Shown here: in pieces, positions 1 to 64,000 of the stretch
How the letters are laid out: each line of letters opens with the position of its first letter
Numbering within the stretch: the stretch's first letter is position 1
Assembly: GCA_022578965.1 (NCBI GenBank)
Contig: MU400529.1
Location: 124,001 to 188,000, forward strand
Direction: 5' to 3'
Length of the DNA stretch: 64,000 bases
DNA from: Xylaria sp. FL1777
Lineage: Eukaryota > Ascomycota > Sordariomycetes > Xylariales > Xylariaceae
Made by a program: the position numbers and the translations under genes
Notes under the pieces: generated by a model
Databases searched by the model: none
Seen by the model: the letters and a program-made list of their open reading frames with translations, nothing else
What the model was told of the DNA's origin: nothing

Positions 1-828
1 AAGCACATCGTTTCTTCGCGTGGTCTGCTGATCTGGCGTCGGCCGTCACCTCGAAACCGTGCCCCTTTTTCGCGCGAAGATCCTCTGTGCTGCCTGGATA
101 ATGACGTGCGATTCCAACGATCTTGAACGGATACGATATGTCTCTATGTGACCCCTCTCGAGGTCTCTTCGCTAGCGAGCGCATTAGCCTTGTCAATAGG
201 GGTGAGTGAGTAGGTACTAGCTCCCTTCTGATTTTCTTGTTGTAGTCACCGACTCTTCTCTGTTCAAACAGGAGACTGGTGAAAGTAGACTAGGTGTTGT
301 CTTTTTCGGTTTGTATGCGACCAATTAGTATGACAGCTGCCATTCCGATAAGTCCAGAGTAATGGGTTGACAATCAGTCCCATGTTGCGCTGGGAGAATA
401 CAGCGATCAAGACAAGCTAAGCGCTATCTATACATACCTACCTACCTAGGTAGGTACCTAGAGTAAACTGCATTAGGAGCCATTGACCAATCAATGCGCT
501 TCTATTGCTCCTAAAGAAGCAATCTTCGCTACCCTGCTCATGCTGTTGAAAAGAGCCATTGCAACGCATGGAACGGTCACTACAGCAGCATCGCGCATCC
601 CTACTAATATAGAATAATAAGACCGTGTTTATTCTTTTTTACCCCTTGGTTTACCAAACTCCGTGAGCGTCAAATCAGTAGAAAATCCAGCCGCCGAGTA
701 GGATATCACTCTATATTTCAACCTTCTACAAAAGCCTCGCTTTTCGCCTTCAGGGTGCTCTCCGAGGTAGATTTCACCGACGGACGATTTGCGATCAGAC
801 GCTGGTTATTTGTTAGTACTCATTTATT
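1..828. other. Intergenic, no gene seen
   Basis: No convincing coding frame, tRNA or repeat array is visible. Near 441-460 there is a CCTACCTAGG/TAGGTACCTA palindromic cluster that recurs in many spacers of this window. The last part is the 3' flank of the MTD1 gene, which ends at 829. Confidence 0.5.
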
Positions 829-1859
829 TCATTTTGACTTCATTGTCGGGATATGACGTACAACAAGGTTTCTCAGCAACACAGCGATTGTAACTTTGCC
901 AACTGAAGGCACATATATTGACGCCTTTTCCTTCACTTGGGGACCATCAAAGTTTCGATAGGACGAGAAATTAATGCACACTGCGCCATCGCGGATCAGT
1001 TCGGTCGGGACTTTGTAGTTCTCTGATGGCACGCCACCAATAATCACGTCGCTAATGGGAACACATTGCTCCAGGGTCCAGCCTTCCTTATCCTGGACTT
1101 GGTGACGGGGTTGGCGGATGCCTTGGCCGCGGGTGAAGACCTGCACACCCGTCAAGTCGACAGAATATACCGTGGCACCGTCATTGGCCAGAAGAGCGGC
1201 CAATGGCCGACCATTGACTTCGGATCGATTGATGACTGTTATGGTCTTACCGAATAGCCGGTTGCCGTATGGAAGGATCGAGTTGTAGATCTGGAGATAT
1301 TCTAAAATCTTAACAACGGCAAGTGGCGTGCACGGCAATATGGATTTCTTCAGATTTTGCGGGGGGTCCAGATACCGCACGTTGTGGTACATATTGGAGA
1401 TGTGCTTGTGGCAGAGGCCTTCGACATCTTTAGCAAGGGAAACAGTCTCTTGAATGTACCTGTCATGGACGGGGTTCCCGGGGAAGATAGGATAATAGAC
1501 AATTATGCCATCGACCTTGTTGTCTTCATTGGCCGCCATGATCTCTTCCTCTAGTACTTCTTTCTGGACCTGGCGCAAGTCGAAGTGAAAGCCACTGTAG
1601 TCTCACAGGTGAGCGGGCGATGCCAAGCATACAAACGGGTGGGAAGGCGTTACTTTTCCTCGCACGTCTTCTTGGACCACTCGGCATACTTCGCAGCAGC
1701 CGGATCGTCGTTGGCTAAGAAGGCCACGAGAGTTGGTTTTCCCTCTGCATCCTGCTGCACCGATTTTAACGTGTCCTTGACCTCTGCAAGCAAGCCCTTG
1801 GCAATAGTCTCAGCTAGGATGACCTTACAGGTCTTGGGTACATCTTGGTGAGATGCCAT
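829..1859 (-). CDS. MTD1: Methylenetetrahydrofolate dehydrogenase (NAD+), Mtd1-like
   Basis: Two exons on the minus strand (1654-1859 and 829-1594) join in phase to 323 codons, close to the roughly 320 residues of yeast Mtd1. The intron 1595-1653 starts GTAACG and ends TACAG, and the splice restores the family sequence CEENGFHFDLRQV. Family landmarks follow: VDGIIVYYPIF, the KSILPCTPLAVVKILEY segment, the NAD-binding stretch INRSEVNGRPLAALLANDGA, and the closing GKVTIAVLLRN. The enzyme is a monofunctional cytosolic NAD-dependent dehydrogenase that oxidises 5,10-methylene-THF to methenyl-THF in one-carbon and purine metabolism. It is followed at 2886 by the divergently placed MMS19 gene. Assignment is by family recognition. 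Confidence 0.95.
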
Positions 1860-2885
1860 AGTTTCCTAGGCGATATGTCACATTAGTCTACATTGGGATT
1901 GATACAGGAGACATGAACCCGTTTCAAGCTATGTTGAGAACACCGGTATCAGGCCTGTCGAAGGACAATAGTGGGAAGTATAAATTGATTACCTGATGCT
2001 GCTCTACTCACTCTATGCACCGCACGATGCATGCAGCTGCTTGATACCGAATACAAGTTGAGGACGGCGACGCAAATAGAGGTGCGCTTTACAAGATCAT
2101 TAACGAGGGAATAAAGAAAGATTGAATTGTTACTAAAGGGCGAGAGGTCAAACACTAATTATCGAAATTAGCCGCCGCGACATCTGATAAATAAATAGGT
2201 AGGTACCTAAGGTACCATCCAGCCTCATTGGAGCGAGCATTGCTCCAGAAATCGGAGGTGCTGGCTGTGTCTACTGAGCCGGCTTTTTCTCTCTGTTGCT
2301 TTCGGTTTTTTTTTTTTTCCTCCCCTCTATTAAATTTGGGAACTATCTAGGTACGTACCCAGTACCCAAACCCTCTCAAGCTACCCCTCTTACCTACTTT
2401 GGTCTAGCCTCATATTCGTCAACCCCGATAAGCTAGATAAGTGACGTACCAAGCTTGCTAGCGTGATATTCTATGGCGGGGTTGCTATCTACACGTAGAC
2501 CTGTAGCAGACCGTAAGTAAGTACCTAGAGGTATGTCTAATCCCGTGCAGCACTAATCCAGCTCTTAAAAGATGCAACCAAAGCGTTAAGCAAATAGACG
2601 GCCACGGAATAACAATTCAGATCTGAGGGAATATGCGCCGGTGGGCCGAGGTACTTCTCTGGCGCTAGTCATACCTCCAGGTTGAGATGCTCATGCAATC
2701 TGTTGCGCTGCGAAGACTCCGCCAAAAGAACCTTACAAACAAGCACCGCTCAGCTTCAAAGTGCCACCAACCGCCAATGTGCAATACATACCCTCAACCT
2801 CTAATAATACATCTTCGATCCTCGTATCAAAGCCTCGAAACAGCGCGGGCCGGGAATATCCGCCCGGTTACCTCCCAGTGACGAA
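1860..2885. other. Intergenic, divergent promoter region of MTD1 and MMS19
   Basis: About 1 kb lies between divergent starts. It contains a run of about a dozen T at 2310-2320, followed by CT-rich sequence, and TAGGTAGGTACCTA-type palindromes at 2196-2210. Small open frames here have no family features and are taken as chance. Confidence 0.5.
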
Positions 2886-5800
2886 ATGGCCGCAACCCCC
2901 AGGTTTGATGAGCTTGCTCTGAAATATGTACTTGCGGATAAGGATGAGCAGGACCGGATCTCCGAGCAGGCTGCTCAAGGTGAGTTCCCGTCATCTTGTC
3001 TAATAAATCAGGGTGCTGATTCTCTAGTAGCTATTGAAGACTCTACCAACAAGAGGGTTACTGTTGGCCAATGGGCCGCGTCTGTCCACCAATGGCTGCA
3101 AGCTTCTGGAGACGACGATCTCATTTCAAGGGGCAAGGCGCTGGACTTCCTCGCCAGTACTCTGCAAGTCCTGTCGAGGAGAGCTGATACCTTAAATGCA
3201 GACCAAGTCAAATTGCTCGTCACATTCTTCTGTTCCCTCTTCGAAAATGACCACAAGGCTGGCGTCACAGCGTCCACCAAGGCCCTGAGGCAACTCGTTT
3301 TAACAAAACACTTTCAGCCCACCCTCAGCTACGAGATCCTACAAAGTGTTAGTAAGCTAGGGCATGACTTTAAACTACAAGCCCCTACAACACGCTTAGA
3401 GATTTACCATCTTTTCTGGAGTCTCTTGGAAATTCTTGCTGGGGCCTATGACTCGGAACATTGGCAAGATGACACGAACGGATTTATCCTTGATCTCCTG
3501 GATCTATGCCGAAATGAGAGAGACCCTGAGAATCTCATGATGTGGTTCGCAATTCTAAAAGCATTCCTACAGGATTTCAACCCATCGACCGACGTCACAT
3601 CAGAAATATTCAAGACATTCTCTGCCTATTTCCCTATCTCGCTGAGGTCTTCAGCAATCCCGTCTACTGTAACTACTGATAACTTAAAGGTGGCGCTCCG
3701 GTCTTGCTTCTCTGCGCACTGCCGCGTGGCCAGTCTTTCCATCCCCTTCCTCGTTGACAAACTAGACAAGGTCGATCAGACAGTCGCTGTCAAGGTAGAC
3801 ATCCTGCTTACTCTTGACGCATGCCTTTTGAAATACGATCACCCGAAGCAAAGTGTCATACCTCATGCAGATCAAATATGGGGCTCGCTCAAGTATGAGG
3901 TGCGCAACGGCGAGATTCAAGACATCATCAAGGCCACCCTCAAGGTTTTATACTCCTTGACCAAGCGGCTTGACGAGGAGCATGCTCAATCTTTCCTCGA
4001 CAATACCTGGAGAGATCTGAAGGAAGATATATCAGACTCAAAGTATACTGCACAAGCGGGGCGTTTGCTTATTGCAATCGTTGGCGCATCTCCCCAGTCA
4101 TTTGCCTTACTGATCCCTCGAGCTTTGGAGCACATCAAGAAAACCATTAAACACAACACTTCTGTTATACATAAACGACATCTCATGGCCCTAATGAGTT
4201 CAATAGTAAATTTACGATTACATCTTGTCCCTGATTTGGACTTCAATCGATCCGAATCTGAGGCTGTGGTTGTCCTCTCGGATGACCTGTTTGGTGATTC
4301 GTTATTTAACGACTTGTACTTACCGTTCTGGAGGGAACATTCCCTTTCTTCGTCACCTGTCGAATACATTGGCATCCTGCGAGAAGCTATGCCGGGACTG
4401 GGGGCGCTGGTTGGCCAGATGTCCAGCGGGAAGGTTCCAATCCGACGACTATGTTCAGATTCCACCTGTGAAACAATTATCGGCTTACTTGCCAAACCAG
4501 TCATTATGTGTCCTCTTGACAGCCCTAGATTTTTCGACTTGGTTGAAGAGAGAGTACCTCAGGATCTGCTTGATGCAGGTGAAGAAGCCGTGAGGAATGC
4601 GGTGTCCCTGTATCCGCCATCATTTCGGTATCTCCTCGCACAGTACTTACGCTCTGTTAAAACCGCATACCAGATCCAGCCCCGACCGTATGATTTGAGT
4701 TTACAGATCCGAAACGTTTCTTCTACTCTATGTGCAGTAATTCATTCTGGGACGTTAAAACCTGAAGTATGTTGGCTCCACGAGGCAGCCTTAATCAATA
4801 CGTTCCTGCAAGGCCTACAATGGATGCTATCCGAGCGAGCAGACCCGAAGTTCTTGGTTGTGTTCATTGATGCGATCCATTTGACGCTCAGGCGAGCTTT
4901 GAAGCAAGGGTCAATATGGGACACCAGTCCCAAGCTCACGAAAGAGCAGTTCCAAGATCTCTCTCAAATATTTGAAACTTACGATGTCCCTCGAGTCGAT
5001 TCTAATCGGGTCGGAAAGATCGAAGCACTGGAGATTGGAGAAACAGGCCCCAAGCGCCCTCGAAGTGCGTACTGCCTCTTCGTAGTCCAACAACTCTATC
5101 GCCGATTTACGACCGTCTCGACTATCTTTAATAAATTAAAAGTAGTAGCTCTTAGCCGAGACTTGGATGGAAGCAATCCGGAATTAGTTGCAAGACAAGA
5201 TATCCTCTTGAATCAGCTGGGTCAATTGGCAGCATCAGTGGTTAGAGCATTAAGCGAGGAAGAGCAGAAAGCTCTCGATCTAGATTCTGAAGCTTTTTGT
5301 TTATTCTATGCACCGAATGGAGACTCAACACACAAGTCAGCACTGCCATGGTCTGTTAGCCCTGCCAACGATTTTCGGACGGCGCCACTATCGCTAGGTA
5401 TTATTCAAGGACTGTGGCCTGGGGCTATACGTACAGAAGTGAGTTCTAGTCACCTACAGTATCTGCAGCTACACGAACCTGACAACACCACTAGGTACAC
5501 CTCACCGCTCTCAACGATTTGACCGCTCCCTTGGTCACTATACCAATGCCATGTTCCGAGGCAGCAAGAGCCGCGATGGACGCACTGATCTGTGTTTTGT
5601 CGAATAAATTTGATACAAAAAAGAACAGTACTCTTATGGGACATCGAGTACATACGCAACAACCTCTAATTATGAAGATGCATGAATTAATGGATAATCG
5701 TCGCGTTACTGATGATACCGACTCGAAACTCCGAATATTTCGCAGTGTCTTACATTATCTCGCCGGTGAAATAGCCCGCCCGCTCACGGGACCTGACGAC

Positions 5801-6556
5801 CAGAACCCCCTCCTCACTTTCATTATTGCGAACGGGCCTGTAGATATAATGATGGGCAGGGTGCTCGCGCAGAATCTGGGCCTATTAGTGATGCCTCGGG
5901 AATGCCTATCGGATATCAACCATCCTATACGCAAGAAGCTGGGTCCTGGGTGGTTCTACCACAGATATGTAATTCCATATCTGGACCGTTGCCTCCCGGA
6001 GCTGGGGGCAGAGGAGCGCGAGGCGACCAATCGCGCCGTAAGTATCTTCTCGATCCTGCGGCATTTAGATCACAATGTTTATGCCTCTGAAACGGCTCGC
6101 ATCGTACGGATCGGGATCCGGTCGTTATCCACATTCAAAGTAGGCATAGAGACAGAATCTCTGCTTGCTGTCCTCCTCCATATCCTCGACAAAGACCCTG
6201 ACGAGCTCCGAGGACATCTCGCGGCCCTGATCCAGGGCTTGATCGCTCTCTACGGGATGGCGCGCAACGTGGCCGACGCCGCGAGATTCGAGCTCTACGC
6301 TGGCGGAGAGGAAGGGGAGAACGCATATCAATCCAAGACATCGCGTATCAGTGCCAGGGAGCGCGACCCCGTCGCCACGCGCATGTATACGCTACAATTC
6401 TTCCAAAAACTCACGGAGAGTAAATATGACACTCACCTTCTGCTGCCGTATCGCAGAGACCTGCTCCGGCCCCTTGCGACTGCTTGTGGCGATTCAGTGA
6501 GGGAGATTCGTCGCACGGCGCTCAAGGCGAGACAGGCATGGGAGGGATTGGGCTAG
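2886..6556 (+). CDS. MMS19: MMS19/Met18-like HEAT-repeat protein (cytosolic Fe-S targeting)
   Basis: Large helical-repeat protein of about 1182 codons. It reads as exon 2886-2979, a probable short intron 2980-3027 (GTGAGT...TCTAG; 48 nt, in frame and without a stop, so it could be read through), exon 3028-5494, intron 5495-5568, and exon 5569-6556. The second splice joins NTTR to AAMDALICVLSNKFD, matching the family's C-terminal block. N-terminal family landmarks are TVGQWAASVHQWL, DLISRGKALDFL and LLVTFFCSLFENDHKAG. Mms19 is the adaptor of the late cytosolic Fe-S assembly complex that delivers clusters to DNA polymerases, helicases (XPD) and glycosylases, and so affects repair and transcription. 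It is somewhat longer than the yeast and human proteins (about 1030). The function is inferred from the family. Confidence 0.93.
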
Positions 6557-6965
6557 CTTACCGATCTTTGCACCATTGCCGCCGATCCGCACCTCTATCT
6601 TGATTGAAGTTTGGGTAGGATACAGAGCCGATGTCGTGGAGATGGGGGAAGTATTGATTTTGTTAGTGACTACTGGATTGTTGAGACAAGAATAACTGTA
6701 TGAACAGCCTGGATGTAGAAGTGGAAGAACACAGTATATGACATAAGAAAAGTACGCAACCGATCACCTTGCTAGAACCCTGTTCTATATTTCAACTAGC
6801 AATCTTGTTACTGCTAAGTTTGGGAAACAAGATAGATGTGCTCCATACTAAGACAGAGAACAAAGAATGACAATTCACATAAGACTTTCCACGTAATTAT
6901 TCGATGACGAGGGTATTAAGATAATTTTTTCGAGTAGATTTTACACCAAGCTTTACTATAACCGG
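6557..6965. other. Intergenic between convergent genes
   Basis: Spacer between the 3' ends of MMS19 and SPC2. It presumably holds both polyadenylation regions. Nothing else is recognised. Confidence 0.5.
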
Positions 6966-7877
6966 CTACGCCTTTCTTCTCTTCGTCTTCTTACCCCCAG
7001 AGCCCGTAGCACTACTCTCCGCGCCCGTCGTCTCAGCAGCAGCCAGCGCATCGAGGGTCTCGGCGTCCACGTCCAGGAATCCGGACGACTCCGTAGAAGG
7101 GGGGGAGGCGACACGCTTGGGGTCGGCCTGGGCGATCAGCGGCACGGTCGTGGCGAGCATGATCTGGAAGGGCAGCGCGACGAAGTGTCCCTGCACGTCG
7201 AACCACTCGGTGAAGGAGCGCGCAAACTCGATCTTGCTAGCCGCGCCGCCCTTTGGCGTGACGTCTACGACGACGTAGTAGGTCGGTTCGTTCTTCTTCG
7301 TCGAGGTCGAGACGGATATCTAGTTGGGGGTTATCATCTCTCGTTAGCAGATAATTAAATACATCTGATTGAAGGGGAGGGGCCAGAGGTTAGGGGTTCA
7401 TATGGGTGGGAAGGGAGCATTTATAGCATTTATCCCCTCGCTCACTCACCTTTGTCCCATCCGGCGCCTTTCCCTGGTATACCGTCCCCTTCTCCACGAA
7501 GGTGATCCATATGGTCAGGGCGCCGTTAATTATCGAGTACAGGGCCACGGCGGCCGCCGTGTACCATTTCGTGCTCTCGAAGCCGAGCTTGTAGTCCCAG
7601 AGGAAGCAGGCGGCGGCGATGGCGAAGGCGCTGTAGCCCAGCGCCAGACGCGTGTCGACGAGGTTGTGGTCTTGCTTGAACTTGAGCGAGTTTAGGTAGT
7701 TCGGTATCGCGTCGTCGGAAGTATTCTTCAGGTCTGCTCGGCGTCCCATCAGTTGCGGTTCCGACTGTGTATGTGGCTTCTTGTGGTGTTCAAGACCGGC
7801 TGTTTAAGATAGAGATCGCTGCAGAGAGCGAGCTTACCTGCTAAGTTGTGCACGGTGATTCGCTCTTGGGACGTCAT
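6966..7877 (-). CDS. SPC2: Signal peptidase complex subunit 2
   Basis: Three exons (7838-7877, 7450-7733, 6966-7319) join in phase to 226 codons (225 residues). The first exon encodes only MTSQERITVHNLA plus one base; I chose this start because it restores the family N-terminus ahead of DLKNTSDDAIPNYL. Donors are GTAAGC and GTGAGT, acceptors GCAG and CTAG. Two hydrophobic segments (about residues 45-65 and 75-95) are followed by a cytosolic domain with VVVDVTPKGG and a lysine-rich tail KKTKRRKA. This is the non-catalytic SPC25-type subunit of the ER signal peptidase, which links the peptidase to the Sec61 translocon. EMC3 and SEC62, also ER insertion factors, lie elsewhere in the window. Confidence 0.93.
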
Positions 7878-8275
7878 TTTGAGGTTTCTTTTCCCCGGTC
7901 CCTCGCTGAAATCTGTGAGGAGTAGCTAATTGAGAGTTGTAAGAGCTGAAGGGCGAGCAGGGTACCGGTAGCTCTTTACTTGTCGTGATGCTGTGTAAAT
8001 GCACCTAAATAAGGTAAGTACCGGGCAGTATGTAGGTACTTACTGTGTAAGTTTAAACGTGGCTCGTTCCGTCAGTGTGGAGCAACAGGCTACCTATCTC
8101 TTTCCATGTCAGGGGTCCCCGCGACCCGCTATCAGTGCGCCGTACAGCAGCTTGCGGCTGACGAATTGAGGCTTGCCCCAACCAACCACAACTTCAACTG
8201 CTGGGTCTACTTCCTAAGGCAGTCGAATATCAAGTCACTGGATTGCTCGCCTCGCAAAGACATTCTTGATTGAAC
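7878..8275. other. Divergent promoter region SPC2/EMC3
   Basis: About 400 bases between divergent starts. It contains GGTAAGTACC and TAGGTACTTAC motifs near 8013-8045, of the same family as the palindromes elsewhere. No gene is seen. Confidence 0.5.
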
Positions 8276-9257
8276 ATGGCTCAACTACCGGCGCAAACGA
8301 TCCATAGGGATCCCCAGTTATTGTGAGTTTTTCATGCCGCTTTTGCTTGGAACTGCTGCTGATCACCTACTTGAAAAGCTACTGGATCCTGCTTCCCATC
8401 ACGGTTGTCATGGTAAGCAACTCTTCCATGCACGGCCCAACTGTGTCGGTTATCACTCTGTTCTCCAGCTCATATATATCTAGGTTTTGACCGGTGTCCT
8501 CCGCCACTATGCCTCCGTCCTGATGGCCACCGTACCGAAGAGATTCGATCAGAAGTCGATAAGGGAGCAGCGTTCGATGGTCCACGGCGTCGCCACACGC
8601 AGCAACTTCCACGTTCTGTCTGCCCCGTCCTTCCGTGTGCGCCGCGACTATTTAACCAATGCATACGAATCTGGTGCTTTCTTGAAGGACCCCGATCGCC
8701 GTGGCCAGCCCCCCGCGAACCCCATGACCGATCCCAACGCCATGGACGGCATGATGGGTATGATGAAGAACAACATGGCCATGATGATCCCGAACACTCT
8801 CATCATGAGCTGGATCAACGCATTCTTCAGCGGTTTTGTCATTATCAAGCTGCCTTTCCCTATTACTATCAAGTTCAAGAGCATGCTGCAGGCTGGTGTG
8901 ATGACGAAGGAGATGGATCCTAGGTGGATGTCTAGTATCAGCTGGTATTTCTTGTGTATCTTTGGTCTTCAGAGCGTGTTTAACTTTATTCTTGGGAGTG
9001 AAAATGGTAAGCCTGCCATAGAGCCTAACCTCAACCACCCAGCTTGCGATCTGGCTAGCTAACTTGGAATAGCTGCGAATCAAATGGCCCAGCAAATGGG
9101 TGCCATGGGGCCTCAGGCCGGCCCTCAGATGTTTGGGCCGGGCGTTGACCCCGACAAGCAATTCAAGACGGAGGCGGAGAATCTGGCCGTCGTTGAGCAC
9201 TACTCGGTACTTGATGATGTAGAAAATCGATTGCTCGAGCATATCAAGTCTAAGTAG
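8276..9257 (+). CDS. EMC3: ER membrane protein complex subunit 3
   Basis: Four exons (8276-8322, 8379-8412, 8484-9006, 9073-9257) join in phase to 263 codons (262 residues). The small second exon (34 nt) restores LFYWILLPITVVMVLTG. EMC3 landmarks are the first membrane helix (about residues 15-35), a basic cytosolic stretch around RRDYL, the methionine-rich MMGMMKNNMAMM, the second helix MIPNTLIMSWINAFFSGFV followed by KLPFPIT, and a third helix in SWYFLCIFGLQSVF. EMC3 is the Oxa1/YidC-family core subunit that inserts tail-anchored and multipass proteins into the ER membrane. It is convergent with RPC25 (131-bp gap). Confidence 0.96.
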
Positions 9258-9387
9258 AATAGAATCGAGCTAGGGGGTTTCTTCCTATACCTGCGCCCAA
9301 TCAAATACACCATTTTCCCAAACGCCAGAATATGCCGCCTTTTTCCACTCTAACACCCCCGGTAATATGTCTACGGGATGAACGTCA

Positions 9388-10219
9388 TCAATCCCACCAT
9401 AGGCACACTCCTAGTCCTTCCTTTATCATGCTGCCCTTGAGAGCGTAGGGAGAGATACTCTTGGCCCGCTCGACGGCTTCTTGTTCTCCACTCTCGGGTA
9501 CCTGGTCATTCCAGGTCTCGTCGAGGACTTGAAAGCGGACCATCTCATTCTTATCGTAGTGCATTCTCTCGTCGTCGACTACCCATATCCAAGCCTGCTC
9601 GTTGTGGTCGCTAAGACAAATGAATACTTTGAACGGGCGAAATATGCCGAACGTGATGACTTACAACTCAGTGTTTTGGGGAAGCTCCTTGTAGGGTACC
9701 ACAATTTCCTCAAAGAATTCGGTCCGGACTATTGACGGGTTAATTATTCAAGATCCCTGACTCGTCTTACGTCTGAGGGCTTGAGTCTTACTCTTTAACC
9801 CATCTGCATCTGCGCTACTAATTTTGCCGAACAAAGTCTCTCCTTTGAAGGGCCTGAAGACAATCATGCGGAACTCAACTGCTCATGATAATTGTAAGTC
9901 AGCCTACATGACACTGCATGGTCGGTGCGAGAATAGTTAGCAGTACCATTAACATTGACAAGGCCATCACCATGTCCTATCAACCCTTCAGATGCCCATA
10001 GAAGGTCATACATGCAGATGCAGAGGCCAATCTTCTGTATCACGCGGTTGGAGTACTTGGCGTTAATGTTGTTCTCGATGGCTACACGGCTGTGCTGCTC
10101 GAACTGCGAGGGTGGGATCTGCACTAGATCCGCAATCTTTGTCTGTGTTTTTTTAATTCAGCATAATTCTATCAACATCACGTGTATCTTTTTCCTTGTA
10201 TACTCACTAAGATGAACAT
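9388..10219 (-). CDS. RPC25: RNA polymerase III subunit RPC25 (RPC8)
   Basis: Five exons (10208-10219, 9947-10142, 9792-9878, 9665-9728, 9388-9610) join in phase to 194 codons (193 residues). The first exon is 12 nt (MFIL). The product begins MFIL-TKIADLVQIPPSQF and continues with the Rpb7-type tip domain (NINAKYSNRVIQKIGLCICM, DLLWASEGLIGHGDGLVNVN, EFRMIVFRPFKGE). The S1/OB part (FFEEIVVPYKELP) follows, and it ends GLGVCLWWD. Rpc25 pairs with Rpc17 as the Pol III stalk needed for initiation of tRNA and 5S genes. The small introns split the gene into unimpressive open frames, so it is easily missed. All splice sites are GT-AG, and no frame break was found. Confidence 0.93.
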
Positions 10220-11066
10220 CTTGCACCCTATAAGTCCTAGATAATGATGCATGCATGTTTTTGGTGAAGTTTGTAGGACTGTTAGTGGTAGCTAGTGTAA
10301 GTCGAACCCCACCATAAAGATGATTAGAAAGTTCCAAGTGTGGGGCTGCTTTTAAGGTTAAGCCCAGGCTCCTGCACAGACGGATAACCTCTTAAGAGGG
10401 TGTGGGTCTGTTATGCAGTTAAGCTGCAGTCTTACATCAAACAGGACGTCCACGCATCATCCTCTTCTCAACCTTCAACCACAGCCTTAGCTTGTACGTC
10501 GGCATACATTTATTTCTACCCAACGAAGCTCGATATCGGAATTGGAAATCTTCAAGTGAAACACTACTATTATACTGTCCCCAGTATTATTCCAAGCTCT
10601 GCAAGGGGTTTTCTCTGGACATAACAGAACATTCTACGCGATATCTTCCTCTGCCTTCATTTCGTTGCGTCTGTCAACCAACCGGCTGGTTTGCTTCGTT
10701 TATTAGGTTCGCCAAAGGATACACAATTTCACATTTTTGCTTCGCTAACCTCTCGGCGTGGTCCGCTTAGAGCGCCTATCCGCGCGACGATTTCCTGTAT
10801 GTTCTTTGCTCATCTCACTTTCCCTCGTTTCATTTGGGGCGAAATCCATGGTAGCTCCCTGGTTGGCGGGTTGTCGGGTTGTCTCTCTAAGACTCTTCCA
10901 TCCTCTTCTCCGGGCTCTTCGTCTACCTACCCTCTACTTCCGTTGCGATGTCTTCTATATATTTTTCGAGTTAATCTAATGCGATGTGACTCTCTAGGTG
11001 TTTTTCTTGTCATTTTTGCGCGCCCGACGAGTACTTGACTTCGAAGCGGCCTTGCTTGAATAGACG
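10220..11066. other. Divergent intergenic and 5' leader of the CCCH gene
   Basis: From about 10620 the plus strand is pyrimidine-rich (many TC and CT runs), typical of a fungal promoter or long 5' leader, and it contains possible leader donors such as GTATGTTC at 10798. Small open frames here are taken as chance. Confidence 0.4.
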
Positions 11067-12943
11067 ATGACCAGTTATCCTTACGCGCCTCCTCCTCCTC
11101 CTCCCACCGCTTCTGCAGCTGCAACAGGACAGTACCCATCATATAATCAACCACATTCGTATAATGTAGGCTCACATCGTGGCGGTCAGTCGTCATACGC
11201 GGGGGGCGGGCGAGGTCGAGGCCATCATGATTACGGCTCGGGCTCACGTTATTATCCCCAACAGCCCGACTACAATCCCCCTCCTAGTGGCCACTATACC
11301 GCGCCGCAAGCAAGTGCCCATTGGCAAAGTGCTCCTGCAGTAAATCACTACCCTCCTCACCAGCCCAGTATTCCCCATCACGCCTCTCCTGCGTACCCCA
11401 CCAACTATGGTCCTCAAGCATATAGTGCTCCGGTAGGACAAGGCTATCAGTCTCAATATCCTGGTGCATCTATAAGGCCTTCTCACGGCCCTCCATATCC
11501 CCCTTATACAAATGAGCAACCTCCACAGCGTTGGTCTGAGCAGGGCTCGGCGTTTCCACCGTACTCGAACCGAGGCGGTCGTGGGGGTTTTCAGAGTGAC
11601 CGAGGTGGCCACAAGCCGGAGAATTCAATGGTACCTCCAACCACGATGCGGTTGGGGTTTGAACACAACAGTGATCGCGTGGTGCACGCTTCAAGCCCTT
11701 ATGGGTCGCCTTACCAGTCAAGCCCACAGCCGGGGCCCTATGCTCAACCTCCTCCTTATAGCTACCCTCCTGTTCCTGAGAATCCGTATTCGACCCCCAC
11801 GCATGCTCATCATAATGCCCATGGCTATAGCACTCGAGGTGGCTCTACGCGTGATGGTTTTGGTCACTCCAATAGAGGTGGCCGGGGAGGACACGGTGGA
11901 CGAGGCGAAAAGTTTCGCCACCACCGGGATCAAAAACCTTCTCATGGATTTAACCCTCCTCAGAAGCCTGACGCAGCGGTTCACAGCAAAAAGAAGAAGC
12001 GTAAGACCAATACGCTCGGGCTAACACCCGGGGATGAGAGCAGCGAAGGCGAAGGCGAAGGTGCGCTGGATGACGAAGAAAAGCGTTTGAGTGACCTATT
12101 AGGCGCGGATGCTCCAGTGTAAGACTTGTTTGTCCCTCTCTATAGGCGGATCCGATACTAATTGTATTACGCTCTAGGATCCCCGATATGGTTGCTTGGA
12201 TTGCAGAGCGGAAGGCCAACTTCCCAACTAAGGCTCGCATAGAAGCCAAGAAAGCTGCGAATGCAATATCTGCACCTAACACTGATGAGCCCTCTAAAAT
12301 TGCAACCACTAAGATGGATAAAGACCAAGCCGAAATCGATAGGCTGGAGAAGAAACTAAGTAAGCTCAAGGGGAATATTGAAAAGAGAAAAAGGGCAGCC
12401 AATGATGAAGGGGATGAGATGCGAGCAGATGAGTCGCCAGGTTTGTCCGATTCGTCAGACGACGAGAAACCCGAAGTACAAACAAGCTCTAAGTCAGCAA
12501 CCACCTTTCTCCCCCCTCCCCCCATTACACGGGCAGATCCATCCAACCACTGCAAATACTATTCTACGGGTGGAACTTGCGGCAAGAAGGGCAAGTGCCG
12601 CTTCAAGCATGACCCCGCTGTCCGTGAAGCCGCTCTTCAGGAACGTACACGGAACGGTGGTCGTATGACCCTCAAGCAGCGATTGTTGCTGAATGACAAG
12701 GACCATGAAGACATGGATGTGGTCAAGGCCATTGTAGAGATGCGAACTAGCGGACGTTTAGTCGATCCTCAAAATCTCCAAGTTCGTGCAAAGCATCAGG
12801 TAGAAGAGCAAGCAGCTACTGCGCCTGCTCCATCGACACTACCTACTACAGCTGGCGTAGCTAGTCTGCCACCGAATCCATATGCATCGTCTAAGAAAAT
12901 ACCACCGCATAAGAAACCCGACCCAGTTGAATTGGCGCAATAG
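11067..12943 (+). CDS. NUFIP1-like CCCH zinc finger protein
   Basis: Two exons (11067-12118, 12178-12943) join in phase to 606 codons (605 residues). The intron has GTAAGA, a GATACTAATT branch site and CTCTAG. The N-terminal 300 residues are low complexity (Pro/Tyr/Gly/Ser/His with RGG-type clusters such as RGGRGG), followed by a basic KKKKRK stretch and an acidic patch. The splice restores IPDMVAWIAERKANFPTK, characteristic of the NUFIP conserved segment. A coiled-coil stretch and one CCCH finger (C476, C485, C491, H495, spacing 8-5-3) follow. NUFIP/Rsa1 proteins assist R2TP/Hsp90 assembly of box C/D snoRNPs and bind RNA. The function here is inferred from domain content. Confidence 0.85.
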
Positions 12944-14316
12944 GAGACGTCCGAATACGCATCTTGGAGTCGACTTGTCTGCCCGACAATGACACCAAAT
13001 TTAGGACACCAGAATCAAACTACTCATCAACGTGATGAGAAACCCAACATTCATGTCATGTGACACGTGGGGTCAGTTTTAACATGCTTTGAATCCATCA
13101 ACCTCTACACCTATTCAGTTTAGACGTACGTCGACGAGAAGCAGTACAACACAGGATTCATTTTCATGAAGTCCTCCTTAGAAGTCTCCGTTTTCTTTTC
13201 CACCAAGGCACAATGTCCGTATGGTTTGCCAATATGTGGTGGAGATTACAAGTCACCTACGTGTTATCTGGATTCGAAATAGCATCAAGCGACGCAGCCG
13301 GAACTTAAATAAATTCGCATTCCACGAACCAAACCCCAAAGGCAAAATAAGAAAATTAAGTCTTTATACTTTTTTTATTTTATTTTCTTTGATCGGACTT
13401 GGGATCACATTTTCACTGGTTCTGCTTTCTCGATTATTGATATCTTCCGTCGTCTAAATAACGGATTCAACACGGCCAATCGCTTCCCACACGGTCCCCT
13501 GACCATTTGGGTTTATAACGGAATGGCCACTGGTTGACTCTTTTCATACTACCCGTTTTCGGCTGCGGTACTCTGCACAGCACCCCCTACTTGCAAGGCA
13601 AGCACTAATCTGGTACCAAAAGCACAACATTATGGAAGCATGGATTAATGATATGCGACGTATCATGAGAACATGGTTAGGTAAGGCAATCAAAATGGTT
13701 TTTAAAAGCAGATTTTATGGGTCGGTGTTTTGTCTTTCGGCGATGCTGGCACCACTCAAGCATCCAGGCTAGGCATACCTCATCGTATGATCCGTTAAGA
13801 ATGAATAGCACGGTGGTGTTTGTTGCGGATTCGTATCATATAGTTCAGCGTTTATATTATTGTGGATGGAATTTTGAATGATTTTCTTCTTGATGATCGA
13901 TCACAATGGTGGATGTACAGAATTAGTATGTGGTTGATCTGGCTAGCGATTTGGTTCATGTGACGGAAAAAGATTTAGTTTTATAGATTCTCCCAACATA
14001 TGGGAGATAGCAAGCATCACGGCAACTCGTTATCATGGCTCCGAAGGTGATTCATATCTTGATTTTTCTCAACTAAGCATTCTATTTCTCGACATCATGA
14101 TCGAGTTTCGAAGGAGATTCAGGAGCCATCCATCTAGCTCTCTTGCTTGCACGACAGGATATTGTCCCCTCCAATATCTCCCTCGCCTTTCGTTTTCCTT
14201 CTATCTTTTGAGGAGGTAACGCCACAACTCCTTTCATGTGTAATTTGGGTATTTCGCCTGACCCATGACATTCAACTACCTCGTCCTCGTCCTCTTCTCT
14301 CTCGGTTGTAATGACA
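12944..14316. other. Intergenic, convergent 3' flanks
   Basis: About 1.4 kb between the 3' ends of the CCCH gene and NSA2. It is A+T-rich around 13300-13470 with T runs. A 78-codon open frame at 13221 has no family signal. Nothing else is recognised. Confidence 0.5.
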
Positions 14317-16529
14317 TTAGGTGAGCAAGACGGCGTTGACACACCCATCTTCCTCAGGCTTGTTTGTTATTTGGGCATCTGTGAACAGTGTTAGGCAATT
14401 CAAAATATGCGGAGTAGTACTTAAGAGAGGCCTCTGTCAATGGGCAAGAAAAGAATTCCAATAGAGTCCAGATGGAAGATAATAGATTCGACATACTAGA
14501 AAGCGCGTTAGCGAATGGGCATAATTATAGACATACTCTTCATAAACTTACCATCGACCCCAGACTACCTTTCCACCAGCTGTAGTAAGACCCAACTCCG
14601 AGACATTCACCTAAAGAAAATGAGTATAATGACGACAGTGATACGAAATTGAAGCTCACTTACCTCGATCACAGTCCCACGAGTCAAACATCCAAGTTGC
14701 GTATATAACTGTTGTTGGGGATTTTTCTTTACGGATAGAATAGGGATGAAAACGGTGACCGCAAGTTCTGATATTCAAAGAGTGAGTACACATCCTCCTC
14801 CTATCTTCGAAGATGGCGCATTGCCCTCCCAGTGGATTGACGGGGAAATAACGGGTAAAGAAGAGATAAAAGCTTACCTGGATGAGTCACGTGAGCTTTG
14901 GTAAAGCGCAGCGCCATGGGCCGAATGAATCTTTCGAACTTGACTCTACAAATCGAATCAGTGAATTGCTTTACGAGCGAGGTCTGCAAGTTATCCTAGT
15001 ATTCGCCGAGCTACTGTGGCATCGAGCAAGCGACAACATATGACTTCTGGTGTAGATATAAACCAGAACTGAGCGTAAAAGTATGTTGGTATTACTCACG
15101 GGCGGCGTGTGAAATCAGGACCACTAAGAATAAAGGTTAGTAGAGAGGCTTGAATATAGTAGTAGTCCAGTATCAACTCGAGGCCGAATCAAAGCGTGAT
15201 GGGGAAACAAGACCGAGGATTTTCAAGAGAGCATACACCCAGTGAAGTACAGAACTGCAAGTTCCCTTTTAACTACTGGATGTGACGCTGATTCTTGAAG
15301 TCGTATCCAGGCTTGTCTCCGCAATTGCTTAAACGGACATTAAGTTGGTATACAGGTTTGATTGAATCACATACACAAATGTTGGCATGGTGACCATCCT
15401 CTTCCACCCTGTTGAATTTGAGGTCAGTTAATCTCATTTATGATGACAACATTGTTTTTGAGGACGCTGGGGGCTCAAAGGAGAAATGCCCTAGCAGGCA
15501 AGCACTCCTTAATGCAGAGCCAGAGCAGCATAAATAACATTTTGGAGTGCTCACCTTTGTTCTTTCGCTTGCCAGTAGCGACAACTTTGAACATATCTTC
15601 CTATTATCGAATTAATCTAAAGAAATTCCGTAACTACTCTTGGGCTGCTTACTTCACCTTGAAACAGTTAGCGTTAAATTGAAAATATACCATAAGCAAA
15701 TACAACTTACTGATGCCTGGAGACAGAAAATCCTATGTCAGTAACAGCAACTCAAAGTGGAGGTTGGAGGTTCTGGGATTTAGGAGAAATATCCAGTTCA
15801 GGAGCTTTTTTGCTTCCAATACCCAGTAACCACCCTACCCCAACTTGTCAAGGCCTCAGACCTAAAGGGTTAACATACCAGAGACTTTCGGTATCGGCAC
15901 ACTATATCTCGCGCTCTAATTTTTAGCAGTGTTAGCTTCCGTTGGTATGGGATCTCGACGATAGAGTATCATGGATTTGGGGGAGGTTGGTGCGGTACCT
16001 TCTCTGAACGGCGATTTTTGATAGCGCTCGAAAGTTGTTTAGCCTGTTGAGGATTGTTCCTGTCGAGAAGATAACTCGGAAGAGGTTGGCTTGGGTCTTT
16101 GTCCCCAGCAGACTGCACGTTCTTCTCCTCCCTGACAATCTGTCAGCAAATCGATGCGGCACCGGTTGGACAGCATGTCGGTGGCATGAGTTCGACATAC
16201 AAAGTTTTTATTTGCTTTCGCATCTGGATCTTATGCTTCCTCCTCTCCTCGGCGAACTCTGCGGCATTCCGTCAGCAAATGCGAGACTCAAGCGACCGGT
16301 ATCGTGTGGTCGAGGTGGCGACCACTCACTCTTGGCCCTGAAGCCACGGAGGTTGGTGGCCTTGGCCGAGATGGCATGTGCCTCTCTGGCCTCTCGTTTC
16401 CGCACTCTTTCTTCGTGGTCCAATCGTCGTCCATGTTCCTTGCGGTGCTTCTCCATGTATCTGCCAAGGCATCAGCTGCTGCGAATCCAAGGTGTCGCTT
16501 CTGTGGGCGACGAACTCGTTCTGAGGCAT
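14317..16529 (-). CDS. NSA2: Ribosome biogenesis protein NSA2
   Basis: At least 14 exons on the minus strand: 16516-16529, 16330-16460, 16201-16258, 15999-16131, 15879-15915, 15711-15716, 15653-15657, 15555-15600, 15375-15408, 15100-15123, 14878-14945, 14664-14767, 14552-14610 and 14317-14378. The product starts [19 protein letters not shown] and includes [96 protein letters not shown] and GGKVVWG. Nsa2 is an S8e-family nucleolar factor of the pre-60S particle acting in 27S rRNA processing. Odd points are two micro-exons (6 and 5 nt) and a one-base phase conflict between the last two exons, so the conserved C-terminus ([19 protein letters not shown]) is out of frame with canonical splicing. 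Total length would be about 259 residues, as usual. Confidence 0.9.
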
Positions 16530-17076
16530 GGCGGTTGGATTTGCCCTCGAGAGGGACTTGAACGTGGGTTAGAATTGGGGTTTCTTTCTCTTGTTTTTTT
16601 GTCGGAGCCGTTGCCGTTATTATTGTTGTTGTTATTAGGACGTTCGCGCGAGGACGTTGTGGCTCTCTCCGGTCGATTAAGACTGGCCCAAGTAACCATC
16701 GGTCAGAACGAGAGAGAACTTGGATAAGTAAATAGCAAAAAAGTGTCTTATCGCATTCACGCAATTGTCCCGCCACCGAGGGTGGATTTGTGCCCCACTC
16801 GGCTCATCTACTGCGTACCTACATGTACCTAGTACCTGCATACTTAGGCCGATCCGGAAAAACGGCTGGTCTCCACTGTATTTTCCTCAAGAGGTGGATC
16901 CTTTTGCAACACAGCTCGACGGCCTTCAACTTCTACTACCTACCTATTACACAACCACACGACCACACGATTAGCAGACGCCCCGGCGACCTGAGGGACG
17001 ACTTGGGCGGCTCAACACGCCAACATACAATTAACCACCCCAAGCGCCCCCTTATATCGCCACTCATACCGCCAGC
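16530..17076. other. Divergent promoter region NSA2/bL21m
   Basis: It contains a short trinucleotide tract (ATT/GTT) at 16618-16636 and TACCTACATGTACCTAGTACC at 16816-16836, another member of the dispersed palindromic motif family. No gene is seen. Confidence 0.5.
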
Positions 17077-17706
17077 ATGAACAGACCATTGCTGCGCTCC
17101 GTCCTGGAGCTGAGGGCGCCGCTCGCGCGCCTCCCACCAGCCTCTGTTCTAGCCTCACGCGCCTTGTCAACGACGGCCACGACGAGGATACAGAGCGTCA
17201 ACCCAGCGACGTCGCCGTCGCAGACCAGTCTGCCGCCCAGCGCACCCACAAACTCAAGGGTCGGCACGACTTCAAGCACCCAGAAACAGGCCCCCGCCGC
17301 TCCTTCAACAGCCGAAGCCACGGCATCCATCGCCCAGCTATATCCTCTGCTACGTGCGCAGCCGCGGCATTACATCACAGCCCACATACACGAGCGTCCA
17401 TACCTCGTGACCGAAGGCGACCAGATCCGCCTGCCATTCAAGATGCCTGGTGTCCTGCCCGGCGACGTATTGAGGCTAGACCGAGCCTCCATACTGGGAT
17501 CCCGCGACTACACTCTGAAAGGCACTCCCTGGATTGATCCAACGCTATTCGAATGCCGCGCTACCGTCCTCGGCACGGAGAGCGAACCCCTGAGAATCAA
17601 GATAAAGACGAAGCGACGAAACAGGAGGTCTCAGCAGGTTAAGAGCAAGCACAAGTACACCATTCTACGAATCAGTGAGCTGAAGCTTCTAGAGCCCTCT
17701 ACATAA
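17077..17706 (+). CDS. MRPL49: Mitochondrial large ribosomal subunit protein bL21m
   Basis: Single exon, 209 residues. The N-terminus is arginine/serine/alanine-rich without acidic residues (about 1-40), as expected of a mitochondrial presequence, followed by a Ser/Thr/Pro linker. The bL21 core spans roughly residues 90-205, with the family patterns YLVTEGDQIRLPFKM, GVLPGDVLRLDRASILGSRDYTL and the basic end IKTKRRNRRSQQVKSKHKYT-ILRI. It is a structural protein of the mitochondrial 54S/39S subunit that contacts domain I of the large rRNA. It is probably divergently controlled with NSA2. The identification is by the L21 motif; the gene name follows yeast. Confidence 0.9.
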   Translation: MNRPLLRSVLELRAPLARLPPASVLASRALSTTATTRIQSVNPATSPSQTSLPPSAPTNSRVGTTSSTQKQAPAAPSTAEATASIAQLYPLLRAQPRHYITAHIHERPYLVTEGDQIRLPFKMPGVLPGDVLRLDRASILGSRDYTLKGTPWIDPTLFECRATVLGTESEPLRIKIKTKRRNRRSQQVKSKHKYTILRISELKLLEPST

Positions 17707-18919
17707 AACGGGAATAATACGAAATGAAGGCGAGGGGGATGAGGAGTTTCAGGGTGCGGTGCATGAGTAGAGCATGCTTTGAAGTGACGACATCAGACAC
17801 CCACCTCAACCAGGCAAACATGAAGGGGCTAAAGGTACCGAGACTATATAAGTCATCCAATCCGCGGTCAAGTCGGCTATGAATACCGTGATGCTCGTCC
17901 AGCCCTGCGTGATTTGTACCCAATATCTGTACCACTAAGAGGACCTTAACGGGTCGATGTATTTACAATCGCACCCACGCTAGGGCGCTCTGTACATATT
18001 AGAAGCTGCATACTGCCATTACAGGCGCCTCAGTTGCCGATATATTATGCATTATATAGAAGAAACAACACGACTTGGAAAACGGCTCATCAAGCCCCGA
18101 TATATAATCATTACATAAATCGTGTTATGTTAAGGAATCATACACACGAGCCGCGCTCCGAAATGATGAGAAAGTCTTGAGTTCAATTCACCAAAGACAA
18201 AAGTGATCGTCAGAATTCAGTCCGGATATCTAACTTTCACGTCGTAGAAGTCCCAATTTTGGTCTGGAGGATTCTGATCACCCCCCTCCCCGTTTTTGGT
18301 CTTACTATTAGGAGTAAGTAGGAATCATGGTCACCTAATGTAAAAGATCGCTTCATGACGGATATCATAATATACTCGTCAATGCGTCTCTCATTCCAAA
18401 GTCAGCTTCCTAGTACAACATCACGAAATCATTCAAGTACACTAGATTAAATGGATTAGATCGAATAAAAGAATGATGATTTGTCATTATAGAACAGGAT
18501 ATAATACGTCGTCTCATAAGAGACGAGAAATCGCTAGTCAAAGCTTTGTTGTCGTTAAGACCAGGCGTATTGGTCGTTTTGTCTCTATACAATCGACAGC
18601 AGATTAAACCAGACCCCCCACCGAAACGCCGAGAACTGATGGGGAATAAGGGCTGCCGCCAAACAATTAAACTGAACAATGCCTGCTTGGGAAACAGGGA
18701 TATGAAGGATCCAAGTCCGAATCCAACAGTGACAACAATACACACACCGCACACACCTCCCCAAAGGAAAAAAAGACAAAGTTTTTCTAAGCTCCCCAAT
18801 TTGAACTCCTGGTTTCATTATCTTTGCTCCAGTCGTAAATCTTCGTTTTCAAATAGCTTTTTGGATTTATACGTCTCAGCTTTAGTTGATTCGAGGGAGT
18901 GTCAACAGTAACCAGGCCG
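17707..18919. other. Intergenic, convergent 3' flanks
   Basis: About 1.2 kb between the ends of bL21m and the Mps1 gene. Open frames here (for example 18410-18799 minus) show no domain. No repeat or RNA gene is recognised. Confidence 0.5.
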
Positions 18920-21694
18920 TCACCTTCCCTCAACGGACCTTGCGTCTTGTCCTATCGCCTTGGCAACGCTGCCCCAATACGCCTGCGGCCACACACTCAG
19001 CACCTCGGCCTCGGTAGGCATGCGCTCGCGACACCTTGTGACCACGCTCTGGATGATCCTACTAAGCAGCTCCTCACTAATGGGCAACGAGCCCTCCGGC
19101 GTCTCAACAGGATAGAGGAAAGGGTCGGTGGGGGCCAATAGCTCCTCGCAGGTTGGCCGAAGGCGCTGATCACGGGTGAGACATCGCTTCATCGTCCTCA
19201 GCAAGCTTGCTGACACCGGAACTTCGCCGATGCCACGGTCACGGAACTCAATTTCGTACTGCCAATTGATGATAGCATGGCAGCGAGCCATCTGATTCGG
19301 AATATGGCCAAATGGCGGCGTTCCGTAAACCATTTGAAAGAGGATACAGCCAAGACTCCAGATATCGCTGGCTTTACCCAACTTCATTAGTTTCGGGCGT
19401 GTAGGGTTGGGGTTGATTCTCCGGCCATCCGAATCTGCCGTATTGGAATCGATCAGACTTTCCGGGCTCATGTAATTTGGTGTTCCAACTTGTGCCTCAC
19501 GGTGAACATTGACCGTCTCTTCTGTCTGAATCGCATTGGCTATGCCAAAGTCAATGAGCTTGAGACGACCTTTTACCAGCACAAAATTAGCTGGCTTAAG
19601 GTCGGAGTGAACGATATCGTAGGCATGAACGGCAGCAAGACACTCGAGCATTTCTTGCCAGCAATACCGTACAAATACAGGGTCGAACTTAGCATTTTCT
19701 GGAGAAAATCTTTGCCGCAGGAGCGTATTAAGATCCAGCTCACCCATCTCCATCACCTATTCATATTGGTTAGAATAGCCATTCAGATGAAGGGGAAACA
19801 TAGGAAGGATATAACCCACAAGACTTAGAACCTGCTTCTCATCGTTCATTTCGTAGTCGATGAGAGTAATTACTCGCTCAACCTTCGTCAGCTTCTTAAG
19901 AAGATCAATCTCCCCTTTGTAACCTTTAATGGTATTTTCATCCGCATTTTCAATAGAAACACGTTTGAGTGCAAACATCTTGCCGTTATCGGCAGCCACT
20001 CGGTAAACCTTGCCACTACCTCCTCGACCTAGGGAGTCTATACGGGTGTAGCACTTCCCATTGACCTTCATATAATTTCGCCGTCTTGATGCTTGAGACG
20101 TGGTAGCTGCACCCGCGGTAGATGTGGCAGCATCTAAAATAGACATTTTCGGGGGTGGTGGGGGGACTGCTCGGCGTGGCGTATTATGGCTGACGGAACT
20201 CAGTGGTCTTCGTTCTGGGGAAGCAGTACGCAGAGCATTTGCAACTGTATTGATGGGGCGAACAGCAGACTTCGCGAAGTCTGCTGCTGATAACAAAACA
20301 CCTGATGGCTTTTCCCTCTTAAACGTTGGCGGGGCTTCATTTTCTTGGTCATGTCGTGAAGGAATATCTGGCCGTGGTGGCGGAACTCTATAGTGAGGGA
20401 TTATAATCTCGTCCTTGTCAGGGGAGTTTTGATAAGTTTGCAGGGCTTGTTCCTTCTCTTCCCCAGGCGACGTTCTATACACACCGGCTCTTGCTAGGGA
20501 CCTGGCACTAACAGGGCTTCCAGAGGCAATACGGTCGGGTGCATAGTAAGAAGACGCAAGGTTATCCACAGGTTCCAGGTCAGCAAGGTCATGTGGAAGC
20601 TGGCCATCAGGATCCTGGCTGGAAGGAAGGTTGCCTTCGTTTTCTGCATCTTCTTCGCTCTGTCTTCTACGACCCCGGCGAGCTGGTCCACTGAGAAAGC
20701 TCCCGGGAACTTTACCCACTCTCTTGACTCGCATGGAGCTCTGGAGTGCCTGGTTCTCTTCATTCCGTGCTCGGGAACCGTTGGAGCCTGGACGTGAAAC
20801 ACTTCCAAAATTTGTTTCTGGTTGTTGACGAGAAGCCGTCTGTGGTTCGTCTGGGATATCGTTATCAACTCCGCGAGAGGCCGAGTCTGCTCTCTTCGAA
20901 GATATGGCAGAGCTACTGGATCTACCCCTATTGCCAGATGACCCCACTGCTATCCTGACTACACGACCCTGCTGAGCTGGCGTACTAATATCCTTATCTT
21001 TGATTTCGGAAATATTAGATTTCTCCTCAGCACCGCCGTCGGTACTTGGGGGCCGGGTTCTGCTTTGCAATGTGGATGCTGATAATGATGTTGATGCTGA
21101 TGTCGAAGTAGATCTCCTTTTGGGAGGCTTAAATTGCGAAGCGGAAGAGGCCGCAGACCCCTGCGATGTCGTACTCAATCGCACAACCCGCTTACGGACA
21201 GGACTGGCGTCTTTACTCGTTTGACTGCGGGCTGGAGAAGATAGCCGGGTGGGAGCTTGGGCACTGCTCGCACGAGTTTGGCGCCTCTCCTCGCCAATAG
21301 AGGACACTGAAGCGCTGAGGGCACTGCGTCGCTTCATGGGCTTCTGTTGGTCGGGCTGCACAGGCGGCGACGACGGCCGGTGACTTTGAGCTCGTGTCCG
21401 GACACGGCCATATTCCTTCTCGGGCTCGTCTCCACCATCACTCAGAAGTGCTTTTGTGAGAGCACTGAGCTTCATAGGCACAGGAATCTCATCATCGGAG
21501 CTGTCACCGGCGGGTTGCGAGTGCGACTGAGACTGAGACGACGCGTGGCTGGTTGGTACCGGGTTCGATTCAGCGCGACTGAGCTGTGGCCGCGAGGTAT
21601 TCCGTCTTAGACTGGATCGCAACGACGACTTCCTCGTCATAATAGCCGCCTGCCCGGCATCGAGGCCGGCTGGTATGGGCGACGCAGTGGCCAT
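18920..21694 (-). CDS. MPS1: Mps1/TTK-type dual-specificity spindle checkpoint kinase
   Basis: Two exons (19820-21694 and 18920-19756; intron 19757-19819, GTGGGT...AATAG) join in phase to 903 residues. Residues 1 to about 540 are disordered and rich in Ser/Arg/Pro. The kinase domain starts near 551 with the glycine loop LGRGGSGKVY and the lysine in MFALKRVS. The second exon supplies the rest: MEMGELDLNTLL, catalytic HSDLKPANFVL, LIDFGIANAI, activation loop and GTPNYMSPESL, and DIWSLGCILFQMVYG. The segments FALKRVS, EMGELDLN and the NAIQ activation loop are typical of the Mps1/TTK family. The kinase phosphorylates Knl1/Spc105 MELT repeats at unattached kinetochores and acts in spindle pole duplication in yeast. 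The regulatory N-terminus is poorly conserved. Confidence 0.95.
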
Positions 21695-22678
21695 CGTGAG
21701 TCGCGGGCTGTGTTGTTTGGTTGCTTAGTTGTCTAGTTGTTGTTTATGTGGTGGATTATCTATGTCGGATTAGACGCAAGCGACGTGGTTTAGCGTGTCG
21801 AATTGGCAATCCGGAGAGCAATTGTGTCGATCTAGGGTATGTTCTACGTGTCCAAGTCGTCCATGGCCCCAAAACAGGCGATAGGGGGAATGCCGGAAAT
21901 GCCCACGATGCAGGTCGCGAAGGTGAAGATGCAGTGTTTGTGCTGACCCGACGAACTATTCTGGGTGGCCCTGTATCTCCACACTATGTTTCTTGGCGCA
22001 TTCCCCCGTAAGAATCTTTCGTTGATCGGGCAACGGCGGCTGGGTGGATCCAGATGCTCCACAACATGCATGTATCAGCCAATCGTTACGGCACAGTGGA
22101 TCTAGACTCTCTCAAAGCTAATTTTATGAATATTATGCATTCGACCGCCAGACTGATATGGCCCGTGACATCATGCGTATGCGTACGGTATTAGCAACAG
22201 GTACCTAAGTACAGAGGTAGGCTGCTCAATTCATGCAAACATTTTACGTAGATTCATATCCCTTGTGTAGTTTCAATTAAGTTTTTACCGATTCCCGTGT
22301 TCCTGACCCTCCCTTAACCTGTGTCTTAAACCTGTGTCTTAGGCGCGGTGGTGTCCATTTCTGTACCCCTTCTTGAGTGAGTTTACCATCATAGAGCTCT
22401 CACCTTGGTCTCGTAACAGGACCATAGAATAACTTCACGTGAAACATTTAGTAGTTACGAATTTCCGGAGTCAGTTTTAAACACAGAACTTGGAGAAGCA
22501 GGACCGGGTATATTGGCCTTAACCGATTCTAAAGATCGCATCTGACTCTGGAGTCCCTGAGATCGATCAAAAGCAAACCCTTCTACGCCAGATGCCATGC
22601 ATGACCATCGTAGCCCATTTTTGTGCCAGCTCCCCCAAATCATGTAACTTCGTTGCCATAGAAGGTGACGTGAGAAGC
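21695..22678. other. Intergenic, Mps1 promoter and P2 3' flank
   Basis: It contains a short tandem duplication of AACCTGTGTCTTA at about 22317-22342 and a GGTACCTAAG motif near 22200. No gene is supported. Confidence 0.5.
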
Positions 22679-23125
22679 TTAGTCGAAGAGACCGAAGCCC
22701 ATGTCGTCGTCGGACTCCTCCTTCTCTATCGTAATTGTCAGCATGCATATAAAACAATCTGGTAGATAGCATAATCATACCCTCTTCTTTCTCCTCTTCC
22801 TTCTCCTCGGCAGGGGCAGCGCCACCAGCAGCAGCACCACCGGCGGCGGCAGCGCCACCAGCACCACCGCTTGGGACGGAGGCGAGCTTAGAGGAACCCT
22901 CGGCGATCAACTACACATCATTGTCAGCCATACACCCCAATCGTACATATCGACATGTGGTCGCACCTCATTGATATCCTTGCCATCGAGCTCGGAGAGG
23001 AGAGACTTTAGGCGGTCATCATCGGCCTCAATACCGACAGAGTCGAGAACCTTCTTGATGTCCTTAGCCGAAGGCGAGGTGTTGCCAGCAAGGCCGAGGA
23101 GGAGGTAAGCTGCGAGGTGCTTCAT
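22679..23125 (-). CDS. RPP2: 60S acidic ribosomal protein P2
   Basis: Three exons (22967-23125, 22781-22910, 22679-22725) join in phase to 112 codons (111 residues). The product begins [20 protein letters not shown], with the P2 helical dimerisation domain up to about residue 65. An Ala/Gly-rich hinge and an acidic lysine/glutamate stretch follow, then the universally conserved tail [13 protein letters not shown]2 forms heterodimers with P1 on uL10 as the ribosomal stalk that recruits elongation factors. I chose the start at MKHL because it is the family start; an upstream in-frame ATG ([10 protein letters not shown]) lies in the leader. Introns follow the hinge and tail junctions. Confidence 0.97.
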
Positions 23126-24037
23126 TTTCGTAGTTGGTACTATTCGTCCAAGCACGGGTTAGATTGGCGCAAATCTCGGAGAGTTAGGGCGGAATGCCGT
23201 AGACAATATTTAAACAATACGGCGAGTGGAGTTTACGCAGTTGCATCGACTTACAGAAAGTAAGAGGTGTGTAGAACACGAGAAATCAATCGATTTAACC
23301 GCGGGGATTGGGCGGAGACTGAGCCTTCGAGTTCTCTGAAGATGTTCGGGGGTGACGAGGTGAAAGGTGGGATGGGACTTTGAAAGTTAACATAAAAATG
23401 TTCGCGATCTTTTTGCGTGGGGACATAATTCGTGTGTTTTTGTGGGGTAGATATGCGACTATACGGCTTTTAGATCACCTGATTAGGGTCACTGAGGTAT
23501 GTACGTAGCCGCATCTATGCAAGAACAAAAGCAGAGCGCTCTGCTTAGGTAATCTACGAGGCGCATCTTGGAGTCTGTGGCTGAGCATGTACTTTACTGC
23601 CTGTGGCTTGCCATGGCGTGGCAGCAAGTCACAAAATGCCCAATGACGTCGCGTGGCTCCAGCCACAGCTAGCGCCCAGGGAACAGCACGAGACCTCTTA
23701 TCTGATTATGAGGTTTCCTTGCGCAACCTTGACTTTTCGACCAACTTCTTTGTCTGCTGTTGGGCTCGTGCACTCTCCCCCCTCCGCATCCGTCTCCCCC
23801 CGATCCGCGTCAGAGCTTAGTAGCCGTTCATCGCGGTCTGAAGCCCTTTGCTTTTCTACGCTTACATTCCTTGCTTGTCTGGCACTACTACATCCGATTC
23901 CTGGGGGAAAAGTCGCCTTTGGACACAGCCTGCCAACTCATGACTCCTCAGGCCCACGACCACCTCTGACGGCCATCGGCTCTGCTCGCGAATCATCGAA
24001 TATCCTGAGTCGTCCTATCCAAACCGAGCCCGTCAAT
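23126..24037. other. Divergent promoter region P2/SPT2-like
   Basis: About 0.9 kb between two divergent starts. Open frames at 23603-24073 (plus) show no domain and overlap the SPT2 leader. No RNA gene is seen. Confidence 0.5.
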
Positions 24038-25389
24038 ATGCCCGTACGTATGACTAGACATTTCTTTGGCTGATTTCTGTGGTGAGCAACCTCATTCTAA
24101 CCCGGCTACGCCCTCAGATCGGCGACCTCCTCGCAGAGATATCTGGCGGGCAGCCGTCATCCGCCCCGTCTCCCAAATCGGCTGGGTCATCGGGCATCAA
24201 GCGAAAGGCTGAAGATGGCTCGAACGGTGCAACATCCACCAAACTGACCAAGGCAAGACAGCCTGATGGATCTTACTCAACTAGTAAGGTGACCCGTGAT
24301 GCGGAAGGCCGGGTTGTAGAGCGGTCGTACTCAGTATCGCGACCAGTGAAAGCTGCTGGCTCTGGCCACGCCGCCTTAACAAATTCGTCCACTCTTCCTC
24401 ACCGCACCAGTTCGCCTTCGACAAACGGACGCCACGACCCGCCCGCCCCTACCAGCCAGCGCATGGCCTCCGTATCGAACGGCAAGTTGCCCGCTACGTC
24501 CTCCAGTACTGCGCAGCCGAAGCGGTTTTCGGAGGTAGCTAGCCGTCCAAAGCTGAATCAACCTGCGTCGACTACTACGAAAATGATTCCACCCAAGCGT
24601 TCTCCAACTACTCCGACTCCATCGGACCCATCGCGAGCACCTAAAAAGGGCTCATTCAAAGAGATAATGGCACGTGGGGCAAAGGCTCAAGAGGTCATGG
24701 GGAAAGTTGGTATGATTCAACACAAATCTACCGATAAAGCTACGAGTAAGAAAGAACGAGACACTGCCAAGCCAGAGCAAAAACCCGGTGTAGGCTCAGG
24801 TGCTAAGGGAAAGATAAATACGCCTTATGCCGGAACTGGCCGGCCTTCTGGGGGCCGTGACAACGGACCTGTAGGGCCATCAGCACGTACTGTGCCAAGA
24901 AATGGCCCTACGAAGGACACTAAGACAGGTAACAAGCTGAAACCGGGCTCCGCGGCAAATGATGCTGCCGAGAAGAAGGTTAAGAAGTCCGCAACCGCAA
25001 CAACTGGTTATGCAGGAACTGCACGACCACGTCCGGGAACCGCGGCCAATAAGGGCCCATCTTCTAGAGGGGACCAGCGTCCCAGACATGGTGGACTTCT
25101 CGAGCCTCCACGAATGAGTCGCCGTAATAGATATGAGGAGGAGTATGACGAGGACTTAGACGACTTCATCGATTATGATGATGAAGAAGAACAAGACATG
25201 GGTCCTCGATATGACTATGACTCCGAAGGGTCAAGTGATATGGAGGCCGGAATGTCGGATATCGATACAGAAGAGAGGAGAGCTGAGTTGTACGCACGCG
25301 AGGAAGATAAACGTGAACAGGCCTTAGAAGAGAAATTGAAAAAAGAGAAAGAGGAGCGGAAACGACGATGGGCACAAGGAGGACGATAA
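24038..25389 (+). CDS. SPT2: SPT2-domain chromatin protein (histone chaperone)
   Basis: Two exons: 24038-24043 (only Met-Pro) and 24118-25389. The intron 24044-24117 (GTACGT...CCTCAG) keeps phase and gives 425 residues beginning MP-IGDLLAEISGG. Most of the protein is basic and disordered (Ser/Pro/Lys/Thr/Gly), with two YAGT(G/A)RP repeats (near 255 and 315) and KKGSFKEIMARGAKAQE. The C-terminus carries the SPT2 signature: an acidic DDFIDYDDEEEQ segment followed by YDYDSEGSSDMEAGMSDID and a basic coiled coil EEKLKKEKEERKRRW. Spt2 binds H3-H4 and DNA and recycles histones behind RNA polymerase II. The very short first exon is inferred from phase and is the least certain part. Confidence 0.88.
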
Positions 25390-27328
25390 TACTGCGGCGA
25401 ATTCTAGCACACGATTCACGAACATCTATCTTTCGGCGTACGGCTGGGGGGAGCGCTACGGTGAACTATACCATATCCGCATCGTTTCATTCCTCTGATA
25501 GAGCGTTATTCTGCATAAAATTCGGCGTTCGGGAGAGTTCACACCGGGCAACCATTGTACTTCGGTCCGGTCAAAGAGTGTTTGATTTAAGCATGTTTTT
25601 ACATGGCGTTCCCGGATACATGGGTCAGAGAACTGAGTAATATCAGCATGTTTTGCATGATGCTTATAAAAGACTGAAAGTTTGTATATTGCATAGGTAA
25701 TCTATCTGGCCATTTGGTTGATCTGGTAACAGTGACACATTATCCTCATATTGAAACCATGTTCCAGCTGGGCTTCCTTGTTATTCGGAAGACTATAAAC
25801 TAGGGATGAGCACTGCTTGTCTAGGTAGGTACTCCGTTATTGTTGTCACATTTGTCACGTGCCATGTGTGACCACATCTGATTAGGTACGATCACACATA
25901 CTACCTAAGCCACGGCCATGTATTGATATGTAAAGGCTCCTACACTGAATCGCCAATATATTGATGACACAGGTATCATTTCGTAAGCCCCCAAATGACG
26001 ACATTTCGCCTGGGTCCTCAAGAAATCAAAAGACTGTATGAGAGGGGGAAAAGGTCAGATATACCTAACTCATACTGACTACCTTTCAGTTTGTTGGATC
26101 TCGTCATCGTTTAACTCCCATAGTAACAATCTTTCTCTCGATGGTACACAGGACAGCCGAGAGTTTATGAACATGCTACTAGCAACGATGGGTTCAAACA
26201 GCATCCTAAACTTTTTCTTGGCGGTTTCTTATCACGGCACTACCAAACCGTCCCGTGACGCTCGGGTAGTCTGTAGTTCTTGTGTTTAGGATTCCACCTG
26301 AGATTAGATATCGGCCACGTCCCTCTCTACTACATTAAGTACTTACTTTGTGAGGGAATTTTATTTTCGGGTAGTAAAACCTGTGTTTTGCTGTCTGTCT
26401 AGGGGTTGGAAGTCCTATCCTACGTAATTGCAGCAGTGTGTAGGGTAGCTGGCTTTTAATATGAATCTACGATTACCACTATTCATTATTCATTAACTTT
26501 TTTGGGTTCCTGACAAGCCCAGTAGTATTTCTTTTCTCGTCTCTTTAGGATTAATGTTGAAATGGACCCTGTTAAGTCCCTCTATCACAATGGTTACAAA
26601 GCAACGCCCTCTTGTTTTCGAACACCAGATCCAATCTAAAATGTTTTTAGAACACCTGAATATTGAAGTAAACCTTTTGTACAATATTATGAACTGTAAT
26701 AGCTTCTGTGTTAGCATTCTAAGGGGAAAAAAGGTCTTCCTTCATGAGTTCCCAGCCGATGGTGAAATATGACATAGTCGGTTTGATGCAGACAGCTATT
26801 ATTACAATGTTGTTAGTGTATACACACATGGGAAATCCATCTTGGTGTACATCGGAAGACCGTAAATCTCTAGATTCCTAGTAGACTTACCACCTGATTA
26901 AATATCCAATGCTTTCAACTATTCAGATTTAGAGCTGTCTCTATCGCCCACTTACTTGGTCATACTGCCACGTTCTTTATTCGACTGAGGTGTAAAATAT
27001 TACATCTATGGATCCTAGTGCTATATTTCCAAATATTGAATGAGGAATAAATTGTTAGCTAGTTTGTGGCTACCTCTTTAGTACCTCCATCGGCGATGGT
27101 GGCTGTCCTAAGGGTATTTTGTGTTTACACACGCACCCTAATTAATTTATTATTCACCATCCACCAAAAGCTATATTATCTCTCAGAATTTTCTTTCTCC
27201 CAGAGCTTAACAAATAACTCTCTGGATTTGTGACTTCGCTGCGTACATAGCCTATCTTACCAGGCTATCACCTCTCTACAATTTCCCTCCTCTTGATTTA
27301 GCTCTGCATCCATCACACTTGCGCAGTC
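25390..27328. other. Intergenic, no gene recognised
   Basis: About 1.9 kb, mildly A+T-rich. It contains CTAGGTAGGTACTCC at 25821-25835. Open frames (25368-25640, 26038-26289, 26554-26772 plus; 26493-26717 minus) lack domains and codon bias. The last 130 bases are the promoter of the next gene. Confidence 0.5.
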
Positions 27329-28106
27329 ATGGATCACGGGTTCATTCATAAACAGACTGGAATTACGAAGAAGCGCCGTCGGCCCTCTGACTATAACCAA
27401 GAGCCATGCGTGGAAATACCAAAAAACCACCAATTCAACATACGCAAGCCATCTCAAGAGGAAGATGAGCTCGAGAAGCGCAAGCGGGAATCCGAAGTCC
27501 GCGTCACCGCCGAATTCCTCGAGAAGTTCATCAAAGAGAACCATGCCGGCCGAGTGCCTCCGGACCCAAGCATCCTACCCGCCGAGTTTCTCTGCATCCA
27601 CTGTAACAAGATCGTCAAGCAAGAGGAGAACCAGCATCCCTGGGCCTGCTAGAGTACGTATTCTCTCTTCCCCACAGGGCTGGAGAACAGAAGTCCCTTT
27701 AACTCCACCATCAAACAAAGCACACGTCAACTAACTAGACATTGAAACCCCGTTTATAGAGCACGAGGGAGTCCTCCGGAATCCAGGCAAGATGATAATG
27801 CGCGCGCCGCGCTTCAGCGCCGGGGAATACGAGATAGTAGACAACGACGACGGCGACGGCGACGGCTCCGCCGGCGTCTTGAAGTGGAGCTGTTGCGACC
27901 GCGAGGAAGACGAGGCGCCGCGACAGGACTGGTACAACGTCCGGTTCAGCAGAGGCGACCCGAAGCTGAGGGAGGGCGTCCGCGAGCCCCCGAAGCCGGA
28001 CTGCGCGCCGACGTTCCACGAGCCCTAGAAGGGCGCCGCGGGATGGCTCGGCTGGTACACGTACGAGGACGGCAAGGTGTCCAAGTGCAGCTGGAGAGTG
28101 GACTGA
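27329..28106 (+). CDS. Cysteine-rich (CHORD-like) protein with two in-frame UAG codons
   Basis: Exons 27329-27653 and 27760-28106 (intron GTACGT, branch AACTAAC, acceptor TTATAG) join in phase to 224 codons ending in TGA. The only interruptions are TAG at codon 108 (27650-27652) and codon 198 (28026-28028). Residues 1-60 are polar and basic; then C89-x2-C92, C107-x2-H110-x-G112, K150-W-S-C153-C154 and later cysteines suggest a zinc-binding fold. The C-x2-H-x-G plus KWSCC pattern resembles CHORD modules. The first UAG lies between two presumed zinc ligands (C107-stop-K-H110). Both stops read UAG-AAG. Without recoding the product is 107 residues. Either the stops are edited or read through, or this is a young pseudogene. 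The exact family is not recognised. Confidence 0.65.
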
Positions 28107-29003
28107 GTAGTTATGCGGATTCTCCTGTGTGTCGGGCATATAATCCTTTGTGAGCTGGATCTTTCATCGAAACTGGCTTGGCATTTTGTGCAATGGGAGG
28201 ACGAGAGGGAGGGAGGGAGCATGGTCTTGATATATTGAGTCCCTTTGGTCAACGAGTTATAGTCATGTTTCAGGCCTCTTTCGAAATCTCTCGGAAATGC
28301 TGTCTCAACTAGTTTAGAGGATATTTCTAATGTCGTCCGGCACCAAATCTTGTTTAAATACTACAGAGTTCATTCACCACACAAACGCACCCATAGACTC
28401 ATTCTACTCAGAAGATGCTTATGCAGCTAGTAAAGTGGTCACTAGGTCCGTGTATAGTGCTGATAAGATGCTTTCTGTTCTAAGAAAACAACAGTGGTTG
28501 TGAGTGACGGCCCAACAACTGAATTTAGTTGAATTATCTCTATTTTAATGCGCAAGTTGTTCTGTTATTATCGAACTAGTATGTGATGGCTTCTTCGAAA
28601 CTTTAAGTAAGACACATACGGTTTAAACAAATAGCAAGGTGAACAAGGGCAGAGAGAGATGACATGTTTACTAGGCGTAGAAAATCTAGTAGGCAATGCT
28701 GAGTAACATCTTAGGGGAGTACGATACCAAGCATAAATCTATGTACATATAAATGATAGCATTTGACCAAAGCTAACTAAAGCTAAAAATTCATTATATG
28801 GTCATATCACAGATATGGGATTTGGTAAAACTTTTTACCCCTAACTCCACCACAGCCTAGTCCTTAAGAAATGATGAAAGGCCGGCAGAAAGCAATGTGC
28901 CTTTGAGCCAACATGAGTATCTAGTCAGAAAGCCGATCCGCTAGATGGAGAAAATGCTTGTGTAGTAATGGTATAAGCTCGGCAATCAGCGAATCCAAAT
29001 GTC
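28107..29003. other. Intergenic, convergent 3' flanks
   Basis: A+T-rich spacer between the UAG-containing gene and the PARP gene. No coding frame, repeat or RNA gene is recognised. Confidence 0.5.
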
Positions 29004-31632
29004 CTACATTCTAACTCGCAAGAGATATCGAAGTCGTACTTGGGAGATATCGTAACAAATATACTCATTATAATAGAGAGATGCGTGGGGGATGTTGGTT
29101 GGACCTGGACTAACAGTTGTATCGGGCACTACAATGCATGACGTTAGTATAAATACTCTTAAGGGTGGCCATTACGTGGCAGTAACCGGGGAAAAGAGAT
29201 TGTATTTGTGCTTTCCGATCCAGCGACAAGAGAACTAGGATGTAGGCAAAATTCTGATACTTAAACGGGTAGGAGGCGGCAATCTACTCACTTTTGACAC
29301 CCTTCAGAGATGGATGTACACATTCTGCGTCCTTCCATTTGCTAGGTCCAGTGTTGCCTTGACCCCATGTCGACAACATTCCATTAGACTTCGCGGTCTG
29401 GCCAGCGCTAGACGAGGCGCTTGTCAAAGTTTGTAAGGGATCACCTAGCTCGGCCTCACATAGAAGCAAAAGCGCGTGGCCGTTGGATATATGTGGACAG
29501 CAGTAGTTGGCAGACTATTTGCTCTGTTAGTTGGAATACCCGTTTCAACAATTTGATTCTCTTACTTTCGATGACATATCTGCCAAGTATATTCCCTTCC
29601 CGAACATATAGCCCGAGACTGGAGCTTCCGGAGGCGCGATCCGAAGCCCTTGACTCAAGATTCCGCCGAAGTTGGTGCATCGCTAGAGTGATTTCAGATG
29701 TTAGAAAGTACCATTTATTATGGCGAAGAATTGATCCATTTCTAGGGTTCGGGTAGATGCCAAAGTGAAATATTTTTCATATGGGGAAAAGACTTAGAAA
29801 TACGTACTGAGCCGTGCCATAGGAGACGTCGATCGCGAGGGGTCTTGTGAGATGCCTCAAATCGGTCGAACTCGCCGTCTCTCTCGATCCGAAAGATTTG
29901 TTGTATTTGGTAATTGGCATTGTGAGTCGCTCCTCGCGTGTCCATCAAGTAGCTTTTCAGCTGAAGAAACTCTTCGCTAGTGTTATTTAACGGTGTCACT
30001 GGCTCAGATGTTAATAGAAAGGAACCCAGGATTTCAGTTGCTTCGGTATTTAAGGTCATGGAAAGAATGAACTAAACTTACTCTCATTCAGGCCGAGCCC
30101 TCGGAACTGACGATCAAGTTCGTTGATCTCTTCTGTTCTGCCAGCCTTCATCAATAGTGCTGCATCCTTCATGTCTCCCAAGCTCTCCAGGAGCTCAATT
30201 TCTTTCTTGAGCATTGTCTTGGTCTGAATAACTGGCGGTCGGTTACGACCGAAGGAATGTGGGATAATAGTGAAGAAAAGGTTCGAAAGCTGTTCGGCTG
30301 CTTGGGGGAAGCTAGTTCCATACTGGGAAGAGGCGAGAGATGGGTCTTCTAACAGCGCCGATAGATCTTTCAACGCCTGAAACCCGCGAGAGATCATTGC
30401 TTTGCTAAGTTTGCCAAGGGGCAGCTTAGCCGAATCATAGTTCAAATCCGTCATCGCATTCGTAAAGTACTCCTGGTTGAAGATAAGCTGCATCAGCGAC
30501 TGGACAGGCTTCGGCAAGTTTGATTCTGGTTCGTCCTCTTCCTTGATTTCCGGCTTGACTGCATTCACACTTTCTTCATCTTCCGAGTCGGGCTCGTAAC
30601 ACTTTTCAATGAAAGCGTACTTGCCAGGCCTTGGTTGATCGCCTCGATTTGCCCACGACAAACCTGACTTGGATTTAAATTTGTCGTTGAATTGTTTTAG
30701 GGCGTCCTCTAAGGAGCCGGACCCGAGTATTTTGGACTGGCCATATTCGCCCACACGACCCCATCGCGTCCACGTTTTGTACTTGCCATTAACAGAACGT
30801 AATATCTAATAACTGTTTTAGCACGATATAGAGAGTGAAGAGATTGGAGAAGAGAGTGTGGTATGGTTGCCATAGCAATATAATTTAGGCTGTAGGGGTT
30901 TGGTTACGTGAACAGGATGAGGTAAGTATATAGGAGACGACTATGTGAACTTACTTGAACGCGATAAAACTTATTGTTGTTGTTACTCGCGCTTGTTTGA
31001 TTCAGCGACGCATCAAAAATGATGCCGTCGTCATCAATATAGACTTCATAGTGGACTAGTTCACGCTCAGCGCCCTCGTCGACGGGGATTTTGACGTCGA
31101 AGGACTTGGCAATTTGACCATCGGCGATCTTAGGCTCTCGCTCCTTGGGTTCGTCGTTGCCGGCCTTGCCTTTCTTCTTAGGCTGTGGTGGTGAATCGTC
31201 ATCGTCATCTTTCTGGGGTGTCTGGGAGGCGGCGAGTCGTTTACGAGCGGTTCTCAACTGGGTGGAACCAAGAGAATCGTTAGCCTGGGGTTGGGGTTGA
31301 GAGGTGAGACCATATGCATCCTCTTTTACGCGTGTATTCTTGGCAAGACACTCTTCGAGCCACTCGAAGGTGACAATGGGAATGCCATTTGCTTGAGCAG
31401 ACTGGACCTTTACTGACGCCCTCTGGTAGTCTGCCTCGGTAGTGACCAGATGGGTGGTGGAAACCGAAACAGATTTGGCTAGGGCACCACCCAATGGCGC
31501 GATGAAATCTTGCGCGATGGAAGCTTGGGTGCGATTGGGGATAGAGCCGCTGATAGCTATGCTGAACCCGGTGAGTGGAGGAGTGAATGGAGGGGTGATA
31601 GGAGTCGCAGCCGTTTTCTTTCTCGGAGGCAT
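29004..31632 (-). CDS. Poly(ADP-ribose) polymerase (BRCT-WGR-PARP)
   Basis: Six exons (30955-31632, 30082-30805, 29808-29998, 29566-29682, 29292-29514, 29004-29128) join in phase to 685 residues. The start at 31632 (MPPRKK) is preferred over an upstream in-frame ATG. Residues about 18-110 form a BRCT domain (GFSIAISG...FEWLEECL). A WGR domain follows ([11 protein letters not shown] at 239-249), then a helical regulatory domain from about 323 ([11 protein letters not shown]). The catalytic domain has H529 (LLWHGS), Y563 (GKGIYLAD) and E666 (YNEYICYD), so the H-Y-E triad of active poly-ADP-ribosylating enzymes is complete. It matches the single fungal PARP (PrpA of Aspergillus, NPO of Neurospora), which acts in DNA damage response and ageing. 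It lacks the zinc fingers of animal PARP1, as fungal forms do. Confidence 0.93.
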
Positions 31633-32205
31633 GGCTGATTGTGTGAGGCTGTAGAATAGAAGGTCGATAAGTGAAGTTAGATGAGATGTTGGTGTAAGTG
31701 TATGGATGATATGATGATATGATGATAGAGGCGCAGAATTGTGAGGCCTCGTTTGGCTTGGGAGTGGTGAGAGAGGAGCGAGATGAGATGGTGCAATTTG
31801 CAATTTTAGATTTCGCTGGAATGGATTGAATTAAATATCTTGAGTTGTTGCACGAGGGCGTCGTTGCTTCTTAGGCAACCATGGCAAACCATACCTACCC
31901 TCTTGGACTCTCAGACACCCAAATCTCCTGCTGGTGAGAAGGCACAGACAGGTACACGCTCAGGTACCGGCACAGGCACAACGGGTCCCATCCCAAACGC
32001 GAAAGCACGTGCCATGCAAAGTATCACTACTGAGAATTAGCCTCTGGCAGGTACATCCATACATTTAACCTACAATTCGGTTTTGTGCACCAACGAAGTG
32101 ACTGCGGCTGAAAACAGTGGGTATCTAGGCTAAGTTAGGTAAGTATCTCAACAGCTCAATTGGTCCATCTCCACCCCAGGCTGTCTCTGCCTCTCGAGTT
32201 ATCCA
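31633..32205. other. Intergenic, PARP promoter and retroelement flank
   Basis: Normal base composition right up to the LTR. It contains GGTACACGCTCAGGTACCGG near 31950. Short open frames are taken as chance. Confidence 0.5.
32201..32205. repeat. Target site duplication, left (ATCCA)
   Basis: ATCCA immediately precedes the 5' LTR and is repeated directly after the 3' LTR at 37806-37810. A 5-bp duplication fits LTR-retrotransposon integration. Confidence 0.75.
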
Positions 32206-32425
32206 TGTGGCTTCTAGGCAGCACAGGCCATAGTGTATACCGTGCAACAGTTGCTGTGCAGGAACCTAAAGAGCACGGACCAGCCCTACCTAAATTAGTA
32301 GTATTTGTACATAGTTTCTTAGTACTATACTTGGAAAATGTTTTTTTTTTAATATTTACCTTTTTAAGTATAGACCTAACTTTACGTAGTAATTATAAGG
32401 TTTTAAGCTAATATTTAAAAAGCAT
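32206..32425 (+). repeat. 5' LTR
   Basis: Begins TGTGGCTTCTAGGCAGC and aligns over its full 220 bp with the 3' copy. Differences are almost all C/T or G/A. The first about 130 bp are unmutated here, while from about 32340 onward this copy is the A+T-rich one. Confidence 0.88.
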
Positions 32426-33775
32426 AAATAGCTATTTAAGTAGCTTTATAGCATTATATTCTAAATAAACTTTTGCGCAATATATTAATATTTTACTTAC
32501 TTTTTATTTTATTTTTTAACTTTATTTTTACTTTATATACTTTAGTATTAACTTAATAAAATAGCTAAAAGTAGCAATAAAACTATAAAGCTTAGCTTTA
32601 AAAATAACAACTTAGTTAAGCTAATAATTAGCAACATTATTAAAAGTGTTTATAAGCATATTAATTAACTTATAGTTAATTTATAACTATAATTTAATAA
32701 AATTAAAGCTATATTAATAAAAATATAGCAAAAACTAAATATAGCACTAAAAAAGCAAAAGCTAAAAAACAAAATTAATAACTTAATAAATAAGCTTATT
32801 AATTTAAAAAATAACTAAGTATTATATATAAAGCAGCTAATTAATATAACAAGTAATAAAAAGCTTAAAAATTTAACTTTTAACTTTTATAAGTATTTTA
32901 AGCTTAGCAATTTGTAAACTAAATAAAAATAACATGTTTAAACTATTTTTTTAGACATATTTTTATTAAGTAATGCTATTTAGCTAAATAATTATAAAGC
33001 AAAAAACAAAATAACGTTTTTAGTAATGCTATAACTAATAAAAACAGATTATATAATTTTTAATAAAATTAAAAGTATTTAAAATTACTTAATTTAAGCA
33101 TTAATACTATATAAATTATAGCTAAAAAAAGTTATAATAAAGTTAAAAAAAGACTTTTATTAAATAGCTTTATTTGTTTGTTATTATAACGCTAATTAAG
33201 TAAACTTTTTAAAAGCTATAATTTAAATATTAGCTAAATATAATATATTTTATAGCTTATTAACAATATTTATTAATATATTATTAACATAAAATAAAGC
33301 ATTAATAAACTTTTTATAGTAGCTTTATATAATGTTTTATAAGCTACTAGCAATTATTAAAAACATGCAGTAAATTTATAATATTATTATTAATAAATTA
33401 ACTAATTTTATATTAATAATTTAGCTATATATAAAAAAGTTTAGCAGTAATTTAAACATTAACTAAATAGTTAAAAAAGCTATATAGCTATTTTATATAG
33501 TAGCTATAATATTAATTAAGCTAAAAATTTATAGTACTTTTAAAGTAATAGTTTAACTATAAAGCACTTTAATGCTATATTATAAGTATAATATTAGCGC
33601 TAAAACTACTAAAAAACTAAGCGTAGCGTAAATTTAACTAATAAATTATGCTAAAACATTACTAACATTAATAATTTTAGATTTTAAAACTAATAAACAG
33701 AAAATAAGCCAAGTTATAAAATATAAAAATAATTAATTTAAAGCTAGATTTATAGCTTAAGCAATGCAAAACAAA

Positions 33776-33817
33776 TGTTTTAATTGCAGCAAAATTAACT
33801 ATTATACAAAAAACTGC
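33776..33817 (+). pseudogene. Gag zinc-knuckle remnant
   Basis: Codons for C-x2-C-x4-Y-x4-C read in the plus frame from TGT at 33776 to TGC at 33815. The spacing is that of a retroviral-type CCHC knuckle, with the histidine codon changed to tyrosine by one C-to-T change. It shows element orientation and that this part was gag. Confidence 0.65.
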
Positions 33818-36800
33818 AAAGTAAAGGCTAAATAGCCTAAAAACTTTAAAACAAACTAAAAAAAGCAAATTAGCTAATTTATAACTATTAAAAGCAGGCT
33901 TTTTTGTAATAATTTTTTTAATAAATTTAATAAAGTTTGGAATAAATATAAGACTTTTAAAAGCAAAGCTTTAATTAGTAATTTTAAGCACGTTTTTATT
34001 ACAAATAACACTAAAAATAAAAATAATACTAATAAAATAAAGCAATGCTTTATTAATTGTTTTAAAAATAATATAATTAATAAAAAACTTGCTAAAATTT
34101 TTAATACTGCTTAAAATAGCTTTGCTTTATTAGTTAAAACAAGCAAAAGCTAAAAAAACCTTAATAAAAAGCAAAAGCTAAAAAATAGTTATAATAATTA
34201 TTATAATCTTTTTTTAGCTAAGCTAATTAATAGCTATAAATTTACTGTTTTTTAGAACTATAGCTATATTAGTTATTATATTTTATAATCTTTAATATTT
34301 AAGCTAGTGCTATATTAATTATAAAAATAAAGCATAATATATAATGTTAATAAAACAAAACCTTAAATAACTAAAGATTGCGAAATAATAGCAAATTTTA
34401 TAATTATTAGTAGTATATTAAAAGCATAAACATTAATAGCAAATGTAGTGCTAAACTATACTTTTTTAAGCAATATAATTATTAAAAAACGGATTTTTTA
34501 TAAATAAAAAAGCATTTTTGCTGTTTTAAATAGTTATAAAGTTATTATATTATTTAAGTTTAAAAAAAGCTTTTTAATATAGCTAATAAAGCATTTATTC
34601 GTTAGTATAGCTAGCAAAAAGTATTATATTATAATTGTTAAATAGCATAAAAATACCTTAAAAAAACTATAAATTGCTAAATATTAAAATTATTATATAA
34701 AGAACTTTTTTAAACTGTTTAATTATTTTAAACAAAAAACTAATATTATTGCTAAAATAAAACATTATATTAATATAAGCAATAGTTTGCTAGTTAAACT
34801 ACTACTGCAAAAATATAACCTAACGCAAAAAAAAGCGCTACATAAGTTTATAAAAGCATATAAAAGTATTTATATTAAAAAAAGCATAAAGCTATAAGGT
34901 TTACTAGCACTATTAACTCTAAAAAAAGCGTTAAGCATAACTATTAAGCTTAATAAAAATAATAAATTAATAATATAGCGTTTTTATTATAATTATTGCA
35001 AAGTTAATAAAAAAACAAAAAAGCAAGCTTATTTATTACTTAACGCAATAAACTAAATATAGCAAGCTATAAAGCACTAATAGTATGCTTTTATTAATTT
35101 AAAAAATAAATTCTAGCATATTGCTATATATAAACTATATTGCAAAAAAACAACGTTTATTATATTATTTAAGCTATATAAGTAAATAGTAATGCTTTTT
35201 AAACTTTATAACGCTTTAATAACGTTTTAAGCACTAATATAAAAAATAATTAAACCTTTTTATAAGTAGTTAGCTAGCTTACTTAATAATATTTATATTT
35301 AGGCTAAAACAAAAAAACAATTATATAAGCGCTATTGCTTGCTATTTGCATGATTAATTAAGTATAGCATAATAATTAATACATTAAAAATACTGCTTTT
35401 TGTAAATTTTGGTATTTTTTTTAGTTTTAACGTTTTTTATAACAGTATTAAAGCAAACTTAGCAAAAGTTATAATAGTATAAAAGCAACTTATACTTAAA
35501 ACTACTATAAAAATAAAAGCATTTATAAATGCTATAAGCTATTTTAAACATTTTATTAAAAATTACTTATTAATTACTATATTATTAACTGCGCTAATAA
35601 AAAGACCTAAAAACTAAAAAATAAAGTTAAGTACAAAAGCTAAAAACGCATAGCAAAAAATCTATAAAGCTATTATTACTATGCTAATTATTTAAGCTTT
35701 TAATTAAAAGCTTTTATTTATAATAAATACTAATTTAAGTATATATTACATTAAAGCATATTTAATGCAGCTATATTTTTATAAAATAACTATATTTTTA
35801 TATTTAATAACATACTTTTTAAAAAAGCTTAAAGCATACTAATTATGCTATTTAACATAAGAAAAAAAATTGCTAGTTATAATGTTAGCACTTTAATATT
35901 AGCAGCATTAAGTAAAAAGCAAAAAGGTTACTATTTATATAAATTATAAGTTTTTTATAACAATAAAAACGAAAATAAAATAACTAGTAAAAATAGTATG
36001 TTTTTTAAATACTATTAAATATTTTAGCATAAAAATTATATATAAAACAAGCAAATTAAACGTTTTAGTAAACTAGCTATTAAAACTACTAGTTATACTA
36101 GTTTTTTTATTAATAAAAGCTAAAGCTAATGTAAAATTATTACTAAAAGCTAAAATATAGCTAATAATGCTATTGTAATACTTTAACATTATAAATTTGC
36201 AAGCTATTTTTGAAAATTTTCGTTTTAAAACCAAATTGCTATATAATATAAATTTAAAGTAAATAAAACAGCACTTTATTAAAAAGAATAGCATGCTATT
36301 TAAGCTAATTAACTATAAATAGGCTTTAAGAAATTTTTTATATTTAGTTAGTATAGCATTTTAAGCTATAGCGCTTTTAAAAGTGCCCAAAGTGCTAAAA
36401 TTGCTGCAAAACGCAAAAAAAGCACATATTAACTTAAGGCATACTACTGTTAAAAGCTTAATTTAAGAGCTAAATAAGCGTTTTTAGCACTTAAAAGCTA
36501 TACTTATTGCTTAATAAATTATTGCTAAATATAACTAATATTAACTAATAAAACTACTATTAAACAAACTTTTAAACTTGCAATTTATTATATTATTTTT
36601 ATTACTTATGCATTAAGCTATAAACTATATATTTATAGCTAATTTTAAGCTATTAATATATATTAAATATACTATTATATAAGTTAAAGCAAAAATAATG
36701 TTTAATATTAATTTTAAAGCAATAAAACTGCTAATTTAATAAATTAGCAAAATGTTTAGTTTTCTTAAAAAATAAATAAGTAATAATGCAAGCATATTTA

Positions 36801-37585
36801 TAAGCAAAAAAGCAATTAATTAGCATAAATTAAACAGTTTTATTATAAAGTTAATTATACTTAAAAAACTTAAAAGTAATAGTAAAGTTAAAAAAGCTAA
36901 TAGTAATATTAAGCAAATTATGCTATATAAAAGTTTAATTTATTACTATTTTAATTTTTAAACTTTATTAAAAGCAGCTATTTATATATATAATTAAACT
37001 TTAAAGCTTAATAGCTATAGCAGCTATTTTTTACTATTTAAAATGTAGCTATTAAATTAGCAACTAGTTATAAAAATTGCTAACTATATTAAAAATTTAA
37101 ACAAAAAAAAAAAAGTTAAATTTTAGCAATATTTAGTATAAAACTATAAAGCACTATTAATGCGTAACTACTTTAGCAGTTTAAAAGCATTAAAGAACTA
37201 AATTCAAGCTTATTTACAAAAAAAAAAAAGCTTAATTAAAACTTATAAAACTAGTAATTAGGTTTTATGCATTAAATAGCAAGCTAATAAATTTAAACTA
37301 TATTATAATAGCTTATAAGCTATTATAAGTTATTATTATAGCAATATATATAAACTATAAAGCTTTAAAAAAATAATATTGCTTAATAAATATAACAGCA
37401 GTAATTTGTTTTTAGTTTATAGTAAAAATAGCTACTTAGTAAAAAGTTTATAGTATACTAACAAACGTATACTAAAAAAAAATAAACAAAAATTAAAAGC
37501 GTTAGCAATATAAATATTAAAAAACATTTATAAATAGCTTTATTTTTATAAATAACTAAAACAGCTATTTAGCAAAAAAAATAAT

Positions 37586-37805
37586 TATAGCTTTTAAGCA
37601 GCACAAGCTATAATATATATTATGCAACAATTACTATATAAAAACTTAAGAAGCACAAACTAGCTTTACTTAAATTAGTAGTATTTATATATAGTTTTTT
37701 AGTACTGTACTCGGAAAATGTCTTTCCTTTAACATCTACCTTTTTAAGTACAGACCTAACCCTACGTAGTAATTATAAGGTTCTGGGCCAGTATTCAGAA
37801 GGCAC
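37586..37805 (+). repeat. 3' LTR
   Basis: Same length (220 bp) as the 5' copy. Its first about 110 bp are A+T-converted, while its last about 110 bp (from about 37695) keep normal composition and end GGCAC before the ATCCA duplication. Confidence 0.88.
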
Positions 37806-37810
37806 ATCCA
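37806..37810. repeat. Target site duplication, right (ATCCA)
   Basis: Exact copy of the five bases at 32201-32205. Confidence 0.75.
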
Positions 37811-39739
37811 TTCCACCTCAAGGCAGCAAGTGTTGCCTTGATGCGCTCTGTCTTCAACATACCCATCTTATGCCGTCGTATATATGAATAACCATGAGCC
37901 AACCTTTTTTTATTATCCGGTTCTCTCATTGTTCCTCTTATACACCCACCCACCCACTCACTACCTTACTCAATGAGGTGAGTTTTCAATTGGATAATAT
38001 CCAAAAATGATATGGATACTCGAATAACCCCCTGGTTGAATTGATAGTGATTGCTTTTAAGTCAATTTCTCTCATGTTTGCGAGGTTGAAACCACTTCTG
38101 TTCTCTTGTGTCAGTGACAGCTGCCAGAGTACCTAATGTCTAATTACGTTTTTTTTCCAACGGATGAGGTCTTGTAGGTATGGGCGTAGATGGTATACGG
38201 GTGTAGTATTCTTGCCGACAACCCTTCGAATTCGTTACGTGATTTTGTTTCGTTGGCTCTTTGATACACAATTTCTCTCATTGGAGATATGGAGGGCTTA
38301 TCATAGCAACCGGTATGCCATGCTTCAATGGTTATACCTAGGTAGCTAGTTGCATTGATAAGTCGCATCGATAATTTCTCGTGAAAAGGTCGATATCTAC
38401 CTCCTTTGAGATAAAGGATTGCTAAAAACAAAGACATTATCTTCTGCACTTTGGCTAGGTAATGCCGACGAAATACTAGACCCAAGGAGCGTAGGTACTA
38501 AATTAGGTGCGAACGATAAAGGTACCGGTAGTGCTGGGACTAGTGGCCTAACCTCCGCTAAGTACTTACACTACTACCGACACTAAGGTAAGTAACCCAA
38601 CAGTCCCCTCTCACCACTGCTTATCTGCCTACGTATCGCGATAAAGTGTATACGCAGTATATGTGAGATACTTTACGTCATCGTGATGAGGAGCTGCTTG
38701 GGATCAACAGCATATTCCCTATTGCAGGTGAGTTAACTGACGCCAATCCAGTATTATATCATTCCAAGGAGTGAACATTGTGTCAATCGCAGTTTTATCC
38801 GTTTGGGTGTAGGAGAGTTGCCAAAAGCAGTTTACACAAAAGATAAAAAAAAGTTGCAGCCCTAGTTGATAAGAGGGCAGTCTCTAAAGTAAAAAGCGTT
38901 GCTCGATGAGATCGAGTAATGTTATCTAAGCTTACGGGGGTTTTTAATCTGGCTGGGTCGATCTGCGATAAGCCAAGCCCATTGTGCCCAGGCATTCCCA
39001 TCCGCTCGTGTCATTTTTGCGGGGTGCTTGACGTCGAACCCTGTCCGCCGGTCTCGATGCGGTTGCTGGACAGGGAACCAGGTGCGTCTTCACTCGCAGC
39101 GGGGGCTCGTTCACCTACATTTCAGCGAGCTCTTGATGATCCGACCAATGAGCAGTGCATCTCGCGGCGGTGATGCCGAAGCCACACGACCACCAACATG
39201 GGTAGCCGTCATCTGCCCGCCCCCGTCCCAAACTAATGAGATAGCGAGTGGCTGCTGAAGCGGGGGAGTAATGTATGTAGTGCAATGTCGAGGTCTCGAG
39301 GTGTTGGTTGTACGGGTAGGAACTGGCACTATGTTGCGTGTCTGGTAGCCCTAATCTTGATCAGAATCGAGGGACGTCGGATGCGAGACCGGGTTCGGGT
39401 TGCCTTTGCTCTTTGTTTTTGGATCTTATATATCCTACGGCTCCCATCCCACCGATCGCTGAGAGCTCCAGTACTACTCTGCCGGTGTCTTCATCATACC
39501 CCACGGTCCCTTACTACTAGCTACAGTACCTATTAATATTGTCGCAATTGGAGTAGCATTAGAGTTTCCGGTGCGGCAAACCTTACCTATATGCTACGAC
39601 CCTTGCTCCTTGCTTCAGCCACAGCAGTCTTCTAGCTGCTGAGTGTGGCCGACCACGGTGGTGACTATTACCAAAGCATTACTCGACGAAAACCCTCGTG
39701 AGAATCTTACCTATCAACCCTGTGGGGACTCCCTGGAAG
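37811..39739. other. Intergenic, no gene recognised
   Basis: About 1.9 kb of normal composition between the retroelement and the permease. Several GGTAC-type palindromes lie at 38490-38590. Open frames at 38144-38485 (minus) and 39285-39536 (plus) have no domain. It probably includes the permease promoter. Confidence 0.5.
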
Positions 39740-41644
39740 ATGGCAACGCGGAGACTACATGCTTCTCGGGCCAGGTCATGGATTGAAAAGGTGACGGTGG
39801 ACAACGAGGAAGGCCTCTCCACGGCCCAGCTTATGGTAAAGTGGCCTCTCGCTCCGTCCTGATACCCCATTCGCGGTGCTTTCACGAGCACGTGCTCGCC
39901 CATCGTGTGTGAGATGCGGCATAACCATAGCACGAAACATAGACTGACATCGGTACATCACTACTTAGTTGACAAACAACGACCTCAAACCCGTTGAGCC
40001 AGCTAGGAGGCAATGGGGCCCGTGGAACTTTGTCGGCTTCTGGATCGCTGACTCGTTCAACATAAATACATGGATGATCAGTTCCACCAGTATCGTGAAT
40101 GGTTTATCATGGTGGCAAGCGTGGATCAGCGTCTGGCTCGGCTACTCTATTGCTGGTGCCTTCGTGTGCACGACAGGACGCATCGGCGCGACTTATCATA
40201 TCGGCTTTCCCGTCGTCAACCGTGCTAGTTTCGGTATCTGGGGCAGCCTATGGCCGGTTCTCAACCGTGCAGTCCTGGCAGCTTTTTGGTACGGCGTCCA
40301 GTCTTACATCGGAGGGCATTGTGTCTACCTCATGATTAGGAGCATTTGGCTCAGCTGGGATCGAAATACCATCCACAATACGTTCCCTGCTGACTCTGGC
40401 ACCACGACTGCCGACTATGCATCTTTTTTCATCTTCTGGCTAGTCTCGCTTCCCGCTATTTGGTTCCCCGTGCACAAGGTCCGTCATCTATTCACGGTGA
40501 AGGCATACTTCGTCCCCACTGCGGGCATCGCCTTCTTCATCTGGGCTCTGGTGCGAGCTGGGGGTGCTGGTCCCATCATCAACCAGCCAGCGAAATTACA
40601 GGGCAGCGATCTGGCCTGGGAGTTTGTGAAGGGCGTGTTAAGTTCCATCGCTAACTTCGCCACACTCATCGTCAACGATCCGGACTTCTCACGTTTTGCC
40701 GGCAAACCTCGTGACGCTTTTTGGTCCCAACTATTGACCATTCCCATCGGCTTCGCAGTAACCTGTTTCGTGGGCATCTTCGTCTCGTCCAGCTCCGTCA
40801 TCATCTACCCTGGTACACAGCCGATCTGGGATCCTTTGGATCTGCTTGAAAGATTCATGTGAGTCATAAAGAAATGCTTTTGTTGGAGAGGTCGAAGCTA
40901 ACAAATCTTCTTAGTGACGATGGTGGTTCTGCGCAGCGCTTTGGCGTGTTCGTTATTGCCCTTGCCTTCGCACTGGCACAGCTAGGCACAAATATTGCTG
41001 CGAACTCTATCTCCGCTGGCAGTGATTTTACAGCATTGCTGCCGCGGTTTATCAATATTCGACGAGGTGGTTATCTATGTGCGGCTATCGGTCTCGCGCT
41101 TTGTCCCTATCAATTCTTATCTTCGTCAAACAATTTCGAGACATACCTGTCGGCATACTCCGTGTTTTTGAGCTCTATCGCTGGCGTCATGGTGAGCGAT
41201 TACTATTTCGTGCGTCGCGGTTATCTTAGTGTCAAGGAACTCTACGACCCACGCCGCAGCAGCCCCTACTACTTCGCTTATGGTTTTAACTGGCGCGCAT
41301 ACGCGGGCTACTTCTCCGGTATCCTGATCAACGTCGTGGGATTCGTCGGTGCCGTCAACGGCGGTCATGTGCCCATAGGCGCTACGTACATATACAATGT
41401 TAACTTCTTCGCGGGATTTATTGTATCTGCCGCCACATATTGGGCGTGCTGCAGGTTCTTTCCAGTCCCTGCTTGCAGCAACACGTGGCTTGAAGTTGGA
41501 GATCAGATCGATGAAGTTACACTCGCATATGATGACAACACCAGCGCCGCTGGTAGCATCGTCGGTAGCGATGAGCCACGCAAGATCGATGAGGAGACTG
41601 GGTTAGAAGGAAAACACACTAGCGGATATCGTACCATGGACTGA
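39740..41644 (+). CDS. NCS1-family permease (uracil/allantoin-type)
   Basis: Three exons (39740-39835, 39969-40858, 40915-41644) join in phase to 571 residues. The first exon ([17 protein letters not shown]...STAQLM) is needed because the second begins without an ATG; joined it reads [20 protein letters not shown], the NCS1 N-terminal block. Landmarks are [20 protein letters not shown] (first helix), [61 protein letters not shown] and about 12 hydrophobic segments. NCS1 proteins import nucleobases and relatives with H+ or Na+. The sequence is closest in feel to the Fur branch (uracil, allantoin, uric acid), but the substrate cannot be read from sequence. It lies next to a dead retroelement in a gene-poor stretch. 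Confidence 0.92.
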
Positions 41645-42257
41645 GCGAACCAGTCCTCAGCTCATCTACTAGAATCTTAGTTAGGCTGAATTTACGATTG
41701 TAGATCCAAGACTAGAAGAATATGCACATTCTGAGAGTACTTGAGATATCCCAAGTTTTATAATATTATACAAAATTTATAAGAAATGGTGAAATGGCAA
41801 TAGTAGGCAAATTGCCGACCCGTGTAGCAACAATCTGCGTAGGATCCAACGTCGTCACTGATAAGTCACCGCTAGATATAGGATAAGGGAAAGAGTTGAA
41901 TATTATTATCCGGGTCAGTCTCTTCTAAACAGTTACAACGTCTCTGCGATTCTAAATAACTCGTAGAATACCCAATAGAAGTATGCTACGGTAGACTGCT
42001 CATCTTATGGAAATTGTGTACGCGGGGGTTCAAATGGGAAAGGCGATAAAGGAAGCGAATTTGTTAGGATGGCTAGTTGTTCGGCAAATGCCGGCCAGAC
42101 TATCGTTTGCAATTACTTTTCAAGAAGGTCTTATAATAATAAAAGAATGTAAAAAGAGCTAAAGTAAGGCTTTGAGAGATATAATTATATTTAATAGTTT
42201 TTTTTAGTTCAAGTGAGAACTAAATATCCCACTATGTAAAAGCAGACCCAGTCTATA
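41645..42257. other. Intergenic, convergent 3' flanks
   Basis: A+T-rich 3' flanks of the permease and the rhodopsin-like gene. It includes a T run at about 42199-42205. Nothing else is seen. Confidence 0.5.
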
Positions 42258-43679
42258 TTAGGAGCCGAGATGCCTTCGTGCTCTAGCCGATAGCGCGTAC
42301 GACCCTTCGGTATACGACCCTCGCGTAGAATTTCCCCGGTGCGTAGACCTTCCGTAGAAAAATCGGCGCCAAGTACTGGACTGATCTTTAGCGTTCTGAC
42401 TAGATAACTCTGCATCCGGAACAGAAGATGAAAGTCTTGTCCACGACCGGATTGATGCCAAGACGTTCGTGATGAATCGATTTTCTTGGAATGCCTTGGG
42501 TACGGATGGGATACAGAACACCATAAGAACTGTTGTCATTTCGGCGAATCCGAAGAGAAATGCCGGCGAAGATTCATAAGTGACGTCGCCGTTGAAATTC
42601 AAGGTAGAACTATAGTATGCTCGACCGGCAGCAGATGCACAGGCTCTATAGAGAGATCATGAGTATTAGTTCCATTGTATCGGAGTTCATGAATCCGCCA
42701 GAGTTTCACCTACATGATACCCGTAGAGAACAGTATAGATATACCAATCTTTTGTTTCTTAGACATTTGTAATTTCCAGATAACATTCTGTGGCAGCAGA
42801 AATATCCCAAGATCTATGGCGAGATTGACAAAGGCAGTGAAGATGAACAAAACATCCCCGTCAATACATCTCCCTGTTATCCAAGGGTGCCAGAGCTTCT
42901 CTCGAGGAATGCAAGCCAATCCTGTCGCTATGACCCCTGCTGCATACACGCTTGTATTAAATCCGATGAGAAAACAAGAAGCATAGAAGAAGACGTTGCG
43001 TTGACGATCGGCCACAAAGATTCGTATCCATTGGAGAAGAATAGCGGTCTTGGCGAAGAACATCATGACGGCGTAAGCAGTGAGGAAAGTATAAATGTTC
43101 TATTCATACTGTTAACCACTATATCAGACGTGGAACACTACAGGGCGGACGCACATAGGTGAACACAACCACATCTCTAATGTGGAGGTTCCATTGATGA
43201 ACAAAAAAGCCAACGTCATGGATCATGACGCTAATTGCGTATATGCAGGCTATATAAGCAAGCTGTGCCTAGAGTAAGCCTTAACTGCCGGCAGGTCAAG
43301 CAAGATCGGGGGGCATTGCATACAAACGCCGCAAGGCAGAAATCTTAAGAACGATTAGTCAAGACAGTCAGTCTGTGTGGTCATCGTACCGTTGAAAGGA
43401 CTTACAATCCTCAAGTTTGAGCCTTGAAGCGCCGAATACTCGCGAATACAGCCGTATCGAGACCAAGATTGTACCTACGCTAGCGCATAGAGCTACTACG
43501 GAAATAGCGAGGCCATTCCGGTTTGGCGGGTTCTCGAACTCGGGAAGGACTTGACTAGGGGGAGCAAGGCCCGGTTGGTTCAGGATTGGATCGAACTTTG
43601 GAGGCGTCAGATCCTCCATTAGGAAATACGCATGGTGTTGTTGGTGTTCTATCATCAAATGATCGAGCGCGAATTTCAT
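42258..43679 (-). CDS. Fungal rhodopsin-like (SAT4/PTH11-type) integral membrane protein
   Basis: Five exons (43406-43679, 43324-43343, 43155-43268, 42714-43099, 42258-42645) join in phase to 393 residues; the second is only 20 nt. Seven hydrophobic segments can be placed: LAISVVALCASVGTILVSI, then LEDYFCLAAFAQLAYIACIYAI across two splices, NIYTFLTAYAVMMFFAKTAILLQW, NVFFYASCFLIGFNTSVYAAGV, VLFIFTAFVNLAIDLGIFLLP, KKQKIGISILFSTGI and AFLFGFAEMTTVLMVF. The order LED, LQW(I/L)RIF and W..GRCID..., then NLAIDLGIFLLP, is that of the fungal rhodopsin domain family, which has many paralogues of unknown ligand. The C-terminal tail is Ser/Arg-rich. The start could also be the internal methionine (MEDLTPP). 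Confidence 0.85.
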
Positions 43680-45585
43680 TTTCTTTTTGAGTCGGGGGGA
43701 GCACCGGGTCTTTTCTATTACTACCTGAAGGGCTACCTTACTCAGTAAGCTTTCGACTATCTTGCCGGCTAGTCAACCGGCCCAAGCCAGAGGATCCTAG
43801 GGCTGGGGCTTGCCTGAGCACGCGAGGCACTATTGAAGATCGCCAGAGGCTAAGAACTAGATAATCTTCATTGCGGCTCCATTAGCAGGCAAAAGGTGCC
43901 TTGATAAGCTGGAAGTTCAATTGCCATCTTGTGTTGCTTAGCGGATAGGGGTACTGTGCGTGCCATTTTTTACTGGAAACTACCGCCATTTTTTCTTTAC
44001 TCCGACGTTCTTAGCACTTTTGATCAGTAGTCGTCATTCATTTCAGCAAGTGACCTGTATGTGGTCCTATTAAAACATAACCGCAACACGCAGCGTTAGA
44101 AATTTTCTTCGACTCAAAAGGCCGGTGTTAGCTCCGACCTATTCAGTCAACTTTTTGGGAGTCTAGAGGTACGATTGATAGCTACCGTTGTAAGGCGTAT
44201 GAAAATGCAGATTATCTATGTAGAATGGGTCAATGAAAGATCTTCGATCAGGGTGATCAGCAAGTGTGAGCCCTTTTTCCGAAAAGTTCCAGCTCAATTT
44301 CAACCTTTAAGCACCTTTTCTACTGACCTAATGTACTTTTATGCCAGCTGCAGTATCTCACTATAAGCCGTGTGCTAGTTGAGGAGAGAATGAAGTGCTG
44401 CAGCTGCATTGAAACTTGTCTGTGATTACTTAATAGGCAGGTATGCAAGACTGCTTAACTGAAGCGGATGAAGGCGGTATTAGATATGCAGCGCATTTGA
44501 AGCTCATAATGTCTAGGCTGAGTATATGTTCTCATGACTATGAATTGACCCACATAGATAACTCTGATTGAGCGTTGATTTAATCATGGGAATATTCGAG
44601 GCATAGAGTTAGCTGCAGTTAACTACATATATAGGGTTGCAGACAGCTGCAATCGAGAACTACTACTTCAATGAGCAGTGTGTACTCCCTTTTCACGCCT
44701 AATTCGACTCATACGACCCAACTATGAGGTTTTGGGTTGGTTGCCCTCATTTACTAAGATGTTGGTCATGTTCTGGATCAACACTCAACGTATCGCATAT
44801 ACTTAAACCAGGACGCACAGACTCTTCGTTTAACAGAAAGTCTACGCGAGGATGGTACAGCGAAGGGGCGCTGCAGGGAACAAATGAATTTCATAGTTCA
44901 GTACACTGTTTCGGCTGGGTATATGTTCAATATGGAACGATCATGGTTCAGTTGGACTCACCAGGTCATTTCTCATGTTTGTTGTATGTTCTTAAATAAA
45001 CCTTGATATTGTGAGACTACTTCTAGAATATCACATTGTTAACAGGGAATAATAGCATAGTAACTCTCGGATCTTTATATAGCCTCATATCTTTAAAATG
45101 TACCTAACCCTATAATTTTTGAGTGAGATTTCATTTCATATGCTCTTCCTCCGTCCTTTTTATTCTCAGGTCATAAGTTTTATGTCTTGTTTAAAACGCA
45201 CAGCTAACACTACTGGACAATATACAACATCCTGCCCTCTAGAGGATCAGATTCCTCTTAAAGCGATAGGTAACTTCCAGTAGTTCATTACCTCTGAAGT
45301 CAAGCAGGAAAACGAAATACTATGTCGTTTCATCTTAAAATTAAAATGTAATTCTTCACAGTGACTTCAAAACACGTCCTCGCCCTACTCCACATCACTG
45401 CTATCACATGATCAAGTTTACACATAAGCCCCAAGAACAGCTGACCTACGAACACCCTCGTAATTAAATGAGTCTATGATTTATTCACACAAAACATTTC
45501 GCAACAACTACCTTAAATCTTCTCACACCAGGGTCTAATGATTGGACCCGTGATAGCCCCAGCGCACTTCACTAGTGGTCAACTT
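43680..45585. other. Intergenic, no gene recognised
   Basis: About 1.9 kb. Open frames at 44175 and 44724 (plus) lack domains. The composition is ordinary for this genome and no repeat is seen. Confidence 0.5.
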
Positions 45586-45673
45586 GGCCTCGTGGCCTAA
45601 TGGCTAGGGCGCTAGATTTCGGTTTGCAATGCTGATTCTCTAGAGATTGTCGGTTCGAGTCCGGCCGAGGTCG
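45586..45673 (+). tRNA. tRNA-Arg(UCG) with 15-nt intron
   Basis: 88 nt fold as a cloverleaf. The acceptor stem GGCCTCG pairs with CGAGGTC (one G-U). The D stem GCCT pairs with GGGC around an AATGGCTA loop. The anticodon stem CTAGA pairs with TCTAG, and the T arm is GTCGG-TTCGAGT-CCGGC, with discriminator G. The anticodon loop reads TT-TCG-G, and then a 15-nt insert (TTTGCAATGCTGATT) precedes the last loop base. This is the canonical intron position after base 37, giving mature anticodon UCG (Arg, CGA codons). The T arm and D arm supply internal B and A boxes for Pol III. Confidence 0.93.
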
Positions 45674-46559
45674 GATGGTGTAGCAACAATGCTATTTTAA
45701 ATTTTACTCTTTTCTTTTTCTTCCTAGGTAGGTAGTTTGCAGCGGATACCTATTTCATGGACCGACCCCCTTTACTCTCTACCAAGCTTGGTTTGCGAAC
45801 ACGAGAGTGGAAAGGCAGCTTGACACAACAACTACAATATTAAACCCCCGACTTCATTTAATATTGAACTGACCAAGACTCAAAGCATGCGAGAAACGCA
45901 TCACTAGGATATCTATTCAACCTTAGGAAGAAACATATCTCGCAAGAGCCTACGTAGCAGCGAAGTCAGATCTCAAACGAATGCTCTACAACCATCTAAA
46001 CTCATTGTATCCCTTAAATCTAGAATCTTAACGTTGATTAACACAAAACGATGCAATTGAGGACAAACTCGAGCGGAATAACAAACACGTGCACGTGTAT
46101 GACGTCGACGGGTGAAGAAAGTCCTAGGTGAGAGAGACAATATTGATAATGATATTCAACAACGCCCGATTCTTTTATTCGCAAAGACCGCCCAAGACCG
46201 TCCGAACTTAGGTTCCATAGGTGATGTCTGCCTGACGCCCGAACGCCATCTCCGCCCCTACCAACACGCCGTGCCCAAACGACCCTAATATCACTACAAG
46301 AAAAGAAGACGAAAAAAAAAGGGTTGTCGTTTTTCTGCCTCCAATTGACGGCCTGCACATATAAAAAAGTAAGGCTGTTTCTGCCTAATCCGCCTTCATC
46401 CGCATAACCATTGGCATCAATCATATTTTGACTCGCCTTGTTTTGTTTTACCGTCAAGGCCGATTTAAGTCGATAGCCGAGATGTTTGAACTAGTCAGGT
46501 TGAGTTCTCAATGTTTCGACTCCAAAATCGTATAACTAACTATACGAAAGCCTGCTAAG
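45674..46559. other. Intergenic with Pol III terminator region
   Basis: tRNA 3' flank followed by ordinary spacer. A 139-codon minus-strand open frame at 46038-46457 lies downstream of the next gene and shows no domain, so it is treated as chance. Confidence 0.5.
45695..45723 (+). terminator. Pol III terminator T-runs after tRNA-Arg
   Basis: The first TTTT lies at 45695-45698, 22 nt after the tRNA end, followed by further T tracts up to 45719. This is consistent with Pol III termination. Confidence 0.6.
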
Positions 46560-47585
46560 TTATACGTCTTCCCTGAATATAGACCTTCTCTCTGCGATTG
46601 ATGTTGGACTATCATGCGGCGGGCCGCCGGCAGCTCCGGCAGAAGCGGCCTTGTGCGTGTCAATGGGTCTCGGACTAACACCTCTCAAGCTCAAGTTACT
46701 GGGTTCGGCAGCTGAGTCATCGAAAGGATTATGCTGTCCTCCCCCCGTAGTAGAGGGTCTACCATGAGGTACTTCGAGACCACTAGAGGGACGTGGGTTG
46801 GGATTGCGCCCTCTATTCTCGTCCACGCCGTCGCCGGCAAGATTCATCTGGTATCCAGATCCCGAGTAGGGACCGTCTGTACGACCATGACGCCCTCTGT
46901 CTTCGAGTTCCTGCTCCTCAGGGTAGTATGCGCCGCCATAGGTTTCGTGGCCGACGCGCGCGTCCCAGGCATCGTCCGGGTCAAGAGGTCCGAAGCCGCG
47001 GTGGCCGGCGGGGGCGCTGGACTGCTCGTATGCGCCGGCTGCCGAGCGCGGGTTCTTGAGTGACTGGAATCGGTCACTTATCCACCCGCGGACGCCACCG
47101 GACCTGGGCTGCGGGGCTCCATAGGCCGACTGGTGCGAGGAGCGCGCGAAGGGGATGTAGGAGGATAGGGGCGGGGAGGGAAGCTGCGGAGTAGTATACA
47201 CATGTTAGCTCGATTGAAGTAACGATGACTCGCATAGAGTGCGTATGCCGATGTCAGGGGTAAGCAGGCAAGGGAGAAAGGAAAAGCGTATTTGGTATTT
47301 TGGTGTTCTTGGCTTAGATATCGACTCTGATTGGGACAGCCTAATGATGCGGGAAAGGCGATGACCGAGGTGGTGAAGTGAAGTGAAGCAATGATATGAT
47401 GCGGTGAAGCCCCGGGATTGTGAGACAAGCATCATGCGCGACATGGAAAGAAGGCGACGGCAGATAGATAGACGTACCCCCAAGCGTCTTGCGCGCAGTT
47501 GCGTGAAGACGACCCAGCCGATAGCAGCGACAACTACCAGGACGACGAGGACGATGAAGAAGGTCCCCACGGCGCTGACAGCCAT
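46560..47585 (-). CDS. Fungal single-pass membrane protein of unknown function
   Basis: Two exons (47478-47585 and 46560-47183; intron 294 nt, GTACGT...CGCAG) join in phase to 243 residues. The N-terminus is one membrane helix (FFIVLVVLVVVAAIGWVVF, about residues 9-27) followed by RARRLG-LPSPPLSSYIPF. The remainder is hydrophilic and disordered, with SAAGAYE, GFGPLDPDDAWDARVG, YYPEEQELE, NPFDD and AEPSNLSLRGVSPRP. NPFDD and similar acidic motifs suggest endocytic or trafficking interactions, but this is inference. I recognise the pattern as a conserved filamentous-fungal protein, sometimes labelled acid phosphatase-like in annotations without a phosphatase motif; no catalytic residues are present here. 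Confidence 0.75.
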
Positions 47586-48195
47586 CTTTGGACTTCAGGT
47601 GAGACTCCAGGCGAGAACTCCAGGCGAGATCGACAACGGGGAGAGGCGGACGAGCGGGCAGGCAGGCGAACGGACGGATGCGCGGTATTCGCGTGGGCTC
47701 GTGGTGGAGAGCCCCGAGCGGTGGGCAGACCGGGAGAGATGGATGGTTCACCGCACGCTACGTCGTACCTATACTAGATAGTCTAGACTAGGCACCTACT
47801 ATCCACGCGATGTTGGAAAGAAGGGGGTCGGCTTGGTCGATGGTATGACACGGCACTGGGGGGGGGGGGTGTGGGATGGTGATCGGATCGTCAGGTGTGT
47901 TGTCTGTCTGACCAACGACAATGTCTAGTTATGCATCTGCGATGTTGGTTTGGTCCGTTGCTGGAGGCTTACATGATCCAACTTACACTAGGTAGGTTAG
48001 TCTAGTGGTCAAAGTATCTAGTCTAAGAGCCCCTAAGGTTATTGCTATAGCCTATACGTATACGTACGTAGGTTAGGACTTCCATTCCTTCCAATTGGAT
48101 TACCAACACACCACATGAAGGTATGTTACCTAGGTGCAGTGCTACATAGGTAAATACCTATCTGGGTAGGTACCCCTACCTTGGTATGCGAAAGC
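47586..48195. other. Intergenic, left of MITE
   Basis: It contains a run of 12 G at 47858-47869 and several CCTAGG/GGTACC-type palindromes between 47765 and 48180. No coding frame is supported. Confidence 0.5.
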
Positions 48196-48386
48196 TATCC
48201 CTTTGACTGCCGTTTCAACTCCAATACATAAAAAGTGGAACAGCGGGACCTCTTGCATAAACAGATAATCCAATGAAATGATAATATAATACTCGGATAA
48301 TTGTATTATTGGATTATTTTCTTATGCAAGGAGTCCCGCTGTTCCACTTTTTATGTATTGGAGTTGAAACGGCAGTCAAAGGGATA
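48196..48386. mobile_element. Foldback MITE (mariner-like, TA target)
   Basis: 191 bp made of two long inverted arms, 48196-48260 and 48322-48386. They match over 65 bp with two mismatches and pair more loosely further in. The element starts TATCCCTTTGACTGCC and ends with the reverse complement, so it is flanked by TA, as for Tc1/mariner-type insertions. There is no coding capacity. It would fold into one hairpin with an A/T-rich centre, which can also be transcribed into dsRNA. The family is not recognised. Confidence 0.85.
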
Positions 48387-49442
48387 AGAATGTATTTCTG
48401 AGCTACAAATAAGCCACCTTGTCAAGAGAGGACCTCAACTCCACTAAATTTAGTACACTAACGGTATCAGTCTACATGTATAAAGTACAAATACTACGTA
48501 GTATGGTACCGGTAAGGTCAAATCCCTTCCCGACGCCAATGCAGAGCACAGGCCCCACTTCCGTCCGAGTGACGTGACGCTCCGTACCCAAGGTAAGTAT
48601 ACCACTCCCCTACTACCGGTATATAATTCATGCAAACAGACTGCCGGAAGTCAGTGCAGTACCGTAGCGTAGGTACGCATAGTGTCGATTAAAAAAAAAA
48701 AAAAAAAAAGGTAACCACCAAAAGGGCAGTGTTTAGTACGTACGTAACCTACATGCCTAAGGTAAGTAGGTACATATCTAGCAAAGGTGATGATGATGCG
48801 TCGTACAGTAACGATGGATTCAATTGTCTCACTCCGCCAGCCTATCAGCGCCACCAAGCCACGATGCATTGAATCAGCCCTCTGTATGTCTCACCCACGG
48901 AGGGGAAAAGTCGGACGCAAAATCTGCCTCGTGACTCTCTCTATTTTCCCCCTGATACCTACTCTAAGCATCTGGTTGCGGCTTTGCTTTTTGTACCTTC
49001 CGAAGAAGCCGTGCGAAGCCGTTTTCGTCATACGACGGCAAAGAGATCAACAACCGTCACCTTCAACATGTCATGATCTTGTACATATGTACGGGGTATG
49101 TATGATGTAGGCTTAAAGGGGGGCGAGATCCGCGTGTATGCATTGCGGAGCTGAAAGCTGGTTGCAACCGTGACCTTTTGGAGAATTAGATGCTCTATTC
49201 TAGACTAGATCTTCCTCCCCCCGATTCGCCACGATGGTGTGTGTCTGATGATTAACGGCTACCCTTAAGTGTTCTATCGAAATGCCCTATTGTAAACAAC
49301 TCTCGCTCTCTCACTCTATCCCCTTGCCCACTTTCTCCAGCCGGAAAGACGATTGGGTCGTCGACTCTAAGGCGTGAAATCCAATTTTTAAGTCATCCCT
49401 CGGACGCTGGGATGTATGCATTGTACCTAAACGTCATTTATT
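48387..49442. other. Intergenic, right of MITE
   Basis: Contains poly-A (48691-48709) and several GGTAAGTA and GTAGGTAC motifs. Open frames such as 48787-49110 have no domain. Confidence 0.5.
48691..48709. repeat. Poly-A tract (19 A)
   Basis: An uninterrupted run of A, preceded by GTGTCGATT and followed by GGTAACC. It is not associated with a recognisable retroposed gene. Confidence 0.8.
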
Positions 49443-51027
49443 TTATTCGTAGCACAAGTCCCAGTGCCCCCCTTGTCTAGCAAAGCTCAGGCTGTCCACA
49501 TACTTGCTCAGCGTGCAGCGGCCTAGTGCATCGACGTCGCAGTTCTGCAGCGGGATCACTCTATCGTTGACAAGCACCCGCACGAACTCCTCCTCGATGC
49601 CATAGCACTGCATCTTCTCCACGTACATCCTCGCCGCAAAGGGCACAGCCCAGCTGGCCCCGTAGCCCTTGCTCTTCTTCGGACTAGCCTTCGTCGTATT
49701 CGAGAGGGGGTCCGTGGCATTGTACAGACCCAGCGCACCAAACACACCTGACATGTCATTGTCGTGGCTGAAGTCTGCGTAAAGTATGCTATCGAGAGGG
49801 AAGCTCTTTCGGGAGCTGTCCAGGGTGGTATTCGTGCTCGTTGCATCGGCTACCGGCTGCCCCGTGAGCCTGGCAATCAGCTCATTGACAAAGCCAACCC
49901 CTTGTGTCGGACCCAACGGACTGCCGTTGGTATAGCCATACCACTTGCCTAACGTCTGGTAGTAGTCAAAACTATCCCACTCATCTTCCGTGAACAGACT
50001 GCAGAACGGAGACAGGTGGCCGTCAGTGTTGGCGACTGTCTCAAAAGGACATACGTCCATCAAGTGAATGATATCGGAATTTGACAAGTTAGCTCCGGCG
50101 AGATTCTTGTTGACCCGCTCTGCGATCGGCGGCACGAACGTGCTAACCCAGATGGCTTGGGCAGCGTTCCCGGTGTCTGGACCCTCTTTGAAAGCAGTGC
50201 AGGTCATCGGACTAAGTGTATTATTGAACCCTTCCACTTCAGGGAGTATGATCGGTTCGTAAGGGTATGCATCGGGGAATTTGGCCTTCTTGTCCGCCAA
50301 GCGCGCCTGATGAAAGCCTTGTGTCCAGTTCACCGCTGAGTCCACCACGCGCTGTTGGCCGGCACTTCTGACAAAGGGCGAGACATTCCTTGCCAGCTTC
50401 TCATACCGTCTGTAGAACTTGATGCCGGAATTGACCAGCTGTCGCTGTCCAAGGACCGTAAGCTGATCGGCACCAAGCGTGTACTTATAGTCTTTGATGA
50501 AGTTGTACTGTTCTCCGTAGGCCGTCACGTTGCCGTGTATGCGATCGAAGAGACTCGCGTACGACAAGCTCTTGCTTAGCGTGGGATCACGAGCCCCATG
50601 ACGCGATAGTATCTGCGCAAAAGTTACCTCGCACCCATTTGGGATATCGCTCGGGATCTCAGATGGCACTGTGAAAAAGGGCGCGTACTGGCCCCAAGCG
50701 TGGGAGATGGCTGGTTCACACCGGAAACCAGACTCCACATAGTCGCAGGAATGTCTTTTGCTCGTCCGTCTTACCCCAGGATTAGTTTGGCTGAGTGACA
50801 GGTGAGGGAGAGCTCTTGACCTACGTGAAGTTCACCCCGAAGATACCAATAATCGCCAAGAGCAGTGCAACCCCGGTGAGCCGGATGATCGATTTGTGCC
50901 TGTCCGCCCATGTCACGGCCCGTCTCAGGGTCTCCTCCCGGTTCCCGTTTTCAGGGAGAGCGCTGTAGTTGAACTGCTTCCGAGTCACTAAAGCAATGAG
51001 TCGGTCTTTTAAATCTGAAAGCGCCAT
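49443..51027 (-). CDS. Histidine acid phosphatase/phytase-like, type II membrane anchored
   Basis: Two exons (50825-51027 and 49443-50790; intron GTAGGT...CTCAG) join in phase to 516 residues. Residues 1-45 are charged and cytosolic, with one helix at about 48-67 (LTGVALLLAIIGIFGV) and no cleavable signal. The catalytic part begins CDYVESGFRCEPAISHAWGQY. It carries the histidine acid phosphatase motif RHGARDP (H132) and the second motif SHDND (H410, D411). It also has family cysteines and several N-glycosylation sites (NVTAY, NNTLS, NATDP). Fungal members hydrolyse phytate or other phosphomonoesters outside the cell. The uncleaved anchor suggests a surface or secretory-pathway enzyme; substrate specificity is not determined. 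Confidence 0.92.
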
Positions 51028-51593
51028 TATGGAATTAAGGATGAGGAAATTTCCTCCATTTCTACACGATGTGACGAACCTGATACAACTCCTGGCGTGA
51101 CAAAGAAATGAGCGCGCGCTATCGCCTGTTGTCTCACTTTGGGTTCCGGTAACCGATCTTGCCAGCCGCCAGCGGTCTGTCGGCGGCCCAATGACTTTCT
51201 ACGTTTCACATTCTATATACTTAGGTACCTACGAAGTACATACCCGCTATACTGATTGAGTTAGGATCTGAACAACAACAGAACATCAACACTGCATCAA
51301 ATGAAGACGGTAATCAATGTTTACGAATGATTCTTATTAGACGTTACGTTCGTTGCGCCATTCAGATTATCTACATCTTTTGGGCCCAGCCTATCTAAGC
51401 GGACGAGCTCATCGTCCAAACCGAGACCATGGTATCAGGAAACAATAAAAGCACCCCTCTATCTAGGCTCCATGCCAGAGCCTAATATCTTTCAACTCCA
51501 ATCATTGCTGGCCGCCACCTGGCGAGTGAGAAGATTAAATACGCTGATATCTCTTTACCGAACCATGATAAAACTCTATGCTACAGAATCGTA
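51028..51593. other. Intergenic, phosphatase promoter
   Basis: Holds TTAGGTACCTACG at 51221-51233, a member of the dispersed palindrome family. No gene is seen. Confidence 0.5.
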
Positions 51594-53024
51594 TTAAAAG
51601 GCAACACCCACGCTCTTGCGCTGCCGAAATTGGATGGGCTCTCGCAAGCCAAGAGGGCTTATCGACGGACCAGCCATAGTCCTTGGTGTTGTCACGTTGC
51701 TTGGTGACAGGCTTGTGGGTATAGTTTGTTCTTCAACGGACCAGTCGGAAACCGTACTCTCGCTGTCAAAGCTGGAACGACGGTTCGGTCCTGGGCGTGC
51801 TACTTGGTAGAAGCCCTCACCACCTAATATAGGTTTAGGGAGATTCGTAAGAGAATCAAGGCTAATTTCTTTCTTGTGCTCCGCGCCGGCGGGGAACAAC
51901 CAACTTGAGACCCTGGAAAATGACTTCTTCTTACGTAAAGGAGGGCGGAATCGAAGTGGTAACGGGGGTGGTGGAACTCGCCCTTCCATCTTTCGTGACG
52001 AGTTGGCCTGGTACCGTGTGCGAGTTGGCGGCTTGGTTGAAATGCTTTGCAGATGGTCTGAGCTCAGTCGCTCACTAAACGACGGAGCATTGGGAGGCAT
52101 GGCCGGTATCTCGGGCATAGGCTCCATTTCTGCCACAACAGTTAGGTCATTCTGCTGAAGAAACTTTTCGTTATGGTCAAGCCACAAACCTGGGTGCCCA
52201 TAAGCAGTAGAAGGCCTGCTATTGGAAAAGATACTCTGTCTCTCAACAATGTCGTCGATCTGCTCCTGCAACCTGTCTCGCTCTAGCATGGCATTGGCAA
52301 CTCTTTCTACCAAGTCCTCTACAATCGGCGACGGCGGTGATGGAGATGTGTAGAATCTCGTTCTCACAGGCTGAAGTCGCTGCGGCGTACTTGTATTCGA
52401 ACGAGGTGACTCGAACACAGAACTCCCGTTCACTGGCCGACGGGGTATACTAAACGACATTGACGAGTAACTTCGCTGGTGTGACATGGTAGGGCTATCT
52501 GAGTCACTGGGACTTGGGATAGTATAAGCACGCGGTGGCGGCGTCACAGGCGGGCTGGGATAACTAAGGTGAGGAAGGATGGGCGAGAGTTGCTTGTCAG
52601 ACAAGTTGAAGTTGAGCTCTAGCGGGTGAAAAGATGTTGGCCGAAGCTTAGATTGTGATGATGAACTGACGGGGAACTGAAAGGATTCTGAGTAGACGTG
52701 GCGAAAGTTGGATGGTCCCGATATACGCGGCCTGCGCGGTAACGAGGTATTAGATGACAACAATCGTTTTCCCACAGAGAATCTGTTCCATCCAGACCCT
52801 CGCCTCTTCCTCGGAGCCCGCTCCTCTCTAAATACTTCTGGAGTATTGCCTAGTGGCGCCGCACCGAGTCGCGGCATGGATGATGGTTCGTCGTAAATAA
52901 TAGAGAACGAAGTATTAAAACTATCATGGCTACGAGACTTCTCATCAACGGGGGAAGTCACGGACTCGCAGCACTGAGAAATACAATGGGACCACAAACT
53001 AAAAATCCCACTAAGTGCTTTCAT
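51594..53024 (-). CDS. Disordered fungal protein, function unknown
   Basis: Single-exon open frame of 476 residues with no membrane helix after the N-terminus. The sequence is Ser/Pro/Arg-rich and mostly disordered, with proline-rich SH3-ligand-like stretches (PSPPVTPPPRAY, RVPPPPLPLRFRPP). There is one probable helix or coiled coil around residues 235-262 (EDLVERVANAMLERDRLQEQ), and basic runs RPPLRKKKSFSR and KHKK-like segments. The first 20 residues contain a cysteine pair (SQCCES) that might be palmitoylated. The length and coding continuity across 1.4 kb argue it is real. I do not recognise the family. Proline motifs and Ser-rich arms suggest a scaffold or polarity-type protein, which is only a guess. 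Confidence 0.7.
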   Translation of the reverse strand: MKALSGIFSLWSHCISQCCESVTSPVDEKSRSHDSFNTSFSIIYDEPSSMPRLGAAPLGNTPEVFREERAPRKRRGSGWNRFSVGKRLLSSNTSLPRRPRISGPSNFRHVYSESFQFPVSSSSQSKLRPTSFHPLELNFNLSDKQLSPILPHLSYPSPPVTPPPRAYTIPSPSDSDSPTMSHQRSYSSMSFSIPRRPVNGSSVFESPRSNTSTPQRLQPVRTRFYTSPSPPSPIVEDLVERVANAMLERDRLQEQIDDIVERQSIFSNSRPSTAYGHPGLWLDHNEKFLQQNDLTVVAEMEPMPEIPAMPPNAPSFSERLSSDHLQSISTKPPTRTRYQANSSRKMEGRVPPPPLPLRFRPPLRKKKSFSRVSSWLFPAGAEHKKEISLDSLTNLPKPILGGEGFYQVARPGPNRRSSFDSESTVSDWSVEEQTIPTSLSPSNVTTPRTMAGPSISPLGLREPIQFRQRKSVGVAF

Positions 53025-54890
53025 GATGGTAGCTGCATGTCGAGCCAGCGGGAACGAATGGACGGCCAGCGGTTGGTTAGATAGGGAGGGAGAGATTTAC
53101 GAACGAGCGGGAAGATCATGGCGATTCCGGGGTATTAAAGCAGATTCACGGGAAGCCCTTCAAAAGTTACATTCGGTAGCGCACTTATTTCTATTAGGCT
53201 CGAAGCAGCCGAGCGGGCAAACGGCCTTCCCTGGGCCTCACATTGGGATGGCCTCAGATGAGGAGCGTCGACGATTTGGATGCATCGGTCCGCAGCTGTG
53301 ATAGGCTGTGGAGCTCAGGGCGTGGGCCAGTCGGCGCTTACGAACCGGGGTGTTTCTAAAGAGGCGATGGCTGGCGGCACACACCAGAGTGCAGGACCCC
53401 ACCACTTGTAAGATGACGGATGCCCTCTGAGCCAGTCCAATGTCTTGGAATGCCTTGGTTGCGTTTCCTGTAGGAGGGCTTAGGAGCCCACCTTGGCCCG
53501 TTTTCTGAGTTTTCTGTGGTCATCTCGCCACAACGCAACTGAAGGGTGTGTCTCGTGGGCCGCAAAGATTGGCCATCGCGTGTAGCATCTGGGGACTACC
53601 CGTAATGAACCGCGTAGCAGCATGTCTCTCGTCATCCCCGAAGCCGTTGGGTCGAGTGGACAAGATGCGTGCGTGGAAAATAGGACCTACCTAGACAGCA
53701 GCATCTCGCGTGGTGCAGACACCCACCGCGCCCGTAGGACCACACACTCTTCGTAACCATGACTTGCGCCCTGGCGTCGAGTGACCACAGCCCATCACCA
53801 GTGTCACAGATGACTGCCGTGTTGACGGTACCTGTGACGCCGGATTAGGTAGTGCGGCGACTTGGACCTCTAGGCTGTGCGTGCTTGCTGTGCATGCCTG
53901 CTGTGCTGGAGCAGTGGCTGTTGTTTGTTTTGGTTTGTTTTGTTTTCATTCGTATTGCCTGCAGCTACTATTAATATGCGGGATCTCGCGTCAAAGCAAA
54001 ATAACAGAAAACCGGGATCCAGTGTGTATGCGTATCTGCGTGCATGCACTGCGTATGTGTAGCCTCTGGGCAGAGTGTACGCATACAGTCCTCTCGGTAC
54101 GCGTACGCATGCGCTGTCATTGTTTAGATCTGGCCTCGTTTTGTTTTATTACTATTATTATCTCATACGATTTCATAGACAGCGACATTGTAGGGTCTCG
54201 AGGAAATATATTAAACGGCGAAGGAGACGAGGCAATGGGCGGCAACTGATACATCGATAGCCTGAAAGGAAATTTGCAAATGTGGACGAGAGAAAACAGC
54301 GTAACAGGGTCGCCGAAATGGATGGCCCGGGGACTCGCCCAGATGTTTCGTCTCGAATCGATGCAGACAATCACAGTGGCTCCAGCGTTAACTGCCCTGC
54401 CCTGCCAGGCTGCAAGGTACTCCCGTGTTCCCTTCCAGGTTGTTTCTGGCCTTTACTTAGTGTTCCTATCTAAATAGCTTAGTACCTTTTTGGTAGTATA
54501 GATAAGTGCATGCAGCTCGTGCAGGAGTACCTTACTTAGTAGGTAGGTACCTGTATACACCCACTGTAGGAGTGAAGGTAAAGAATTAGTGGCACTGGCT
54601 AAACTGCGGAAAGAACAGATATAGTGCTGTGATAGTGGATGTACCTATGTATATATAGAATAATAAATGGGTCCATATAGAGATTTCGAGGTGCCAAGGC
54701 TGAGAATTATTGATGACAGGTTGTTAACTCCATTTCGTTTCGTCAATGTAATTATTGGGAATCCAACCGTGACACAGTAGGCGCAGTTTCGCGTTGGCCT
54801 CGCTTCTCTCACCCAACTGCAATATTATTCTCAGCTCTTCGATTTCTTGCGCCTTGTAATTACTTAGTTGCCTGGAAAGACAAACAGGCC
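53025..54890. other. Intergenic, divergent promoter region
   Basis: About 1.9 kb. Alternating purine-pyrimidine TG/CA-rich stretches lie at 54020-54120, and TAGGTAGGTACCTG at 54540-54553. Open frames overlap each other and lack domains. Confidence 0.5.
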
Positions 54891-56230
54891 ATGCAAAACC
54901 CAAATGCTGGCCCAGGGGGTCCTGGAGGGCCTGGCGGTCCTGGTCCCAATGGGATGCCGATGCCCACGCCTCAGCAGATCCAGGCAATGCAGGCTCAGCT
55001 CGCTGCCGAAGCCCAGAAGCACGGCATGACCGTCCCCCAGTTCGTCGAGCACATCAAGGCCCAGCGGATAGCCCAGATGCAGCAGATGCAGCAGAGACAA
55101 GCCGCCCAGGGAGGACCGCCCGGCGGCCCGCAAGGAGGTCCTCAGGGACAGCCAGGACAGCAAGGACAGCCAGGGCCGCCGCCGCCGGGCATGCGACCTG
55201 GCATGCCTCCTCCGGGCCAGCCTCAGCCTATCAGACCCGGGCCGCCGAACCCCGTCGCCATCGTGCTCGCCAACTTCCTGCGCAGCCAACCCCTCAAGCC
55301 GCGAACCTGCATCATGAACGGAGAGCGAAAGGACATGTTCAGAGGTGCGTTTCGACCTTGTCTGGTCACGTCAACAAGCCTTGCCGATTCATCGTCTAAT
55401 GTGTGGTAAACAGTCAAGCGAGCTCTGCGCGCGCTTCAATCCCCCGCCTACGCCAAGCTCCGAGCTAAGAACCCTGCGCTGCCCGAGATCAAAGACCGCG
55501 CATCTCTCGAGAACACCTTCAAACTTCTCCCCATGTCCATGCTGGCACTGCGAGTCACCAAGGTCGACCCCCACGAAGGACACAACCATGCGCCTCCCAA
55601 GAAAGCGAAGCGCCAAAAAGGTCTATGGACTGTTCGAGTAGAGCCTCAGCAGGAGGCTGGCGATGACATGTACTACGTATGGTTGTACGAAGGCAGCCAG
55701 GTTATGCGCAAGGTCTACGCCGCTCTCGCCCTCGTGTTGATATTTACCGTCGTCCTGTACCCCCTGTGGCCCTTAGTGCTACGACAGGGTGTTTACTATC
55801 TTAGCTGGGGTTTCTTAGGACTGCTCGGTCTCTTCTTCCTCATGGCCATTTTCCGCGTTATCTTGTTCTGCATCACCTACTTCGTTACCCCTCCTGGATT
55901 ATGGTTATATCCCAACCTATGGGAGGATGTTTCCTTCATGGACAGTTTCCGACCCGTCTGGGCCTGGCACGAGGTGGGTATATCCGCTGAAGACATATGA
56001 GAAGATTACGAAAAAGACTAACACTCTCGCAGACTGCGAAGCCCAAGAAAAAGAAGAAGAAGAGCGCCGCGATGAACTCCGAGTCGGCTGCTCATTTCGC
56101 AGGCACGATAGGCGAGGCTGCTCCCGCTACTGCCATGACAACGGCAACCGAAACCCAGGTACAAACCGCTCCACAGCAGAGGACCGGTTACGTGGCGCCT
56201 CAGGTCGAGGAGCTCGGCGATGACGAGTAG
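54891..56230 (+). CDS. SEC62: Translocation protein SEC62
   Basis: Three exons (54891-55344, 55414-55973, 56033-56230) join in phase to 403 residues. The N-terminal 130 residues are Gly/Pro/Gln-rich, a filamentous-fungal extension. The Sec62 domain follows: VAIVLANFLRSQPLKPRTCIMNGERKDMF-RGVKRALRAL, then KGLWTVRVEPQQ...YYVWLYEGSQ. Two membrane hairpin helices (VYAALALVLIFTVVLYPLWPLVL and SWGFLGLLGLFFLMAIFRVILF) and WLYPNLWEDVSFMDSFRPVWAW complete it. The C-terminus has the lysine run KPKKKKKKS and ends acidic (EELGDDE). Sec62 joins Sec61 and Sec63 for post-translational import into the ER and can act in ER-phagy. Donors are GTGCGT and GTGGGT. Confidence 0.95.
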
Positions 56231-56517
56231 GCGTGAAGATTGCATCTAGTGAACTCGGCGTTGGAGGAGTTAGTTGGCTGGCTGGCTAGAGCATTTGGGC
56301 TGTAAACTAAGGGAATATCGCGAATAAAACATGCATAATCACTAAAAACAAGAAGAGAAGACCACCGATTTTTACAAACGGGTTCCCCTCTACCGGGTCG
56401 TGACTACATTAGTTTATTTATCATTAGGCAATTACAACGCCTTAAGCTAATCCTCTCTCTATATCCAGCGCCGACGACAGCCAACGAAAGCTTCTACCTC
56501 AAGTCGACAAGTCACCT

Positions 56518-57993
56518 TCAAGACGCGACAGAATGGGCCGTCCGCTCGTAATACCACACGGCGCCGGGGGTCTTGGCGCAGTTCGTAGGGAACGTGTTGT
56601 CAACGGGGACGCCCTGGACGCGCTGCACGCGGCCGTCGACATGGTAGTAGTACCACAGCTCGTTGAGAACAGTATATCCGTTGTCGGCGGAGCCCCTGCC
56701 GGCCCTGGTCTCGTTGTACCGGGGCCCCGCGCAGCCCACGTGAGGCACCTTGCCGAAGCGGCTGGTAAGCGCGGCCTCGATGGCCGACACCGAGTAGCCC
56801 GTGGAATTAGAGGGTCGGATGCCGCACTCGGCGAGCCACCGCCACGTCGGCAGCTGCCGGTAGTAGGCGGCCACCGTGCCGAAGAAGTCCACCACCTCCT
56901 CGTGCCGCGCGTACCCCGGCCCGTAGCACTCCGTGTCGAAGGTGCTGAAGCACGTTGCGTGCTTGCTGAACTCGTGCGCCCAGAGCTGCCAGCTTGGTTG
57001 GTTCTGGCCTATCCAGTACCTGTGGGGGGGTTGGGCGTCGGATTAGAAAAATGCACTTTTATATAGTTATAACTATATATATGCCGTCATGAGATTGCGG
57101 ATGTGGTGCAGGAAAAGGGGGGGTGGGATGTGAGGGATCGGGATTGGGATTGGGATTGAATTGTATCGTACTTGTTCATGAAGGCTAGTAAGTCGAATTT
57201 CCGGAACGCCTTGATGTAGTCGGAGATGGGCTCTCCCTTCCACGGCTTCACCGGCGTGCCCTGCGGCGTTCCGGTCGTGGTGTTTGGGTCCGGGAATGGG
57301 TCATATTGACGTCTAAGCGAGGAAGTAATTATATTAGCCAGCCGTCTTGTGCGGAGCAACACTTTTTGGCCGATTCTTTCACTGAGTCTTACCTTAAGTC
57401 GCAGTACTGCGTGTATGAGCCTTTTCAAACATGTGAGACTAATCCTCGAAGCTACGTCAGATGTGTTCTAGCTCGCATACCATTGCAGAAGTCTATCCGG
57501 TCCGGTCCGTCAGCCAATTGATATCTGGATTAAATCGTTGGTGTGGTCTAACTTACCTGGCCATAGGCCATGGATTGTCCACGAATCTTTGGGGAGCAGC
57601 TGGCCTTGCTTCTCAAGCCCTGTATAGGTATCCCAGAACTGAGTTTGCAACTACAAGCCGTCAGCACAGCTCAAGGTCTGATTGATTGTGTCAAGGGATC
57701 TACATCCCCTTCCTAACCATTAGGGAAACTTACGACGAGACCTCCATACGTCTCAGTACAGCACGTGTCAACGAGACCGGGCTGCGCTCCCGTAGAGCAT
57801 GAGAGCACGGGGTCGACTGCAATTGAAGGGAGAATTAGCTTTCAGGATCGCATCAATTCATGTCCAAACGAGAGTTTGTATGCCTACCGAGGTTGCATGT
57901 GTGGTTGGCGGTGCTCAATCCAGGATATAGACCGCCAAGGACGCCCTGGGAGAAGATGGCGAGAGCAAGGACTCGCTTTTGCGCGGCAGACAT
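56518..57993 (-). CDS. Secreted ribonuclease T2
   Basis: Seven exons (57888-57993, 57734-57816, 57557-57650, 57481-57492, 57393-57420, 57172-57312, 56518-57019) join in phase to 321 residues. The start at 57993 (MSAAQKR) gives a signal peptide with hydrophobic core VLALAIFSQGVLGGL. Both catalytic segments are present: CAS I SWTIHGLWP (H90) and CAS II HEFSKHATC (H170, E171, K174, H175), with many cysteines and N-glycosylation sites as in fungal T2 enzymes. The enzyme cleaves single-stranded RNA through 2',3'-cyclic phosphates in vacuole or medium. Exon 4 is only 12 nt (DFCN), directly after CAS I. The last intron is pyrimidine-rich. Length is somewhat above RNase T2 itself because of a C-terminal extension. 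Confidence 0.93.
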
Positions 57994-58784
57994 CTTGACA
58001 GCAACAATGGGGCACAATTGAGGGTCACAGACAAGAGACGGTGAGATTAATACCACAAAGCAGCAACGACAACTACAACAACAGCAGCAGCCACAACGGT
58101 GCAGCGAACATTTATTTATTTATTTATTTCCTCCGTACCATCATTCCCATCTTCGAGCTAGACCCGAGCAGCCGGGATACGGATAGGCGAAGCTTGCTCG
58201 AATAGGGAGCTCGGCAGGGTCCACGACGAGATAGGAAGCTTGTAGCATCCAAGGTGGATCTGGCCTTGGCCACCTGGTCGAGATACACGCTGTGAGAGGT
58301 CAATTCGCCTCGACGCCTCATCTGCAGCGACTTCTGCGAAGTAGCTGAATGCTGGGGCACAGTTGTTGTGAGCCGGCTCGGCGCGATAAAAGGGAACAGA
58401 GCTATCTCGAATTCGGGGTTAGCCGTCGAAGGCGAAGATGACGGTGAATGCTGTCTTGGCTATTCATTGGCCGTTTCTCCGTGTTAATTGCCACGTGCAA
58501 GATCGCCTGTGATGGAGCTCCTTTTCTGCTGCCAAGCACAGCTGAAGCTGGTTGGATGTAACGCAATTGCAGAGAGCGGCGGTCGGTTCCTCTGCCGGCT
58601 CGACCAGCGGCCAAGACCACTTTAACATGCAAGATTGAATGTTCACATGATCTTTCGAATTTCACTATTGCATTCTACTGTGTATAGTATCATGTTCTCA
58701 TTGCCTTCGTCAACATACAAAGCGAGTGCTAATCGGTTGACCGTGGGTATCATCATGACTCTTGTAAGTTTCCACGGTACTCTC
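57994..58784. other. Intergenic, RNase T2 leader and GNAT 3' flank
   Basis: Contains an (ATTT)5-type tetranucleotide tract at 58111-58129 and a CAA/CAG-rich stretch at 58055-58095. Overlapping open frames 58402-58665 and 58124-58360 show no domain. Confidence 0.5.
58111..58129. repeat. Tetranucleotide microsatellite (TTTA)n
   Basis: TTTA repeated nearly five times just upstream of the RNase T2 start, in its likely 5' region. Confidence 0.75.
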
Positions 58785-59417
58785 TCATGAGAGGTGTTTG
58801 TAGAAGAAGACCTCATCCACCATGCTTCCGGTAGGACTGGCAGCGCACCTCGGAACTCTGCCGCATTCTGTGTATTCAAGTTTCGGGTATATCTCCTCAG
58901 CTAAGCTCTCGGCCCCCACACTCAACAACTATTATTTAGAAAGTCAGCAGCCCACGGATAGGCAGACGAAATAAGATGAAAATAGAGGGTCTTGCTATCA
59001 TCTTACTATAAGCGTCCTTCCTCTTGTAACAGCCTCCGCTTCGATAAAGCGTATCATGGCCCTGGCAGCCCCTCTCCGCCGAAAAGCTGGACTAACCATC
59101 GGCATCTCAAGATGTCCGCGGTGCGCGAATGTCTCAATCCGTGGCATGCTCAGCATGACGACGCCCTTGAGCTCCGGGCCCTTCGCGGCAAACCCCGGCT
59201 CCGATTCGTCGAGTTGGATGACGATGAGCCGCGTCCCTGCACTGACCTCGGCCATCCTTTCTCTCCAGTACGCGAGGAGCTTATCATTGTCGAGGGGCGG
59301 TAGGAACGTCGCGACCATGGCGTCGTGATGGATGCAGACTGCGTGGATGGCGGCTAGGTAGGGCACGAGGTGTGCATCATTTCTAGGCGACAACAGTCTC
59401 ACTGTAGGCGTTGGCAT
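58785..59417 (-). CDS. GNAT-family N-acetyltransferase
   Basis: Two exons (59007-59417, 58785-58928; intron GTAAGA...ATAG, 78 nt) join in phase to 184 residues. Read without splicing the protein would stop at 139 residues after GRTLIVR. The second exon adds LLSVGAESLAEEIYPKLEYTECGRVPR...DEVFFYKHLS, the usual GNAT strand-helix end (Y-x-K-L-x-Y). Landmarks are SAGTRLIVIQLD, ELKGVVMLSMP, MPMVSPAFRRRGAARAMI (acetyl-CoA P-loop, R-R-x-G-x-A) and the C-terminal beta strand. The acceptor substrate is unknown; small GNATs of this shape acetylate amines, antibiotics or protein N-termini. I take this as an intact gene. Confidence 0.88.
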
Positions 59418-60021
59418 GATGATAGAAGAGAGATAATAGAAGACGGTGCCGATAATTATCTAACCTAAATCCCTAAGCTATCGACAAAGTAGACTAATAA
59501 GCAAGCTACCAAGAATTAGCGACGCCTATTCTTTGGAAGAAGAGTCCTTGTGGATTATCTTTGCTGCTGACGGATTCCCGAGTCTATTACTTCCGGTTTT
59601 GGCGTTCTCAGATGCCGCTTCCGAACCCCCCTTACTTCCTGTAGAGATCAATTGCAACAATTCTTCCAAGTTGTGTATGAAATCACAGTGACGCTATAGA
59701 AATTAAATAATGATTATTTCTCACAGTAGCAGATCATGCTTTATTTGCCTTAATTTTTTCGACAGTTACGGTGAATGCGAAGCCACCATCAAAAAGAAGA
59801 AAAAAAAAGGGGAAGTTGAGTTAAATGATCACAGTTTCCATAGCAAGTGATTTTCCAAATGCATGCCTCGAAGGCATCTTTCAATAATTCAAACTACTTC
59901 AAACTAAATATATGTGGCGTACCCATATATACCGTTAATTCTCACGGAGGATTAACGGCGTCGTTTTTCCTACCGTCACAATATAAGTAAGTATAGGAAC
60001 AACACCTACCTATTAATCGCT
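59418..60021. other. Intergenic, GNAT promoter and 3' flank
   Basis: A+T-rich, with an A-rich run AAGAAGAAAAAAAAGG at 59797-59812. No gene is recognised. Confidence 0.5.
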
Positions 60022-60746
60022 CTACAACCCAGCTGGGCGCACTGTAACGTGCTGCGGCAACGGGGTGTTCTCAGGGTATCCCATCAAGGTCATGACGCGC
60101 CGATAGATTCTCTGATGGATAGCCAACAGCCTCTCTTCCTGTAAATTCTCCATATCATGATTCCCGGCATCACCACCACTACCACTACCATCATTACTAT
60201 TCTGCTCACTTACCTGCTCCTCGTCGGCTCCCTCCTCGCTCGACACTGAGAGCTGGTCCAGCAAGCCCGGGGAGCGATTGTTATTATGGTCGTCGCGCGG
60301 ACGGTAGCAGACCCTGTTACACTCGGCGCAAGCACGATTTCCAGGGGGGGCATTCTCACTCGCGGCGAATATCGTGCGCGTCTCTGTCACCTCGGGCGGG
60401 GACTCGCACCACTCCCACCATCCATTGTCGTCCAGCACCGCGGTGTCGCATCTGTCGCCCGGGGACACAATGATGGCGGTGTGGCTAGGGTCTGAAGCGC
60501 TGCCGACTATGGAGGTGCCGTAATGGGGGTAATACCATTCGTGATCCGGGTCAAAGATGCTGTAAGAGATTATGAGTTAGAAAACTACCACTTGCAAAAG
60601 GAGAGAAATGGGAGAAAGGGGAGAGAGGGGAGAGAGGGGAGAAAAGGGGAGAGGGATATAGATAGATGGCTAGGAAATACTTACTCAGCGAAATGGCACC
60701 GCATACAGGTGCAAATTGCATAAATAACGACAGCTTCCCTACACAT
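60022..60746 (-). CDS. Small cysteine-rich acidic protein, function unknown
   Basis: Two exons (60685-60746, 60022-60559) join in phase to 199 residues. The first exon encodes MCREAVVIYAICTCMRCHFA and the junction gives D-IFDPDHEWYYPHYGTS. Cysteine pairs C-x-C-x2-C (residues 12-17) and RACAECNRVCYRP (a second C-x2-C with a following C) suggest metal binding. A central Ser/Glu/Gly-rich disordered stretch follows, and then a helical C-terminus RLLAIHQRIYRRVMTLMG. The intron (125 nt) contains an unusually long CT-rich tract. Tryptophan/tyrosine motifs WWEWCES and HEWYYPHYG recall fungal-specific proteins of unknown role. No family is recognised. Confidence 0.7.
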
Positions 60747-62016
60747 TCTGACAAGTTTTTCAGTAATCGAAATGTTTTTTTATGTTTTGCTGTTGTTTCT
60801 TAGACGAGGTTAGTGTTCTCTTTAGATTAGCAACTTATAAATGTTTCGTCAAGCTCGTAGAATTCGTCAGATATATATACTGCTACGAATGCTTATTACA
60901 AGTATGTGATTCAGTAAGCTCAAGGAACAAAGCGCAAGAACAATCTTTATCAGAAGATCAGAGAACAATACGGATTATGTATGCTTGAGCTTACGACCAC
61001 TAGACTTTCAAAGCCATTGTGAAAAGGGGCACAACTAACCCCTTATCCAGGACCAATGAAGCTTAGGGCAGGTTATTGTCTGCTTAGTTGAAAGAATCTC
61101 TAAGGCCGGCCGATGGATCAATTCGGTTACGTTTTTGAGCCATGCCTCGTAATTCCATACAAGCTAAAGAAAACAAGGAAGAGTCTCTAGGAACACCTTT
61201 TAAACTCCATTCTGGCTGATTATGTGAAAAATGCGTTTGTCGAAGCTGAGGCTCTTTTGTTAAGTAGTATATTCCTCATGGGAACGCATAGAAGAGTAAA
61301 GTAGGTAGGTATCTTGGTTGATTTTAAGGAAAGCTATCAATAATCTGGATTCACCGTTGAATCGAGTTTTCTTCTTAAGCCTTGTGGGACTTATAACGAA
61401 GAGAGTCGTTGTACAATTCTTTCATGGCGATATATATTAGCTAACTTTGTAGTCTATATGTAAAATCTAGAACAGCAGATCCCGAAATGTGGTCTAAATC
61501 TAGGAAAGAGCGAAAAAATACAGCAGCCTATTCAGCTTGGCAATTAATACAAATTCATGTAGCTATGAACAAACGGCGAGTCTTTTTTAGAGAAATTCTC
61601 AATAAACTAGGAGCTAAAAATAGAGGAAGCGCTGCTTATTTATAATTACAAGAGAATACGCGAATCAAGAGTTCGATGACCAGCCTTTTCTCTCTCCCCT
61701 ACGCGCCCGAGGAAACCCAACAAGGTATCGGAGTCAACCTGAGAGAAAACGCCTCCTTTCTGCCGATCCTCCCGCCAAACGCCGAATGCTACCCCTTTTA
61801 GAATGCCATCCGCGGGAGTATGTGGCCAAGGAACATCGAGTTCTGTGGCTCGGAAGTTGTAGAATGATTCGACTAGCTACCGTGTCAACGTAGCCAGGCG
61901 GCGCCTGATAACAGCCGATAAGCCCAAACAAATAGACGAAAAATCCTCAACAAAGCGCGCCAAAATAAGAAGACAGGGAGAAAAAACCACCAGCATAGGT
62001 ACCAGCACAATATCAT
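60747..62016. other. Intergenic, no gene recognised
   Basis: About 1.3 kb between two minus-strand genes. Open frames 60782-60988 and 61734-61931 lack domains. GTAGGTAGGTATC lies at 61301-61313. The right end is the CLASP 3' flank. Confidence 0.5.
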
Positions 62017-64000
62017 CTAGCCAGGAGTGCTTTTCGTCTCCCGCTGGCGCTTGACGACGTAATATGTAATCAAGCTTTTCGGATCATCGCGGACCGTCTT
62101 CATAGATTCCCAGAACTTAGTATCTCCGAGGCGTGCATGTAGCGCAACGCACAACTGGACCGCGTCCATGCGGACACCACTCTCTTTCGAGTCTAGACAC
62201 CGGGTCGCAAGGCTGGTAAGCCCAGCAACTTCGCGCTCTGTCGGAACGAACGAGGGGCGCGAGTCGATAAGCTCCTTCAGCACGTGTAAACCCATGCTCA
62301 GACTACGATAGCCTACCGTATCCAGGTCCATCTGTCCTAAAGAGCGAGTCATTGTGACAGTGATCTCGGCTCCGTCACCGATGTGCACTAATTCATCGGC
62401 GAGAAGTTCGAGTCCCGCTACAATGTGTGTACGGGCATCATAAGAGCTTCGCGTACGCAGCAATGTCTCTAAACCCCGAGAGATATGAGGCTGAAAGCAG
62501 TCGCTATACGTCTTAAGGAGGAGTTTTATGGTGGCGAGCACTTGCGCTTTGATGTCCTGCACCTTTTGGACAGCAAGGCCGTCGAGCGGTGACTCTAGAT
62601 AATCGAACAATCCTATCAAAAGAGCAGAGAACTTGTCGTCGGCAAAAGGCAATTTATTTTCACGAATTAGGCTCTGCAACTTGCGGAAGCCATGAACGTC
62701 CAATGTTTGGCCCTTTACGCGGGTAATACCGCTCTCAAGGAGACGAGAGTTTTGGCGTGCCTTATCGGGGGAGCAAGGTGGTGCTATATCATTCATCTCC
62801 GCGGGAATTTGAGAGAGTTTGGCTATATCTTCGTTGACTGGGATATCTTCAAGCGCAGGCCGTTCTATGGGTTTATCCGATTGTGGCTGCGGTGTCGTCT
62901 GATCTTCAACGAAGGGATCTTCGTACACTTGTACTGGCTTTGATGGTGTTACTTTCGGCGTAGTGGGTAGCACTATATTCTCATCCTTTTGTGGTTCTGA
63001 TGGAGGGGAAGGATCAACTTCTGGAGATGAAATATCCTCTGGTGGAATGATTGGAGCAACATCAAACACGTCTTGCGGCGAGACGACAATTCGGGGAGAA
63101 GAAGGTTGTAGGCTCTCCCTTAGGGTTTCGATAGATGGCATAGCAACAAAGGTGAGACTTTCATCCTTGGAAGGACTACTTGACGGGAGATGACCAAGCG
63201 TTGTTTTTGCTTTGGCAGGGCTTGTCCGCGGAGAAGCAACAGCTTTGCTCACAGGCGTTTTCGACGGCGTGGAAGTGCTAATGTTCGATTCGCTCGCAGT
63301 TGCAGCATGGCCAGGACGAGTTCTTGGAGCCGTCCTCCTAGGAGACCCTGATATCGTCTTAGGAGTTATAGCTTTAGACTTGACACTTTCAGGACTGGAC
63401 CGTTCCGCAGAAGGCCCATCATGGCTTCGAACTGAGTACGGACCTGCCGTGGCCGGTCGAGCTGCTATTTCGGGCCGTCTCCTAGCGGGCCGCATGGGCG
63501 CCACGGACATACCACCATGTGATTTCAATGAAGACTCTGGACGAGCTCGAGTTACAGGCTGTGATGAAGGAGTCGGAGCTGTCCGCACTGGCGAAATTGT
63601 CGCCATTGCGGATCCTGGTCTCGCAGGGAGGTTTCTAGTGGCTAAAGCCTTCTTCTGTGCCATCATTGTCTCACGCAGTGAGGGCTTAGAGCTACCCATG
63701 GTACTCTTAGAAAGACCCAAGCCAGGGCGAGCAACCGGCTCCGACTTCTTCGTTGAGTTTGGATTGGCTGGATCCTTCTGGAGTAGCTTCTGCGCCGTAG
63801 AATCAAGGCCATCCATGATCGTCTCGGCTCTGCTCTGCCAAGCGGATGCAAATGCCCAGTATGTAGATCGCATTTTCTCTCGAACGCCTGGGTTCGGATC
63901 AGCGAGACCCTTCTTAATGCATTTCTCAATCAACTCCAAGCCTCCGCCGTGCTCAAGATGGCTCTTGTGGTAAGCCTCCTTCTTCAACAGAGTCTTCAGC
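62017..64000 (-). CDS. STU1: CLASP family microtubule-associated protein Stu1 (C-terminal part)
   Basis: The open frame continues past the right edge, so the N-terminus (with at least one TOG domain) is outside the window. The visible part starts within the second TOG-like helical repeat (LIEKCIKKGLADPNPGVREKMRSTYWAF). It continues with a long Ser/Arg/Pro-rich basic linker (typical CLASP microtubule-binding stretch), then a C-terminal helical domain from about 420 residues before the end (GFRKLQSLIRENK, ALLIGLFDYLESPL, LETLLRTRSSYDARTHIVAGLELLADELVHIGDG) and ends RETKSTPG. CLASP/Stu1 rescues microtubules and stabilises spindle and kinetochore fibres. The assignment rests on the TOG motif, architecture and resemblance to fungal Stu1. 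Confidence 0.88.
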   Translation of the reverse strand, partial: LKTLLKKEAYHKSHLEHGGGLELIEKCIKKGLADPNPGVREKMRSTYWAFASAWQSRAETIMDGLDSTAQKLLQKDPANPNSTKKSEPVARPGLGLSKSTMGSSKPSLRETMMAQKKALATRNLPARPGSAMATISPVRTAPTPSSQPVTRARPESSLKSHGGMSVAPMRPARRRPEIAARPATAGPYSVRSHDGPSAERSSPESVKSKAITPKTISGSPRRTAPRTRPGHAATASESNISTSTPSKTPVSKAVASPRTSPAKAKTTLGHLPSSSPSKDESLTFVAMPSIETLRESLQPSSPRIVVSPQDVFDVAPIIPPEDISSPEVDPSPPSEPQKDENIVLPTTPKVTPSKPVQVYEDPFVEDQTTPQPQSDKPIERPALEDIPVNEDIAKLSQIPAEMNDIAPPCSPDKARQNSRLLESGITRVKGQTLDVHGFRKLQSLIRENKLPFADDKFSALLIGLFDYLESPLDGLAVQKVQDIKAQVLATIKLLLKTYSDCFQPHISRGLETLLRTRSSYDARTHIVAGLELLADELVHIGDGAEITVTMTRSLGQMDLDTVGYRSLSMGLHVLKELIDSRPSFVPTEREVAGLTSLATRCLDSKESGVRMDAVQLCVALHARLGDTKFWESMKTVRDDPKSLITYYVVKRQRETKSTPG

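What the first reader, a model, noticed from the sequence alone, without database searches (positions are those of the whole stretch)
27329..28106. Gene with two in-frame UAG codons, both in UAGAA hairpin loops: candidate A-to-I stop recoding
Seen: two exons splice in phase to 223 sense-frame codons, broken only by TAG at codons 108 and 198. No frameshift and no TAA or TGA occurs until the final TGA. Both stops have the same context, UAG followed by AAG. In the spliced RNA both UAGs lie in a five-base loop UAGAA: closed by UGC/GCA (with CCCU/AGGG outside) at the first, and by GCCC/GGGC at the second. The first loop exists only after splicing, because the intron begins one base after the UAG; near the second, a CGAGCC/GGCUCG pairing could compete. 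Known: Sordariomycetes carry out A-to-I mRNA editing in sexual tissue, with U favoured at -1 and loop adenosines preferred, turning UAG to UGG (Trp) in some stop-containing genes. Inferred: both codons become Trp-Lys (C-W-K-H-E-G and E-P-W-K-G).
Basis: partly seen in the sequence, partly recalled or inferred. Interest (0 to 1): 0.92.

Follow-up and report, generated by a model that had tools for sequence, protein, structure and literature searches.

The report
Fungal gene with two editable stops
A fungal gene is cut twice by the same stop signal in settings that fungi are known to rewrite in their RNA, so it is probably read in full only when that rewriting happens, a known kind of gene rather than a new system.

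Summary
Exons 27329-27653 and 27760-28106 splice in phase to 223 codons interrupted only by TAG at codons 108 and 198. At +-30 nt both UAG adenosines fold into hairpin loops; 110 of 373 background UAGs do. Site 2 is robust (14 of 14 flank sizes), site 1 is not (8 of 14, but always unpaired). Coding signal continues past both stops. No intron with a full consensus donor would remove either TAG. The same genome carries a PUK1-like kinase whose TAGTAG aligns with the WW of NDR/Cbk1 kinases; in Fusarium graminearum perithecia that pair is edited to UGGUGG (PMC4817773). Best reading: a new candidate for premature-stop correction, UAG to UIG read as Trp, probably by Tad2-Tad3-Ame1-type editing in sexual tissue. 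RNA, orthologues and Trp conservation could not be tested; a recent pseudogene remains possible. Products would be 107, 197 or 223 residues. New member of a known kind; moderate interest.

The parts
27329..27653 (+). Exon 1: codons 1-108 and the first base of codon 109; holds C89-x2-C92 and C107
   Evidence: codon-usage LLR of codons 1-107 is 0.224 in frame
27650..27652 (+). TAG codon 108, candidate edited A at 27651
   Evidence: hairpin loop in 8 of 14 fold lengths of the spliced RNA, unpaired in 14 of 14
27654..27759 (+). Intron, 106 nt, GTACGT...CTAAC (27731)...ATAG
27760..28106 (+). Exon 2: rest of codon 109 to the TGA (codon 224); GC 0.663
   Evidence: coding signal
28022..28034 (+). Hairpin GCCCU/AGGGC with triloop AGA, the candidate edited A being its first base
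28026..28028 (+). TAG codon 198, candidate edited A at 28027
   Evidence: A unpaired p=0.97
28029..28103 (+). 25-codon C-terminal tail after the second TAG
   Evidence: GC3 23/25 against 26/50 at positions 1+2, p=6e-4; codon-usage LLR 0.036, inconclusive
24061..25386 (+). Upstream neighbour: SPT2 chromatin protein
   Evidence: PF08243 E=7.9e-11
30059..31830 (-). Downstream neighbour: poly(ADP-ribose) polymerase type (BRCT, WGR, PARP_reg) in two open stretches

Best explanation
A single-copy fungal protein-coding gene that depends on A-to-I premature-stop correction. Unedited mRNA gives a 107-residue product that ends inside a Cys/His-rich stretch (C89, C92, C107 | H110). When the editing deaminase is active, most likely Tad2-Tad3 with Ame1 in fruiting bodies, A27651 and A28027 become inosine, both UAGs read as Trp, and the 223-residue protein is made; editing of the first site alone gives 197 residues. 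Shown: the frame, the two UAGs, predicted loops, coding signal past both stops, no full-consensus splice bypass, and a PUK1-like gene with TAGTAG in the same genome. Inferred: that editing happens, its tissue, the enzyme and the Trp residues. The protein's function is not known; a metal-binding role is a guess from the Cys/His spacing.
For: Frame intact but for two TAGs. Codons 109-197 score 0.179 against a median of 0.173 for real coding segments and 0.133 for the 99th percentile of off-frame segments (the real segments are those the model was trained on). Tail third-position GC 23/25. Both A's in hairpin loops at +-30 nt, background 110/373; published share for edited sites 62.4% (PMC4817773). 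Context U at -1, G at +1, A at +3 fits the published preference. In exon 2 before the second TAG no GT scores 2 of 3 on GTRNGT; in exon 1 from 27450 on only GTGCCT at 27554 does. PUK1-like kinase with TAGTAG at the WW of kinase subdomain IX. Only the gene itself matched in the genome, at E<=0.001 for the whole protein and E<=10 for residues 85-223.
Against: No RNA or protein data and no orthologue could be examined. Loop and TAG-only statistics are modest (0.087 at +-30 and weaker at shorter flanks; 0.25-0.30), and -1 U and +1 G come with any UAG. The weaker published enrichments, U at -2 and G at +2, are not met: both sites have C at -2 and A at +2. Site 1 leaves the hairpin in 6 of 14 fold lengths. 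The PUK1-like TAGs, the control, are themselves in hairpin loops in only 5 of 6 and 3 of 6 flank sizes, so the fold predicts poorly. Codon usage of the 25-codon tail is inconclusive. Exon 2's dinucleotide indices lie in the RIP-like direction (TpA/ApT 1.14, second index 0.77; thresholds recalled), though over 347 GC-rich bases, with exon 1 opposite and the whole window at 0.95 and 1.11. Four other families with members edited in F. graminearum showed no stop in an uninterrupted exon of the matched domain.
Confidence: 0.73

Rival explanations
1. A recent pseudogene: two nonsense mutations (such as TGG or CAG to TAG) in a gene no longer needed, too young to have gathered frameshifts or other stops.
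For: No transcript or orthologue evidence; two nonsense hits both being TAG has 0.25-0.30 probability; exon 2 dinucleotide indices lie in the RIP-like direction; site 1's hairpin is not robust.
Against: No frameshift, TAA or TGA in 223 codons; both TAGs in hairpin loops at +-30 (0.087 by chance); coding signal continues downstream; single copy, so not an obvious RIP target; the genome keeps a kinase of the edited type.
Confidence: 0.19
2. The stops are recoded outside sexual tissue by an OLD-type (OTT_1508-like) deaminase, as in the OLD-ZAO antiviral pairs, rather than by Tad2-Tad3-Ame1.
For: OLD enzymes share the hairpin-loop and -1 U preference (PMC12754623); three OTT_1508 deaminase matches exist here.
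Against: All three lie on contigs C89 and C70, none on C24; a six-frame motif scan of about 4 kb on either side of each found one C2H2-like match, in a stop-rich frame (introns could hide others); the target has no Pfam C2H2 finger.
Confidence: 0.04
3. The 107-residue product, or a protein ending at codon 198, is the real product and the rest is untranslated or made by plain readthrough.
For: By length alone a 25-codon open tail is not rare (0.43 in shuffles).
Against: Third-position GC runs to the TGA and GC drops after it; TAG108 cuts a Cys/His cluster; UAG-AAG is not a readthrough context known to me (recalled).
Confidence: 0.04

Closest known systems
PUK1 of Fusarium graminearum and NCU03242 (stk-21) of Neurospora crassa (PMC4817773: passages and section 12 seen)
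   Same: In-frame UAG corrected to Trp by sexual-stage A-to-I editing; two sites in one gene in F. graminearum; hairpin-loop and -1 U preference
   Different: PUK1 sites are tandem and in a kinase domain; here they are 90 codons apart in a protein of unknown family, and editing is not shown
Other F. graminearum premature-stop-correction genes such as AMD1, RID, AMA1, BUD14 (PMC11156358 parts 1-2 of 3 read; PMC5496914 passages)
   Same: UAG to UGG needed for full length; a majority of the 69 PUK1-like genes have no known domain; in BUD14 the site also lies in an alternatively spliced intron
   Different: AMD1 has one UAG site as described; whether any gene has two separated sites was not stated in what I read
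CHE1 of Fusarium and zao-1/2 of N. crassa (PMC11169179 outline and sections 6-7; PMC12754623 passages and section 2)
   Same: Premature UAG, in a predicted hairpin loop in CHE1, corrected by editing; zinc-finger product
   Different: CHE1 has three C2H2 fingers; zao genes sit beside OLD deaminases; the target has neither

Membership tests
Fungal premature-stop-correction (PSC) genes | In-frame UAG inside an otherwise intact coding frame | tested here: met
   codons 108 and 198, no other stop before the TGA
Fungal premature-stop-correction (PSC) genes | Coding signal continues beyond the UAG | tested here: met
   codon usage of the last 25 codons alone is inconclusive
Fungal premature-stop-correction (PSC) genes | UAG is exonic, not removed by an intron | tested here: met
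   no full GTRNGT donor upstream of either TAG (exon 1 checked from 27450). Five in-phase introns from the partial donor at 27554 would skip the first TAG; for the second, in-phase candidates score 0-1 of 3 and hold no CTRAY
Fungal premature-stop-correction (PSC) genes | Edited A in a hairpin loop with U at -1 | tested here: inconclusive
   Site 2 met in 14 of 14 fold lengths; site 1 in 8 of 14. -1 U is given by the codon itself
Fungal premature-stop-correction (PSC) genes | Species carries out this editing | tested here: inconclusive
   Indirect: TAGTAG kept in a PUK1-like kinase; DUF726 (the AME1 family as I recall it) present; no RNA
Fungal premature-stop-correction (PSC) genes | A-to-G in sexual-stage cDNA | not testable with these tools
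   No transcriptome held
Fungal premature-stop-correction (PSC) genes | Trp or UAG conserved in orthologues | not testable with these tools
   Protein database off; no relative in viral or prokaryote contigs
OLD-ZAO pair | Gene lies beside an OTT_1508 deaminase | tested here: not met
   matches on C89 and C70 only; target on C24
OLD-ZAO pair | C2H2 zinc fingers | tested here: not met
   only DUF6980 at E=0.028, under its cut-off
DUF6980 (PF22400) | Score over the curated cut-off | tested here: not met
   15 bits against 27; the genome search gave no match, but nothing rang in its controls either

The most novel reading that the evidence does not exclude
A two-gate, splicing-dependent recoding gene: the first UAG can be edited only after the adjacent intron is removed, because its A is freed from pairing only across the exon junction, and a second separated UAG must also be edited, so full-length protein appears only from spliced, doubly edited mRNA and scales with the product of two editing levels.
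Probability: 0.28. Interest if true: 0.6.

Novelty: new member of a known kind. Interest (0 to 1): 0.45.

Why it matters
If edited, the gene adds a non-kinase example with two separated stop sites, would be missed or split by ordinary annotation, and offers a natural test of whether fungal mRNA editing acts after splicing. The TAGTAG kinase in the same genome gives an internal positive control for the same RNA sample.

Tried and rejected
Protein-database search for orthologues: not answered twice, so Trp conservation is untested. Relatives in IMG/VR and GTDB contigs: none. PDB: none for the target at E<=1. Species naming by a 5.8S pattern: no exact match. A codon-usage scan for other interrupted genes in the held DNA gave 63 stops (27 TAG, 21 TGA, 15 TAA) dominated by noise and was not used. 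Four other families with members edited in F. graminearum (DNA methylase for RID, SPO22, DCP1, RhoGAP) showed no stop in an uninterrupted exon of the matched domain, by eye for the one RhoGAP match with stops; edited sites may lie outside those domains. Which of the four DUF726 genes is Ame1 could not be settled by counting residues. The kinase search scored 123 of 243 first-look candidates and gave 137 matches, 36 with stops; I looked at all 36. By eye, all but the C133 pair read as intron sequence or the edge of a match.

Structure prediction was not run: the Cys/His stretch spans the splice junction and there is no alignment to support a model.

Full report
What is there. The window lies in a 58.7-Mb assembly of 588 contigs. 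Exon 1 (27329-27653) and exon 2 (27760-28106) join in phase into 223 codons and a TGA, broken by TAG at codons 108 and 198 and by no other stop. The intron has GTACGT, a CTAAC branch site and an ATAG acceptor. Searches of the genome found only the gene itself, at E<=0.001 with the whole protein and E<=10 with residues 85-223. It lies between an SPT2 gene and a PARP-type gene.

Is the frame coding beyond the stops? A codon-usage model from 25 long ORFs (13,579 codons) of this genome puts codons 109-197 at 0.179; the median of real coding segments of 89 codons is 0.173 (the same ORFs that trained the model) and the 99th percentile of the better wrong forward frame is 0.133. The last 25 codons are inconclusive on codon usage (0.036), but their third-position GC is 23 of 25 against 26 of 50 at positions one and two (Fisher p=6e-4), and GC falls from 0.65 to 0.47 in the 75 nt after the TGA (p=0.03). 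The coding region therefore probably runs to 28106. Openness alone says little: shuffled tails stay open 43% of the time and shuffled segments 27762-28025 stay open 13%.

RNA context. At +-30 nt both A's are in hairpin loops; 110 of 373 UAGs in long ORFs are, but at +-20 and +-15 the background is 46% and 56%. Over 14 flank sizes from 15 to 150 nt, site 2 is a stem with triloop AGA in 14; site 1 is a hairpin loop in 8 and another loop in 6, never paired; in the unspliced RNA site 1's A is paired in 13 of 14. In a fold of the spliced gene with some flank both A's are unpaired (0.98, 0.97), site 1 in a six-base hairpin loop. The context (U at -1, G at +1, A at +3) fits the main published preference; the weaker enrichments U at -2 and G at +2 are not met. 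The two TAGs of the PUK1-like control are in hairpin loops in 5 of 6 and 3 of 6 flank sizes, so such folds are a loose guide.

Could splicing remove the stops? In exon 1 from 27450 on, one GT scores two of three on GTRNGT (GTGCCT, 27554); it has five in-phase acceptors within the range tried, and using it would delete C89, C92 and C107. In exon 2 before the second TAG no GT scores two, and no in-phase candidate there contains CTRAY.

Does this organism edit? A kinase search scored 123 of 243 candidates and gave 137 matches, 36 of them with stops. I looked at all 36. By eye the stops sit in introns or at match edges, except one pair: locus L038 (C133) reads ...GDYDARCD**SLGVILYECLYG..., genomic TAGTAG. 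Aligned with STK38 (NDR-type) and CBK1 chains of the PDB, the two stops fall on the WW of DWWSLG. In F. graminearum PUK1 the tandem UAGUAG in kinase subdomain IX is edited to UGGUGG in perithecia, and N. crassa has UAGUGG at the same place (PMC4817773, passages). Some Sordariomycetes have G's there in the genome, so keeping TAGTAG suggests that the present species still edits, unless this kinase is itself dead. The name PUK1-like rests on this position and the kinase type; I had no PUK1 sequence to compare.

Other controls gave nothing: the DNA methylase, SPO22, DCP1 and RhoGAP families show no stop in an uninterrupted exon of the matched domain. Four DUF726 matches exist; that AME1 is of this family is recalled. 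The passages I saw of PMC11087585 name a duplication of Ame1 orthologues in the ancestor of Sordariomycetes and Leotiomycetes. Three OTT_1508 deaminase matches exist, none on the target's contig, and a motif scan around them found no convincing C2H2 gene, so the OLD-ZAO arrangement does not apply.

Verdict. The main rival is a recent pseudogene (0.19). The decisive data, RNA and orthologues, were out of reach. In kind it is known: PUK1 and another 70 genes of F. graminearum need this correction. What may be new is two separated stops, the first freed from pairing only across the splice junction. I saw no such gene in the parts I read of the eight papers opened (PMC11156358, PMC11169179, PMC5496914, PMC4817773, PMC5381528, PMC12754623, PMC7306014, PMC11087585; searches); supplementary gene lists could not be read.

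Noticed in passing
L038 (G000:C133:80100-81400, minus strand): PUK1-like NDR-type kinase with genomic TAGTAG at the WW of DWWSLG; a positive control for editing in this species.
   Followed up: yes
L003-L006: Four DUF726 matches in one genome; stops in two of them lie in apparent introns.
   Followed up: partly
L083-L085 (C89, C70, C70): Three OTT_1508-like deaminase matches (OLD type) without a convincing C2H2 neighbour within about 4 kb.
   Followed up: partly
27735-28163 (-) and 27746-28153 (+): GC-rich exon 2 also leaves open frames of 142 and 135 codons in wrong frames, so openness alone is weak evidence.
   Followed up: yes
L031, intron of a kinase gene: A TAGTAG also occurs inside an apparent intron, so tandem TAG must be checked against splicing.
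   Followed up: yes
whole assembly: No exact match to a 28-base 5.8S rRNA stretch (recalled sequence); the rDNA may be missing from the assembly.
   Followed up: no
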